Assembly: GCF_003001995.1 (NCBI RefSeq)
Contig: NZ_PVNB01000028.1
Location: 1 to 46,301, forward strand
Direction of reading: 5' to 3'
Length of the DNA: 46,301 nt
DNA from: Orenia metallireducens
GTDB lineage: Bacteria > Bacillota > Halanaerobiia > Halobacteroidales > Halobacteroidaceae
The notes beneath the pieces are model-generated. The model saw nothing but the letters and a program-made list of their open reading frames with translations. It did not search any database and was not told the DNA's origin. Made by a program: the position numbers and the translations under genes. Below, one piece after another: positions 1 to 46,301 of the stretch (its first letter is position 1; every line of letters begins with the position of its first letter).

Positions 1-398
1 TCTGAAACCCAGACCTTATTTCTTTCTTTTACATCAAATTCTCGATTCAGGATATTCTCATTTACAGGCAAATTATGATTAGAGTTAGTTGTAGCCTTAA
101 ATTTTCGTTTCTGGATTGCTTTTAAACCAAGTTCTTTCATTAGTCTTTCTACTCGCTTTTTATTACATCTAATGCCTTGATTTCTAAGCTTTCTATAAAC
201 TCTAGGGCTACCATAGCTACCTTTACTTTGCCAGTATATTTCAGATATTTTAAGCTTTAGTCTATCATTTTCTTCTTTTCTTTTACTTGGTTTTCTTTTT
301 AACCATTTATAATATCCTGACCGAGATACTTCTAAAACTTTGCACATCCTCTCGACAGCAAATTCATTACTGTGATCTCGGATGAAACCATATTTCAT
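1..398 (-). CDS. IS3-family transposase OrfB, partial (C-terminal part beyond window)
   Basis: Translation from the ATG at 398 begins [20 protein letters not shown] and continues with [18 protein letters not shown], the classic OrfB N-terminal region with its HTH_21-like segment ([12 protein letters not shown]). The visible part stops at KVWVS, immediately before the expected first catalytic Asp of the DDE domain, so the catalytic core is off the window. The start overlaps the orfA stop as ATGA and is in the -1 frame relative to orfA. This suits production of an OrfAB fusion by -1 frameshifting, which is known for the family. No internal stop is seen in the visible part. Confidence 0.88.
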
Positions 399-697
399 CT
401 TGGTTTCTGTGAGAAGATGCTTACTGCTTTTTTTAATATATCACGTTCTTCTTGAACAATGCGTAATTCTTTTTTAAGTCTTTTAATCTCTTCCTCTTCT
501 GGTGAAAGCTTTTGTTTGCCATGACCGGGAAAAGCTAGATTACCATTATCTCTATATTCTTTACGCCATCTAATTAAAGCATTATAATCAATACCTAAAT
601 CTTGAGCGATATCTTTACAAGTTTTATCTGAATTAAAACTTAATTCAACAGCTTCTCGTTTAAATTGTTCATCATATGTTCTTTTAGATTCAGTCAT
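395..697 (-). CDS. IS3-family transposase OrfA (HTH_Tnp_1)
   Basis: A 100-residue protein with the usual OrfA plan. Residues ~8-50 form the helix-turn-helix ([13 protein letters not shown], then [20 protein letters not shown]). Residues ~65-92 form a leucine-zipper-like coiled coil ([20 protein letters not shown]). Just before the end, in ILKKAVS, the minus strand carries a run of seven A followed by G (428-434), a typical slippery site for -1 frameshifting into orfB. OrfA binds the terminal repeats and, fused to OrfB, gives the transposase. Length and organisation are normal and it looks intact. Confidence 0.9.
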
Positions 698-824
698 TTT
701 TATTCCCCCTTGAATGATTATATTATATACCTTAACTTACTGTCTCACAAACAGGGGGAAAGTCAAACTACCTTTAATTAATCTCCAGCCATTCCTAAAC
801 CCTCTGGATTTGCTCTATTAAATA

Positions 825-864
825 ATTATAGCAAGCAGGGTTAAGGTCTGTAAAACGCTATAAT
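825..864 (-). terminator. weak hairpin after the GH4 gene
   Basis: Arms ATTATAGC (825-832) and GCTATAAT (857-864) enclose a 24-base loop just past the GH4 stop codon. The minus-strand continuation is AT-rich (TTATTTAAT) but without a proper T-run. It is the only hairpin seen at the end of the operon, so it may be its terminator, but the call is weak. Confidence 0.3.
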
Positions 865-867
865 AAC

Positions 868-2376
868 TTACTTATCAACAGCTATTCTGTCTTTGGCTTT
901 ATTAGCATTACTAGCATTCTTAGTTGCTTCTTCTCGATTAACCCTCATCTCTTCTACAGTCTTAACTTTTAGGCGAGCAGCCCCTTGATATCCTTCAGCA
1001 GTCTCAATTAAATTTTCAGACGCTAATCTCTCTTTGGCACTAGCAATTGCTTCTTGATATTGTGGTAGCCACTCTTTTTCTGCTACTAGCATCTCATCTA
1101 CCATCTGCCAGATTTCAGGTGGATTACAGACTGCTCCAGTTAAGGGATCCATCATCATCGCTTGACGTAACAAGGTATCATCTCCATTAACAGCTGCCTT
1201 AACAGCTAAACGTTGAACACTAATACTTGCATTACAAACAGCAGCACATCCCAACGGTAAATCACCTACTTGAGGAATATTAATTCCGTTAGCGTCAACA
1301 TAGCCTGGTACTTCTACCACAGCATCATCAGCTAAATTAGTGATTGCTCCATTATTAATCACATTGAAATGCCCCCGATAGATTCTACCTGTCTCCAAAG
1401 ACTCTATAATATAAGAGCCATGCTCTTCACTACGCTTTTCAGCACTAAACTCTTTAGCAGGCTGCTGTAACCAATTAGGGAAATCAGTCTCAAACCAATT
1501 CCGCCCTTCAGTACAGACCCTTAAATATCCTCCTGTCTCACCATTGATCCAATCACTTAAGTCTATCCAATCTTTAATCTCTTCAGGGCGCTTACGATAC
1601 CAAGGTAGATATTCACTTAAATGTCCATTAGATTCTGTACTATAATAACCAAATCTGCGTAACATATCGATTCTTACTTTCTCAGTCTGGCTATACTCTG
1701 GATGATTTTCAAATGCCTCTAATAATTTATCAGTCATATCCTCACCATTATATTTAATCTGAAGATACCAGGTTTGATGATTGATACCAGCACAGATAAT
1801 ATCTACTTCACTCTGTTTTAGACCTAATACCTCTGCTATTTGCTGATGTCCATGCTGCACACCATGACAGAGTCCAATTGTCTTAACCTTACCATACTCA
1901 TTACATGCCCAAGTAATCATAGCATTAGGATTAGCATAATTTAACATAATACAACCTGGCTCACTAACCTCACGAATATCCTTACAAAACTCCAACATTG
2001 CAGCAATTCCTCGCTGACCATACATAATTCCTCCAGCACAGAGAGTATCGCCGACACATTGGTCAATACCATACTTTAATGGAATATCTACATCTAATTT
2101 AAAAGCATCTAAACCGCCAATTCTAACTACATTAATCACATAACGAGCACCTTTAAGAGCTTCCCTTCTATCGGTGGTAGCTACTATCTCAATCTCAAGA
2201 CCATTCTCATCAATATCTCTTTGGCAAAGCTGAGTTACCATCTCTAAATTTCTTTGGTTGATATCGGTAAAGGCAATTTCAATATCATGAAATTCCTCAA
2301 CTACTAATAAATCACTCAATAAATTCCGTGTAAAGCCTACACTTCCCGCTCCAATAAAGGTCACTTTAAATGGCAT
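868..2376 (-). CDS. GH4-family NAD/Mn-dependent alpha-glycosidase (MelA/LplD-like)
   Basis: Family 4 glycoside hydrolases cleave alpha-glycosides by an NAD+-dependent redox mechanism with a divalent metal. Seen here: the dinucleotide-binding loop GAGSVGF (residues 9-15), the NYANPNAM segment (146-153), the metal-ligand motif C170-H171-G172-V173 and H200 in GINHQTWYL. Overall it resembles MelA, but the specificity motif is CHGV. As I recall the family literature, CHSV marks alpha-galactosidases and CHGx marks uronidases, so an alpha-galacturonidase or glucuronidase is as likely as an alpha-galactosidase. At 502 residues it is ~50 longer than MelA; the extra is a C-terminal tail rich in Ala, Asn and Lys. 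Start supported by AGGAGAGTGA upstream. It is the last gene of the binding-protein/ABC-transporter/barrel cluster and is cytoplasmic (no signal peptide). Confidence 0.85.
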   Translation of the reverse strand: MPFKVTFIGAGSVGFTRNLLSDLLVVEEFHDIEIAFTDINQRNLEMVTQLCQRDIDENGLEIEIVATTDRREALKGARYVINVVRIGGLDAFKLDVDIPLKYGIDQCVGDTLCAGGIMYGQRGIAAMLEFCKDIREVSEPGCIMLNYANPNAMITWACNEYGKVKTIGLCHGVQHGHQQIAEVLGLKQSEVDIICAGINHQTWYLQIKYNGEDMTDKLLEAFENHPEYSQTEKVRIDMLRRFGYYSTESNGHLSEYLPWYRKRPEEIKDWIDLSDWINGETGGYLRVCTEGRNWFETDFPNWLQQPAKEFSAEKRSEEHGSYIIESLETGRIYRGHFNVINNGAITNLADDAVVEVPGYVDANGINIPQVGDLPLGCAAVCNASISVQRLAVKAAVNGDDTLLRQAMMMDPLTGAVCNPPEIWQMVDEMLVAEKEWLPQYQEAIASAKERLASENLIETAEGYQGAARLKVKTVEEMRVNREEATKNASNANKAKDRIAVDK

Positions 2377-2443
2377 AATATCACTCTCCTACTTTATTTA
2401 TTAATAAAATATAAATCGGTAAATTAGTTTAATCTAATATAAT

Positions 2444-2476
2444 TACAACCTTCTAGAGAATACCTAGAAGGTTGTA
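2444..2476 (-). terminator. hairpin between barrel gene and GH4 gene
   Basis: A perfect 13-bp stem (2444-2456 with 2464-2476) and 7-base loop just after the stop of the 2493-3851 gene. The minus-strand flank is AATTATATTAG, a poor T-tract. It may act as a partial terminator or as an mRNA-stabilising hairpin that lowers GH4 expression relative to the abundant outer-membrane protein. Confidence 0.6.
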
Positions 2477-2492
2477 GCTTAATTAATTTAAA

Positions 2493-3851
2493 TTAGAAAC
2501 TAACCTTTAATTTAGTTTTTAGAGAATTACCTTCTCCATCATCAGTATCATCAGAATTACTTCCAGTAATATATTTAGCTTCAGTATTCCAACTAATATT
2601 GTCAGATAATTTATGATCCAAACCAGCTGCTAAGTAAGTATATTTAACATAATCATTATTAGCAGATACATCATCAGCAGCTTGCTTTACTAATTTAGCA
2701 GTTATCGTAGTAATATCACTCATAGCATATTCAGATTCTAAAGTCAGAACAGTTATATCAGTATTTTCTTCATAGCCATTATTTTTAGTAAACTCTACAG
2801 AAGCAGTATTAGTAAATGCTCCAGTAGTATTATCTAAAGCTAACTTAATAGCATTCTTCTTTTCAGGATCATTAGCATGATCATATACAGTATAATCGGC
2901 TTTTAAAGTATTGTTATCATTTAATGCAAAGTCACTACCAACATTAAACTTATTATAATCATCATCTTTCTCCAAATCATTATAATAGGATACAAAATCT
3001 TCTCCAACAGTTTCAAACTCACCACGTACAGTTACCATATCAGTAAGTACATAGTTAGCATTTACATTGAAGAATGAAGAAGTTGTATCAGCCTCTTTTG
3101 CGCTATTAAATGCCAACTGACCATTAACTGTTAAAGCATTACTAACAGTTGACTTAGCTTCTAGGGCTAAGTCAGTAACCTTTTCAGCAGCCTCTCTTGC
3201 ATGATATAATTTACCAGTAAGCTTAGTAGCACCAAAATCTTTTGCTACAGTTACACCATAGAAATCATCTTCTTTTTCATCTTTACCTAATACAAAAGAC
3301 CTTACATCTACATCAGCAACAGTTGTAGTTATATCCACCCCTTCCATATCTTCATCATTGATGAAATACTTATCTACCTTAGTACCATTTAAATCCCCTG
3401 CTTTAAGTGTAGAAACATCATTAGTGACTGTTAATAAAGCAGTATCCATTTTGAACTGATTTGTATCATCATTTTCACCTAAATCATAACCGGTATTGCT
3501 ATAAGGTACACGAGTAGCCTCAGCAAAACTATTAGTAATAGTGTCTACAGCTAAGTCGAACTTGATATTATCAACATTTCCTGTGATATTTAGATTAATT
3601 GTTTGGTAAAATGCTTTTTCAGCAGGAAAATCATCGCCATCCTTTCTATCCCCTGCTTCAGGCAAATCAATATCTAGCACATCCCCCTCTTGCCATAATT
3701 CAGCAGTGGTATCCTCATCCTCCCCATAGTGACCAATCTCAAAAACAGTCTCAACCTCTCCTGTAATCTCCACATTGTCTACAACCGCGAATGCTGGTAC
3801 CGTTAAAGCTACAACTAAAGCAAACGTAAGTAATAAAGAAATCTTTCTCAT
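2493..3851 (-). CDS. outer-membrane beta-barrel (porin-like) protein
   Basis: A 452-residue secreted protein. Residues 1-22 are a signal peptide (MRKISLLLTFALVVALTVPA, then FA before V). The rest is acidic (Asp/Glu/Asn-rich) with alternating hydrophobic/polar strands such as VEITGEVETVFEIG and NALTVNGQLAFNS. The last residue is Phe in LKTKLKVSF, the usual C-terminal signature of barrel proteins inserted into an outer membrane. No SLH domain is present. The acidic composition fits a halophile. Its place between the ABC transporter and the GH4 gene suggests a channel for the same oligosaccharide, as substrate-specific porins serve such operons in Gram-negative bacteria; this is inference. Start supported by AAAAGGGGG upstream. 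Not matched to a named porin family. Confidence 0.75.
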   Translation of the reverse strand: MRKISLLLTFALVVALTVPAFAVVDNVEITGEVETVFEIGHYGEDEDTTAELWQEGDVLDIDLPEAGDRKDGDDFPAEKAFYQTINLNITGNVDNIKFDLAVDTITNSFAEATRVPYSNTGYDLGENDDTNQFKMDTALLTVTNDVSTLKAGDLNGTKVDKYFINDEDMEGVDITTTVADVDVRSFVLGKDEKEDDFYGVTVAKDFGATKLTGKLYHAREAAEKVTDLALEAKSTVSNALTVNGQLAFNSAKEADTTSSFFNVNANYVLTDMVTVRGEFETVGEDFVSYYNDLEKDDDYNKFNVGSDFALNDNNTLKADYTVYDHANDPEKKNAIKLALDNTTGAFTNTASVEFTKNNGYEENTDITVLTLESEYAMSDITTITAKLVKQAADDVSANNDYVKYTYLAAGLDHKLSDNISWNTEAKYITGSNSDDTDDGEGNSLKTKLKVSF

Positions 3852-4023
3852 TATTATTTTTCCCCCTTTTATTTTATAATGATTATTTTTGAAATATTCA
3901 AATAATTTTTAATCTAAGTTATACTTATAGCTTGTAGGAGTTCACCTCCTTTTTGCTTTGATATAATAAAATTTCCTCTGTCAACTTATTTCTATTTATT
4001 TAAGCAAATTTTGAAAATCAATT

Positions 4024-5085
4024 TTATAGATTTATCTTTTGTAAATTTAGCTTTTCACTAAAATGGCAAGCTACTTGATGTCCATCAACTACTTCTTGCA
4101 ATACAGGTACCTCTACTTTACACTTTTCTTTGGCATAAGGGCATCTTGTATGGAACACACAGCCAGTTGGTGGATTGCTCGGCGATGGAATATTTCCTGA
4201 TAAAATAATCCGCTTCTGCTTAATAGTAGGATCAGCAATCGGCACTGCAGATAATAACGCTTTTGTATAAGGATGTTTAATATTACTGACTAATTCACTA
4301 GTAGCAGCTACTTCCATGACCTTTCCTAGATACATAACCACAATTCTATCAGCAATTCTATCAACTAAAGCTAAGTTATGAGAGATAAAAAGATAAGTTA
4401 ATCCTAAATCTTTTTGTAGTTTCTTCATTAAATTAATTATCTGCCCCTGAATAGAGACATCCAAAGCAGATACCGGCTCATCCGCTACAATAATATCAGG
4501 ATTTAAAGCTAAGGCTCTAGCAATAGCAATCCTTTGTAACTGTCCTCCACTAAATTCATGAGGGAATCTAGTTAAATAACTACTTCTTAAGCCTACTGCC
4601 TCTAATAAATATTCCACTCTATCCCTGATCTCTTCTTTAGTCCATTTTTTACTATGAAAACGAAAAGGTTCACTTAGGATCTCTAAAATATTCATTCTCG
4701 GATTCAAAGAAGAATAGGGATCTTGAAAGATCATCTGTATCTCTTCTCGTAATTTAGCTAAATATTCTCTTTCGATATTAGCAATATCTAGCTTTTTCTT
4801 ATCTTTAATTGCCTTCTTAGGATAATAGTTAATCTCCCCTTCAGTAGAGTCATAGATCTTCATTACACAGCGACCTAAGGTGGACTTCCCACAACCGCTC
4901 TCTCCAACTAAAGCCACAGTCTCACCTCTTTTAATCTTAATACTTACATCATCAACTGCTTTAACATGAGCAACCGTCTTTTTAAAGATTCCTTTTTGAA
5001 TCGGAAAGTATTTCTTTAAATTCCTAATTTCAATAATTACATCTTTATCTTCTTCGCTATAATTATTCTCAAGCTCTACTGCCAT
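4024..5085 (-). CDS. Opp/Dpp-type ABC transporter ATPase (OppF-like)
   Basis: Second nucleotide-binding subunit of an oligopeptide/oligosaccharide importer. Walker A is GESGCGKST (residues 61-69), followed by Q-loop MIFQDPYSSLNPRM, signature SGGQLQRIAIARAL and Walker B IIVADEPVSALD. The C-terminal oligo_HPY domain has PPTGCVFHTRCPYAKEKC, the Cys-rich motif of OppD/OppF subunits. At 353 residues it is full length; a ~45-residue charged insert between Walker A and the Q-loop (YPKKAIKDKKKLD region) is longer than usual. Its ATG overlaps the TAA of the upstream ATPase (TAATG), so the two are translationally coupled. Substrate cannot be read from the ATPase; the GH4 and binding-protein genes suggest an oligosaccharide. 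Confidence 0.92.
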   Translation of the reverse strand: MAVELENNYSEEDKDVIIEIRNLKKYFPIQKGIFKKTVAHVKAVDDVSIKIKRGETVALVGESGCGKSTLGRCVMKIYDSTEGEINYYPKKAIKDKKKLDIANIEREYLAKLREEIQMIFQDPYSSLNPRMNILEILSEPFRFHSKKWTKEEIRDRVEYLLEAVGLRSSYLTRFPHEFSGGQLQRIAIARALALNPDIIVADEPVSALDVSIQGQIINLMKKLQKDLGLTYLFISHNLALVDRIADRIVVMYLGKVMEVAATSELVSNIKHPYTKALLSAVPIADPTIKQKRIILSGNIPSPSNPPTGCVFHTRCPYAKEKCKVEVPVLQEVVDGHQVACHFSEKLNLQKINL

Positions 5086-6110
5086 TAGCTCTCATCCCCC
5101 TTATATAGCCAACATTTAGTAATATGACCTGGCTTTACTTCAATCATTGGTGGATTTTGATACTTGCTAGGACACTGATTATTACAACGGGTCTGAAATC
5201 GACATCCAACTGGTATATTAAAGGGGTCTGGAACTGTACCTTCAATAACTTCAAACTCCCTACCCCTATTTTGACCTAAAATAGGAATCGATTTTAATAA
5301 TGCCTTAGTATAAGGGTGCTGTGGTGAATGAAAGATATCCAGCACATCACCATACTCTACTACCTCTCCTAAGTACATTACAGCTACCTTATCTGCTACC
5401 TGAGCAACAACGCCTAAATCATGGCTAATCATCAACATAGATGTTTTAAATTCTTCCTGTAATTCTTTCATTAACTCAAGTATTCCAGCCTGAATAGTAA
5501 CATCAATAGCTGTAGTTGGCTCATCAGCAATCAATAAGGTTGGATTACAAGCAAGACCAATAGCAATCATCACTCTCTGTCTCATTCCTCCACTAAACTG
5601 GTGAGGATATTCATCTACTCTCTGTCTAGGATTTGCAATTCCTACCTTATCTAACAACTCAATTGCTCTTTCTTTTGCCTCAGCTTTAGTCAAATCAGTA
5701 TGGCGCAATATTACTTCCATAATCTGATTTCCGATGGTGAATACTGGATTCAAAGAGGTCATTGGATCTTGAAAGATCATAGAGATTTCATTACCTCTAA
5801 TCTGACTATATTCATCACCATCAGGATCAAGCTCTAATAAATTTATAGATTGATCCCCCTGATAATATAATATTTCACCAGTTATCTCTGCTGGAGGCTG
5901 GGGTAATAAGCCCATAATCGATTTAGAAGTAACACTCTTACCTGAACCACTTTCTCCTACTAAAGCTACACTAGTATTTCTAGGTATTACTAAATCAACT
6001 CCATCAACTGCTCGCACCTTACCTTCTGGAGTATGAAAATGAGTCCTTAAACTCTTAATTTCTAATAATTTATCATCTTTCATATTAGCCACCATATCTT
6101 CTGCACTCAT
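5085..6110 (-). CDS. Opp/Dpp-type ABC transporter ATPase (OppD-like)
   Basis: First nucleotide-binding subunit. It has Walker A GESGSGKSV (residues 52-60), MIFQDPMTSLNPVF, signature SGGMRQRVMIAIGL and Walker B LLIADEPTTAIDVT. The C-terminal oligo_HPY region carries IPVGCRFQTRC and later Cys residues. SGGMRQR and the ..TAIDVTIQ form are typical of OppD/DppD rather than OppF. At 341 residues it is full length. Start is clear: AAGGAGG lies 7 bases before the ATG. It is 28 bases downstream of the permease stop and overlaps the next ATPase start, so it is within one operon. Confidence 0.92.
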   Translation of the reverse strand: MSAEDMVANMKDDKLLEIKSLRTHFHTPEGKVRAVDGVDLVIPRNTSVALVGESGSGKSVTSKSIMGLLPQPPAEITGEILYYQGDQSINLLELDPDGDEYSQIRGNEISMIFQDPMTSLNPVFTIGNQIMEVILRHTDLTKAEAKERAIELLDKVGIANPRQRVDEYPHQFSGGMRQRVMIAIGLACNPTLLIADEPTTAIDVTIQAGILELMKELQEEFKTSMLMISHDLGVVAQVADKVAVMYLGEVVEYGDVLDIFHSPQHPYTKALLKSIPILGQNRGREFEVIEGTVPDPFNIPVGCRFQTRCNNQCPSKYQNPPMIEVKPGHITKCWLYKGDES

Positions 6111-6138
6111 AAATTTGCCTCCTTACCATTGATATATT

Positions 6139-7284
6139 TTAATCTCCATATGGGTCGATAGCATCTCGAAGTCCATCTCCTAAAAAGTTAAATCCAAGAA
6201 CTGTAACTAATATAAATAATCCTGGTATCATTAGCCATGGATACTGACTAATTGTTTGTAAGTTAGAAGCATTATTTAATAATACTCCCCAGCTAACCAT
6301 TGGTGGCTGTAAACCTAACCCTAAAAAACTTAATGCACTTTCTGATAAAACAAGTTGAGGAATCGTAATGGTTCCAATTATTATAATATGGCTCAATGCA
6401 TTTGGTAATATATGCTTAATGATAATATAAGAGGTAGGAGCTCCTAAGGTCTCAGCAGCAAGAACAAACTCCGTATTTCTATAAGAGAGCACCTTTCCTC
6501 TAACCTCTCTAGCTAAATCAGTCCAGCTTAAAAAGGCAAAAATACAAATAATACCTGTTAATGTCGCCATAGGAGGCCATTCAGCTGGAATTGCTACACT
6601 TAAAGCCATCCATAATGGCAATTTAGGAAACATCTTGATCATCTCAATAATTCGTTGAATTATCATATCAACCTTTCCAGCATAATAACCAGATATAGCC
6701 CCAATTGCTGAACCAACTATGACAGTTATTGTTGCTCCTAATAAAGCAATTGTAACCGAAACTCTACTCCCATAAATAATCCTACTCAATAGATCGCGTC
6801 CTAATTGATCTGTCCCTAGAATATGGAATGTCACCTGATCTTCTACACCAAATAGATGTAAATCCATCTTAAAAAGACCTAAGACTTTATAACTCCATCC
6901 ACTAACAAAGAAATTAATAGGATATCTTCTAGCAGTATCCTCTACATATGTTCGCTCCCAAGTGTCAGGATCCATTCCCTCTTCAAGTTTATACACGAAG
7001 GGATGCAAATGGAAGTCTCCCTTTTCATCAATAAAATGTATCCTTTGAGGTGGTAAATAAGAATTAGCTACTTTCGAACCTTTATAATCATAAGGACTTA
7101 AAAAAGGAGCAAATAAACTAATTAAGATAATTATACTTACTAATACCAAACCAACTACAGCTAAATTATTCTTTTTAAATCTACGAATAACCTTATCCTT
7201 AAAGCTCTCTACCTTAACCCTCTCTTCTATTACTACATTCATACTCTGCTGGTCTTTTGAAATACTTAATTGTTCATTACTCAT
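6139..7284 (-). CDS. ABC transporter permease (OppC-like) with long extracytoplasmic insert
   Basis: Inner-membrane permease of the Opp type. The first membrane helix (residues ~40-62, NLAVVGLVLVSIIILISLFAP) is followed by a ~90-residue extracytoplasmic segment (PPQRIHFIDEKGDFHLHPF through DLHLFGVEDQ) before the conserved FHILGTDQLGRDLLSRI. The BPD_transp_1 core with five helices follows, including the ATPase-contact loop (EVRGKVLSYRNTEFVLAAETLGA). The long insert makes it 381 residues against ~300 for peptide permeases; I recall similar inserts in permeases from saccharide-type Opp clusters. GAGGG precedes the ATG by 6 bases. The start overlaps the upstream permease stop by 8 bases. Confidence 0.9.
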   Translation of the reverse strand: MSNEQLSISKDQQSMNVVIEERVKVESFKDKVIRRFKKNNLAVVGLVLVSIIILISLFAPFLSPYDYKGSKVANSYLPPQRIHFIDEKGDFHLHPFVYKLEEGMDPDTWERTYVEDTARRYPINFFVSGWSYKVLGLFKMDLHLFGVEDQVTFHILGTDQLGRDLLSRIIYGSRVSVTIALLGATITVIVGSAIGAISGYYAGKVDMIIQRIIEMIKMFPKLPLWMALSVAIPAEWPPMATLTGIICIFAFLSWTDLAREVRGKVLSYRNTEFVLAAETLGAPTSYIIIKHILPNALSHIIIIGTITIPQLVLSESALSFLGLGLQPPMVSWGVLLNNASNLQTISQYPWLMIPGLFILVTVLGFNFLGDGLRDAIDPYGD

Positions 7285-8272
7285 AGCTAACCCTCGGATC
7301 TACTAATGCTAATAAAATATCAGATAAAAGATTACCAATAACTAGGGTTACAGAGAGCATCATTAGAAAAGAACCAGCCAAGTACATATCTTGAGTATTT
7401 AAAGCAGTAAAGAACATCGGTCCAGTAGTCGGTAAGCTTAAAACAATACTACTTACCATCGCACCTTGAATTAAAAATGGTAATGACATCCCTAAATACA
7501 TTACTATCGGTTGAATAGCATTTCTAAGAGCATGCTTGAAAATAACATGATTCTTCTTTAAGCCTTTAGCTCGTGCTACCATAATATATTGTTGATTTAA
7601 AACATCCAATAAATTAGTCCTCATCACTCGCATATTCCGAGCTGTTCCAGCTAAACCAACAACAAATATTGGTATCCAAATATGCTTTAAGAAATCTATA
7701 AATTTAGCCCAATTCCAGTCAGCCATTACATACTCTGGAGAGAAAAATCCTCCTACATGTCCACCAACTTTTACACTAATTAAATACATTAATACTAAAG
7801 CCACAAAGAATGGAGGAACAGAAAGAGCTAAAAAAGATAGTACTGTAAAAATGGTATCTACAACTCCATATTTATAAATAGCAGAGAAGATTCCTATTAT
7901 AACCCCTACTACTACTGAAATCATATGAGCCCCTAAAGCAATCAACATAGTCATCCCTAACCGAGACCAGATTACTTCTGAAACTGGTCGTTTGTAGTTG
8001 AAAGAATAACCAAAATCACCTTTTAATACTATATTCTTGATCCAGTTAAAGTACTGAGCTATAAAAGGTTTATCAAGACCATACTTTTTTTCCACCTCTG
8101 CTGCTATTCTTTCAGCTTCCAATTTAGATATCCCAGTTCTAGACATTAAGGTACTTTTAAAAGTAGTTAAATAATCTCCTGGAGGTAGATTAATAATAAT
8201 AAAGGAGATAAAACTAATAACTACTAATAAAGGAATTGCATATAAGATCCTTCTAAGAATATAACTTAGCAT
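7277..8272 (-). CDS. ABC transporter permease (OppB-like)
   Basis: The partner permease. It begins MLSYILRRILYAIPLLVVIS, the standard OppB/DppB N-terminal helix, then a large extracytoplasmic loop (residues ~30-105) and a BPD_transp_1 core with the coupling sequence RTNLLDVLNQQYIMVARAKG. The start at 8272 is chosen because GAAGGGGG lies 8 bases upstream; an upstream in-frame Met at 8332 would add 20 residues without homology or ribosome site. Length is 331 residues, normal for the family. It is 87 bases downstream of the binding-protein gene. Confidence 0.92.
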   Translation of the reverse strand: MLSYILRRILYAIPLLVVISFISFIIINLPPGDYLTTFKSTLMSRTGISKLEAERIAAEVEKKYGLDKPFIAQYFNWIKNIVLKGDFGYSFNYKRPVSEVIWSRLGMTMLIALGAHMISVVVGVIIGIFSAIYKYGVVDTIFTVLSFLALSVPPFFVALVLMYLISVKVGGHVGGFFSPEYVMADWNWAKFIDFLKHIWIPIFVVGLAGTARNMRVMRTNLLDVLNQQYIMVARAKGLKKNHVIFKHALRNAIQPIVMYLGMSLPFLIQGAMVSSIVLSLPTTGPMFFTALNTQDMYLAGSFLMMLSVTLVIGNLLSDILLALVDPRVSYE

Positions 8273-8358
8273 TTTTATTCCCCCTTCGTAATTATATAGA
8301 ATTAGTAATTTGCTTGAAGAATAATCATCCAAGCAAATTACTGTAGGATGAGAATAAT

Positions 8359-10446
8359 CTATTTATAGCTATCTGGTATAACAATCTTATCATGGTGCTG
8401 TGGTGTCTTCTGTTCTGCCTTTGGTGTCCACAGAATCTCAAGTGGGAAGTTAGACAGAGTCCAATCATATTGATAAGTTGGAGTATCTGGAGCAATATTT
8501 CTAATTCTATTATTAACTCCAATTCCACGTCTTACCTCTATAAGAGGAATGGTATAGCAATTTTTAGTATATATCTCTTGAACCTTAGAGAAAATTTCTG
8601 CTTTTTTATCAGGATCTATTGTTACTTGAGATTGTCTTAATAAATCAGCTAGTTTCTCTTCCCAAGCTAATAAATCCCTTTTACCATCATTTGAAGTCAA
8701 ATGCCACCAAGGAGCACTTTCATTAACTGGTCCAAGTGTTTCTGGTTTAGTATCAGGAACAGTTCTTGCATCTTCTCTGACAATTCTTAGATCATAATCA
8801 CCAATCATATCTTTTTGATTAGCTACATTTCCTTGTAATGGCTTAACCACTAGCTTAATCCCAATTTCTCTATACATTGGAATTAGTGCTTCTGCTATAC
8901 TGATACTAGCAGCTTGGTCAGCACTCATTTCTGCTACAATAACTAAATCTTCACCTGTTAACACACCCTCAGTCCAATTTACAATTCCATTACCATCAGT
9001 ATCTTTAAAACCTAATTTTACTATTATCTCTTTGGCTTTAGCAACATTATACTTATAAGCAGTAACATCTTCATCGTTATAATAAATAGAACCTGATGGA
9101 TATGCTCCATACCAAGCTTGAACAAATCGTGGATTAGGGAATAAAACTTTAGCTATTCCTTCACGATTAGCTGCATAAGATAATGCTTTTCTAAATTCAG
9201 TATTTCTAAATAAATTTCGTTTAGCTTTATCTTTTTCAGTTTTTACACTAGCATACTTTGACATATTAACATATACATGATATCCAGAATCAAAAGGACC
9301 AAAGTTAATATCAATATAATCTTTTTGTAAAGTAGCCTGTTTAATCATAGAAAAAGTACTTGGATTCTCAATATTAGTCCTATCACCAGAACCATTAATT
9401 AAATTCAAGGTTCTAACCTCTCCAGACTTAGCTTCTGTAAACCAGACCTCATCAAAATATGGTAACTGCTTACCTTCTTCATCTACCTGCCAGAAGTAAG
9501 GGTTTCTAGTTAATATCAGCATCTGTCCTGTTCTGTATTCTACTGGAACATAAGGTCCCATAGTTACTACAGGTAATTTAGTTGGAGGAGCTATATTTTC
9601 AAATTCACTATAACTCATCTTACTATTAAAAGCAGGATGCTGTGGCTTATAAATATGAGCCGGTGCTATAGCAAACTTATTATTACCAACCATATTGTAA
9701 AGGGCAGCAACAGGCTTAGCTACACCAAAGTGCCATTTAATTGTATAGTCATCTACCTTTTCAAGTTCAGTAACCTTACCAGCAAAGGTCCAAGTAGTCG
9801 CAGAGGTTATACTCCTGCTGACTTTAGGATCTAAAATCATATGGTTATAAGTAAATAATACATCATCTGCTGTAAATGGTTGGCCATCTGACCACTTAGC
9901 CCCTTTAATCAGATTCATAGTTAAAGTCTTACCATCTTTAGACCATTCCCAATCAGTTGCTAATCTAGGAAGAACTTGTGGCTTAGCCATCATCCACATT
10001 GGTCCTAATTCAACTAATCCTTCTTGAACAATCTGATTAATTCCAAAATATCCTTGAGTATGCCCTGCTGCCCAGTTCCAACTCTCTACTGGTACTGCAA
10101 AGGTATCTCTCCAAACTCCCCCATATTCTCCAATGCCATCAGACATCATTTCTTTTTGAATAACAGCTGGACTTTTAGGTAGTCTCTCTTTAAGAGGAGC
10201 TAACTCTCCTTTACTTACTAAACCAGCAAGTTCTGGTGCCTGCTGATAATTTGATAGAGATTTATAAACATACATCTGATCAAGAGTAAGCTTTCCTGCT
10301 AACTTTCTATTAGCCTCAGCAGTTACCTCTGCTGTAGGGGGTGTTTTTTTAGTTACTTTTTCAGTTATCTTTTCATCATTGCTACATGCTGAAAAGACAA
10401 TAATCAACATCCCAATTATAAATATCGTTAATACTCTTTTATTCAT
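8359..10446 (-). CDS. ABC transporter substrate-binding lipoprotein (SBP_bac_5 family)
   Basis: Extracytoplasmic receptor of the transporter. The signal peptide ends in the lipobox FSAC with Cys21 as the lipidated residue. A low-complexity Lys/Thr linker follows, then a large SBP_bac_5 domain with typical phrases: DGKTLTMNLIKGAKWSDG, FTADDVLFTYNHMI, TEFRKALSYAANREGIAKVL. At 695 residues it is longer than peptide receptors (~540); long members of this family often sit with glycosidases in saccharide clusters, which agrees with the GH4 gene. GAGGGAGTGGG lies just before the ATG. First gene of the operon, with a terminator hairpin in its leader (10620-10670). Confidence 0.9.
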   Translation of the reverse strand: MNKRVLTIFIIGMLIIVFSACSNDEKITEKVTKKTPPTAEVTAEANRKLAGKLTLDQMYVYKSLSNYQQAPELAGLVSKGELAPLKERLPKSPAVIQKEMMSDGIGEYGGVWRDTFAVPVESWNWAAGHTQGYFGINQIVQEGLVELGPMWMMAKPQVLPRLATDWEWSKDGKTLTMNLIKGAKWSDGQPFTADDVLFTYNHMILDPKVSRSITSATTWTFAGKVTELEKVDDYTIKWHFGVAKPVAALYNMVGNNKFAIAPAHIYKPQHPAFNSKMSYSEFENIAPPTKLPVVTMGPYVPVEYRTGQMLILTRNPYFWQVDEEGKQLPYFDEVWFTEAKSGEVRTLNLINGSGDRTNIENPSTFSMIKQATLQKDYIDINFGPFDSGYHVYVNMSKYASVKTEKDKAKRNLFRNTEFRKALSYAANREGIAKVLFPNPRFVQAWYGAYPSGSIYYNDEDVTAYKYNVAKAKEIIVKLGFKDTDGNGIVNWTEGVLTGEDLVIVAEMSADQAASISIAEALIPMYREIGIKLVVKPLQGNVANQKDMIGDYDLRIVREDARTVPDTKPETLGPVNESAPWWHLTSNDGKRDLLAWEEKLADLLRQSQVTIDPDKKAEIFSKVQEIYTKNCYTIPLIEVRRGIGVNNRIRNIAPDTPTYQYDWTLSNFPLEILWTPKAEQKTPQHHDKIVIPDSYK

Positions 10447-10619
10447 GTTCCCACTCCCTCTTTTTATAGTTTTTATAAAGATAGAGAAGATTATATAACT
10501 TATAATAGTTATTTCTCACTTAAATAACACCCTCACCCCCTTTCTTTAGAACAATCTCTTATATTCCTATCTAATTACTTGATTTTTTATTAAGATATAT
10601 TCTTAACCTAAACAAAAAA

Positions 10620-10670
10620 CCCATCTTATAATATCTAAATACATACCACTAGTAGACATTATAAGATGGG
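10620..10670 (-). terminator. intrinsic terminator-like hairpin in the leader of the binding-protein operon
   Basis: A perfect 13-bp stem, CCCATCTTATAAT (10620-10632) with ATTATAAGATGGG (10658-10670), and a 25-base loop. On the minus strand it is followed at once by GTTTTTTGTTT, a good T-tract. No minus-strand gene ends here; the next one lies beyond araC. The hairpin is 174 bases upstream of the binding-protein start and downstream of a TTGACA box, so it fits a leader attenuator or the end of a short leader RNA. Confidence 0.7.
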
Positions 10671-10712
10671 CTTATATAATTATAGAATTACCCCAACTTA
10701 ATTAATTAATTA

Positions 10713-10741
10713 AATTAATAATACACAAATCAAAGTGTCAA
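10713..10741 (-). promoter_or_regulatory. candidate promoter of the binding-protein/ABC/GH4 operon
   Basis: Minus-strand TTGACA at 10741-10736 is a perfect -35. The -10 is ambiguous: TATTAA after 15 bases or TTAATT after 17. A weak -10 would suit dependence on the divergent AraC-type activator. Transcription from here would pass through the 10620-10670 hairpin. Confidence 0.45.
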
Positions 10742-11414
10742 TTTATCTGTTTTATAGAATTATTTAACTTATTATGCTTATATTATAATTACCTTTTTGT
10801 ATAATGTAAATGGAAATATGTTAACTGAATATGGTCTAATGTCAAATAAACCGATTTAAAAATTCTTTTTCTCTACAAGAAAAAATATTTCAAAACATAA
10901 ATTTAATAGATTATAATTAAAGTCAATATAATATATCCTTAAAATTATTTGAAAATATTTTTTAGTATAATTGAACCTAAAACCCTAAAATACAATAGCC
11001 ATTATTTAAGTTGATCTTTTTTGACAACCCTTCTATGGTTAGGCCTTCGACACTATACAGAGCTATGAAGATAATTAACTTTACTCCAAATATTAAGTTT
11101 CCAAAAATTAATTCTAACCTATTCTTTGAATATATACTGAGTAGATATTCAAGGGAAAATAAATAGTCTTATCGAATATACATAATATCTTCACCTCTAT
11201 TTTATATAATTAGCTAATATAGTCGACAAAAATGGAGTGAAGTCTTTTTTGTATAACTAAGAATCTTGAAATTACAGCGCTTATTTTTATGAAATTTGCT
11301 TAATAGTAAAAAACTATAAGGAGTGCTATTATAAAAAGTTTTTAAATTTAAGAAATAAAGTTAATAGTAGATAAAAGCTTTTGATAAGCTTATTAACTTA
11401 AAGGAGGTAATTTT

Positions 11415-12263
11415 ATGTCTGACAACTATTCCCATCAACAACTAGATATTAATGTTGATAGATTACACCTTACTGACATAGACATCTATGTTAGTGGATT
11501 TCAAAATTGTGAAGCAAGCTACTACTATGGTCCTGCAGTTAGAGATCACTATTTAATTCACTACATTTATGAAGGTAAGGGTAAATTTGAAGTAAATAAT
11601 AAAGTATATCAATTGCATACTGGTCAGGGCTTTCTAATCTGTCCTGATATCGTTACTTATTATGAAGCAGATGAAGATGATCCTTGGACCTATGCTTGGA
11701 TTGGATTTAATGGTCTTAAAGCAGAAAGCTACCTAAAACAAGCTAGTCTTACACAGAAAAACCCTATATTCTCTACTGACCCCAAAAATAATTCAATCGA
11801 AAGTATCTTTAAAAAAATGAACTCTACTAAAAATCTTAAGATGGTAAAAGAGATTAAACTACTAGGTCTATTATATTTATTTTTAGCTGAGCTTAATATT
11901 ATAAGAAATAATAATAAGCTATCCAATAGTGATATATGTACAAAAGAGATTTATCTAAAAAAGGCAGTAGAATATATAGCTAAAAATCACTATAATCATA
12001 ATTTAAGCATTTCTAAGGTTAGCAGCTATATTGGTGTAAATAGAGGCTATCTCTGGTCTATCTTTAAAGATTACCTTAACCTGTCACCACAAGAATTTTT
12101 AATTAATTTTAGAATGGACAGAGCATCTAAACTATTAAAAAATAACTCCTTATCAGTCGCTGATATATCTCGCTCCGTAGGATATCAAGATCCTTTAACC
12201 TTCTCCAAGATTTTTAAAAAAGTTAAGGGGATCCCCCCATCAAAATACCGAAAGGATTTATAG
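11415..12263 (+). CDS. AraC-family transcriptional regulator with cupin sensor domain
   Basis: A 282-residue regulator. The N-terminal half (~20-155) is an AraC-binding cupin (HYLIHYIYEGKGKFEVNNKVY, then GQGFLICPDIVTYYEAD and WTYAWIGFNG). The C-terminal ~100 residues hold two helix-turn-helix units (LSISKVSSYIGVNRGYLWSIFKDYL and LSVADISRSVGYQDPLTFSKIFKKVKG) ending PPSKYRKDL, the family hallmark. Such proteins sense a sugar and activate nearby catabolic genes. It is transcribed away from the binding-protein operon, so it is the obvious candidate regulator of that operon. Start supported by AAGGAGG 8 bases before the ATG. Full length; no oddity. Confidence 0.93.
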   Translation: MSDNYSHQQLDINVDRLHLTDIDIYVSGFQNCEASYYYGPAVRDHYLIHYIYEGKGKFEVNNKVYQLHTGQGFLICPDIVTYYEADEDDPWTYAWIGFNGLKAESYLKQASLTQKNPIFSTDPKNNSIESIFKKMNSTKNLKMVKEIKLLGLLYLFLAELNIIRNNNKLSNSDICTKEIYLKKAVEYIAKNHYNHNLSISKVSSYIGVNRGYLWSIFKDYLNLSPQEFLINFRMDRASKLLKNNSLSVADISRSVGYQDPLTFSKIFKKVKGIPPSKYRKDL

Positions 12264-12270
12264 AATAAAC

Positions 12271-12323
12271 AATAAAAAGCTAAGGTTGATTCTTTGACAA
12301 AGAATCAACCTTAGCTTTTTATT
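12271..12323. terminator. bidirectional terminator between araC and symporter gene
   Basis: A perfect 25-bp stem (12271-12295 with 12299-12323) around loop GAC. The stem begins AATAAAAAGC and ends GCTTTTTATT, giving T-runs on both strands. It serves the converging araC and symporter genes. Confidence 0.93.
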
Positions 12324-12364
12324 TATAATTTAGTCTCTAAAAATTTACTTACTCCAGCATTGAA

Positions 12365-13954
12365 TTAACCAGCAATTCCTACACTAGAAAACACACTATA
12401 AACTGCTATCATTGCAATAGTTATAGCTATTCCAACAGGATATAGTTTCTGCCAAGGAGTTAATTCTACTGCCTTCTTGTCTTCTAATATAAAAGCTGTT
12501 TTTCTTGGTTTTAATTTTCCGATAACTAGCATAAGCGCAGAACAAATCACAAATAATACCGCTAAAATGTGTAAAAAGTGTACTCCTGTATCCCAGAATA
12601 ATTGAGTTATTCCATAAGCAGTAATAAATACAAAGAGTGATATCTTAGCTGCAATTGCTGGTACTCTCTTTGTTACATATCCAATAAATACAATAGTAAA
12701 GATAGGTACATTATAGAATCCATTTACAGTTTGCATGTATTGGAAGAATCCTTGAGGTGCCTTAGCAATTAATGGCGCTACACACATGGCAAAGATAGCA
12801 AGTACTGTACCAATAATCTTTCCGCTCTTTACAAGCTCTTGATCTGAAGCCTCTGGTTTAAATAATGGTTTAATAATATTTAATGAAAACAATGTTACAG
12901 ATGAATTTAACGTAGAGTTAAAGGATGATAAAATCGCGCCAAATAGTACTGCTGCAAAAAATCCCACCAATGGCTTTGGCAATACTGCATTAACTAATTT
13001 TGGATAAGCATGCATCGGTTCTAAACCAGGTCCGAACATATTATAAGCAATAATTCCTGGTAAAATTAAGAATGCAGGTCCTAATAATTTTAACGCTGCT
13101 GCTATAAGAACACCCTTTTGTCCTTCTTTTAAGTTCTTAGCTCCTAATGCTCTCTGCATGATATGTTGAGCTGTACCCCAATAGAAAAGGTTTACTAATA
13201 GCATTCCTGTAAACATAGTACTAAAGGGAACAGGATCTGATGAAGAGCCTATTGCATTTAATTTATCTGGTGTATTTTGCATAATAGTTTGGAAACCTTC
13301 TATTGGTGAACCTCCACCTAAAGCCATTAAACCAAGAATAGGAACTAATAATCCACCAATAAGTAATCCAATACCATTGATTGTATCAGAAACTGCTACT
13401 GCCTTTAAGCCACCAAAAATAGCATAAATAGAACCTATAATACCTATAGCCCAAACTGTAACCCATAAACCAGTCCATTGACTAACACCTAATAATTGTG
13501 GAATATTAAACATTCCATTGATAGCTCTCGCACCTGAATAAAGAATAGGTGGTAAAAGATTTAATACATATCCAAATAAAAATAATATAGTAATGATTCT
13601 CTTAGTCCCAGAATCAAAACGTTCTTCTAAGAAATCTGGTATAGTTGTAATTCCACCTTTCAAATATCTTGGTAATAAATAAAAGGCAACTATTACAAGA
13701 GCAATTGCCGAGCCAACTTCCCAGCCCATTACCGACATATTATCTGTATAACCTTGGGCATTTAATCCGATTAACTGTTCAGTTGAGAGGTTAGTTAACA
13801 TTAAAGATCCACCTATTACCCAACCAGTTAAACTTCTACCTCCAAGAAAATATCCATCTTTACTGTCCAGATCCTCGTTACGTGTCAACCTATAAGATAT
13901 TAAAGCAACTAAACCAGTAAAAAATAAAAATGATACAATTGTAAATAGATTCAT
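12365..13954 (-). CDS. sodium:solute symporter (SSS/SLC5 family, YidK-like)
   Basis: Inner-membrane Na+-coupled sugar or related solute transporter, 529 residues and about 14 membrane helices. Signature stretches close to E. coli YidK are visible: KDGYFLGGRSLTGWVIGGSL, MLTNLSTEQLIGL, GITTIPDFLEERFD, SDTINGIGLLIGGL and GFFAAVLFGAILSSFNSTLNSS. YidK itself lacks a proven substrate, so substrate is open; a sugar is likely since an epimerase-like gene and a ROK repressor lie directly upstream. Ribosome site AAGGAGG is 8 bases before the ATG. The promoter appears to lie ~590 bases upstream (14553-14581), leaving a long structured leader. Ends in a strong bidirectional terminator. Confidence 0.9.
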   Translation of the reverse strand: MNLFTIVSFLFFTGLVALISYRLTRNEDLDSKDGYFLGGRSLTGWVIGGSLMLTNLSTEQLIGLNAQGYTDNMSVMGWEVGSAIALVIVAFYLLPRYLKGGITTIPDFLEERFDSGTKRIITILFLFGYVLNLLPPILYSGARAINGMFNIPQLLGVSQWTGLWVTVWAIGIIGSIYAIFGGLKAVAVSDTINGIGLLIGGLLVPILGLMALGGGSPIEGFQTIMQNTPDKLNAIGSSSDPVPFSTMFTGMLLVNLFYWGTAQHIMQRALGAKNLKEGQKGVLIAAALKLLGPAFLILPGIIAYNMFGPGLEPMHAYPKLVNAVLPKPLVGFFAAVLFGAILSSFNSTLNSSVTLFSLNIIKPLFKPEASDQELVKSGKIIGTVLAIFAMCVAPLIAKAPQGFFQYMQTVNGFYNVPIFTIVFIGYVTKRVPAIAAKISLFVFITAYGITQLFWDTGVHFLHILAVLFVICSALMLVIGKLKPRKTAFILEDKKAVELTPWQKLYPVGIAITIAMIAVYSVFSSVGIAG

Positions 13955-14044
13955 TATCTTTCCTCCTTATTTGATTAAAAGTGTTCTTTATAAGCTCTCC
14001 CAAGATAACTTAATTAACTTATGAAACAAAGTTAGTAAAAATAA

Positions 14045-14138
14045 AACCCACTAATACCTTAAGAATAGAATCTCTACAACTGCATATTAAAATAGATAAT
14101 ATACAGTTGATAATACTACTCCAAAGATATAGTGGGTT
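14045..14138 (-). ncRNA. nested hairpin with T-tract (attenuator or leader-RNA 3' end)
   Basis: Outer arms AACCCACTA (14045-14053) and TAGTGGGTT (14130-14138) extend imperfectly inwards. An inner stem joins 14077-14089 to 14097-14109 (12 of 13 pairs). The minus strand continues TTTTATTTTTAC. It is 90 bases upstream of the symporter start and 480 bases beyond the epimerase stop, so it could be an attenuator, a small-RNA terminator, or a distant terminator for the epimerase transcript. I do not recognise a known riboswitch. Confidence 0.5.
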
Positions 14139-14309
14139 CTTATACTTATTATCAACTTATAACCACTTATAACTCTTAATATATAGTAGAATCTTATATT
14201 TTAATTAATTCTAACAGTCTTTCATCTTCTTAATTCATTAAGTCTCTTATAAGGCTACTAAAATATAGATATCCAATTCTAAAGTGAAATAAAAATAAAA
14301 GAATTACTA

Positions 14310-14406
14310 GCCACAGATTAATATAGATTAACACGCATTAAAATCAAATAATAGTTATATTTCTACTTAATCTTTTTATCCGTGTTCATTCGTGTAGATT
14401 CGTGGC
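14310..14406. repeat. ~97-bp imperfect palindromic repeat, family A copy 1
   Basis: Begins GCCACAGATTAATATAGATT and ends TTCGTGTAGATTCGTGGC. The two ~45-base arms match imperfectly but clearly as inverted repeats (shared GCCAC, AACACG, GATTAA blocks). A second copy with the same ends lies at 37386-37486. Non-coding. Confidence 0.75.
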
Positions 14407-14552
14407 AGAAATAAGGTTTTAAATTTCTTTTTAGAGTTGTTTATCTATAATTCATACTTCTTGTAAAACTTAATTAATTAAATAAAGTAAGATGGCTAAA
14501 AAAATACATTTATCTTAGATACTTATATCAGTAATCCCTTTCACTAAATATA

Positions 14553-14581
14553 ATTATAGTATATAGCCATCATATTGTCAA
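14553..14581 (-). promoter_or_regulatory. consensus sigma-A promoter of the symporter transcript
   Basis: Minus strand TTGACA (14581-14576), exactly 17 bases, then TATAAT (14558-14553): both hexamers are perfect. The spacer contains TAGCCATC on the plus strand, whose inverted partner lies at 14491-14498, about 50 bases into the transcript; the pair may be operators. Confidence 0.8.
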
Positions 14582-14616
14582 ACATTATTTTATATTTACA
14601 GATTTACTTTATTACC

Positions 14617-15561
14617 TTAATACCTCTCTAGCTTCATCTCTAAGTACCACTTATAACTCTCTCTAGCAGGGATTATAGTAGCTCTACCAATCCTATCTGC
14701 TAAATACAGATCATCATAAATACCAGTACAAGGCTCTAAAGCAATATTATAATCACCACGATAGCCACCTTGAGTCTTCCAAACTCCTAAATAAGGCACT
14801 TTATCAACTGGGAAGTTATAAATTAAACGCTCCCTAGTATCGGTATACTCCACTCCACACCTTGAGTTCTTTAATCTATGGGGAATATAGAATTTCTCAC
14901 AATTATTAGCTATTTTGGGTTCAACATTGCTCATATCAATCTTTTTACCACTTTTAGTCTTAACAATTGGATATGAATGTAGCTCACCCCATTCTCCTAA
15001 ATATTGACTATTCCTTTCTACATTTATTATCTTATCTTCTCCTTGTGGTAAGATAATTTTAGTATTTCGATGGTCACAATTTAATAGAGCATGGGCAGTC
15101 CAAATAAACTTAAATTCCTCATCAGAGAAGTTGCTTGCTTTATAATCTATTCTTATCCCATCTTCTTGTAAGCTAACCTTTTTGCTTAATTTATAAGGAA
15201 ACCTTGGACTATAGACCTCAAATTCAAGTATCTCTTCTTTAATTTGAGCTTTCCATGAAAGAGCCCATACTTCACCATGGTCTGGGATAGGTGTTCCAGC
15301 CCAGCTGCCATCTGGATAAAAACTAGCATCTATACTAGGAAAGACCTCATCAAAGCCACTAGAATCAAATTTGGAGAAATCAGCATTATATTTAGGGACC
15401 TTGAGTTGTTGATCATTACTTTGAAACAAAAACTCTCTCTTTCTTTCTTTATTAAAGAAAGAAACCATCTTGCTACCATACTCTGGAATAAATTCAGCTC
15501 TTAATCGATTATTTTCTATGATAATACTCTTTAATCCTTTATAACTACTCTCTTTAATCAC
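14617..15561 (-). CDS. aldose-1-epimerase-like (galactose mutarotase fold) protein
   Basis: A 314-residue cytoplasmic protein of the galactose-mutarotase-like superfamily. Visible marks are an opening LRAEFIPEYGSKMVSFFNK (compare the EYGGRI of epimerases), IPDHGEVWALSW with the catalytic-type His, FKFIWTAHALLNCD, and the end region NIALEPCTGIYDD. It probably interconverts sugar anomers or a related carbohydrate. Start is set at the GTG at 15561 because AGGAGG lies 6 bases upstream; the longer frame to 15600 lacks a ribosome site and family similarity. It lies between the symporter and ROK genes on the same strand, suggesting one sugar-use set, though a terminator separates it from the ROK gene. 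Confidence 0.82.
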   Translation of the reverse strand: MIKESSYKGLKSIIIENNRLRAEFIPEYGSKMVSFFNKERKREFLFQSNDQQLKVPKYNADFSKFDSSGFDEVFPSIDASFYPDGSWAGTPIPDHGEVWALSWKAQIKEEILEFEVYSPRFPYKLSKKVSLQEDGIRIDYKASNFSDEEFKFIWTAHALLNCDHRNTKIILPQGEDKIINVERNSQYLGEWGELHSYPIVKTKSGKKIDMSNVEPKIANNCEKFYIPHRLKNSRCGVEYTDTRERLIYNFPVDKVPYLGVWKTQGGYRGDYNIALEPCTGIYDDLYLADRIGRATIIPARESYKWYLEMKLERY

Positions 15562-15619
15562 ATTAAACCTCCTAAAAAAGCAAATTATCTTGAGAAACAA
15601 TAAATTATTAAATAAAAAA

Positions 15620-15642
15620 CATAAGTTTCTTATAAACTTATG
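15620..15642 (-). terminator. terminator after the ROK gene
   Basis: Stem CATAAGTTT (15620-15628) with AAACTTATG (15634-15642) and a 5-base loop, followed on the minus strand by TTTTTTATTT. It lies between the ROK stop and the epimerase-like gene. Confidence 0.8.
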
Positions 15643-15673
15643 TAGTTATAAACCTAAAGTAATAGCTTTAATG

Positions 15674-16906
15674 TTATTTATTACCTTTTTCCAATAATTT
15701 AGCACCTTTGAACAATTCTTTTAATACCAAGGTTACTCCACCAATAGTTGCTGCATTCTTACCTAAATCTGTTGCAACTATCTTTGTATCTTTGGCTATA
15801 GTCTCTAAGGCTCTAACTTCAACAGTCTCTAAGATAGCTGAAAAGACATAAGACTTAGCTTTAACTATATCCCCTACAATCACTATCATCCTAGGATTTA
15901 ATATATTTAAAAGGTTAGTAATTCCTATTCCTAAATATCTACCAATATCTTTTAAAAGCTGTTGAGCTAAATCATCACCTTGATTAGCAGCATTACAGAC
16001 AGTTGTAGTAGTTAACTTCGCTAAATCTCCCTTTACTAAAGAAGTAATCCCTGTCTGTACACCTTGCTTGATTAACTTTCTTGCTCTTTCAACAATTACA
16101 GTATTAGAAGCTAAACTCTCTAAACAACCATAATTACCACAACTACATTTTGGTCCATCATTATCTACTATAGTATGCCCTAGCTCTCCTGCACTATAAT
16201 CAACACCATAATGGAGCTTACCACCAATCATAATTCCAGAACCAATTCCATTACTAATATTAATAGTAATAAAATTATCAATCCCTTTAGCAACACCAAA
16301 CCAGCTTTCCCCTAAAGCCATAGCCCTTACATCATTGTCAATAAAAGTAGGTATATCAAACTTCTCTTCTATCAAGTCCTTAATTGCGACATCTTTCCAA
16401 TGATAATGGGGAGCAAAGACAGAGATACCAGTCTGACTATTAACTACACCATGAACCGCCATTCCAATTCCTATAATATCTTCTTTAGCTATTTTATTAT
16501 TACTAATAATATTCTCAATCAAAGTAAATAGACTCTCTAAAATATAATCCTGATCTATCTTCTCTAATCTCTCATGGGATTCAGCTAGGATATTTGCTTC
16601 TAAATCAGTCAATACAATCTCTAAAAAACCAGGACCTAAATTAACTCCTATCACATAGCCAGCCTTAGGATTTAATGTTAATAAGACTGGTGGACGACCT
16701 CCACTTGACTCTCCTAAACCAGACTCCTGAATAAATCCTCTCTCCATTAAATCTTTAGTAATCTTAGAAACACTAGCAGGAGTTAATCCTGTAATCTCAG
16801 CTATATCAGCTCTAGAAATAGCATTTTTAGTTCTAATCACCTCTAAAATAACAGAGATATTAAGTTGCTTCATCAAATCAAAACTACCTTTTAATAAACC
16901 ATTCAT
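15674..16906 (-). CDS. ROK-family transcriptional repressor (NagC/XylR type)
   Basis: A 410-residue sugar-sensing repressor. Residues ~15-65 are a winged helix (VILEVIRTKNAISRADIAEI, GLTPASVSKITKDLMERGF). Residues ~85-400 are the ROK sugar-kinase-like domain, with IGVNLGPGFLEIVLTDL, FIDNDVRAMALGE, ISNGIGSGIMIGG and GELGHTIVDNDGP. His244 plus the zinc motif CSCGNYGCLE (254-263) are intact. ROK regulators release DNA on binding a sugar or sugar phosphate; here the likely targets are its own and neighbouring symporter/epimerase genes. A second Met at residue 12 is a possible start. Upstream minus strand has a TATAAT at 16964-16959 and the AT-rich palindrome TTTAACTAATTAA, a candidate self-operator. 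Confidence 0.9.
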   Translation of the reverse strand: MNGLLKGSFDLMKQLNISVILEVIRTKNAISRADIAEITGLTPASVSKITKDLMERGFIQESGLGESSGGRPPVLLTLNPKAGYVIGVNLGPGFLEIVLTDLEANILAESHERLEKIDQDYILESLFTLIENIISNNKIAKEDIIGIGMAVHGVVNSQTGISVFAPHYHWKDVAIKDLIEEKFDIPTFIDNDVRAMALGESWFGVAKGIDNFITINISNGIGSGIMIGGKLHYGVDYSAGELGHTIVDNDGPKCSCGNYGCLESLASNTVIVERARKLIKQGVQTGITSLVKGDLAKLTTTTVCNAANQGDDLAQQLLKDIGRYLGIGITNLLNILNPRMIVIVGDIVKAKSYVFSAILETVEVRALETIAKDTKIVATDLGKNAATIGGVTLVLKELFKGAKLLEKGNK

Positions 16907-17032
16907 AATTATCTCAACCCTTACATTTATTAATTTAACTAATTAAGTTTATATTGTTATTATAACATATTAGCTTAATAGTTAAAAGTTTATTTTATTC
17001 CCCTATGTATATCTCCTACTTTAGAATAAAAC

Positions 17033-17056
17033 GGGATAAGCAATTATACCTATCCC
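17033..17056 (-). terminator. probable terminator after the 17066 gene
   Basis: Stem GGGATA/TATCCC with one mismatch and a further G-C pair (17033-17040 with 17049-17056), followed on the minus strand by GTTTTATTCT, ten bases after the stop codon. Confidence 0.6.
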
Positions 17057-17065
17057 AAAAGAATC

Positions 17066-17446
17066 TTATCTTCCTTCTATTTCATTATATATTTCAATAA
17101 TCTGTTCTTTAGCCTCTTGGGGATCTCTAATCCAATTTGACCAATCTGAATGACTACTAATACATTCTAAAAATTCTACCCATTTATCATCTTCATCACC
17201 CTCAGCAATCTCTTCCCAAGGAGCAGGTAAACCTTCTTTTAGTAAGCCTTGCTCACCAGCCTGATAATAGGCCCATAAAATAGCCATAACTAATAGGTTA
17301 GGTTCTTCTACAGATTCGGCATGATTATCGTTATCATCACCATTATAATTGACTGATATCTCTATATCCTCGGGGTTTATAGGTTCTGCTGAATTAATTC
17401 TAAAGTACCTCTCACATGTAATTTTAGTCGAATATTTATCTGCCAT
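17066..17446 (-). CDS. small acidic hypothetical protein
   Basis: 126 residues, strongly acidic, soluble, no signal peptide or membrane segment. Not recognised. A short N-terminal part with Lys/Arg (KYSTKITCERYFRI) leads to an acidic Asp/Asn-rich stretch (~30-45), then a helical segment LLVMAILWAYYQAGEQGLL and Trp-rich C-terminal part (DDKWVEFLECI, SDWSNWIRDPQEAKEQ). The acidity could reflect a halophilic cytoplasm. An in-frame stop lies two codons before the ATG, so the start is fixed; AGGAGGTG lies upstream. It has its own flanking hairpins on both sides, hence probably a single-gene transcript. Confidence 0.7.
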   Translation of the reverse strand: MADKYSTKITCERYFRINSAEPINPEDIEISVNYNGDDNDNHAESVEEPNLLVMAILWAYYQAGEQGLLKEGLPAPWEEIAEGDEDDKWVEFLECISSHSDWSNWIRDPQEAKEQIIEIYNEIEGR

Positions 17447-17525
17447 TAATCAAACAACACCTCCTTTTATACTTTTAGATAGTATATATTATGTATCATA
17501 GTTAAGTTTCGGTCACATAGAATTT

Positions 17526-17574
17526 AGATTAAATAAGTGTAGATACTTAATAAGTATCTACACTTATTTAATCT
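17526..17574. terminator. long palindrome between two small genes, probable terminator
   Basis: A near-perfect 24-bp inverted repeat (17526-17549 with 17551-17574) whose stem carries AATAAGTG/CACTTATT. It follows the 17590-17766 gene on the minus strand. No long T-run outside the stem. Confidence 0.65.
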
Positions 17575-17589
17575 AACACTTTAAATCCT

Positions 17590-17766
17590 CTAATTATGAA
17601 AATCAGGACATGGCCCCAAATCTATAATCCTAAAATTCGTAACTTTTGCTTCAATACATAGATCAAATTTAACACAGAAAGCACGGTCAAAAGGCAACTT
17701 CCTCTTATCTTTACAATCTGGCTTACAACAGTCTTTGTGTGAGCCTTGTACAGTATTTTCACTCAT
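17590..17766 (-). CDS. small cysteine-rich hypothetical protein
   Basis: 58 residues with six Cys: a CC-x3-C cluster near the N-terminus (KDCCKPDCKDK) and three further Cys (FCVKFDLC, GPCPDF). Start at 17766 is chosen because GGAGGGGG lies just upstream; a longer frame from 17784 would begin within that ribosome site. Not recognised; the pattern would suit metal or Fe-S binding, or a disulfide-linked spore-coat-type protein, but nothing here decides. Separate transcript judging from the palindrome after it. Confidence 0.65.
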   Translation of the reverse strand: MSENTVQGSHKDCCKPDCKDKRKLPFDRAFCVKFDLCIEAKVTNFRIIDLGPCPDFHN

Positions 17767-17854
17767 AGTTCCCCCTCCTTCCATATTGTGTTAATATATA
17801 CTATTCATGGTTGATTGATTTTGTCACAAAAGAGCTATTATTCACTCTCATAAA

Positions 17855-17892
17855 AAAAGGAGTAGAGTCGTAATTACGACTCTACTCCTTTT
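17855..17892. terminator. terminator after threonine synthase gene
   Basis: A perfect 38-bp palindrome (AAAAGGAGTAGAGTCGTAA and its complement). On the minus strand the stem is followed by a T-run (TTTTTTTATGAG read with its last pairs), 15 bases past the thrC stop. Confidence 0.88.
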
Positions 17893-17906
17893 ATAATAAT
17901 TTTAAG

Positions 17907-19403
17907 TTATTTTATTCCTAAAATATCCTTAATCTCTGCTGTTATCTCTTGACTAGCACAGCTTCTATTATGTCTAATCTCTTTCTCTTCTAAATCTTGC
18001 AAACCTCGGTGAATCTCCAAGCCCGTTACTTGATTTAAAGTATCTAGAATTTTGAACTCATTCTCTTCTTGACTCTCTCCTTCTAAAGCCTCTAAGACTG
18101 ATTTACTGAACTTATAAGGATTTGCTGTAGAGTCAACTATAGTTACTGTCTGATCACCTGACTCTTTTAAATACTTCTGATAAGAGTCAATCCCTACTGC
18201 CGTATGGGTATCTAGAGTGTAGTTATACTCTTCAAAGACTTGAGCAATTGTAGCTTGAGTCTCCTCTTCTGTAGTCCATTCTCCTACAAAAATATCCTTA
18301 ATCTTCGCTTTAGTAGCTTCATCGATCTCAAATCTGCCAGTAGTCTTTAAGTCATCATACCATCCATTAATCTTCTCAGCATCATGTCCTGTCATCTCAA
18401 ATAAGAATCTCTCTAGATTAGAAGAGATTAAGATATCCATCGATGGACTGATAGTCTTATGAAAATCACGATTGATATCATAAACACCTGTCTTAAGAAA
18501 ATCTGTCAAGACCTTGTTTGTATTAGATGCACAGATAAACTTATTAACTGGCAGTCGCATCTGTGAAGCATAATAGGCTGCTAAGATATTACCGAAGTTA
18601 CCAGTTGGTACACTAACATTTATCTTCTCTCCGGCTTCAATAGCTTCATCTCTAAGTAGATCAGCATAAGCTGCAAAATAGTAAATAATCTGTGGTACTA
18701 ACCTTCCCCAATTGATAGAGTTGGCTGAAGAGAATTGGTAACCATTCTGATTGATTAATTGATTGAAATCAACATCTCCAAAGATCTCTTTAACAGCACT
18801 TTGACAGTCATCAAAGTTACCTTCAACACTGACTACTACCGTATTATCACCCTCTGTAGTCAGCATCTGAGCCTCTTGTACCTTACTTACTCCATCATTA
18901 GGATAGAAGACAATAATCTTAATTCCATCTACATCCTTAAATCCTTCTAAAGCTGCCTTTCCTGTATCACCAGAAGTAGCTACTAGGATAACTATCTCCT
19001 TATCTGAATCACCCTTTTGAATCGCCTTAACCAATAAGTGTGGTAGTATCTGTAATGCCATATCCTTAAAAGCTGCTGTCGGACCATGCCATAACTCTAA
19101 AATATAAGTATTATCATTCAACTTGACAACTGGTGCTATATCCTCTTTAGCAAAAGTATTATCATTATAAGAAGCAGCGATAACCTCTCTGATCTCCTCT
19201 TGACTATAATCAGTTAAGAACTTCTCTAATACTTGATAAGCAATCTCTTGATAGCTAAGCTTGCTCATCTGATAAATCTCATCTTTAGTAAAGGTAGGTA
19301 CATTCTCAGGTACAAATAATCCTCCTGTCGGTACCATCCCTAAACGAATCGCCTCTGCTGCACTGACTAAATCATAATTTGCCCGTGTACTGATATATTT
19401 CAT
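17907..19403 (-). CDS. thrC: threonine synthase
   Basis: PLP enzyme converting O-phosphohomoserine to threonine in the cytoplasm. Seen: N-terminal STRANYDLVSAAEAIRLGM and PTGGLFVPE, the PLP-lysine motif HGPTAAFKDMALQ (Lys113), VATSGDTGKAALEGF, SVPTGNFGNILAAYYASQM for phosphate binding, and C-terminal ILDSTANPYKFSKSVLEAL-like segment (IVDSTANPYKF). At 498 residues it belongs to the longer form of the enzyme found in many clostridia and fungi, rather than the ~350-residue form. It stands alone with its own promoter (19443-19471) and terminator; no hom or thrB gene is adjacent. Confidence 0.95.
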   Translation of the reverse strand: MKYISTRANYDLVSAAEAIRLGMVPTGGLFVPENVPTFTKDEIYQMSKLSYQEIAYQVLEKFLTDYSQEEIREVIAASYNDNTFAKEDIAPVVKLNDNTYILELWHGPTAAFKDMALQILPHLLVKAIQKGDSDKEIVILVATSGDTGKAALEGFKDVDGIKIIVFYPNDGVSKVQEAQMLTTEGDNTVVVSVEGNFDDCQSAVKEIFGDVDFNQLINQNGYQFSSANSINWGRLVPQIIYYFAAYADLLRDEAIEAGEKINVSVPTGNFGNILAAYYASQMRLPVNKFICASNTNKVLTDFLKTGVYDINRDFHKTISPSMDILISSNLERFLFEMTGHDAEKINGWYDDLKTTGRFEIDEATKAKIKDIFVGEWTTEEETQATIAQVFEEYNYTLDTHTAVGIDSYQKYLKESGDQTVTIVDSTANPYKFSKSVLEALEGESQEENEFKILDTLNQVTGLEIHRGLQDLEEKEIRHNRSCASQEITAEIKDILGIK

Positions 19404-19442
19404 CCTACTCCATCCTTTCTACTCGAAATCTCATTTTGCTTA

Positions 19443-19471
19443 ATTATATCAAAGGAAGGGGTGGTTGACAA
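19443..19471 (-). promoter_or_regulatory. thrC promoter
   Basis: Minus strand TTGTCA (19471-19466), 17 bases, TATAAT (19448-19443), giving a ~33-base leader to the thrC ATG. No T-box or other amino-acid-responsive leader would fit in that space. Confidence 0.75.
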
Positions 19472-19610
19472 TGCAGAATTGAGAAATCTGATATTAAAAA
19501 TTTATTAAATCATTTTCAATAAATAGACAACTTTGGAATATTAATTGAAAAAAATTAGATTTTACTGTATTATAGTAATTAATTGGATTTATCTAGAAGA
19601 GTTAGAATTT

Positions 19611-19675
19611 ATATTAACGACATGTGTCGTTAATATCTATTATACAGTGATTTAAACGAAGTATGTCGTTAATAT
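19611..19675 (+). promoter_or_regulatory. tandem palindromic operators and promoter ahead of the HAD gene
   Basis: Two copies of AACGA-N6-TCGTT: 19616-19631 and 19655-19670, centres 39 bp apart. The first lies in the larger perfect palindrome ATATTAACGACA-TG-TGTCGTTAATAT (19611-19636); the second shares its right half TGTCGTTAATAT. A plausible promoter, TTAACG (19614-19619), 18 bases, TATTAT (19638-19643), places the first site inside the promoter and the second just after the start of transcription, as expected for repression. Confidence 0.65.
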
Positions 19676-19717
19676 AAGAGTTAGACAAAATCAAAAGTAT
19701 GAAAGTATGGTGGGGAA

Positions 19718-20428
19718 ATGATAGGGAGATTTGAAGTTATAAGTATAGATATGTTTCAGACTTTAGTTGATGTACATACTAGAAGAAATTATATTTGGAA
19801 GAGAATTCTTGAAAAAGATTATTCAGAAAAATTAGCTCAAGAATATAGCAATTTGATGGGTGAATTTATTTACAAAAGATTTCATGAAGATGTTATTTTA
19901 GCAAAAGAATTCTCAAATTTAAAATCTATTTTTAGAGAGTATTATAAAGAAGTCTTTATAAAGACGGGATTGAAATTTTCGGCTCGAAAAGCTAGTGAAA
20001 TTTGGGCTAATGAGCATAGTTTAGCTAATCCTTACTCTGATACTAATCATTTTTTTAATTTTATTGGTAAAGCTATTCCAATATGTTTAGTAAGCGATTC
20101 AGATATTGATATGATTTCTTCTCATATAGAAAACTTTAACTTTGATGAAGTCTTTATTTCTGAAAAGTTAAAAGCATATAAAAATCAATCTAATGGTAAA
20201 GTTTTTAAAAAAGTTATAGAGTATTATAATGTCAAACCTGAAAGAATACTTCATATAGGTGATACATTGTCAGATATAATGGGTGCAAATAGAGTTGGAA
20301 TCAAAACCTGTTGGATAAATAGAAATGAAGATAAGTGGAAACATGAGATTAAACCTACATATATAATTAATTCTTTAAGAGATATAGCAGATATATTGGG
20401 CTTGGAAAAGGAAAATCAAGTTATATAA
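19718..20428 (+). CDS. HAD-superfamily hydrolase (subfamily IA, haloacid-dehalogenase-like)
   Basis: 236 residues with the four HAD motifs. Motif I DMFQTLVD has nucleophile Asp11 and Phe at +2, the dehalogenase-like variant without the second Asp. Motif II is CLVSDSD, motif III is Lys in KLKAYKNQSNGKVFKK, and motif IV is GDTLSDIMGANRVGIKTCWI. A helical cap (~20-105) lies between motifs I and II. Substrate is unknown; the Phe at +2 suggests non-phosphatase or unusual phosphatase chemistry. GGTGGGGAA precedes the ATG. It is regulated by the tandem palindromes upstream. Codon use is more AT-rich than the flanking core genes, in keeping with an accessory region. Confidence 0.85.
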   Translation: MIGRFEVISIDMFQTLVDVHTRRNYIWKRILEKDYSEKLAQEYSNLMGEFIYKRFHEDVILAKEFSNLKSIFREYYKEVFIKTGLKFSARKASEIWANEHSLANPYSDTNHFFNFIGKAIPICLVSDSDIDMISSHIENFNFDEVFISEKLKAYKNQSNGKVFKKVIEYYNVKPERILHIGDTLSDIMGANRVGIKTCWINRNEDKWKHEIKPTYIINSLRDIADILGLEKENQVI

Positions 20429-20439
20429 TTATCGAAATC

Positions 20440-20709
20440 TTGATTTTTAAGAGATGTATAAGAAGAGGGGTTGATTTAGAGCTTAAAGAGAAGAAGGATG
20501 TTCTTATTCTAACAGGTGGAGGAGATGGCAGTCCCAATGATGTAATTAAAAGAGCAAATATTATATTTAGACATATTAATGTTAAATCAATTGGAAAAGT
20601 TCTTTCTTTAAATACTAATAAAAAACCTGCTAATCAAGATACTAAAGCTCTAAATAGAGTTAAAGAATTGGCATTAAAATTAAATGAGTTAAATAAAGCT
20701 AATTATTAA
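20440..20709 (+). pseudogene. C-terminal fragment of a flavodoxin-fold NAD(P)H-dependent oxidoreductase
   Basis: From ~20467 the frame reads VDLELKEKKDVLILTGGG and continues through NDVIKRANIIFRHINVKSIGKVLS to KALNRVKELALKLNEL. This resembles the last ~75 residues of NADPH-dependent FMN reductase/flavodoxin-like proteins (the LI.TGGG segment and the final helix). The N-terminal FMN-binding half is absent and there is no ribosome site: the fragment begins 11 bases after the HAD stop. It is probably a remnant left by deletion or recombination. Identification is by pattern only. Confidence 0.6.
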
Positions 20710-20764
20710 TTTTTAGTTATGTGTTTTAGCTAAAATTGAGAATAAATTTTTTAGGGGGGATTAA

Positions 20765-21721
20765 ATGAAAAAAAATAATGAATTATTTGATTTTATGTTG
20801 TCTGCAACAAGAAATATGTCAGAAGAATATTATAGAATTCAAAGAAGAGCTACAGAAGACCCTGGTACAGCTGGGGATCAAGGAGAAGAAAATTGGGCAT
20901 CATTATTTAGAGATTGGCTTTCACCAACTTTTCAAATTGTTACAAAAGGAAGAATTTTAAGTCATGATGGTAAAGCTAGTCCTCAAATTGATATATTAAT
21001 CCTACAACCTGAATATCCAAAAAAATTAATAGATAAAAAATTATATTTAGCAGGAGGAGTTTTAGCGGCATTTGAATGTAAAGTTACTTTAAAAGCGAAG
21101 CATATTCAAGAAGCTATAAGAAATTCAGTAGAAATTAGAAAATTATTTCCAAATAGATTTGGAACACCTTATAAAGAATTACATAGTCCAATAACATATG
21201 GTTTACTTGCACATTCTCATTCTTGGAAAAACGAAAATTCTACTCCTATAAAAAATATTGAACAAACTCTTTATCGAGAGGATAAAAAACAAGTCAATCA
21301 CCCACGAGAAATGTTAGATTTAATTTGTGTTGCTGATTTAGCCACATGGGTGGTTAGTAAAATGACATATATAGGTCCTAATCAAGTTTCAGAGTGGGAA
21401 AACTTAAGTCAAATATATGGAAAAGAAGGTTGTGCAACAACATCTTATATTCAGTTTTCTAATCAAATTGAAAGTCAAGTCAATAATTTTACTCCTATTG
21501 GTACAACTATTAATTCTATTATTAATAAATTATCATGGGAAAACAAAGAACTGAGAAGATTAGCAGATTATTTTAGACTTGTTAATCTATCTGGGTCTGG
21601 GAAAGGATATATGAGAAAATGGGATAATTCTATATATTCAGATGAAATCAGACCAAGAATTTTAGCTGGAGTACTAAGTAATGGAAAATCATGGGATGAA
21701 TGGTCTATTACCTTTCCTTAG
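20765..21721 (+). CDS. DUF6602-type protein, predicted PD-(D/E)XK nuclease
   Basis: 318 residues. The core PGTAGDQGEENWASLFRDWL, then QIVTKGRILS, SPQIDILIL and GGVLAAFECKVTL matches what I know of DUF6602 proteins. It forms a restriction-endonuclease-like site: Glu41/42, Asp76, and E104-C-K106 as the ExK element. A C-terminal half with LICVADLATWVVSKM and helical segments is of unknown role. Such nuclease-fold proteins occur in mobile and defence-rich regions, but no partner (ATPase, methylase) is adjacent, so function is open. GGGGGG lies 7 bases before the ATG. An attC-like palindrome follows 33 bases after the stop. Confidence 0.7.
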   Translation: MKKNNELFDFMLSATRNMSEEYYRIQRRATEDPGTAGDQGEENWASLFRDWLSPTFQIVTKGRILSHDGKASPQIDILILQPEYPKKLIDKKLYLAGGVLAAFECKVTLKAKHIQEAIRNSVEIRKLFPNRFGTPYKELHSPITYGLLAHSHSWKNENSTPIKNIEQTLYREDKKQVNHPREMLDLICVADLATWVVSKMTYIGPNQVSEWENLSQIYGKEGCATTSYIQFSNQIESQVNNFTPIGTTINSIINKLSWENKELRRLADYFRLVNLSGSGKGYMRKWDNSIYSDEIRPRILAGVLSNGKSWDEWSITFP

Positions 21722-21754
21722 ATTAGTGTTATTTTGCAATTAAGACGCTACTTC

Positions 21755-21884
21755 GCCTAACATGAGATTAGCTACATCCTAATTTAGGTACACAAAAGAA
21801 AGATGGGCTGACTTATGTGAGGCTTAGCTTTACTTTGAGATTAGGAGCATTATCGGGACATCGCTAATTTCAGGAACGTTAAAA
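21755..21884 (+). repeat. attC-like 130-bp imperfect palindrome after the DUF6602 gene
   Basis: Starts GCCTAAC (21755-21761; fits RYYYAAC) and ends GTTAAAA (21878-21884; 6 of 7 of GTTRRRY). Inside, GAGATTAGC (21764-21772) pairs with GCTAATTTC (21863-21871; 8 of 9), and TCCTAATTT near 21778 pairs with GAGATTAGGA near 21837 (8 of 9). Nested inverted repeats, simple ends and position just after a stop codon resemble integron attC sites. No integrase gene is in the window, so this remains a candidate. Confidence 0.4.
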
Positions 21885-21967
21885 GAGAAAAATAAATAAA
21901 TTTAGTCTTTAAGACAAATACAGTTTAAAAGTGAAATCAGCTTTTAACCTTGAAATAGGGGGAACTT

Positions 21968-22441
21968 ATGATGAAAATCAGAGAGATAAGGAAAGATGAT
22001 ATTGAGTTAGTCTGGGAATTAATTAGAAGAAACTTTGATGAAGTTATGATAAATCATCATTCAAAAGAGATCGTTGAAAAATTTAAGGAACATAATAAGC
22101 CAGAAAGATTAAAAGAGCAAATGAAATGGAAAGAAATATATGTAGTCAAAAAAGATAATGAAATTATTAGTACAGGAGCAATTGCTAATTTTGGTGATAA
22201 TGATTCCCCAAAATATTCTATATCTAATTTTTTTGTTAAGCCTGAATTACATGGTCAAGGAATAGGTAGGCTTATGTTTAATCATTTGTTAATATCTATT
22301 AAGAAAAAAGATATAGAAAAACTCCATGTGCCTAGTAGTAGAACAGGGCTGGGATTTTATAAAAGAATGGGCTTTGTAGAAGATGAAGTTCAACCTGATA
22401 AAAAAGATGAAATAATTTGGATGACAATAGAATTATCTTAA
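21968..22441 (+). CDS. GNAT-family N-acetyltransferase
   Basis: 157 residues with the GNAT fold: opening MKIREIRKDDIELVWELIRR, strand/loop DNEIISTGAIANFG, then the acetyl-CoA motif VKPELHGQGIGRLMFNHLL (the Q/RxxGxG/A element is HGQGIG) and the closing GLGFYKRMGFVEDE. It transfers an acetyl group from acetyl-CoA to an unknown amine. GGGGGAAC lies upstream of ATGATG, either Met being possible. The following PfpI gene starts 16 bases after its stop, so they are probably cotranscribed. Confidence 0.88.
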   Translation: MMKIREIRKDDIELVWELIRRNFDEVMINHHSKEIVEKFKEHNKPERLKEQMKWKEIYVVKKDNEIISTGAIANFGDNDSPKYSISNFFVKPELHGQGIGRLMFNHLLISIKKKDIEKLHVPSSRTGLGFYKRMGFVEDEVQPDKKDEIIWMTIELS

Positions 22442-22457
22442 AGTAGAGGTGAATATA

Positions 22458-23018
22458 ATGAAAGTTGCTTTTGTAATTTTTAAGGGAATGACTGCATTAG
22501 ATTTGATTGGGATTTATGATCCCCTAGTCAGACTAAAGACTATGGGCTTTATCCCAGAGTTAGAATGGGAAATCTGCTCTTATTCTCAACAGGAGATTAA
22601 TGAATTTACAGGCTTAAAGTTCACTGCTACCAAAACAGCAGTCGACCTCAGTAATTTTGATTTAGTCATTATCCCAGGTGGATTTGGAACTAGAACTTTA
22701 ATTAAAGATACTAATTTCCTAGAATGGATTAAAACGGCTAAAGGCTGTGATTTGATCGTATCTGTTTGCACTGGTTCTTTATTATTAGGAGCAGCAGGAT
22801 TATTACAGGATAAAAAGGCTACTACCCATCCTAATGCCTTTACAGAGCTTGAAGGCTATTGTCAAGAGGTCTTGTGTCAGAGAATTATTGATGAAGGGAA
22901 TATTATCACTGCCAGAGGTGTGACCTCCTCAATCGATTTAGGACTATATCTCTGTGAAAAATTGGCAGGTTATGAGGTTAAAGAAAAGATTAGAAAGCAG
23001 ATGGATTATAAAAATTAA
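22458..23018 (+). CDS. DJ-1/PfpI family protein (isonitrile hydratase-like)
   Basis: 186 residues. It opens KVAFVIFKGMTALDLIGIYD and has the DJ-1/PfpI nucleophile elbow VSVCTGSLLLGAAGLL, with the Cys in CTGS. DKKATTHPNAFTELEGY and ITARGVTSSIDLGLYL follow. This arrangement is closest to the ThiJ/isocyanide hydratase branch without the AraC-type DNA-binding tail. Role is probably hydrolysis or repair of a small reactive compound; substrate unknown. Start is set at ATG 22458 by AGAGGTG; the in-frame GTG at 22449 overlaps that site. Confidence 0.87.
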   Translation: MKVAFVIFKGMTALDLIGIYDPLVRLKTMGFIPELEWEICSYSQQEINEFTGLKFTATKTAVDLSNFDLVIIPGGFGTRTLIKDTNFLEWIKTAKGCDLIVSVCTGSLLLGAAGLLQDKKATTHPNAFTELEGYCQEVLCQRIIDEGNIITARGVTSSIDLGLYLCEKLAGYEVKEKIRKQMDYKN

Positions 23019-23070
23019 CCTCACTTATATTATGATTTCTGGATCTAAAATAAAAGTTAACTATGATTCT

Positions 23071-23175
23071 ATATAGAGAAAAAGCGACATTTAGAAGGCA
23101 GGTGAGTAGGAGTTAGTAAAATCTAACCACCTAACCCCTAACTACCAAAGTGAAAAGTGTCGCAATATCCCCATT
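23071..23175. repeat. intergenic palindromic repeat, family B copy 1
   Basis: Left end ATATAGAGA then AAGCGACATTT; right end AAAGTGTCGCAATATCCCCATT. GCGACA (23084) and TGTCGC (23158) close the palindrome; the core holds further inverted pieces (GTTAG and CTAAC). Similar ends with a different core occur at 39672-39797. Non-coding. Confidence 0.65.
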
Positions 23176-23255
23176 GAATTTCACTCTAAATCCACACACA
23201 TATATACATATAAAAACAACTAATTTACCAACTAATTCAAATAATATATCTTTTA

Positions 23256-24947
23256 TTAACCCTCAATTAAATAATACTCCTCCTTGCCCACAAAAATCAA
23301 CAAAGCCTTCTTCACCTTCTCCCTATCCTCAAAACTCTTACTCCTTGCATAATCCTCTAACTGCTTTAACCCCTCCGCTTTGACCTCATCTAGCTTATCT
23401 CTATCACTCTTCTTCAAATACTTCAGCTCAATAATCCATTCGTACTCCACATCTGGCATTCTTAAATCCTTCTCTAAGTAGATATCAATATAACCCTTCT
23501 CTACCTCTCTTTCACTGACTGGCTTGTACGCCTTACTATCAACAAGATAGGAAAATAATATTACCTTAATATACTTCTCATCGAAGTTCTGTAAATCTCG
23601 ATTCGATAACCTCTTTAAAACATTCTCACTTATATAGTCGATATAAGGCTTTATCTGACCATCATAAGCCAAATTTTCTATAGATTTTCTTAATTCGTTG
23701 GTACTTAATCTAATCTCAAACCTACTTTCTAAACTCTTCTCAATATATTCCCAAAAGATAGTCTTAACCACATAATTAGGTATCTTTAAAAAGAGTCTCA
23801 TCCTCTCTCGCCTATCTATTGTCAACAATCCCATATAAAATAAGAGTGAAACAAAGTATTCATCATCATACATCCTATCGAAAGAAAACTTAGTAACAAG
23901 ATCAGCTACTATACCTTCATTCAAGATAATCTCTTCTAAGACCCATCTATTCTCTTCATTGCTAACTAAGCGATTTAGCCTACCATAATCGGTCTTTACA
24001 TTCTCATCTATTAAATCCTCTGGATAAAAACCGGTCATCTGCCACTGATTAAAGAAATACAAGACCATATCTGGATTATAAACCCTCTTTTTCCCACGAT
24101 GATTAAATAAGTAACCATTATAATTATTCTTCAATTCAACTAAGGATAATTTGTCATCAATCATATTAAATTCACTTATAATTCTATTTACCTCATCTTC
24201 TGTAAAACCTAGCATCTCATTAAGTATAGGATTCATAGTCAAATTACTAGCTATATTAAAGCCACTAGTCAGATCATCAAGCATAATTGGAGAAATTCCA
24301 GTAATGAAGATTCTATCTATTACACTTTCAGTTCCTATCTTAACTGTCTCATAAAAATCTCTGACAAAACCAGTTGCTCTGATGATATTTTTATAAAATT
24401 TACTTTCACCCATAGCAATTATATCATTAGCAAAATGGTCATATTCATCAATTATTAAATAAACTTTTTGCTCTAACTTCTTTACTGCTGTGATAAAAAT
24501 ACTTAAAATAGCACCTATATCTTCAATATCCTTTATTCTAGCTTTAATTTCTAATCCATTATCAAAATATTTTTTATACCTATCTAAACAATCAAAAATC
24601 GCATCAATTAAACTTAATCTAAAGGAATTCTCTAATCTATCTTCATTATCTGTATTTAACCCTGAAAAATTTAACTTTAAAATAAGATAACTATTTCTTA
24701 ATTTAGTTGGATTTTGACCTATGTATAAATCACCAAATAGCTTCTCAAAATTATTCGTCTGGTTAATATCATAATAATGGCTTAAAGTAGATAAAAATAG
24801 ACTCTTGCCAAATCTTCTCGGTCTGATAAAAAAGAGATACTTAGCTGATAACTTCTCCAATTTCTCAATATAACTTGTCTTATCAATATATAAATAACCT
24901 TCTTCACGTAAGGCTCTAAAATCAGAAATTCCATAGGGTAGCTTCAC
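23256..24947 (-). CDS. AAA-ATPase-like protein with C-terminal PD-(D/E)XK nuclease-like domain
   Basis: 563 residues. The N-terminal AAA-ATPase_like domain opens LPYGISDFRALREEGYLYID with Walker A-type RPRRFGKSLFLSTLSHYYD and Walker B VYLIIDEYDHFAND. The C-terminal region has the nuclease-like pair YIDIYLEKD (Asp) and WIIELKYLK (ExK), as in the PDDEXK_9 (DUF1703) tail. These proteins are abundant, often multicopy in anaerobes; their function is not established and some authors link them to mobile or defence roles. Start set at GTG 24947, with GAGGTG 7 bases upstream; the GTG at 24956 lies inside that site. Single gene in the accessory region, next to a family B repeat. Confidence 0.85.
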   Translation of the reverse strand: MKLPYGISDFRALREEGYLYIDKTSYIEKLEKLSAKYLFFIRPRRFGKSLFLSTLSHYYDINQTNNFEKLFGDLYIGQNPTKLRNSYLILKLNFSGLNTDNEDRLENSFRLSLIDAIFDCLDRYKKYFDNGLEIKARIKDIEDIGAILSIFITAVKKLEQKVYLIIDEYDHFANDIIAMGESKFYKNIIRATGFVRDFYETVKIGTESVIDRIFITGISPIMLDDLTSGFNIASNLTMNPILNEMLGFTEDEVNRIISEFNMIDDKLSLVELKNNYNGYLFNHRGKKRVYNPDMVLYFFNQWQMTGFYPEDLIDENVKTDYGRLNRLVSNEENRWVLEEIILNEGIVADLVTKFSFDRMYDDEYFVSLLFYMGLLTIDRRERMRLFLKIPNYVVKTIFWEYIEKSLESRFEIRLSTNELRKSIENLAYDGQIKPYIDYISENVLKRLSNRDLQNFDEKYIKVILFSYLVDSKAYKPVSEREVEKGYIDIYLEKDLRMPDVEYEWIIELKYLKKSDRDKLDEVKAEGLKQLEDYARSKSFEDREKVKKALLIFVGKEEYYLIEG

Positions 24948-25006
24948 TATTATCACCTCAATTTTATTATATCCTAATTTTTATGGTATTAAAAGTTAAA
25001 ACCTGA

Positions 25007-25096
25007 CTATCCTCCTATTGAAATTTCTTCATCACCTGGGCACTTTACATTAGATTTTACTTTTATTTCATCACCTATCTTTAAATCTATATTCAT
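25007..25096 (-). pseudogene. 29-codon ORF resembling the start of a truncated gene
   Basis: Reads MNIDLKIGDEIKVKSNVKCP then GDEEISIGG and stops. A strong ribosome site (GGGAGA, 7 bases upstream) shows it was or is translated. The pattern IGD.IKVK....CP....ISIGG resembles the N-terminal beta-rich segment of small SH3-like proteins that continue with GWQG.; here a stop follows GG, so it may be a truncated gene. Identification is tentative. Confidence 0.4.
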
Positions 25097-25227
25097 AAAT
25101 TATTCTCCCTTTCTTTTCTGTTATTACAATAATTTTATTCTTGAACATGATAAAATTCAAGATTAATCTGTACTAATGAATAATAAAAAATACCTTGAGA
25201 AAAATAAGTGCAGGAGGTGAGATTCAA

Positions 25228-25773
25228 GTGACCACCATCAAAGATGCTTTAACAGGAATCTTAGGAAATGTAACAGATGATGAGCCTAAAAGTCCAATGC
25301 ATATAGGAGAGGTAATGAATTTATGGCTTTACCATGGTACACTAACTGAAGCAAATCGCTATGTAGAGATAGCCCTAAATACAACTACCGATGATGAACT
25401 AATAGTTGCCTTAAAACATAGCTTTGAAGATTGTAGCAAACAAGTTGCTAAGATAGAAGATCTCTTTAAAAAAGAAGGTATCTCTCTACCCCCAACTCCA
25501 ACCCCTAAACCACGTTCTAATCCAGATGATGTTCCTTCAGGAGTAAAGCTGACTGATGATGAGATTGCTAATGGACTATCCCTTAAAGTTGTCTCAGCTA
25601 TTACTCTATGTGCCTCCGGTATCAGCCAAGCAATTAGATCCGATATTGGTACTATGTGGTTAAATTTTCTCTTAGCAAGAGTCAAGTTTGGAGCTATGCT
25701 CAATTCATTGATGCGAAAAAGAGGCTGGATTAAAGTACCACCCTATTATTACTCTTCAAAGCGTAGTGAATAA
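25228..25773 (+). CDS. DUF3231-family protein (CotF/ferritin-like helical)
   Basis: 181 residues. MHIGEVMNLWLYHGTLTEAN is characteristic of DUF3231 proteins of spore-forming Firmicutes, and further helical segments follow (LSLKVVSAITLCASGISQAI, then GTMWLNFLLARVKFGAML). A Pro-rich linker (LPPTPTPKPRSNPDD) joins the two helical halves. Full-length members are usually about twice as long with two such repeats; this is a single-repeat form. Function is not proved, but a spore-related role is often assumed. Start at GTG 25228 is chosen from AGGAGGTGA 7-8 bases upstream rather than the frame opening at 25195. Confidence 0.8.
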   Translation: MTTIKDALTGILGNVTDDEPKSPMHIGEVMNLWLYHGTLTEANRYVEIALNTTTDDELIVALKHSFEDCSKQVAKIEDLFKKEGISLPPTPTPKPRSNPDDVPSGVKLTDDEIANGLSLKVVSAITLCASGISQAIRSDIGTMWLNFLLARVKFGAMLNSLMRKRGWIKVPPYYYSSKRSE

Positions 25774-25792
25774 GTATTATATGTTTAACAGG

Positions 25793-25830
25793 TAAAAACT
25801 GATGAGATGAATTCATCTCATCAGTTTTTA
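25793..25830. terminator. bidirectional terminator
   Basis: A perfect 38-bp palindrome with TAAAAACTGATGAG at one end and the complementary CTCATCAGTTTTTA at the other. It serves both converging genes (DUF3231 protein and zinc-motif protein). Confidence 0.92.
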
Positions 25831-25834
25831 TTCT

Positions 25835-26749
25835 TTAAGAATCCTTGGCTTTTCTTTCCCTACTCTTTTGGACATTAGCACAATTCCTACAGGATACACT
25901 ACAATATTTAGTTCTAGTATTATTGGAGATAAAGGCACTATCACAGTACTTACATCTATTAATCAATGTTGATTCATCAGTAACTGCAAAGGCATAGACT
26001 GTTTCAATAGCAGTTTTTAGTGAATCAAACTGCCAAGCAATATTGGTCTTATCCAATTGATTTATTGTAAAACCAATCTTATGTGCTTGAAACTTGCCAG
26101 CCATAATTGTAACATTTTCAGTTAAATTACCAGCTTCATTTTGATATATTAATAATTGATTAAAATGTGAAGAGATCATCTTAGCAAAATCTATTATCCA
26201 CTTAAGCTGTTCAGAATAAAATCTTGAAAAAACAAGGTCTAAGACAAGAGGTCGCTTACCATAGTACTTAGGTGAATCCTCTCTTTTTACTACATCTACA
26301 CTATTTCTGTACTCTTTAATTACAATATCCCCTTCTTCTGTAAAAGGAGTAAATTGACTTAAATAATCGCTCTCATCCATCATCTTTTCTTTATTAATCA
26401 AGTTATTTTCAATCAATAAGACCTTTTTATCACCTATGATATTTCGATTATATACACTAGCACTTATCAAACCCAATAAGCCATATTTTCTAGCAAATAT
26501 CAAGATATCATTATTTAATTTCTCTTGATCATCTTGATTATCTTCTGCTAATTTTAAGGCACTATCACCAAGATTTATTAAATCCAAAATTAAATCTTCT
26601 GCTACATTGAAGGGATTATACATAGTAAAACTTGCTTCTTTAGCTGGAATAATATAAATTTCCCCTACTGAGTTTTCCTTAATCTCATAATCACTATATT
26701 TAATCCAATCTGTTGCAAATTGTCCAATTAAGTTAACTTTGCCATCCAT
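25835..26749 (-). CDS. uncharacterised protein with C-terminal CGNR-like zinc motif
   Basis: 304 residues. The C-terminus has four Cys in CKYCDSAFISNNTRTKYCSV followed by SCRNCANVQKSRERK, the pattern of CGNR-like zinc-binding segments (CxxC...CSxxCRN.A). The rest is a mixed helical domain without membrane segments or signal peptide, not recognised. Zinc tails of this type suggest nucleic-acid binding. Start at ATG 26749 follows GGAGGGTG; the frame from GTG 26758 overlaps that site. Upstream lies an AT-rich region with ATTACATGTAAT-type dyads (near 26770), possibly its operator. Confidence 0.65.
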   Translation of the reverse strand: MDGKVNLIGQFATDWIKYSDYEIKENSVGEIYIIPAKEASFTMYNPFNVAEDLILDLINLGDSALKLAEDNQDDQEKLNNDILIFARKYGLLGLISASVYNRNIIGDKKVLLIENNLINKEKMMDESDYLSQFTPFTEEGDIVIKEYRNSVDVVKREDSPKYYGKRPLVLDLVFSRFYSEQLKWIIDFAKMISSHFNQLLIYQNEAGNLTENVTIMAGKFQAHKIGFTINQLDKTNIAWQFDSLKTAIETVYAFAVTDESTLINRCKYCDSAFISNNTRTKYCSVSCRNCANVQKSRERKAKDS

Positions 26750-26885
26750 TTTATTCACCCTCCTCTTAGTTTATTACATGTAATAGTAGTAACTATTATA
26801 ACTATTACATATCTTGATTATCATTTTACTCCTCTTTTAATGCCTTGTCAATTGTTTTTTATAAAATAAAATTTATAAAGCAAAA

Positions 26886-26930
26886 AATAAAGAGAGGATT
26901 CTACTAAAAACTGAGAATCCTCTCTTTATT
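26886..26930 (-). terminator. terminator of the YqiJ/flotillin/AAA+ operon
   Basis: A 17-bp stem (26886-26902 with 26914-26930) and 11-base loop. On the minus strand it is followed by TTTTTG within the A-rich plus-strand flank. It is ~120 bases past the stop of the giant ATPase gene. Confidence 0.85.
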
Positions 26931-27048
26931 CCTCTATTATTATCTGCTTTTTATCTTAAAAAACTGAAATAACTGTCTCATATTCTTCTCTATTATTAAT
27001 ACTTTTACAACAAAACAAATAAATTTACAGCTATTTCTCTTTAAAAAA

Positions 27049-30000
27049 TCAACTATTTTTCATACTACTCCCTATTAATTTCAAATTTTCTCCTATATTA
27101 TTCAATTCTCTTATCACTTCTATTATCCTTTGACCATCTTCTTCTGACTTCTTCTTCAAATAGATCTCCTTTATCTCTGTCCATCTTGTCTTTCTTTCTT
27201 CGCTCATTCTATCAGTAATTTCATAGAACTTCAATAAACTTGCTTCTGCTTCAGTTGCTAAAGTCTGAGCATCATTGTTATAGCTATTCTCTATTAGCCT
27301 ATCTATCTCACTATCATTCATAATGGGGACTACCTTTTCCACAATCTTATTCATATTTCTATAAGAGCCTTGGAGCTTAAAGGGGGGCTCTGTTCGATAT
27401 TCATCACTTTGGGAAGAGGAATAGATATACTCCATATTTACCTTTAATATCTCATCCCTTATCTTCAGACAGCTCTCTAAGACCTTTAAAGCCTCTTCTA
27501 TATCCTCTTCAGTATAGCTACCAGTTAAGTTAATATCACCTCTATCACCTGTAGCAATAGCTTGAATTAACTTATAGATATCCTCAGGATACTTCATATA
27601 TATCTTGTTCAAGTAACTATTTGAGGTAATAGCATTCTCTATATAGCTTAGCTTAAAGGCTTGCTCATTCTCCCTTAGCATATCTCCTAGATTATATACA
27701 TCGGCTCTATTTGCTAGCATATCAGGAATCTTAAACTTATCTCCACTCTCAGTATAAGGGTTTCCAGCCATTACTACAGCAACCTTCTTCCCTCTAAATT
27801 CATAGGTCTTACTAATTCCTTTATAGACACCTTCAATCTTTCTCTGTCCATCACATAAGGAGATAAACTTCTGCAAAAACTCTGGATTTGAATGCTGAAT
27901 ATCATCTAAATAAATCATCACATTATTGCCGATTTCAAAGGCTAAATTCAACTTTTTCAACTCTTCTCTAGCACTGGCATTCTCAGCCTCGGCTGGGTCA
28001 AGAGAAGTAACACCATGACCTATAGTTGGGCAATTTATCTTGACTAGCATCATACTCAATCGGTTGGCAATATACTCTATCAAAGTAGTCTTACCATAAC
28101 CAGGTGGAGATATCATCAACAACATCCCCATATTATCAGTTCTCTTGCTCTTTCCAGCTGTACCTATCTGTTTGGCTAAGTTATCTCCAATTAAAGGCAG
28201 ATAAACCTGGTCAATTAACTTACTTCTTACAAAGGAAGTCAATACCTTTGGTTGTAGTGATTTAAAATTAATCTGATTCTTGATAGCTTCAATCTTCTCA
28301 AGCTTTAATTTCTGAAACTCTTCATATTGAGGGATAATATTATCATTAAAATTATCTAGCTTATCAAAAAACTCTACAATATTTACCTTATATTGACCAT
28401 TCTCAATAGATTGATGAGTTCCTACTAACTTATCTATGGCTATCTCAGACTTTTTATTGATTATTCTCCGCTTAGCATAATCACCTAAGATTAAAATAGA
28501 TATCACTTCATAAAGATAATCATTAAACTCTAACTTCCTCTCATACAGATAAGATTTGACCCATTCATTGACTAAAATATATTTTCCTTCTAAATCATCC
28601 TTTAAATTCTCTAAAGACTTCTTAAAATCTCCTTTAGCCCCCATTGAGATAAGGAAGTTATTAAAATCTTCATATGCTTCTGCTGCTTCTGTACTTAATA
28701 CAAAGCTCTCATGCTGACTTATCTCTTTAGCAAGGTACTCAGCAACCTTAGTAAATTGATGGGACTCTATCCAACGATTCTTAGCTACAAAGGCTCCTAT
28801 CTTTTGAGCCAACGCTGGAATAAATCCCCCTACCAATCCCCGCTTAGAGTATTTTGCTATAAGATTGACAGTCCTTAATCTATTCTCTAGTTTTTCTTTT
28901 CTATCTTCGGCTAATTCACATTCCCAAAATAGATTTGCAATGGCTCTAACTTTGGGATTGTAGGAAGCCAACTCTAATTCTAGATAGGTATCGACCAAAG
29001 CACTTAATATCTTTGTTCCATCATGGTCATGGACACCTTTAGTATAATATTCTTTAGAATGGTTCTCTATATAATCCTTTATTACACTGCTTAAAGCCTT
29101 CTCATCTTTCTGATATAATTCTTCTAAAGAATTATCCTCTTGATATCCCTTGAAGATATTATAGGCCAAAAATTCTGCCCGATAGACATCATCATTTTCA
29201 GATATAACCTTCTGCTCCCAAACCTCTTTATATTTAGTAAACTCCTCTTCATTTACCTTCTCCCAAAAATCGGTACCCGAGATATGAAAATAAAATCCAT
29301 CTTCTTTTTTTAGCAGACTCAGTTCAGGCTTCTGACTATTGACTAGAAAATGATTATCTCCAAATTTGATAGTATTTTCATCTAAGAATAGTTCCTTTTT
29401 ATCCTTTAACTGCTTGATGCTAGACTCTTTCAAGGACTTCAACTTATTTTCAATATCATCAGCCTTGGTACTATCTCCAAGCTCTATTAACTGTTCTATA
29501 ATATCTCTGATCTTATCTACCATGGGACTAGTAGAAAGAAGTTCATTGATCGAGCTTACTTCTTCAAAAGACTTGACCATATTTTCTAAGCCTTTAAAGA
29601 TTCTCTTAGCAGCATTGCCCAAAGAGTCTATCTTTCTATTCTTCTTTTCTAATAGTTGCTGCTTTTTTGATTCAAATGTTGATATGATCTCTTCCCTTTT
29701 CTCTGTTAGCATTACTACAAAATTATCAAAATCAGAGAACTTACTCTCTAATTCATCAATTTGTACTATTATCTTAGACATATAGTCTTCGGTTTTTTCC
29801 ACAGTAGTAGATAGATCTAAATAGTTGGATACAGAATGAGTCAATAAATTTAGTTTAGAATAGAACTCAGACTCCTTCTCCTTAGCATTTAAATTATCTA
29901 TCTTGTTCTTCAACTTTGATTTACTTTGATTCAAATTAGAAAAAAGCAGAGAGATCTTATCAATTATTTCAGAGGTCTTAGTGGCATCTTCTATCTTCAA

Positions 30001-31917
30001 ACTATTTACTATATTGATTAAGAGCTCTAGTTCTTCTGATACCTTTATTATCTTCTCATTCAATTCTCTTCCATCAATAACTTTTTCAATATTGTTTAAT
30101 TGAAGCTCTATCTCTTCTACCGATTCTATATAGGGGTTTAAACTATCATCAGCTAATAAAAACTCTACACAATCCTCTGATAATTTATCATTCTTCTCCT
30201 TTACCTTTAAGGATAAAGCTTCAACCTTTTCTTCATCAATAAACTGTAAGTCCTTTAATCCAGCAATTTCTCCTCTTACTTTTCTTATTTTGGTCAAATA
30301 TTTTACAAAATCATTTATATTTTCAAAGGTATTGTAGCCAATTGCTTTGGCTATATCCTCTACTTTCTCTCTTACTTGCTCATATTGATTGGCTGTATTC
30401 TCTTTTATCTTCGTAACCTTATCAAACTCTTTAATTGCAATTGCCCCTGCTTCTTTAATCTTAAGCAAAGACTGTTTTAGATTAAAAGCTTCCTCTTTAT
30501 CTACCCAAAAATAATTATTTATAATCTTTTCTGCATCTCTTACTATATCTATATACAACCCATAGTAGCTATCATCTTTTTTAGATAAATTATAGAGAGA
30601 ATAACAGTCAGCCATCAATCTAACTATCTCTTTATTTCCTATATTATATAAAAATCCATCTTTATCCTCTTCCTTTGCCTTGACTATATCTTTAGCAAAG
30701 GAGGTCTGCCAAATTTGGATAGTATGATTTCTTTTAGGCTCTTGCCCTGCTTTAAAGATAACCATCTCTCCATTATCAAAATGGGAATAGCCATTACAGA
30801 TTATTGGAGTCTCAATCTCTTGATGAATGATATTATAATTATGAATATAATACTCACCTGTTACCTTATCAAAAAAGATATATTGATAGTCTTCACCATT
30901 GATTGAAGCTTTTTTATTCTGAAAAACTATATTCTGATAGTTTAGTTCAAACCTCTTAAAACCTCCTGATTGCAGGAAGATTCCATCAGGAAAGATTATT
31001 CCATGATCTTCTGGAAGTAATACTACCGATTTTCCGATAGAATCTATCCGTTGTACCTCTTTTGTCTTCTCATTGAAAACAATATATCTATAATTACCTT
31101 CTTGATAAGGCTTCATCTTAAGTAAGATAAGATTTCCTACTATAGCATAAAAGACATCAGCATCATCAAGCTTCTGATCCTTCTGCTCTACCTCTTCTGC
31201 ATAAATTCCTTCTCCAGAATTTGTATTGTCCTCTATCTTTAAAGTTAAGGTTCCACCAATAGTCTCTACAAATACACGATCTTCAATAGAAATATGGGGA
31301 TGAAGACCAGCAACCTGGTCTTCTCTTGTAGTCTCTTTCCATTCAATCTCTTGCTGGGTAGGATATGTAATTTCATGGCTGAACCTATTTCCTAAATATT
31401 CTATAGTACCATCTTCTTTTAGCAGCCATTTAAAGCTTTTAATATCATCTACCTTTTCCCCATTTTGAAAGACCATATAAATAAAATTATCTTTCTCATG
31501 AAATTTAGCAAAAAAGCTCTCTTTATAATATTGATATAGCTCTCTAAAATCACTTTTAAACTGCTTATCATCTAATAAAGAGTACTCCTCTCTAGCAAAT
31601 CTACTTCCATTATAAGTATATACAGAGAAGACATCACTTAATTTAGTTTCTGATTTTAATCCAAGATGTACATTATACCCTAATATAACCTTATTCCCTA
31701 CAGGAACTATATCCCTAGGTATACAGCTATTCTCTGTAACTATAGCTTCACTCTTCTTTAAAGTATTTTTAGTCTCCCCATAGATCTCAATTCTTTTTTG
31801 ATTCAATCTTTCTAACTTATCTTTCAACTCTGCTGAACTTTCTAGCAGCCTATTTTTAATAACATTATAGGTCGCAATACCTTCTTGTTTTTTCTCTTCT
31901 TTACTCTCTTTGCTCAT
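27049..31917 (-). CDS. giant AAA+ ATPase (DUF3686 / 'DNA repair ATPase' family)
   Basis: 1622 residues, soluble. Residues ~1-430 are beta-rich and resemble the DUF3686 region of proteins annotated as DNA repair ATPases. Residues ~440-860 are long coiled coils (for example LKSLKESSIKQLKDKKELF). A helical region with ILSALVDTYLELELASYNPK follows. The AAA+ module near residue 1270 has Walker A SPPGYGKTTLIEYIANRL, then Walker B VMIYLDDIQHSNPEF ~65 residues later and sensor-like VAVVMAGNPYTESGDKF. The name 'DNA repair' is historical; the constant neighbours (OB-fold membrane protein, flotillin) point instead to a membrane-associated remodelling ATPase. This is inference. Start set at ATG 31917 (AAGGGGATAGAT before it) rather than TTG 31935. 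It begins 10 bases after the flotillin stop, so is translationally coupled. Confidence 0.82.
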   Translation of the reverse strand: MSKESKEEKKQEGIATYNVIKNRLLESSAELKDKLERLNQKRIEIYGETKNTLKKSEAIVTENSCIPRDIVPVGNKVILGYNVHLGLKSETKLSDVFSVYTYNGSRFAREEYSLLDDKQFKSDFRELYQYYKESFFAKFHEKDNFIYMVFQNGEKVDDIKSFKWLLKEDGTIEYLGNRFSHEITYPTQQEIEWKETTREDQVAGLHPHISIEDRVFVETIGGTLTLKIEDNTNSGEGIYAEEVEQKDQKLDDADVFYAIVGNLILLKMKPYQEGNYRYIVFNEKTKEVQRIDSIGKSVVLLPEDHGIIFPDGIFLQSGGFKRFELNYQNIVFQNKKASINGEDYQYIFFDKVTGEYYIHNYNIIHQEIETPIICNGYSHFDNGEMVIFKAGQEPKRNHTIQIWQTSFAKDIVKAKEEDKDGFLYNIGNKEIVRLMADCYSLYNLSKKDDSYYGLYIDIVRDAEKIINNYFWVDKEEAFNLKQSLLKIKEAGAIAIKEFDKVTKIKENTANQYEQVREKVEDIAKAIGYNTFENINDFVKYLTKIRKVRGEIAGLKDLQFIDEEKVEALSLKVKEKNDKLSEDCVEFLLADDSLNPYIESVEEIELQLNNIEKVIDGRELNEKIIKVSEELELLINIVNSLKIEDATKTSEIIDKISLLFSNLNQSKSKLKNKIDNLNAKEKESEFYSKLNLLTHSVSNYLDLSTTVEKTEDYMSKIIVQIDELESKFSDFDNFVVMLTEKREEIISTFESKKQQLLEKKNRKIDSLGNAAKRIFKGLENMVKSFEEVSSINELLSTSPMVDKIRDIIEQLIELGDSTKADDIENKLKSLKESSIKQLKDKKELFLDENTIKFGDNHFLVNSQKPELSLLKKEDGFYFHISGTDFWEKVNEEEFTKYKEVWEQKVISENDDVYRAEFLAYNIFKGYQEDNSLEELYQKDEKALSSVIKDYIENHSKEYYTKGVHDHDGTKILSALVDTYLELELASYNPKVRAIANLFWECELAEDRKEKLENRLRTVNLIAKYSKRGLVGGFIPALAQKIGAFVAKNRWIESHQFTKVAEYLAKEISQHESFVLSTEAAEAYEDFNNFLISMGAKGDFKKSLENLKDDLEGKYILVNEWVKSYLYERKLEFNDYLYEVISILILGDYAKRRIINKKSEIAIDKLVGTHQSIENGQYKVNIVEFFDKLDNFNDNIIPQYEEFQKLKLEKIEAIKNQINFKSLQPKVLTSFVRSKLIDQVYLPLIGDNLAKQIGTAGKSKRTDNMGMLLMISPPGYGKTTLIEYIANRLSMMLVKINCPTIGHGVTSLDPAEAENASAREELKKLNLAFEIGNNVMIYLDDIQHSNPEFLQKFISLCDGQRKIEGVYKGISKTYEFRGKKVAVVMAGNPYTESGDKFKIPDMLANRADVYNLGDMLRENEQAFKLSYIENAITSNSYLNKIYMKYPEDIYKLIQAIATGDRGDINLTGSYTEEDIEEALKVLESCLKIRDEILKVNMEYIYSSSQSDEYRTEPPFKLQGSYRNMNKIVEKVVPIMNDSEIDRLIENSYNNDAQTLATEAEASLLKFYEITDRMSEERKTRWTEIKEIYLKKKSEEDGQRIIEVIRELNNIGENLKLIGSSMKNS

Positions 31918-31927
31918 ATCTATCCCC

Positions 31928-33994
31928 TTACCCAATTATCGATTTTATTGGATCATTCTCTACTCCAAGCTCTTTAGCTTTGTCCAAAATTCTACTAATA
32001 ACTGTATTTGGAGTACCATTAGAACTGTCCATATACTTCATTATAGCATTGGAAATTGTAAGGTTCTTGATAGCTTCAGAATCTACATTAAAGCTATCAA
32101 TTAAAGTCTTTAATTGCTTTTGGAAATTATCTATATCACCACTAAAAAATGTATCCTTTACATCTGTTAAAACATTAGAGTTGTTGACTAATCTATCAAC
32201 TTGCTTTCCAGTACTGATCGAATTTATTAGCTTATCAAAGAAGATAGAATCTCCACCAACAATATCAACATTAGCATTCTTCAAGCCATCTCTCATTATT
32301 TCTGCCTGTGCTCTGGCTATCTCGGCTTGAATGCTGATCTCTGCTAATTCTACCTCTTTATCTTTATTCAGCTTTAATTTAAACTCTTCATGCTCTTTTC
32401 CTACAGCATCTAATTTCTTCATTGCTTCTGCTTTCTTATTGATTCCTTCTGCCTCTGCTAATGCCTTCTCTCTAGTTACTTGAGCTTCTGATTCACCTTT
32501 AATCTTAATTGCTTTAGCTTCTGCTGCTGCTTGCATCTCTTCAACCTTAGCTTTTGAAGCACCGTCTGCTTCAAAGGCTTCTGCTTGTGCCTTCATTACT
32601 CTAGAGTCAGAGATTCCTTGTACAGAAGCTTCCTCAGCCTTGGCATCTGCCATGATCTTGATAGATTCAGCCTTTTTATGGGAGGTCTTTAATTCAGTAT
32701 CTGCCATGATAACCTCTTTCTCAGCTAATTCTTGAGCACTTCTCTTCTCTGCTTCCGCAAGTTTGATCTTATCAATTGCTTTAACCTCGGCATCACTTTC
32801 AGCCTTTGTAACACTTACCGTCTTCTCTCTATTAGCTTGAGCTATCTCTCTAGTATCTTTTATCTTCTCTTCCTCTTCAGCTACCGATTTCTCTACTATT
32901 ACCCTCTCTCTAACTACCTCTTGCATACTCTTCTTCTCTTTTTCTAAATCCTTCTCCTTGGCTATCTCCGCTAGTGAAACTATCTTTTCTCTCTCTGTTC
33001 TCTCTATCTCAGTTTCTTTTTGTGCTCTTTCTTGCTCTACAGACTCCGTTCCCTCTTTAGCTATTCTAGCAATAATAATCTGTCTATCTTTATTCTCTTC
33101 AGCAATTGAAATTTCTTCATCTGTCTTAATTCTTGTTCTTTCTGCCTTTAAGCGTTCTTCTTCCTCTACAATCTTTATCTGAGAATTTTCTCTTGATTTC
33201 AGATTAGCTATTTCTCTTTTTTGCTTCTCTTCTGCTTCAGCCTGTTGTCTTTGAAGCTCTAATACGGCTTCTCTAGCACTTACATCCTGTTTTACAATCG
33301 TTTTCTCTTTATTTCGTTTAACTTCATTGGCTCTGATTGCTTGCTCAGCAGTTAATTCAATAATCTTTTTAATACCTTCTGAGTCAAGTACATTATTCTC
33401 ATCTAAATTTGCTATATTTGTCTGTTCTAAATAATCAATCGCAGCATCATCTAAGACATAACCATTCAAGTCAGTTCCTATAACTTGAAGAATCTCTTCC
33501 TTGAAGGTATCTCTTTCAGTATAAAGCTGAGTAAACTCAAACTTCTTACCAACTGTCTTTAAAGCCTCAGAAAATTTAGCATCAAAAAACTCCATTAAAG
33601 TATTAGTATCAGAAGCTTTTTTAGTCCCCAAAGCTTTAGCTACCCTTAATACATCCTTTTCAGTATGATTTACCCTTACAAAAAAAGCAACCTTAATATC
33701 AGCTCTTAAATTATCCTTACATACTAAACCAGCCTTACCACTTCTTTCAATCTCTACTCTTTTAATCGATACATCCATCAATTCACAATGGTGTAAGATT
33801 GGAATAATCCAAGTCCCAGTAAAGGAGACCTTCGACCCTCCAATTCCATTCTTAACAATAGCAGTTCCTTGATCCACCTTCTTATAAAATAGTGTCAATA
33901 ATATAGGAAATCCTATAAATATAAGAAAAGCAACTCCTGCCACTACATACAATATCATTTCTAACATTCCCATATCCAAAATTCCAATTTCCAA
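31928..33994 (-). CDS. flotillin/SPFH-domain protein (YqiK-like)
   Basis: 688 residues. One N-terminal membrane segment (~10-36, MLEMILYVVAGVAFLIFIGF) is followed by the SPFH domain (~40-200: TWIIPILHHCELMDVSIKRVE, LRADIKVAFFVRVNHTEKDV). A very long Glu/Ala/Lys coiled coil (~210-560, many AEAKA and EAE motifs) and a C-terminal flotillin segment (QAEIARAQAEIMRDGLKNA and after) complete it. E. coli YqiK is ~553 residues, so the coiled coil is extended here. Flotillins organise membrane microdomains. Start is TTG 33994: AAGGAGG lies 8 bases upstream, while the nearest ATG (33973) is too far. It sits between the YqiJ-like gene and the AAA+ gene in one operon. Confidence 0.9.
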   Translation of the reverse strand: MEIGILDMGMLEMILYVVAGVAFLIFIGFPILLTLFYKKVDQGTAIVKNGIGGSKVSFTGTWIIPILHHCELMDVSIKRVEIERSGKAGLVCKDNLRADIKVAFFVRVNHTEKDVLRVAKALGTKKASDTNTLMEFFDAKFSEALKTVGKKFEFTQLYTERDTFKEEILQVIGTDLNGYVLDDAAIDYLEQTNIANLDENNVLDSEGIKKIIELTAEQAIRANEVKRNKEKTIVKQDVSAREAVLELQRQQAEAEEKQKREIANLKSRENSQIKIVEEEERLKAERTRIKTDEEISIAEENKDRQIIIARIAKEGTESVEQERAQKETEIERTEREKIVSLAEIAKEKDLEKEKKSMQEVVRERVIVEKSVAEEEEKIKDTREIAQANREKTVSVTKAESDAEVKAIDKIKLAEAEKRSAQELAEKEVIMADTELKTSHKKAESIKIMADAKAEEASVQGISDSRVMKAQAEAFEADGASKAKVEEMQAAAEAKAIKIKGESEAQVTREKALAEAEGINKKAEAMKKLDAVGKEHEEFKLKLNKDKEVELAEISIQAEIARAQAEIMRDGLKNANVDIVGGDSIFFDKLINSISTGKQVDRLVNNSNVLTDVKDTFFSGDIDNFQKQLKTLIDSFNVDSEAIKNLTISNAIMKYMDSSNGTPNTVISRILDKAKELGVENDPIKSIIG

Positions 33995-34105
33995 TTAATA
34001 TTCCTCCTTAAATTATCTTTTTATATAAAAGAAGCTTTATACTTCTTTATATACAATATTCTCATATATAGCTTATGTAAGTTTCTATAAACTTATAGTC
34101 GATAA

Positions 34106-34759
34106 CTATAGTTGCTCTCTTACAATATAAATATCTTTCTTATTATCTTTAGAGATTACAATTGCTCGACTTCCTCTTATAATACTCTCACCCAATGATT
34201 TTACATTTATTATAATAGGATAGTCATCGACTATAATCTCAGCTTGGGCAATATTTGCTGAACTTAAATTAGATTTTAAGATACAACTCTGTCCAATAAT
34301 TTCAATATCACTTCTATCTTCCATAGAACTAAAAAACTTCTTTAAAGGTTCTGTCAGCCCTTTAGTTATAAAAGCTGAGATTATACAGTTTAGTATAAAT
34401 GCTAAGAGCCCCCAAATAGATCTTGGAGAAATATTGCTATAATACAGCAACATACTCAAAACCCATAATAGAAGAAAGAAAATAGTCCCATAAATTATAA
34501 TAGGTACAGAACCAAGATTTAAAAATTTCAATATCCGCAGAAAGTAATATCTGATTGGACCAATCTCTAATCTTGGGTCTTCTGTCTCAACTCCACCATC
34601 AAAGTACATATTAGACGAGAAATCTATATCTAAGTCAAATTCAATAACATCAAAAGAAAAGATCCCCAATATTATTAAAACCCAGTAGCTCATTACCATA
34701 ATTAAAAAAGCTGTAGCTAAGATATTAATCCCAGTAAAAGCAAATTGAATATATTCCAT
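34106..34759 (-). CDS. YqiJ-like OB-fold membrane protein (NfeD relative)
   Basis: 217 residues. Membrane helices lie near 10-35 (GINILATAFLIMVMSYWVLI), 82-105 (SVPIIIYGTIFFLLLWVLSM) and 113-133 (IWGLLAFILNCIISAFITKG). The C-terminal ~65 residues form a small beta domain (IEIIGQSCILKSNLSSANIA, then SLGESIIRGSRAIVISKD) of the OB/NfeD type. In E. coli yqiJ precedes yqiK, and NfeD-type proteins are known partners of flotillins, so this is probably the membrane partner of the next gene. First gene of the operon; GAAAGGAGAG precedes the ATG. Confidence 0.82.
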   Translation of the reverse strand: MEYIQFAFTGINILATAFLIMVMSYWVLIILGIFSFDVIEFDLDIDFSSNMYFDGGVETEDPRLEIGPIRYYFLRILKFLNLGSVPIIIYGTIFFLLLWVLSMLLYYSNISPRSIWGLLAFILNCIISAFITKGLTEPLKKFFSSMEDRSDIEIIGQSCILKSNLSSANIAQAEIIVDDYPIIINVKSLGESIIRGSRAIVISKDNKKDIYIVREQL

Positions 34760-34985
34760 AATCTCTCCTTTCTATAGATAAGTAAGATTCTAGGTATAAG
34801 ATTGAGCTTGAGGAAAACATAAAATATTATTTTAATACTTTACTTATATTTAAACTTAGACTTAAGCTTATCTTCAAAATCATATCTATATTTTTTAATT
34901 TAAGTCAACACCTATACTACAAAAGGTTCCTTTTATTGTATATAATTTTATCAAAGGACTTATATTGTCTTTTTATTACTTTTTT

Positions 34986-35053
34986 AATCTATCATGTAAA
35001 TTTTTAGATGTCAAGTGTTCTCTCTCTTTTTCAAAATAATTGACAGAGAGAAC
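34986..35053 (-). promoter_or_regulatory. promoter of the YqiJ/flotillin/AAA+ operon with adjoining inverted repeat
   Basis: Minus strand TTGACA (35014-35009), 17 bases, TAGATT (34991-34986). Two bases upstream of the -35 lies an inverted repeat, GTTCTCTCT (35017-35025) and AGAGAGAAC (35045-35053), separated by 19 bases. This is where an activator such as a response regulator would bind. The leader to the YqiJ-like ATG is ~220 bases. Confidence 0.7.
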
Positions 35054-35155
35054 TTAAAATTTTTAATTTATTTATCTTAAATCATCTTCTCATCTCAAAG
35101 AACTCAGCAACCTTTAATTATACCTCCTATATTTTTCCATTATGAAACAAAATAA

Positions 35156-35181
35156 AAACTGACTATTAAAATAGTCAGTTT
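35156..35181 (-). terminator. hairpin with minus-strand T-tract
   Basis: Stem AAACTGACTAT (35156-35166) with ATAGTCAGTTT (35171-35181) around TAAA, followed on the minus strand by TTTTATTTTG. It is a second terminator downstream of the ferredoxin-type gene or the end of a small unidentified transcript. Confidence 0.7.
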
Positions 35182-35307
35182 AACCATGAAGATTCTAGCA
35201 AATTGTATATCTATTCCTAAAGCTCCTCCAATAATAAAAAGAACATTATTAGTTAGGTTGCTAATCTCCTTTCAAACAAAAACAAATATAATTATATCTC
35301 AAAGCAA

Positions 35308-35329
35308 AAACAGGCTTCTCAGCCTGTTT
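35308..35329 (-). terminator. terminator of the ferredoxin-type gene
   Basis: Stem AAACAGGCT (35308-35316) with AGCCTGTTT (35321-35329) and loop TCTC, then TTTTTGCTTT on the minus strand, 20 bases beyond the stop. Confidence 0.85.
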
Positions 35330-35348
35330 AATAATACAATTTATTGAA

Positions 35349-36158
35349 TTATTTAAGCTCTCCATTAATTCCAATAGTTACAATCTCAACCTCTATATCT
35401 ACACCAGATCTTTTAACTGCTTCCTCTGTAATTCTAACCATTCCACCACAGCAAGGCACTTCCATTCTAGCTACAGTAATACTCTTTAAATCATTATTAG
35501 CAATAATTGTTGCCAATTTATCTACATAAGCATCACCATCATCTAGCTTTGGACAGCCAATTGCCACTGCCTTTCCTTTTAATAACTTACGGTGATAATC
35601 TCCATAAGCAAAAGGTACACAATCTGCTGTGATCAATAGATCAGCATTCTTAAAGTATGGTGCAAAAGGTGATAATAAGCTAATCTGTACTGGCCATTGT
35701 TGTAATGTTGATTGAACCTCTACATCAGAATCCCCATTATTATCATTTTTCTTCAAGCTCTTAGCTTGGCTTCCTGGACAGCCACCACTAGGTTTTTTCA
35801 TTACTCTCATTCTACTTCCAGGGCAGCCTCCACCATGATTATGCTTAGGAGCTTCTTCCTTAGCTTCATGTACCTCCTGAGCCTTCATCATCTCTTCAAC
35901 TGCCTCATCACCTCTTAAAGTTCTAACATGCTCTGCTGTTGCATCCAAGTCAAACTCTTTAGCCTCTCGCTCTTCAATCACCAATGCTCCAGTAGGACAT
36001 TCCCCAATACAGTCACCAAATCCATCACAGAAGCTCTCATTGACCAGCTTAGCCTTACCATTAACTATTTGTAAAGCTCCTTCATGACATCCAGTTACAC
36101 ATAATCCACATCCATTACATTTATCCTCATCAATCGTAATAATTTGTCTTTTAGCCAT
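35349..36158 (-). CDS. 4Fe-4S ferredoxin-type ATP-binding/iron-sulfur protein
   Basis: 269 residues, cytoplasmic. An N-terminal two-cluster ferredoxin domain has cluster 1 C14-x2-C17-x2-C20-x3-C24 and cluster 2 C44...C50...C54, in which Phe47 replaces the usual second Cys, a known variation in this family. A linker carries two GGCPGS repeats (GGCPGSRMRVMKKPSGGCPGSQ). The C-terminal domain holds further Cys (ADCVPFAYGDYHRKLL, AIGCPKLDD, VPCCGGMVRI) that may bind another cluster. Such proteins are common beside hydrogenase and hybrid-cluster genes of anaerobes and probably relay electrons; here it stands alone. GGGGAG precedes the ATG. Confidence 0.87.
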   Translation of the reverse strand: MAKRQIITIDEDKCNGCGLCVTGCHEGALQIVNGKAKLVNESFCDGFGDCIGECPTGALVIEEREAKEFDLDATAEHVRTLRGDEAVEEMMKAQEVHEAKEEAPKHNHGGGCPGSRMRVMKKPSGGCPGSQAKSLKKNDNNGDSDVEVQSTLQQWPVQISLLSPFAPYFKNADLLITADCVPFAYGDYHRKLLKGKAVAIGCPKLDDGDAYVDKLATIIANNDLKSITVARMEVPCCGGMVRITEEAVKRSGVDIEVEIVTIGINGELK

Positions 36159-36295
36159 TTAAATCTCCCCTTGTAATTTTATTTATATAAAGACCTCAGC
36201 CATTAAACTCTAGCTCTTAGCTTAATTAAATTATAATCTCTTTCTTATCTTAGTTCTGTGAATTGGCTCACACAGGGAAGAATTTAAGAAATAAC

Positions 36296-36324
36296 CTTAT
36301 TAATTTTTATTTTAAATTAATAAG
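36296..36324 (-). terminator. AU-rich hairpin after the hemerythrin gene
   Basis: An 11-bp stem CTTATTAATTT (36296-36306) with AAATTAATAAG (36314-36324). The flank on the minus strand (GGTTATTTCTT) has only a broken T-run, so it is a weak call. Confidence 0.4.
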
Positions 36325-36346
36325 ATTCTCAAATAGATAATCTAAT

Positions 36347-36778
36347 TTAAATAGCATCCTCATCATAATTTAAAAATATAAGTTGGTCTTCATTTTTGGT
36401 ATGCTTTATCCATCTATTAATTAAATCCTCTTTTAAATTGCTTATAAATAATTTAAGTAAAAAGAGATCAGAGCTATCATGTACTAATTCCCAGTATTTC
36501 CTCTTTAACCCCTCTAACTCATCTCTTAACTTTTGATGTGTCTGCTTATGTTCAGCATAAGCAGAGTAATTAATCTTCTTTTGAATTGCCTCTTCCTCAG
36601 AAAAATGGGTTTCTACATAATCAGTTAGAAAATATAAGAGATTTTCTAAGTTTTCTTTTAAATCATCAATTCCTCCATCTAATTCTTGTAAAAATTTATT
36701 TATCGTCTTTAAAAATACCCGATGATGAATATCAATTTCTGGATATCCAAGCTCTAACTCACTACTCCACTTAATCAT
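36347..36778 (-). CDS. bacteriohemerythrin
   Basis: 143 residues forming a four-helix bundle with all di-iron ligands in place: His19 (EIDIHHRVF), His58 and Glu62 (THFSEEE), His77 and His81 (HKQTH), His126 and Asp131 (HTKNED). Bacteriohemerythrins bind O2 reversibly and are common in anaerobes and microaerophiles as oxygen sensors, scavengers or carriers. No fused signalling domain is present. AGAAGGGGTG lies just before the ATG. A structured leader with terminator lies directly upstream (36830-36906). Confidence 0.93.
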   Translation of the reverse strand: MIKWSSELELGYPEIDIHHRVFLKTINKFLQELDGGIDDLKENLENLLYFLTDYVETHFSEEEAIQKKINYSAYAEHKQTHQKLRDELEGLKRKYWELVHDSSDLFLLKLFISNLKEDLINRWIKHTKNEDQLIFLNYDEDAI

Positions 36779-36829
36779 TTTATCACCCCTTCTCTATTTA
36801 AAACTTAAATTATAATCAAAAAAATAAAA

Positions 36830-36906
36830 CCCTATATTATAAATATAATATAGGGTGGGTTCACCATTAACTCCATATAACCCAAGGTGACCAGATATAG
36901 GTTATA
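36830..36906 (-). ncRNA. candidate attenuator/riboswitch-like leader of the hemerythrin gene
   Basis: On the minus strand, from 36906: TATAACC pairs with GGTTATA (36900-36906 with 36876-36882), GGTCACC can pair with GGTGAACC (36886-36892 with 36858-36865), then an 11-bp terminator stem (36845-36855 with 36830-36840) is followed by TTTTATTTTTTT. The upstream ACCTATAT (36902-36895) mimics the 5' arm of the terminator and could pair with its 3' arm, giving an alternative antiterminator. No known riboswitch consensus was recognised. Confidence 0.5.
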
Positions 36907-37055
36907 CTTCACAGTTCCTTAATAATTTCACATTATCCAATTCTCTTTATTCTATTTAGACTATAACTATAACAATTCCTGCTTTTTAATTGAATTTTAA
37001 TCTATTTTTAAGCGCTTTTTAATTAAGCCTTTATCAATTTATACTAATTAGAAAT

Positions 37056-37110
37056 CTAGTTATCCCTTTAAATTCAAAATTAAAATATCGGTTATACTAA
37101 GGATAACTAG
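37056..37110 (+). promoter_or_regulatory. inverted repeat and promoter region of the HMA-like gene
   Basis: CTAGTTATCC (37056-37065) and GGATAACTAG (37101-37110) form a perfect 10-bp inverted repeat on either side of a -10-like TATACT (37093-37098). It could be a paired operator or, if transcribed, a leader stem. The -35 is not clear. Confidence 0.5.
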
Positions 37111-37128
37111 TTAAGAGGAGGTGCTAAA

Positions 37129-37350
37129 ATGAAAAAGAAGTTATACATTGATGGTTCCTTTGATGAAGAATCTACCGATAAAATTAAGACTCAGTTACAG
37201 GAAATAGATAGTATTAAATTTGTTAATATTAATGCTAAGGAAAAAAGTGTAACTGCAACACTGAGAACCCAGATGAAAGATGAAGACATAAAGGAAGCTA
37301 TAGAACGAATTGGTGATTATAATGTCGATAAAATACATGATTTAGATTAA
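37129..37350 (+). CDS. small HMA-like (ferredoxin-fold) protein lacking the metal-binding CxxC
   Basis: 73 residues with the beta-alpha-beta-beta-alpha-beta pattern of heavy-metal-associated domains (KKKLYIDGSF, STDKIKTQLQEIDSIKFVNI, KSVTATLRTQMKDEDIKEAIERIGDYNV). The loop that normally carries CxxC reads DGSFDEES, so there is no Cys anywhere and soft-metal binding as in CopZ is unlikely. Role unknown; such Cys-less relatives might be structural or sensory. AAGAGGAGGTG precedes the ATG. Confidence 0.7.
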   Translation: MKKKLYIDGSFDEESTDKIKTQLQEIDSIKFVNINAKEKSVTATLRTQMKDEDIKEAIERIGDYNVDKIHDLD

Positions 37351-37385
37351 ATATTTCTACAAAAATATAAATCAAATTATTTTTT

Positions 37386-37486
37386 GCCACGAATCTCACC
37401 AATCTACATGAATAATTCAAAAGATTTTATTTATAAACTAATTTCTTTAATATCTTATTCGTGTTTAATTAGTGCTAATTCGTGGC
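37386..37486. repeat. ~101-bp imperfect palindromic repeat, family A copy 2
   Basis: Begins GCCACGAATCTCACC and ends GTGCTAATTCGTGGC, with inward inverted similarity, matching the ends of 14310-14406. It lies just after the HMA-like gene. An ORF across it is not coding. Confidence 0.75.
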
Positions 37487-37540
37487 TAACTTTATTTTTT
37501 ATAATAATTTTTAATATATATATCTATAAAACCTATAAAT

Positions 37541-37594
37541 TCTTAATTCCTCAATCTCGTCTCTAATTTGAGCTGCTAGTTCAAACTCAAGGTT
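37541..37594 (-). pseudogene. remnant of a UvrB-type UVR motif beyond the uvrB stop
   Basis: Minus-strand codons read [18 protein letters not shown], identical over 18 residues to the last UVR motif of uvrB (37654-37707), but 10 of the 18 codons differ synonymously. The frame then leaves the family (IYRFYR). Upstream, [17 protein letters not shown] has no match to uvrB. It is probably the tail of a lost second uvrB/uvrC-type gene or an old, recombined duplicate. Confidence 0.75.
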
Positions 37595-37641
37595 CTTTCT
37601 CCGAGTTTTTAAAAATCCAAAACTCTCCGTGCTATCAAAAT

Positions 37642-39621
37642 TTACAGTTTATCTCTCAATTCCTCTATCTCATCCCTTATTTGAGCTGCTAACTCAAATT
37701 CTAGATTTGCCGCTGCTTCCTCCATCTCTTCTTCTAAGTCAGCAATCTCTCTTAAGATTTCTGCCTCTGACATCTCCTCTAGCTCCTCTTCATCAACCTT
37801 GTACTCTTCTCTTGTTTCAGCAATCATATCTACAGGACGGAGTACCTCTCTAACCTTTTTTCTAATAGTCTGTGGTATAATTCCATGCTCCTGATTAAAC
37901 TCCATCTGCAATTTGCGACGACGATTGGTCTCACCAATGGCTTCTTTCATCGAATCGGTCATCTTGTCAGCATACATGATTACCTTACCATTGGCATTAC
38001 GAGCAGCTCGTCCAATTGTCTGGATTAAGGAACGATTAGAGCGTAGAAACCCTTCTTTATCGGCATCGAGGATTGCTACCAAAGATACTTCAGGAATATC
38101 CAAGCCCTCCCTTAATAAGTTGATTCCCACTAGAACATCAAATTTACCTAATCTTAGATCTCTAATAATTTCTAACCTTTCAATAGTATCTATATCAGAA
38201 TGAAGGTATCTGACCTTAATCCCTGCTCGCTCCAGATAAGCAGTCAAATCCTCTGCCATCTTCTTGGTCAAGGTAGTTACCAAAATCCTTTCACCAATAT
38301 CAATTACCTGATGAATCTCATCTAACAAATTATCAATCTGATTCTTGATAGGTCTGACTTCAACCTCTGGGTCTATCAATCCAGTTGGGCGAACAATCTG
38401 CTCTACAACCTGTTGACTATGGTCTAATTCATAAGCAGCTGGTGTAGCAGAAATATAGATAGCCTGATTGATTAAGCTCTCAAATTCATCAAACTGCAAA
38501 GGTCTATTATCCAAAGCTGAAGGCAATCTAAAACCATACTCTACCAGCTTCTCCTTTCTAGAGCGGTCACCAGCATACATTCCTCCAATTTGGGGAATTG
38601 TCTTATGGGATTCATCGATCACTAATAGAAAATCATCAGGAAAATAGTCAATCAAGGTCTGGGGTCGACTCCCCTCTGCTCTTCCTTCTAAAAGGCGGGA
38701 ATAGTTCTCTATCCCTGAACAGAAACCAACCTCAGCCAACATCTCCATATCATATTTGGTCCTCTCTTCTAATCTTTGAGCTTCTAATAACTTACCTTGA
38801 CTTCTTAAATAATCAAGTCTCCCTTCCAACTCCTCTTCAATCTCCTTTAAAGCCCGTTCTATCTTATCCTCTGGTGTAACAAAGTGGCTAGCTGGATAAA
38901 TAGTCAATTCATCTAATGTACCTAAAATCTCTCCAGTTAGAGTATTTATCTCTCTAATTTGATCTATCTCATCACCAAATAGCTCTACTCGATATGCCTT
39001 ATCTTCATAAGCAGGAATTATCTCAATTACATCACCATTGACTCTAAAGGTTCCCCGAGCAAAGTCAACTTGATTTCTCTTATACTGAATACCTATTAGC
39101 TCTCTGATAATATCACTACGATCCTTAATCATCCCTCGCTCTAAATGGCAGGTCAAATCTAAGTAATCTGCTGGATTACCTAATCCATAGATACAAGATA
39201 CACTAGCTACGATAATCACATCTTCTCGTTCAAATAAAGCACTGGTTGCTGCCAACCTCATCTTATCAACCTCTTCATTGATAGAAGAATCCTTCTCTAT
39301 GTAAGTATCGGTCTGAGGTACATAGGCCTCTGGCTGATAATAATCATAATAACTGACAAAATAACCAACCTTATTCTCAGGAAAGAACTCAATAAACTCG
39401 CTACATAATTGAGCAGCCAAAGTCTTATTATGAGCAATTACTAAGGTAGGTTTCTGTACCTTCTCAATTACATTTGCTACAGTAAAAGTCTTACCCGATC
39501 CAGTTACCCCTAATAAGGTCTGTTCCTTCATCCCAGCTTGTATCCCTTTAGTCAAGCTTTCAATCGCTGCTGGCTGATCCCCTTTTGGAGAGTAGTCAGA
39601 GACTAATTTAAATTTAGACAT
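37642..39621 (-). CDS. uvrB: UvrABC excision nuclease subunit B
   Basis: 659 residues. UvrB verifies DNA damage and loads UvrC in nucleotide excision repair. Visible: [11 protein letters not shown] near the N-terminus, Walker [17 protein letters not shown], the damage-binding beta-hairpin [24 protein letters not shown]-box-like [18 protein letters not shown], helicase motifs V-VI ([39 protein letters not shown]) and a C-terminal UVR motif. Start is ATG 39621, with GAGGTG 6 bases upstream (GTG 39630 lies in that site). No uvrA follows in the window. It is bracketed by repeat elements. Confidence 0.97.
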
Positions 39622-39671
39622 GATATTCACCTCATCTTTTCATAATAATTAATCTATAATAAGATAACACA

Positions 39672-39797
39672 ATATAGAGATATTAAGACACTTTTTTATT
39701 AGCTACTAGCTGCTGGCTTCTAGCCTTTAGCTTTTAAGATCTTAGCTAATAACCAGTAGCTATAAGCTAGTAGCAAAACTATCGCAATATACCCATT
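39672..39797. repeat. intergenic palindromic repeat, family B copy 2
   Basis: Left end ATATAGAGA with AAGACACTTTT; right end CAAAACTATCGCAATATACCCATT. Both ends resemble copy 1 (23071-23175). The core is an imperfect palindrome of AGC/TAG-rich words (AGCTACTAGCTGCTGG against CCAGTAGCTATAAGCTAGT). Non-coding. Confidence 0.65.
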
Positions 39798-39839
39798 ATC
39801 TATCATTACACAAACCCTAAGTTATAATTAAATATAGTT

Positions 39840-39864
39840 AAAAAGCACCTACAACTGTAGGTGC
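39840..39864 (-). terminator. terminator of the ctpA-deacetylase operon
   Basis: Stem GCACCTAC with GTAGGTGC (39845-39864) followed on the minus strand by TTTTTAAC; it lies ~70 bases past the deacetylase stop. Confidence 0.8.
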
Positions 39865-39932
39865 CCTAACTTCTTAAACTTCTAATCTTTCTGCTTTGAA
39901 TCATCACTCGTAACTCATTACTCTTCACTATT

Positions 39933-41105
39933 TTATCTAACTAATTCTGAAACATAAACCAACTTAACTCCCATATCCTCAATAGTAGGAATCATCTCTT
40001 GAATTGCTAAAGCAGTATTCATCCGTATATGACCAATAATCACTAACTCTTTCTTCTTTAAGGCTACCTTTGCTAAGCGAAGCAGCATCTTCTCAACAGC
40101 TTCTTTCTTATCAACATTATCTATAAAGAGATAGTTTGCTGCTGTTGGAACTCCATATTCTACAGCAGTCTCAAATCCAACTGACTTATGGGAGGTACTG
40201 CTATCTACATAAAATAAATCATTTTCTCTTAATACATTCATAATCTCTGCCATGACATGGCTATCAGCTGAAGCCTTAGACCCCATATGATGATTGACTC
40301 CTAATACATCAGGTAAGCTAGCTAAATTCTTCTCTAAGGTCTCTTTAATCTCTTCACTGCTCATAGTGGTATAAATAGCTCCTTCACCAGGATTTACCTC
40401 AGGATTCATTGGCTCTAGGGGCTGGTGCAGAGTCATCTCAAAGCCTGCTTCTTTAATCAATTTAGCATCCTTTTGAGAATGAGGTCTAAAGGGCAACACA
40501 GCCATGGTCAAAGGTCGATTGATACTCAACATCTCTTCAGTCCCTTTACGATTAAAGCCCCAGTCATCTAATATAATTGCTAGTTTTGCCTTGGGCTTAG
40601 CTTGAACTAATTTAAGCTGATGAGTAATTATCTTCTCACCTGTAGACTGAGGTTTAAAGGCAAGCTTGATATTTAACACTTGCTGCTCTTCATCTACCCA
40701 ATCTGCCTCTACTATCGCAAATTCATCTTCAAGTTTATCGATGATTTCACCTTTAATAGTTTCTAATAGTTTGAGCTTATTCCCAAAGAGAGGGATTTCT
40801 AACTCACGATAGTTATATGTCCAAGTAAAATGATAATCATCAACCTTTCTCTCCCTCTTCTCTTCTGAGCTTTGAAGAGTAAACTCTTCATTATTCAATC
40901 CCATATCCTTTAAAAGGTTATCTATATAGTTATTATAATCATCTATTGTTGTAGTATAATCTACCTCTATAGTTTCAGTTATTTGGTCTTGATCCGTTGT
41001 TACTTCATCTTGGTTGACTACCGGTTCAGTCTCTTGACTACAAGCTGTAAGTAAGAACAATAGAGTTAGACTAAGAAAAACAACTAATATCCTATCTCTA
41101 CTCAT
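39933..41105 (-). CDS. divergent polysaccharide deacetylase lipoprotein (YibQ-like)
   Basis: 390 residues. The signal peptide ends in lipobox LTAC (Cys ~21), so it is a lipoprotein facing the periplasm. An N-terminal acidic region and small alpha/beta domain (~45-175) precede the divergent polysaccharide deacetylase domain (AKLAIILDDWGFNRKGTEEM, TLHQPLEPMNP, VNHHMGSKASAD, FYVDSSTSHKS, IIGHIRMNTA). The DD and His residues of the NodB-like site are visible. Substrate is unproved, probably a cell-wall glycan. It starts 14 bases after the ctpA stop and shares its operon, a pairing often seen for envelope maintenance. Start at ATG 41105 with GAGAGGAC upstream. Confidence 0.9.
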   Translation of the reverse strand: MSRDRILVVFLSLTLLFLLTACSQETEPVVNQDEVTTDQDQITETIEVDYTTTIDDYNNYIDNLLKDMGLNNEEFTLQSSEEKRERKVDDYHFTWTYNYRELEIPLFGNKLKLLETIKGEIIDKLEDEFAIVEADWVDEEQQVLNIKLAFKPQSTGEKIITHQLKLVQAKPKAKLAIILDDWGFNRKGTEEMLSINRPLTMAVLPFRPHSQKDAKLIKEAGFEMTLHQPLEPMNPEVNPGEGAIYTTMSSEEIKETLEKNLASLPDVLGVNHHMGSKASADSHVMAEIMNVLRENDLFYVDSSTSHKSVGFETAVEYGVPTAANYLFIDNVDKKEAVEKMLLRLAKVALKKKELVIIGHIRMNTALAIQEMIPTIEDMGVKLVYVSELVR

Positions 41106-41119
41106 TAGCAAAGTCCTCT

Positions 41120-42298
41120 CTAATTTAATTTATCCTCTAATATCTTAATTGCTTCATCTAATTGTTCATCTGCTTCAGTATCAGGGTTATACTTAACCTC
41201 TACATCAGGCTCAATTCCTTGATGATGGATAAATCTATCCTTTGGAGTATAGTATTTAGCAGTAGTCAACTTTACAGCAGAACCATCAGATAATGGGATT
41301 ACACTCTGCACTACACCTTTACCAAAGGTCTTCTCTCCTACAATAACTCCACGCTCATTATCCTGAATTGCTCCAGTTACAATCTCAGAGGCACTAGCAC
41401 TTCCTCCATTTACCAATATCACCAATGGAGCATCTGTTGCTGTAATTCCACTATAAACTGGGATAGATGTCTTCTCTCTTTGGCGTTCTTTAACATGAAC
41501 TACAAAACCTTTATCAATAAAGTTACTTGCTACCTTAGAAGCTTCACTCAATAATCCCCCTGGATTATTCCTTAAATCAAGGATATAAGCTTCAGCTCCC
41601 TCTTTATGTAGCTTTTCAATCTCAGTAGCAATCTCTTCACCTACACCATCAATAAATTGGGATAAACGGATATAGCCAATCTTATCTGTTTTCATTTCAG
41701 AATTAACATAAGATAGCTCTATCTCTTCTCGAACAATATCTACATCAAATTCTTTAGGCTCCTTAGCTGATTCTTCTTCTGATACTTTTCTCTTAATAGT
41801 TAAGGTTACCTCTGTACCAGGCTCCCCCTTCATCATCCCTACAGCCTCTTCCATCGGCATATCCTTAGTTGATACACCATCAATAGCCATAATCATATCT
41901 CCACCTTCTAAACCAGCCCGCTCTCCTGGAGTTTCTGTGATTGGAGAGACCACAGTTAACTGCTTATCCTTCATAGTAATAACTATTCCAATTCCACCAT
42001 ATTTTCCATCAAACTCTTCTTGCATATTTTCAAAATCTCGTGGTGGTAGATAGACAGTATAAGGATCATCTAAACTTTCCAACATCCCATCAATAGCACC
42101 TGTTAACAATGTATCTATATCAGTTTCTTCAACATAACTTCTTTTAACTAAATCTACAATTACAAATAGCTTTTTAAACATATTTAGTTCACTTACTTGA
42201 TTTGCTTGGGCTTTATGAAAGAAAAAACCCACACTCCCAGCAGTAACTAACATGAATAATATCAAAATTATTCCAAGTGTTCTATTCTTCTTAAACAT
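41120..42298 (-). CDS. ctpA: carboxy-terminal processing serine peptidase (S41, PDZ domain)
   Basis: 392 residues. An N-terminal membrane anchor (~8-26, LGIILILFMLVTAGSVGFFF) is followed by a PDZ domain (~85-175, KYGGIGIVITMKDKQLTVVS, LEGGDMIMAIDGV) and a tail-protease domain. Its catalytic pair is visible: Ser302 in GGSASASEIV and Lys327 in EKTFGKGVVQS, 25 residues apart as in Tsp. The C-terminus holds a short HHQGIEPDVEVKYN segment. It degrades or trims proteins by their C-termini outside the cytoplasm. Start at ATG 42298 is set by GGAAGGTAGG upstream and the membrane anchor; an upstream Met at 42364 adds a basic stretch without a ribosome site. Cotranscribed with the deacetylase. Confidence 0.93.
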   Translation of the reverse strand: MFKKNRTLGIILILFMLVTAGSVGFFFHKAQANQVSELNMFKKLFVIVDLVKRSYVEETDIDTLLTGAIDGMLESLDDPYTVYLPPRDFENMQEEFDGKYGGIGIVITMKDKQLTVVSPITETPGERAGLEGGDMIMAIDGVSTKDMPMEEAVGMMKGEPGTEVTLTIKRKVSEEESAKEPKEFDVDIVREEIELSYVNSEMKTDKIGYIRLSQFIDGVGEEIATEIEKLHKEGAEAYILDLRNNPGGLLSEASKVASNFIDKGFVVHVKERQREKTSIPVYSGITATDAPLVILVNGGSASASEIVTGAIQDNERGVIVGEKTFGKGVVQSVIPLSDGSAVKLTTAKYYTPKDRFIHHQGIEPDVEVKYNPDTEADEQLDEAIKILEDKLN

Positions 42299-42390
42299 AT
42301 ATTTTCCTACCTTCCTACTTGGTTTATTACATTTAATTCTACCATTTATTTTTAACTTTCGCAAACAATCTACCTATAATAAAGCTATAT

Positions 42391-42417
42391 ATTATAGTCA
42401 TTTGTGGTATACTTTAA
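42391..42417 (-). promoter_or_regulatory. candidate promoter of the ctpA operon
   Basis: Minus strand TATAAT (42396-42391) with TTAAAG (42417-42412) 15 bases upstream. The -10 is a perfect match; the -35 spacing is short. It gives an ~85-base leader. Confidence 0.45.
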
Positions 42418-42481
42418 TTTGATTGTTTAATTTATTTACTATTTGATTCTGTTATAATATATAGAATATATTGTAAAAATG

Positions 42482-43582
42482 TTAATTATCCAACCACATT
42501 AATATTGAAGCAAAACAGGCTGTCACTGGAATAGAAATAATCAACCCTATACTACCAGCAAGTCCACTGACAAATTCTGTAACAATCATATCCATATTAA
42601 TAATCCTAATCCAAGGTAGCTCTGCGCCTAATAAAACTAATAATAGAGGTATCGAACCACCAACATAAGCCAATAATAAGGTATTAGACATTGTTCCCAT
42701 AATATCGCGCCCAACATTCAATCCAGCTTGGAACATTTCGCTACAGCCTAAAGATCTATTTAACTGCTTCATCTCAGATATAGCTGATGAGATAGACATA
42801 CAGACATCAGTTATGGCTCCAAGAGAACCTATGATAATCCCCGCAAATAATAATCCCCTAATATTGATATCACTATCCATGTAAATTAATATCTTAGATT
42901 CTTCACTACTAAACCCTGTCAAATGAGCAATCTTTCCTATCCATAATGCCAGAATACCTGAAGTTATTACACCAAAGCCTGTCCCTATAATTGAGGCAAC
43001 AGATTTAGAATTGATTCCACCTATAGTCAGTAAAGTAGGGACAATAATCACAATAGCCGAGATAACTGCTACAAAGATTGGATCCTTACCTTGCAAAAGC
43101 AAAGGAAGCATCATTTTTACAATTATTACTCCCGTAAATACTAGAGTGATGATTGTCTTTAAACCTTGTCCTCTCCCAATTATTAATAATAGTACTGCAA
43201 AAATTGCAATTAAATAATAGACCCCATGGTCTCTAATTACATCATGTAAATAGACCTCACCTAACTCATCCTCTGCTTGATTAGTCACTAAGAGAACCTT
43301 CATTCCCTCTTCTACCTTTAAATTCATATAAGGATGATTCTCCTTATAAAAACTATTTATCTCAATCTGTTTCCCTTTATACTTTCCACTTGTTATTAAT
43401 ACTTTTGACCTTTGTTCTAATGAAATTTCACCCTCCTTATCTGAATCAAGATTTTCTACTTGAATAACTTTACCACGAAAATAAATCTCTTGATATTCCT
43501 CTTCCCCATAGGATATATTATTAAATAAAAATATTACAAACACCAACAAAAATATAATAGTCAAATTAGATTTTAATTTCAA
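42482..43582 (-). CDS. YibE/F family membrane protein
   Basis: 366 residues with a signal/anchor (MKLKSNLTIIFLLVFVIFLF), an extracytoplasmic beta-rich domain (~28-125, FRGKVIQVENLDSDKEGEIS and after), then about seven membrane helices in a YibE/F domain (VYYLIAIFAVLLLIIGRGQG, VFTGVIIVKMMLPLLLQGKD, LRGLLFAGIIIGSLGAITDV-like segment and GSIPLLLVLLGAELPW). Many Firmicutes have it as a single protein where others split it into YibE and YibF. Function is unknown. It is separated from ctpA by ~180 bases and a ctpA promoter, so it probably has a transcript of its own. Confidence 0.88.
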   Translation of the reverse strand: MKLKSNLTIIFLLVFVIFLFNNISYGEEEYQEIYFRGKVIQVENLDSDKEGEISLEQRSKVLITSGKYKGKQIEINSFYKENHPYMNLKVEEGMKVLLVTNQAEDELGEVYLHDVIRDHGVYYLIAIFAVLLLIIGRGQGLKTIITLVFTGVIIVKMMLPLLLQGKDPIFVAVISAIVIIVPTLLTIGGINSKSVASIIGTGFGVITSGILALWIGKIAHLTGFSSEESKILIYMDSDINIRGLLFAGIIIGSLGAITDVCMSISSAISEMKQLNRSLGCSEMFQAGLNVGRDIMGTMSNTLLLAYVGGSIPLLLVLLGAELPWIRIINMDMIVTEFVSGLAGSIGLIISIPVTACFASILMWLDN

Positions 43583-43817
43583 TACCTCTACCTCCCAATA
43601 GATTTAAATAACTTTAACATAAAAAAACTCCTAACTCTTAGCTAGAGAAATAGGATAAAGAATAAATCTTTAATTAGTAAATAAGCATAACTCAATAATT
43701 ATATATTCAAGAAAATGAAAGCTACTCCTCTTTATATTAATAACTAAATCTAAATTTAAAAATCAGAATAAAAAAATCTATAGTTACAAAAAATAAACTA
43801 ACAAAGGAGGCGATATC

Positions 43818-44279
43818 TTGACACAAATTACACTCACTCAAAAAGAAAGAACTCTTCTAGAAGACCAGAAAAGCCATGAGGAGATCTGTATTCAGAAGTA
43901 TAAAGATTATGCAAATCAAGCTCAAGACCCAGAATTAAAAGCACTATTTAATTATTATGCAGACCAAGAACAACAACACTTTGATACTGTTAGCCAGATG
44001 CTAAATGGTACTATCCCTCAGATGAATCAAGGAAAGCAACAGCAAAATAATCAACCTCAGATCAGCCAAGGTCAGACTGGTAATCCTACTGACTACAAAC
44101 TATGTACTGATCAGCTAATGACAGAAAAATATGTGTCTTCTACTTATAATACTAGCATCTTTGAATTTACTAACTCAGAAGCTAGAAAGGTACTAAATCA
44201 TATCCAAAAAGAAGAACAAGAGCATGGAGAAGGAATCTTCAATTATATGCAAAGTCGTGGTATGTACAATCCAAAATAA
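43818..44279 (+). CDS. spore coat protein CotF-like (ferritin-like helical)
   Basis: 153 residues. Two helical blocks, LEDQKSHEEICIQKYKDYAN to DPELKALFNYYADQEQQHFD and CTDQLMTEKYVSSTYNTSIF to LNHIQKEEQEHGEGIFNYMQ, carry the E..H/EQQH pattern of the coat F/ferritin-like fold. They are linked by a Gln/Asn-rich stretch (GKQQQNNQPQISQGQTG). In B. subtilis CotF is in the spore coat; its presence supports a spore-former. Start is TTG 43818, with AAAGGAGG 8 bases upstream. Alone on the plus strand, followed by a strong terminator. Confidence 0.88.
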   Translation: MTQITLTQKERTLLEDQKSHEEICIQKYKDYANQAQDPELKALFNYYADQEQQHFDTVSQMLNGTIPQMNQGKQQQNNQPQISQGQTGNPTDYKLCTDQLMTEKYVSSTYNTSIFEFTNSEARKVLNHIQKEEQEHGEGIFNYMQSRGMYNPK

Positions 44280-44324
44280 TTAATAAAGGGAAGTGTAGAT
44301 ATCTACACTTCCCTTTATTAATTA
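44277..44324. terminator. bidirectional terminator
   Basis: A perfect 48-bp palindrome containing AATAAAGGGAAGTGTAGAT and its complement, overlapping the CotF-like stop. It also faces the second ZIP gene from the other side. Confidence 0.92.
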
Positions 44325-44397
44325 AATTACAAATAAACTCAATCCCATTACTACAAGCCATAGATATCTAATAAACTCTTAACTATAATTTGTTTTT

Positions 44398-45213
44398 TTA
44401 GCCTAACGCTACATCTAAAGACATCATCACTGCAAATCCCAACATCAATCCCGCTGTAGCTATATGGCTATTACCTTCTTGATGTGATTCAGGAATCAAC
44501 TCTTCACCTACTACAAAGATCATTGCTCCTGCAGCAAAGGCTAAAGCATAAGGCAAAATCGGTCTCATCAGCAATACTGCTGCTGCACCAAGTACCCCTG
44601 CAATTGGTTCAACTATTCCTGATGCCTGCCCATACATAAAGCTCTTCATTGGTGATAATCCTTCTCTTCTTAAAGGGACAGATACAGCCGTTCCTTCCGG
44701 AAAATTTTGAATACCTATACCGATAGCCAAGGCTATTGCTCCTGCTAAAGAAGCTGAAGGTAGATTAGCACCTACTGCTCCAAAAGCTACTCCCACAGCC
44801 AAACCTTCAGGAATATTATGCAGAGTTACTGCAAGTACTAATAAAACACTTCTCTCCCAACTGGTCTTGATCCCTTCTGCTTTTCCTTTAGCTAAGCCAG
44901 GATGGAGATGGGGTAGATATCTATCTACAGCCCTTAAAAATACTCCTCCTAATAAAAATCCAACTACTGCTGGAATCCACCCAGGAACCCCCAAATTTTC
45001 AGACATTTCAATAGCAGGAGCCAATAATGACCAAAAACTAGCAGCAATCATTACTCCAGCTGCAAAACCTAACATTCCATCTAAAAATTTCCTATTTACT
45101 TCTTTAAAAAAGAAGACTACCCCTGCTCCTAAAGCAGTTAAAAGCCAAGTAAAGATAGTTGCTAATAAAGCTTGCATCACAGGATTTAATCCTTGAAACC
45201 ATTCCAAAAACAT
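44398..45213 (-). CDS. ZIP-family metal transporter (GufA-like)
   Basis: 271 residues, eight membrane segments. ZIP signatures are [20 protein letters not shown] (helix IV) and [21 protein letters not shown] (helix V), with His replaced by Gln in QNFPEG, as in GufA-type members. The His-containing loop [18 protein letters not shown] lies between helices III and IV. It moves divalent metals (Zn, Fe or Mn), direction unproved. It begins 46 bases after the upstream ZIP gene, which belongs to a different branch of the family. AAGGAGTG precedes the ATG. Confidence 0.9.
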
Positions 45214-45258
45214 AAAATCACTCCTTCTCTTCTCTTATCAGCCAATTACTATTTAAGA

Positions 45259-46068
45259 TTAAAATAACAATAAACTCAATGCCATTACAGCCATTCCTGC
45301 TACAAAACCATAAATCACTTGATGACCTTTGCCATATTTTCGCGAGGTAGGTAATAATTCGTCTATAGAGATAAAGACCATAATCCCTGCCACACTTCCA
45401 AATAAGACTCCAAAGGTTAAATCACTAAAGAAAGCTCTAAAGACAAAATAGCCTAAAATTGCTCCTAAAGGTTCAGCAACACCTGATAAAAAGGAGTATA
45501 TAAAGGCCTTCTTCTTATCACCTGTAGCATGATAAATTGGTACCGAAACTGAAATACCCTCAGGAATATTATGTATCGCCACAGCTATAGCAATAGATAT
45601 TCCTAAAGTTGGATCTGATAAAGCTGAGGCAAAGGTAGCTAAACCCTCTGGAAAGTTATGTATAGCAATCGCTAATGCTGAAAAGAGCCCCATTCTTAAG
45701 AGTTGGCTCTTATCATCTATTGTATCATCTTGCATATCTCTAATATCTTTTTTATCTCGAGCCTCATGAGGATTTTCTGCCTCAGGAACAAATTTATCTA
45801 TAATTGCGATTAGGGCAATCCCTAAAAAGAAAGATCCTACTGTAGCCCACTCTCCTCCTTTAGTACCTAAAGCAGCTACTAAAGAGTCCTGAGCCTTAGG
45901 GACAATCTCTACAAAAGAGACATAGATCATAACTCCTGCAGAAAATCCTAAGGAAGTAGCCAAAAATGATGTATTGGTCTTTTTAGTAAAAAAAGCTAAT
46001 GCACTTCCTATTCCCGTTGATAATCCTGCAAATAAAGTTAATAAAAAAGCAATTAAGACATTATCCAT
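45259..46068 (-). CDS. zupT: ZIP-family metal transporter (ZupT-like)
   Basis: 269 residues, eight membrane segments. It carries [18 protein letters not shown] (helix IV) and [20 protein letters not shown] (helix V), the arrangement of E. coli ZupT. The loop after helix III ([20 protein letters not shown]) is acidic with one His. It likely imports Zn/Fe/Mn. GTGAGGTG precedes the ATG. First of the two-gene ZIP operon; the promoter should lie in the AT-rich stretch 46069-46301. Confidence 0.9.
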
Positions 46069-46301
46069 TTTAACACCTCACTATATTATTAGTAATTATT
46101 ATTAATTATATCATATATTAGGTATTAATCAATCTATTCAAAATAAATACTGAGATTTCTAATTCTATACTTCTTATTTTACCTTTAATCACATAAATAA
46201 TTATAAGCTTAAATTGCAATATTAAATTGAACTAATTTCAAACTGTAATAATTTGTGTATTTAGTTATATAAAATTTCTCTTACTTGGTCTTCAAATGCT
46301 T

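What the first reader, a model, noticed from the sequence alone, without database searches (positions are those of the whole stretch)
27049..34759. Three-gene YqiJ-flotillin-giant AAA+ ATPase operon
A membrane OB-fold protein, a flotillin with an extended coiled coil and a ~1620-residue AAA+ ATPase are tightly coupled (10-base gap between the last two) under one promoter. YqiJ-YqiK pairing is known from E. coli, but the third gene carries a 'DNA repair' family name with little support. The set suggests a membrane microdomain scaffold plus a remodelling ATPase, perhaps a membrane-stress or phage-defence device.
Basis: partly seen in the sequence, partly recalled or inferred. Interest (0 to 1): 0.65.

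Follow-up and report, generated by a model that had tools for sequence, protein, structure and literature searches.

The report
Flotillin operon with giant AAA+ ATPase
This is a real three-gene unit in a salt-loving bacterium that probably builds a flotillin cage on the inner membrane together with a large ATP-driven remodelling machine; the gene association is already in the literature as part of the extended phage-shock (membrane-stress) network, so this is a good but known example, and the ATPase's database label 'DNA repair' looks wrong.

Summary
On the minus strand lie a YqiJ-like 3-TM protein (217 aa), a flotillin (688 aa) and a 1622-aa AAA+ ATPase, with a 10-base gap before the ATPase and terminators flanking the set. 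The ATPase is not an obvious DNA-repair enzyme. Its DUF3686 region models as a beta-propeller, followed by coiled coil (DUF7902) and a C-terminal AAA+ core with invariant ATPase motifs.

Of 39 ATPase loci from five bacterial phyla, 36 have the flotillin directly upstream. The other three (related Bacteroidota) carry it elsewhere in a CesT/Tir-PspA-YqiJ-flotillin set. In 395 Bacteroidota genomes, DUF3686 and this flotillin subfamily occur in exactly the same 10.

The association is published: Ravi et al. 2024 (PMC11237479) describe band-7/flotillin + YqiJ/YuaF + 'novel AAA+ ATPase fused to coiled-coil and beta-propeller', with or without CesT/Tir-PspA. The window is the abbreviated form; its genome has PspA at another locus. 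Best reading: an envelope-stress scaffold with a remodelling ATPase, by analogy to HflK/C-FtsH; client unknown. Phage defence lacks sequence support, although the likely P. aeruginosa equivalent (PA3728-PA3732) is induced by phage infection.

The parts
34106..34759 (-). YqiJ/YuaF (NfeD2)-like membrane protein, 217 aa: about three TM segments and a C-terminal domain predicted to be an NfeD-type OB fold
   Evidence: ORF; hydropathy; profile vs E. coli YqiJ prob 93, E 3.7e-7; 7 of 19 family members hit PF21001 YqiJ_N, 2 hit PF01957 NfeD
31928..33994 (-). Flotillin (SPFH2/YqiK-type), 688 aa, TTG start
   Evidence: ORF; one N-terminal TM-like segment; profile vs E. coli YqiK E 3e-39 over 400 columns
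33365..33883 (-). SPFH/Band-7 part of the flotillin (approximate)
   Evidence: Alignment with YqiK residues 23-200; conserved columns in A3
32270..33364 (-). Extended charged/Ala-rich coiled-coil part of the flotillin (approximate)
   Evidence: Composition by block: almost no Pro/Gly and a high share of charged residues and Ala
27049..31917 (-). Giant AAA+ ATPase, 1622 aa (ATG start; 1628 aa from the TTG at 31935)
30508..31830 (-). DUF3686 region of the ATPase; models as a beta-propeller (about 30700-31770) preceded by an N-terminal helix
   Evidence: Pfam 1.3e-171; AlphaFold2 pLDDT 82 with an all-beta core; top structural matches are propellers, best Z 8.8
29899..30147 (-). DUF7902 region of the ATPase, all helical, within the long coiled-coil stretch
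   Evidence: Pfam 5e-23; model
27760..28122 (-). AAA+ core: Walker A SPPGYGKTT, Walker B DD, sensor 1 AGNPYTESG, arginine-finger candidate MLANRAD
   Evidence: Pfam AAA 2.6e-6; motif residues invariant or nearly so in 39 homologues; structural neighbours midasin, NorQ, CbbQ, ClpB
26871..26945 (-). Terminator-like hairpin plus U tract downstream of the ATPase
   Evidence: RNA fold -27.9 kcal/mol, z -6.2
35156..35181 (-). Terminator-like hairpin upstream of the operon that separates it from the Fer4 gene
34986..35014 (-). Candidate sigma-70-like promoter TTGACA-17-TAGATT with TG extension
   Evidence: consensus match only, scan is at chance level

Best explanation
The operon encodes an envelope-stress machine. 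YqiJ and the flotillin assemble into a cage-like SPFH scaffold on the cytoplasmic face of the inner membrane. The AAA+ ATPase, whose propeller and coiled coil act as the docking and sensing arm and whose C-terminal AAA+ ring is the motor, is a dedicated partner of that scaffold. It uses ATP to remodel what the scaffold gathers, most likely flotillin or PspA-type membrane assemblies or damaged membrane-protein complexes. Shown here: the genes, their fixed partnership, the domain layout and the intact ATPase motifs. Inferred: cage formation (from solved flotillin and HflK/C structures), physical contact, the stress role and the client.
For: 36 of 39 ATPase loci have the flotillin directly upstream on the same strand. 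The other three have it elsewhere in the genome, within XRE, CesT/Tir-PspA-YqiJ-flotillin sets. In 395 Bacteroidota genomes DUF3686 and flotillin scores of 721 bits or more fall in the same 10; all other flotillin-like hits score 336 bits or less and lack DUF3686. Flotillin and ATPase distances correlate (Mantel r 0.91, 0 of 5000 permutations). The Bacteroidota operons also carry CesT/Tir and PspA directly upstream (Pfam). The window's genome has PspA in a DUF4178-PspA-DUF4247-spermine synthase-K channel cluster. In the host family 4 of 4 genomes with the ATPase have PspA and 0 of 4 without it do. The same gene set was linked to PspA and membrane assembly by Ravi et al. (PMC11237479). SPFH cages enclosing a AAA+ protease are known (HflK/C-FtsH, cited in PMC11260169). 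The likely P. aeruginosa equivalent responds to osmotic shock (PA3731, PMC2587700) and phage infection (PA3728-PA3732, PMC12041424).
Against: No experiment on this ATPase family was found in the papers searched. G041 and G107 carry the operon but no detected PspA (one fragmented assembly, one metagenome assembly), so PspA may not be obligatory. YqiJ is weak or missing next to two Streptomyces copies. Tree-mirroring is expected for co-inherited genes in general. The homology of PA3728 was not tested directly.
Confidence: 0.62

Rival explanations
1. A phage-defence system: the scaffold senses membrane disturbance by a phage and the ATPase triggers arrest or blocks entry.
For: Sporadic distribution (10 of 395 Bacteroidota, 2 of 398 in the window's phylum), presence on plasmids, and induction of PA3728-PA3732 in phage-infected P. 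aeruginosa (PMC12041424).
Against: No PADLOC match for any of the three proteins beyond a chance-level AAA hit. No toxin-like or nuclease effector in the unit. Neighbours in relatives are PspA, CesT/Tir, TerB and polyamine genes. Phage induction is what a membrane-stress response would show anyway.
Confidence: 0.12
2. A flotillin-coupled protein quality-control device: the ATPase unfolds or matures client proteins held by the flotillin, as MoxR-type ATPases do for enzyme complexes.
For: AAA+ core is structurally near NorQ, CbbQ, midasin and ClpB; the sensor-1/arginine region AGNPYTESG...IPDMLANRAD resembles the MoxR pattern (sequence; the pattern is from memory, a lead only). S. aureus FloA-NfeD stabilises unfolded proteins (PMC11222466).
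Against: No VWA partner gene, which MoxR systems usually have, was seen next to the operon; the client is unknown. It overlaps with the best explanation and cannot be separated from it by sequence.
Confidence: 0.2
3. A DNA-repair ATPase, as the Pfam and RefSeq name says, next to a flotillin operon by accident; uvrB lies nearby in the window.
For: Name of PF12458 and of RefSeq products; weak RuvB similarity of the P-loop; uvrB at 37642-39630.
Against: The partner conserved across phyla is flotillin, not repair genes; DUF3686 models as a propeller; the weak similarity is limited to the common P-loop and is as strong to p97.
Confidence: 0.03

Closest known systems
Band-7/flotillin + YqiJ/YuaF + AAA+ (coiled coil, beta-propeller) operons of the extended PSP network (Ravi et al. 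2024, PMC11237479)
   Same: Same three proteins, same domain layout; the paper explicitly describes abbreviated operons without CesT/Tir-PspA, as in the window
   Different: Nothing essential.
E. coli YqiJ-YqiK and B. subtilis YuaF-FloT (NfeD2-SPFH2)
   Same: Homologous membrane protein and flotillin pair
   Different: No AAA+ partner next to yqiJK; YqiK is 553 aa against 688; flotillins of sampled genomes without the ATPase score far lower against the family profile
HflK/C-FtsH
   Same: SPFH assembly paired with an AAA+ enzyme at the inner membrane
   Different: FtsH is a membrane-anchored protease; this ATPase has no TM-like segment and no protease domain match
P. aeruginosa bac cluster PA3732-PA3729 plus PA3728
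   Same: Gene content by annotation: YjfI/CesT-Tir, PspA-like, short NfeD, SPFH (PaFlo3), ATPase
   Different: Carries CesT/Tir and PspA in the cluster; homology of PA3728 to this ATPase not tested here
MoxR-type AAA+ ATPases (NorQ, CbbQ, midasin relatives)
   Same: Similar AAA+ core by structure comparison
   Different: Size, propeller and coiled-coil arms, flotillin partner, no VWA partner seen

Membership tests
[quoted passage not shown]
Band-7/flotillin-YqiJ-AAA+ operon of the PSP network (PMC11237479) | 3-TM YqiJ/YuaF-type protein in the operon | tested here: met
   (prob 93), hydropathy
Band-7/flotillin-YqiJ-AAA+ operon of the PSP network (PMC11237479) | AAA+ ATPase with coiled coil and beta-propeller N-terminal to the AAA+ domain | tested here: met
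Band-7/flotillin-YqiJ-AAA+ operon of the PSP network (PMC11237479) | CesT/Tir-PspA dyad in the operon (full form only; the paper allows abbreviated operons without it) | tested here: not met
   Absent next to the window operon; present in Bacteroidota relatives; PspA elsewhere in the window's genome. So: member of the abbreviated form, not of the full form
MoxR-type AAA+ | AAA+ core closest to MoxR/NorQ/CbbQ by fold | tested here: inconclusive
   Top structural rows mix midasin, dynein, ClpB and NorQ with near-tied Z of about 9-12
MoxR-type AAA+ | Partner protein with VWA domain | tested here: inconclusive
   None among Pfam-scanned neighbours; the rest of the genome was not searched for one
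DNA-repair ATPase | DNA-binding or repair function | not testable with these tools
   Needs an assay; genomic context speaks against it
Known anti-phage defence system | Match to PADLOC models | tested here: not met
   (best E 0.09, P-loop only)

The most novel reading that the evidence does not exclude
The DUF3686 ATPase is a bacterial counterpart of Vps4: an obligate, dedicated motor that disassembles or recycles flotillin cages or PspA (ESCRT-III-like) polymers at the inner membrane, giving these flotillins an ATP-driven assembly-disassembly cycle.
Probability: 0.25. Interest if true: 0.75.

Novelty: new member of a known kind. Interest (0 to 1): 0.38.

Why it matters
If the partnership is physical, this is a second SPFH-AAA+ machine beside HflK/C-FtsH, spread across at least five phyla, and it would give bacterial flotillins an ATP-driven cycle. 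It also shows that the widely copied name 'DNA repair ATPase' for DUF3686 proteins is probably wrong.

Tried and rejected
PADLOC search for defence models: nothing. ATPase in 50,697 phage records: none; flotillin: one short partial match. Solved structures by sequence: no hit for the flotillin or YqiJ profiles; only P-loop hits for the AAA+ part and short coiled-coil matches for the N-terminal part. Pfam on the single window flotillin and YqiJ gave nothing, so identity rests on family profiles. 'Orphan' ATPases in three Bacteroidota genomes first looked like counter-examples; the flotillin set was found elsewhere in each. The word DUF3686 occurs in no paper of the library. Structure search does not settle the AAA+ clade, and a clade that is not listed is not excluded. 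Longest-first ORF picking missed flotillins in GC-rich loci (L028, L030, L046), which were recovered by tblastn.

Full report
What is there. The minus strand carries three genes: a 217-aa membrane protein (34759-34106), a 688-aa flotillin (33994-31928) and a 1622-aa AAA+ ATPase (31917-27049), the last two 10 bases apart. Terminator-like hairpins lie before and after the set, which makes a three-gene transcription unit likely; the promoter itself is only a consensus match. The genome (G000, 4.1 Mb) is a relative of Halanaerobacter jeridensis (75% ATPase identity).

Identity of the parts. The ATPase matches DUF3686 (1.3e-171), DUF7902 (5e-23) and AAA (2.6e-6). The flotillin and the membrane protein give no Pfam hit alone, but their family profiles match E. 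coli YqiK (E 3e-39) and YqiJ (prob 93, E 3.7e-7), and individual relatives hit Band_7, Flot, YqiJ_N and NfeD.

Structure of the ATPase. An AlphaFold2 model of residues 14-700 (pLDDT 82) has an N-terminal helix, an all-beta region and then long helices. The beta region matches propellers (WD40, YncE and others) across its full span with best Z 8.8, modest but consistent. A model of residues 690-1628 (pLDDT 81) shows coiled coil, a middle domain and an AAA+ core whose neighbours are midasin, dynein, ClpB/ClpA, NorQ and CbbQ, with near-tied scores. Walker A, Walker B (DD), sensor 1 and the arginine-finger candidate are invariant or nearly so in 39 homologues, so an active ATPase is expected. The 'DNA repair' label rests on the family name; nothing in the fold or the context supports it.

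Is the partnership real? Among 39 distinct ATPase loci from Halanaerobiales and other Firmicutes, Bacteroidota, Proteobacteria, Actinobacteria and Deinococcota, 36 have the flotillin directly upstream on the same strand, usually within 0.3 kb. The three exceptions are related Bacteroidota genomes in which the same flotillin sits elsewhere, in a set XRE regulator, CesT/Tir, PspA, YqiJ, flotillin; in one of the three the ATPase contig ends just upstream, so its own neighbourhood is only partly seen. In an even sample of 395 Bacteroidota genomes, DUF3686 is found in 10 and flotillins scoring 721 bits or more against the family profile are found in exactly the same 10. Twelve other genomes have only distant flotillin-like proteins (336 bits or less) and no DUF3686. 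Flotillin and ATPase divergence run in parallel (Mantel r 0.91), though shared ancestry contributes to that. Genomes are related, so these are not independent events, but the split loci show that the pairing survives loss of linkage.

Link to the phage-shock network. Most Bacteroidota operons also hold CesT/Tir and PspA directly upstream. In the window they are missing, but the genome has PspA in a separate DUF4178-PspA-DUF4247-spermine synthase-potassium channel cluster, of a type also described in PMC11237479. In the host family the four genomes with the ATPase have PspA and four without it do not; two other carriers have no detected PspA. The plasmid pQBR103 copy lies in one run with YjfI, PspA and glutathionylspermidine synthase genes.

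What is known. Ravi et al. 2024 (PMC11237479) describe this association: flotillin with TM, band-7 and coiled coil; [quoted passage not shown] YqiJ/YuaF; with CesT/Tir-PspA or in abbreviated operons, 'in some cases' with the ATPase. The window is an abbreviated operon of this kind. The P. aeruginosa bac cluster appears to be a full form by annotation (PMC10948618, PMC13086221, PMC8190622); PA3731 rises on osmotic shock (PMC2587700) and PA3728-PA3732 rise in phage-infected cells (PMC12041424).

Mechanism. The best reading is a flotillin-YqiJ scaffold at the inner membrane with a dedicated remodelling ATPase that serves envelope-stress tolerance. SPFH cages and the enclosure of a AAA+ enzyme are known from flotillin and HflK/C-FtsH structures (PMC11260169). 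Contact, client and phenotype are inferred. A defence role is possible but has no sequence support.

Verdict. The additions here are the strict co-occurrence, the split loci, the propeller assignment of DUF3686 and the case against the 'DNA repair' name.

Noticed in passing
L072, L073, L074 (G104, G106, G105) versus L004-L006: In three related Bacteroidota genomes the ATPase lies away from the XRE/CesT-Tir/PspA/YqiJ/flotillin set, yet all parts are kept; a natural test of functional linkage.
   Followed up: yes
L007-L015, L047-L054, upstream of CesT/Tir: A divergently transcribed gene of about 210-250 aa, an HTH (XRE-type) regulator where scanned (L009:883-1602), sits next to the CesT/Tir gene in most Bacteroidota copies; a likely regulator of the operon.
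   Followed up: partly
L008:11022-11990, L010:10738-11151, L015:11046-11441: TerB-family genes directly downstream of the ATPase in several Bacteroidota, and a PLD-like gene near the regulator (L008:327-1013); a tie to Ter-type stress systems.
   Followed up: partly
L024:7301-7735 and L028:6720-7565: In two Streptomyces plasmids the YqiJ-like gene is shortened (no OB domain) or absent, with a methyltransferase gene upstream of the flotillin instead.
   Followed up: partly
L059:7460-11995 (G000:C9): DUF4178-PspA-DUF4247-spermine synthase-potassium channel cluster in the window's genome, a second PSP-type cluster.
   Followed up: partly
L015:5347-5964: A 205-aa protein without Pfam match inserted between flotillin and ATPase.
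   Followed up: no
23256-24956: AAA-ATPase_like / PDDEXK_9 protein (566 aa) near the operon.
   Followed up: no
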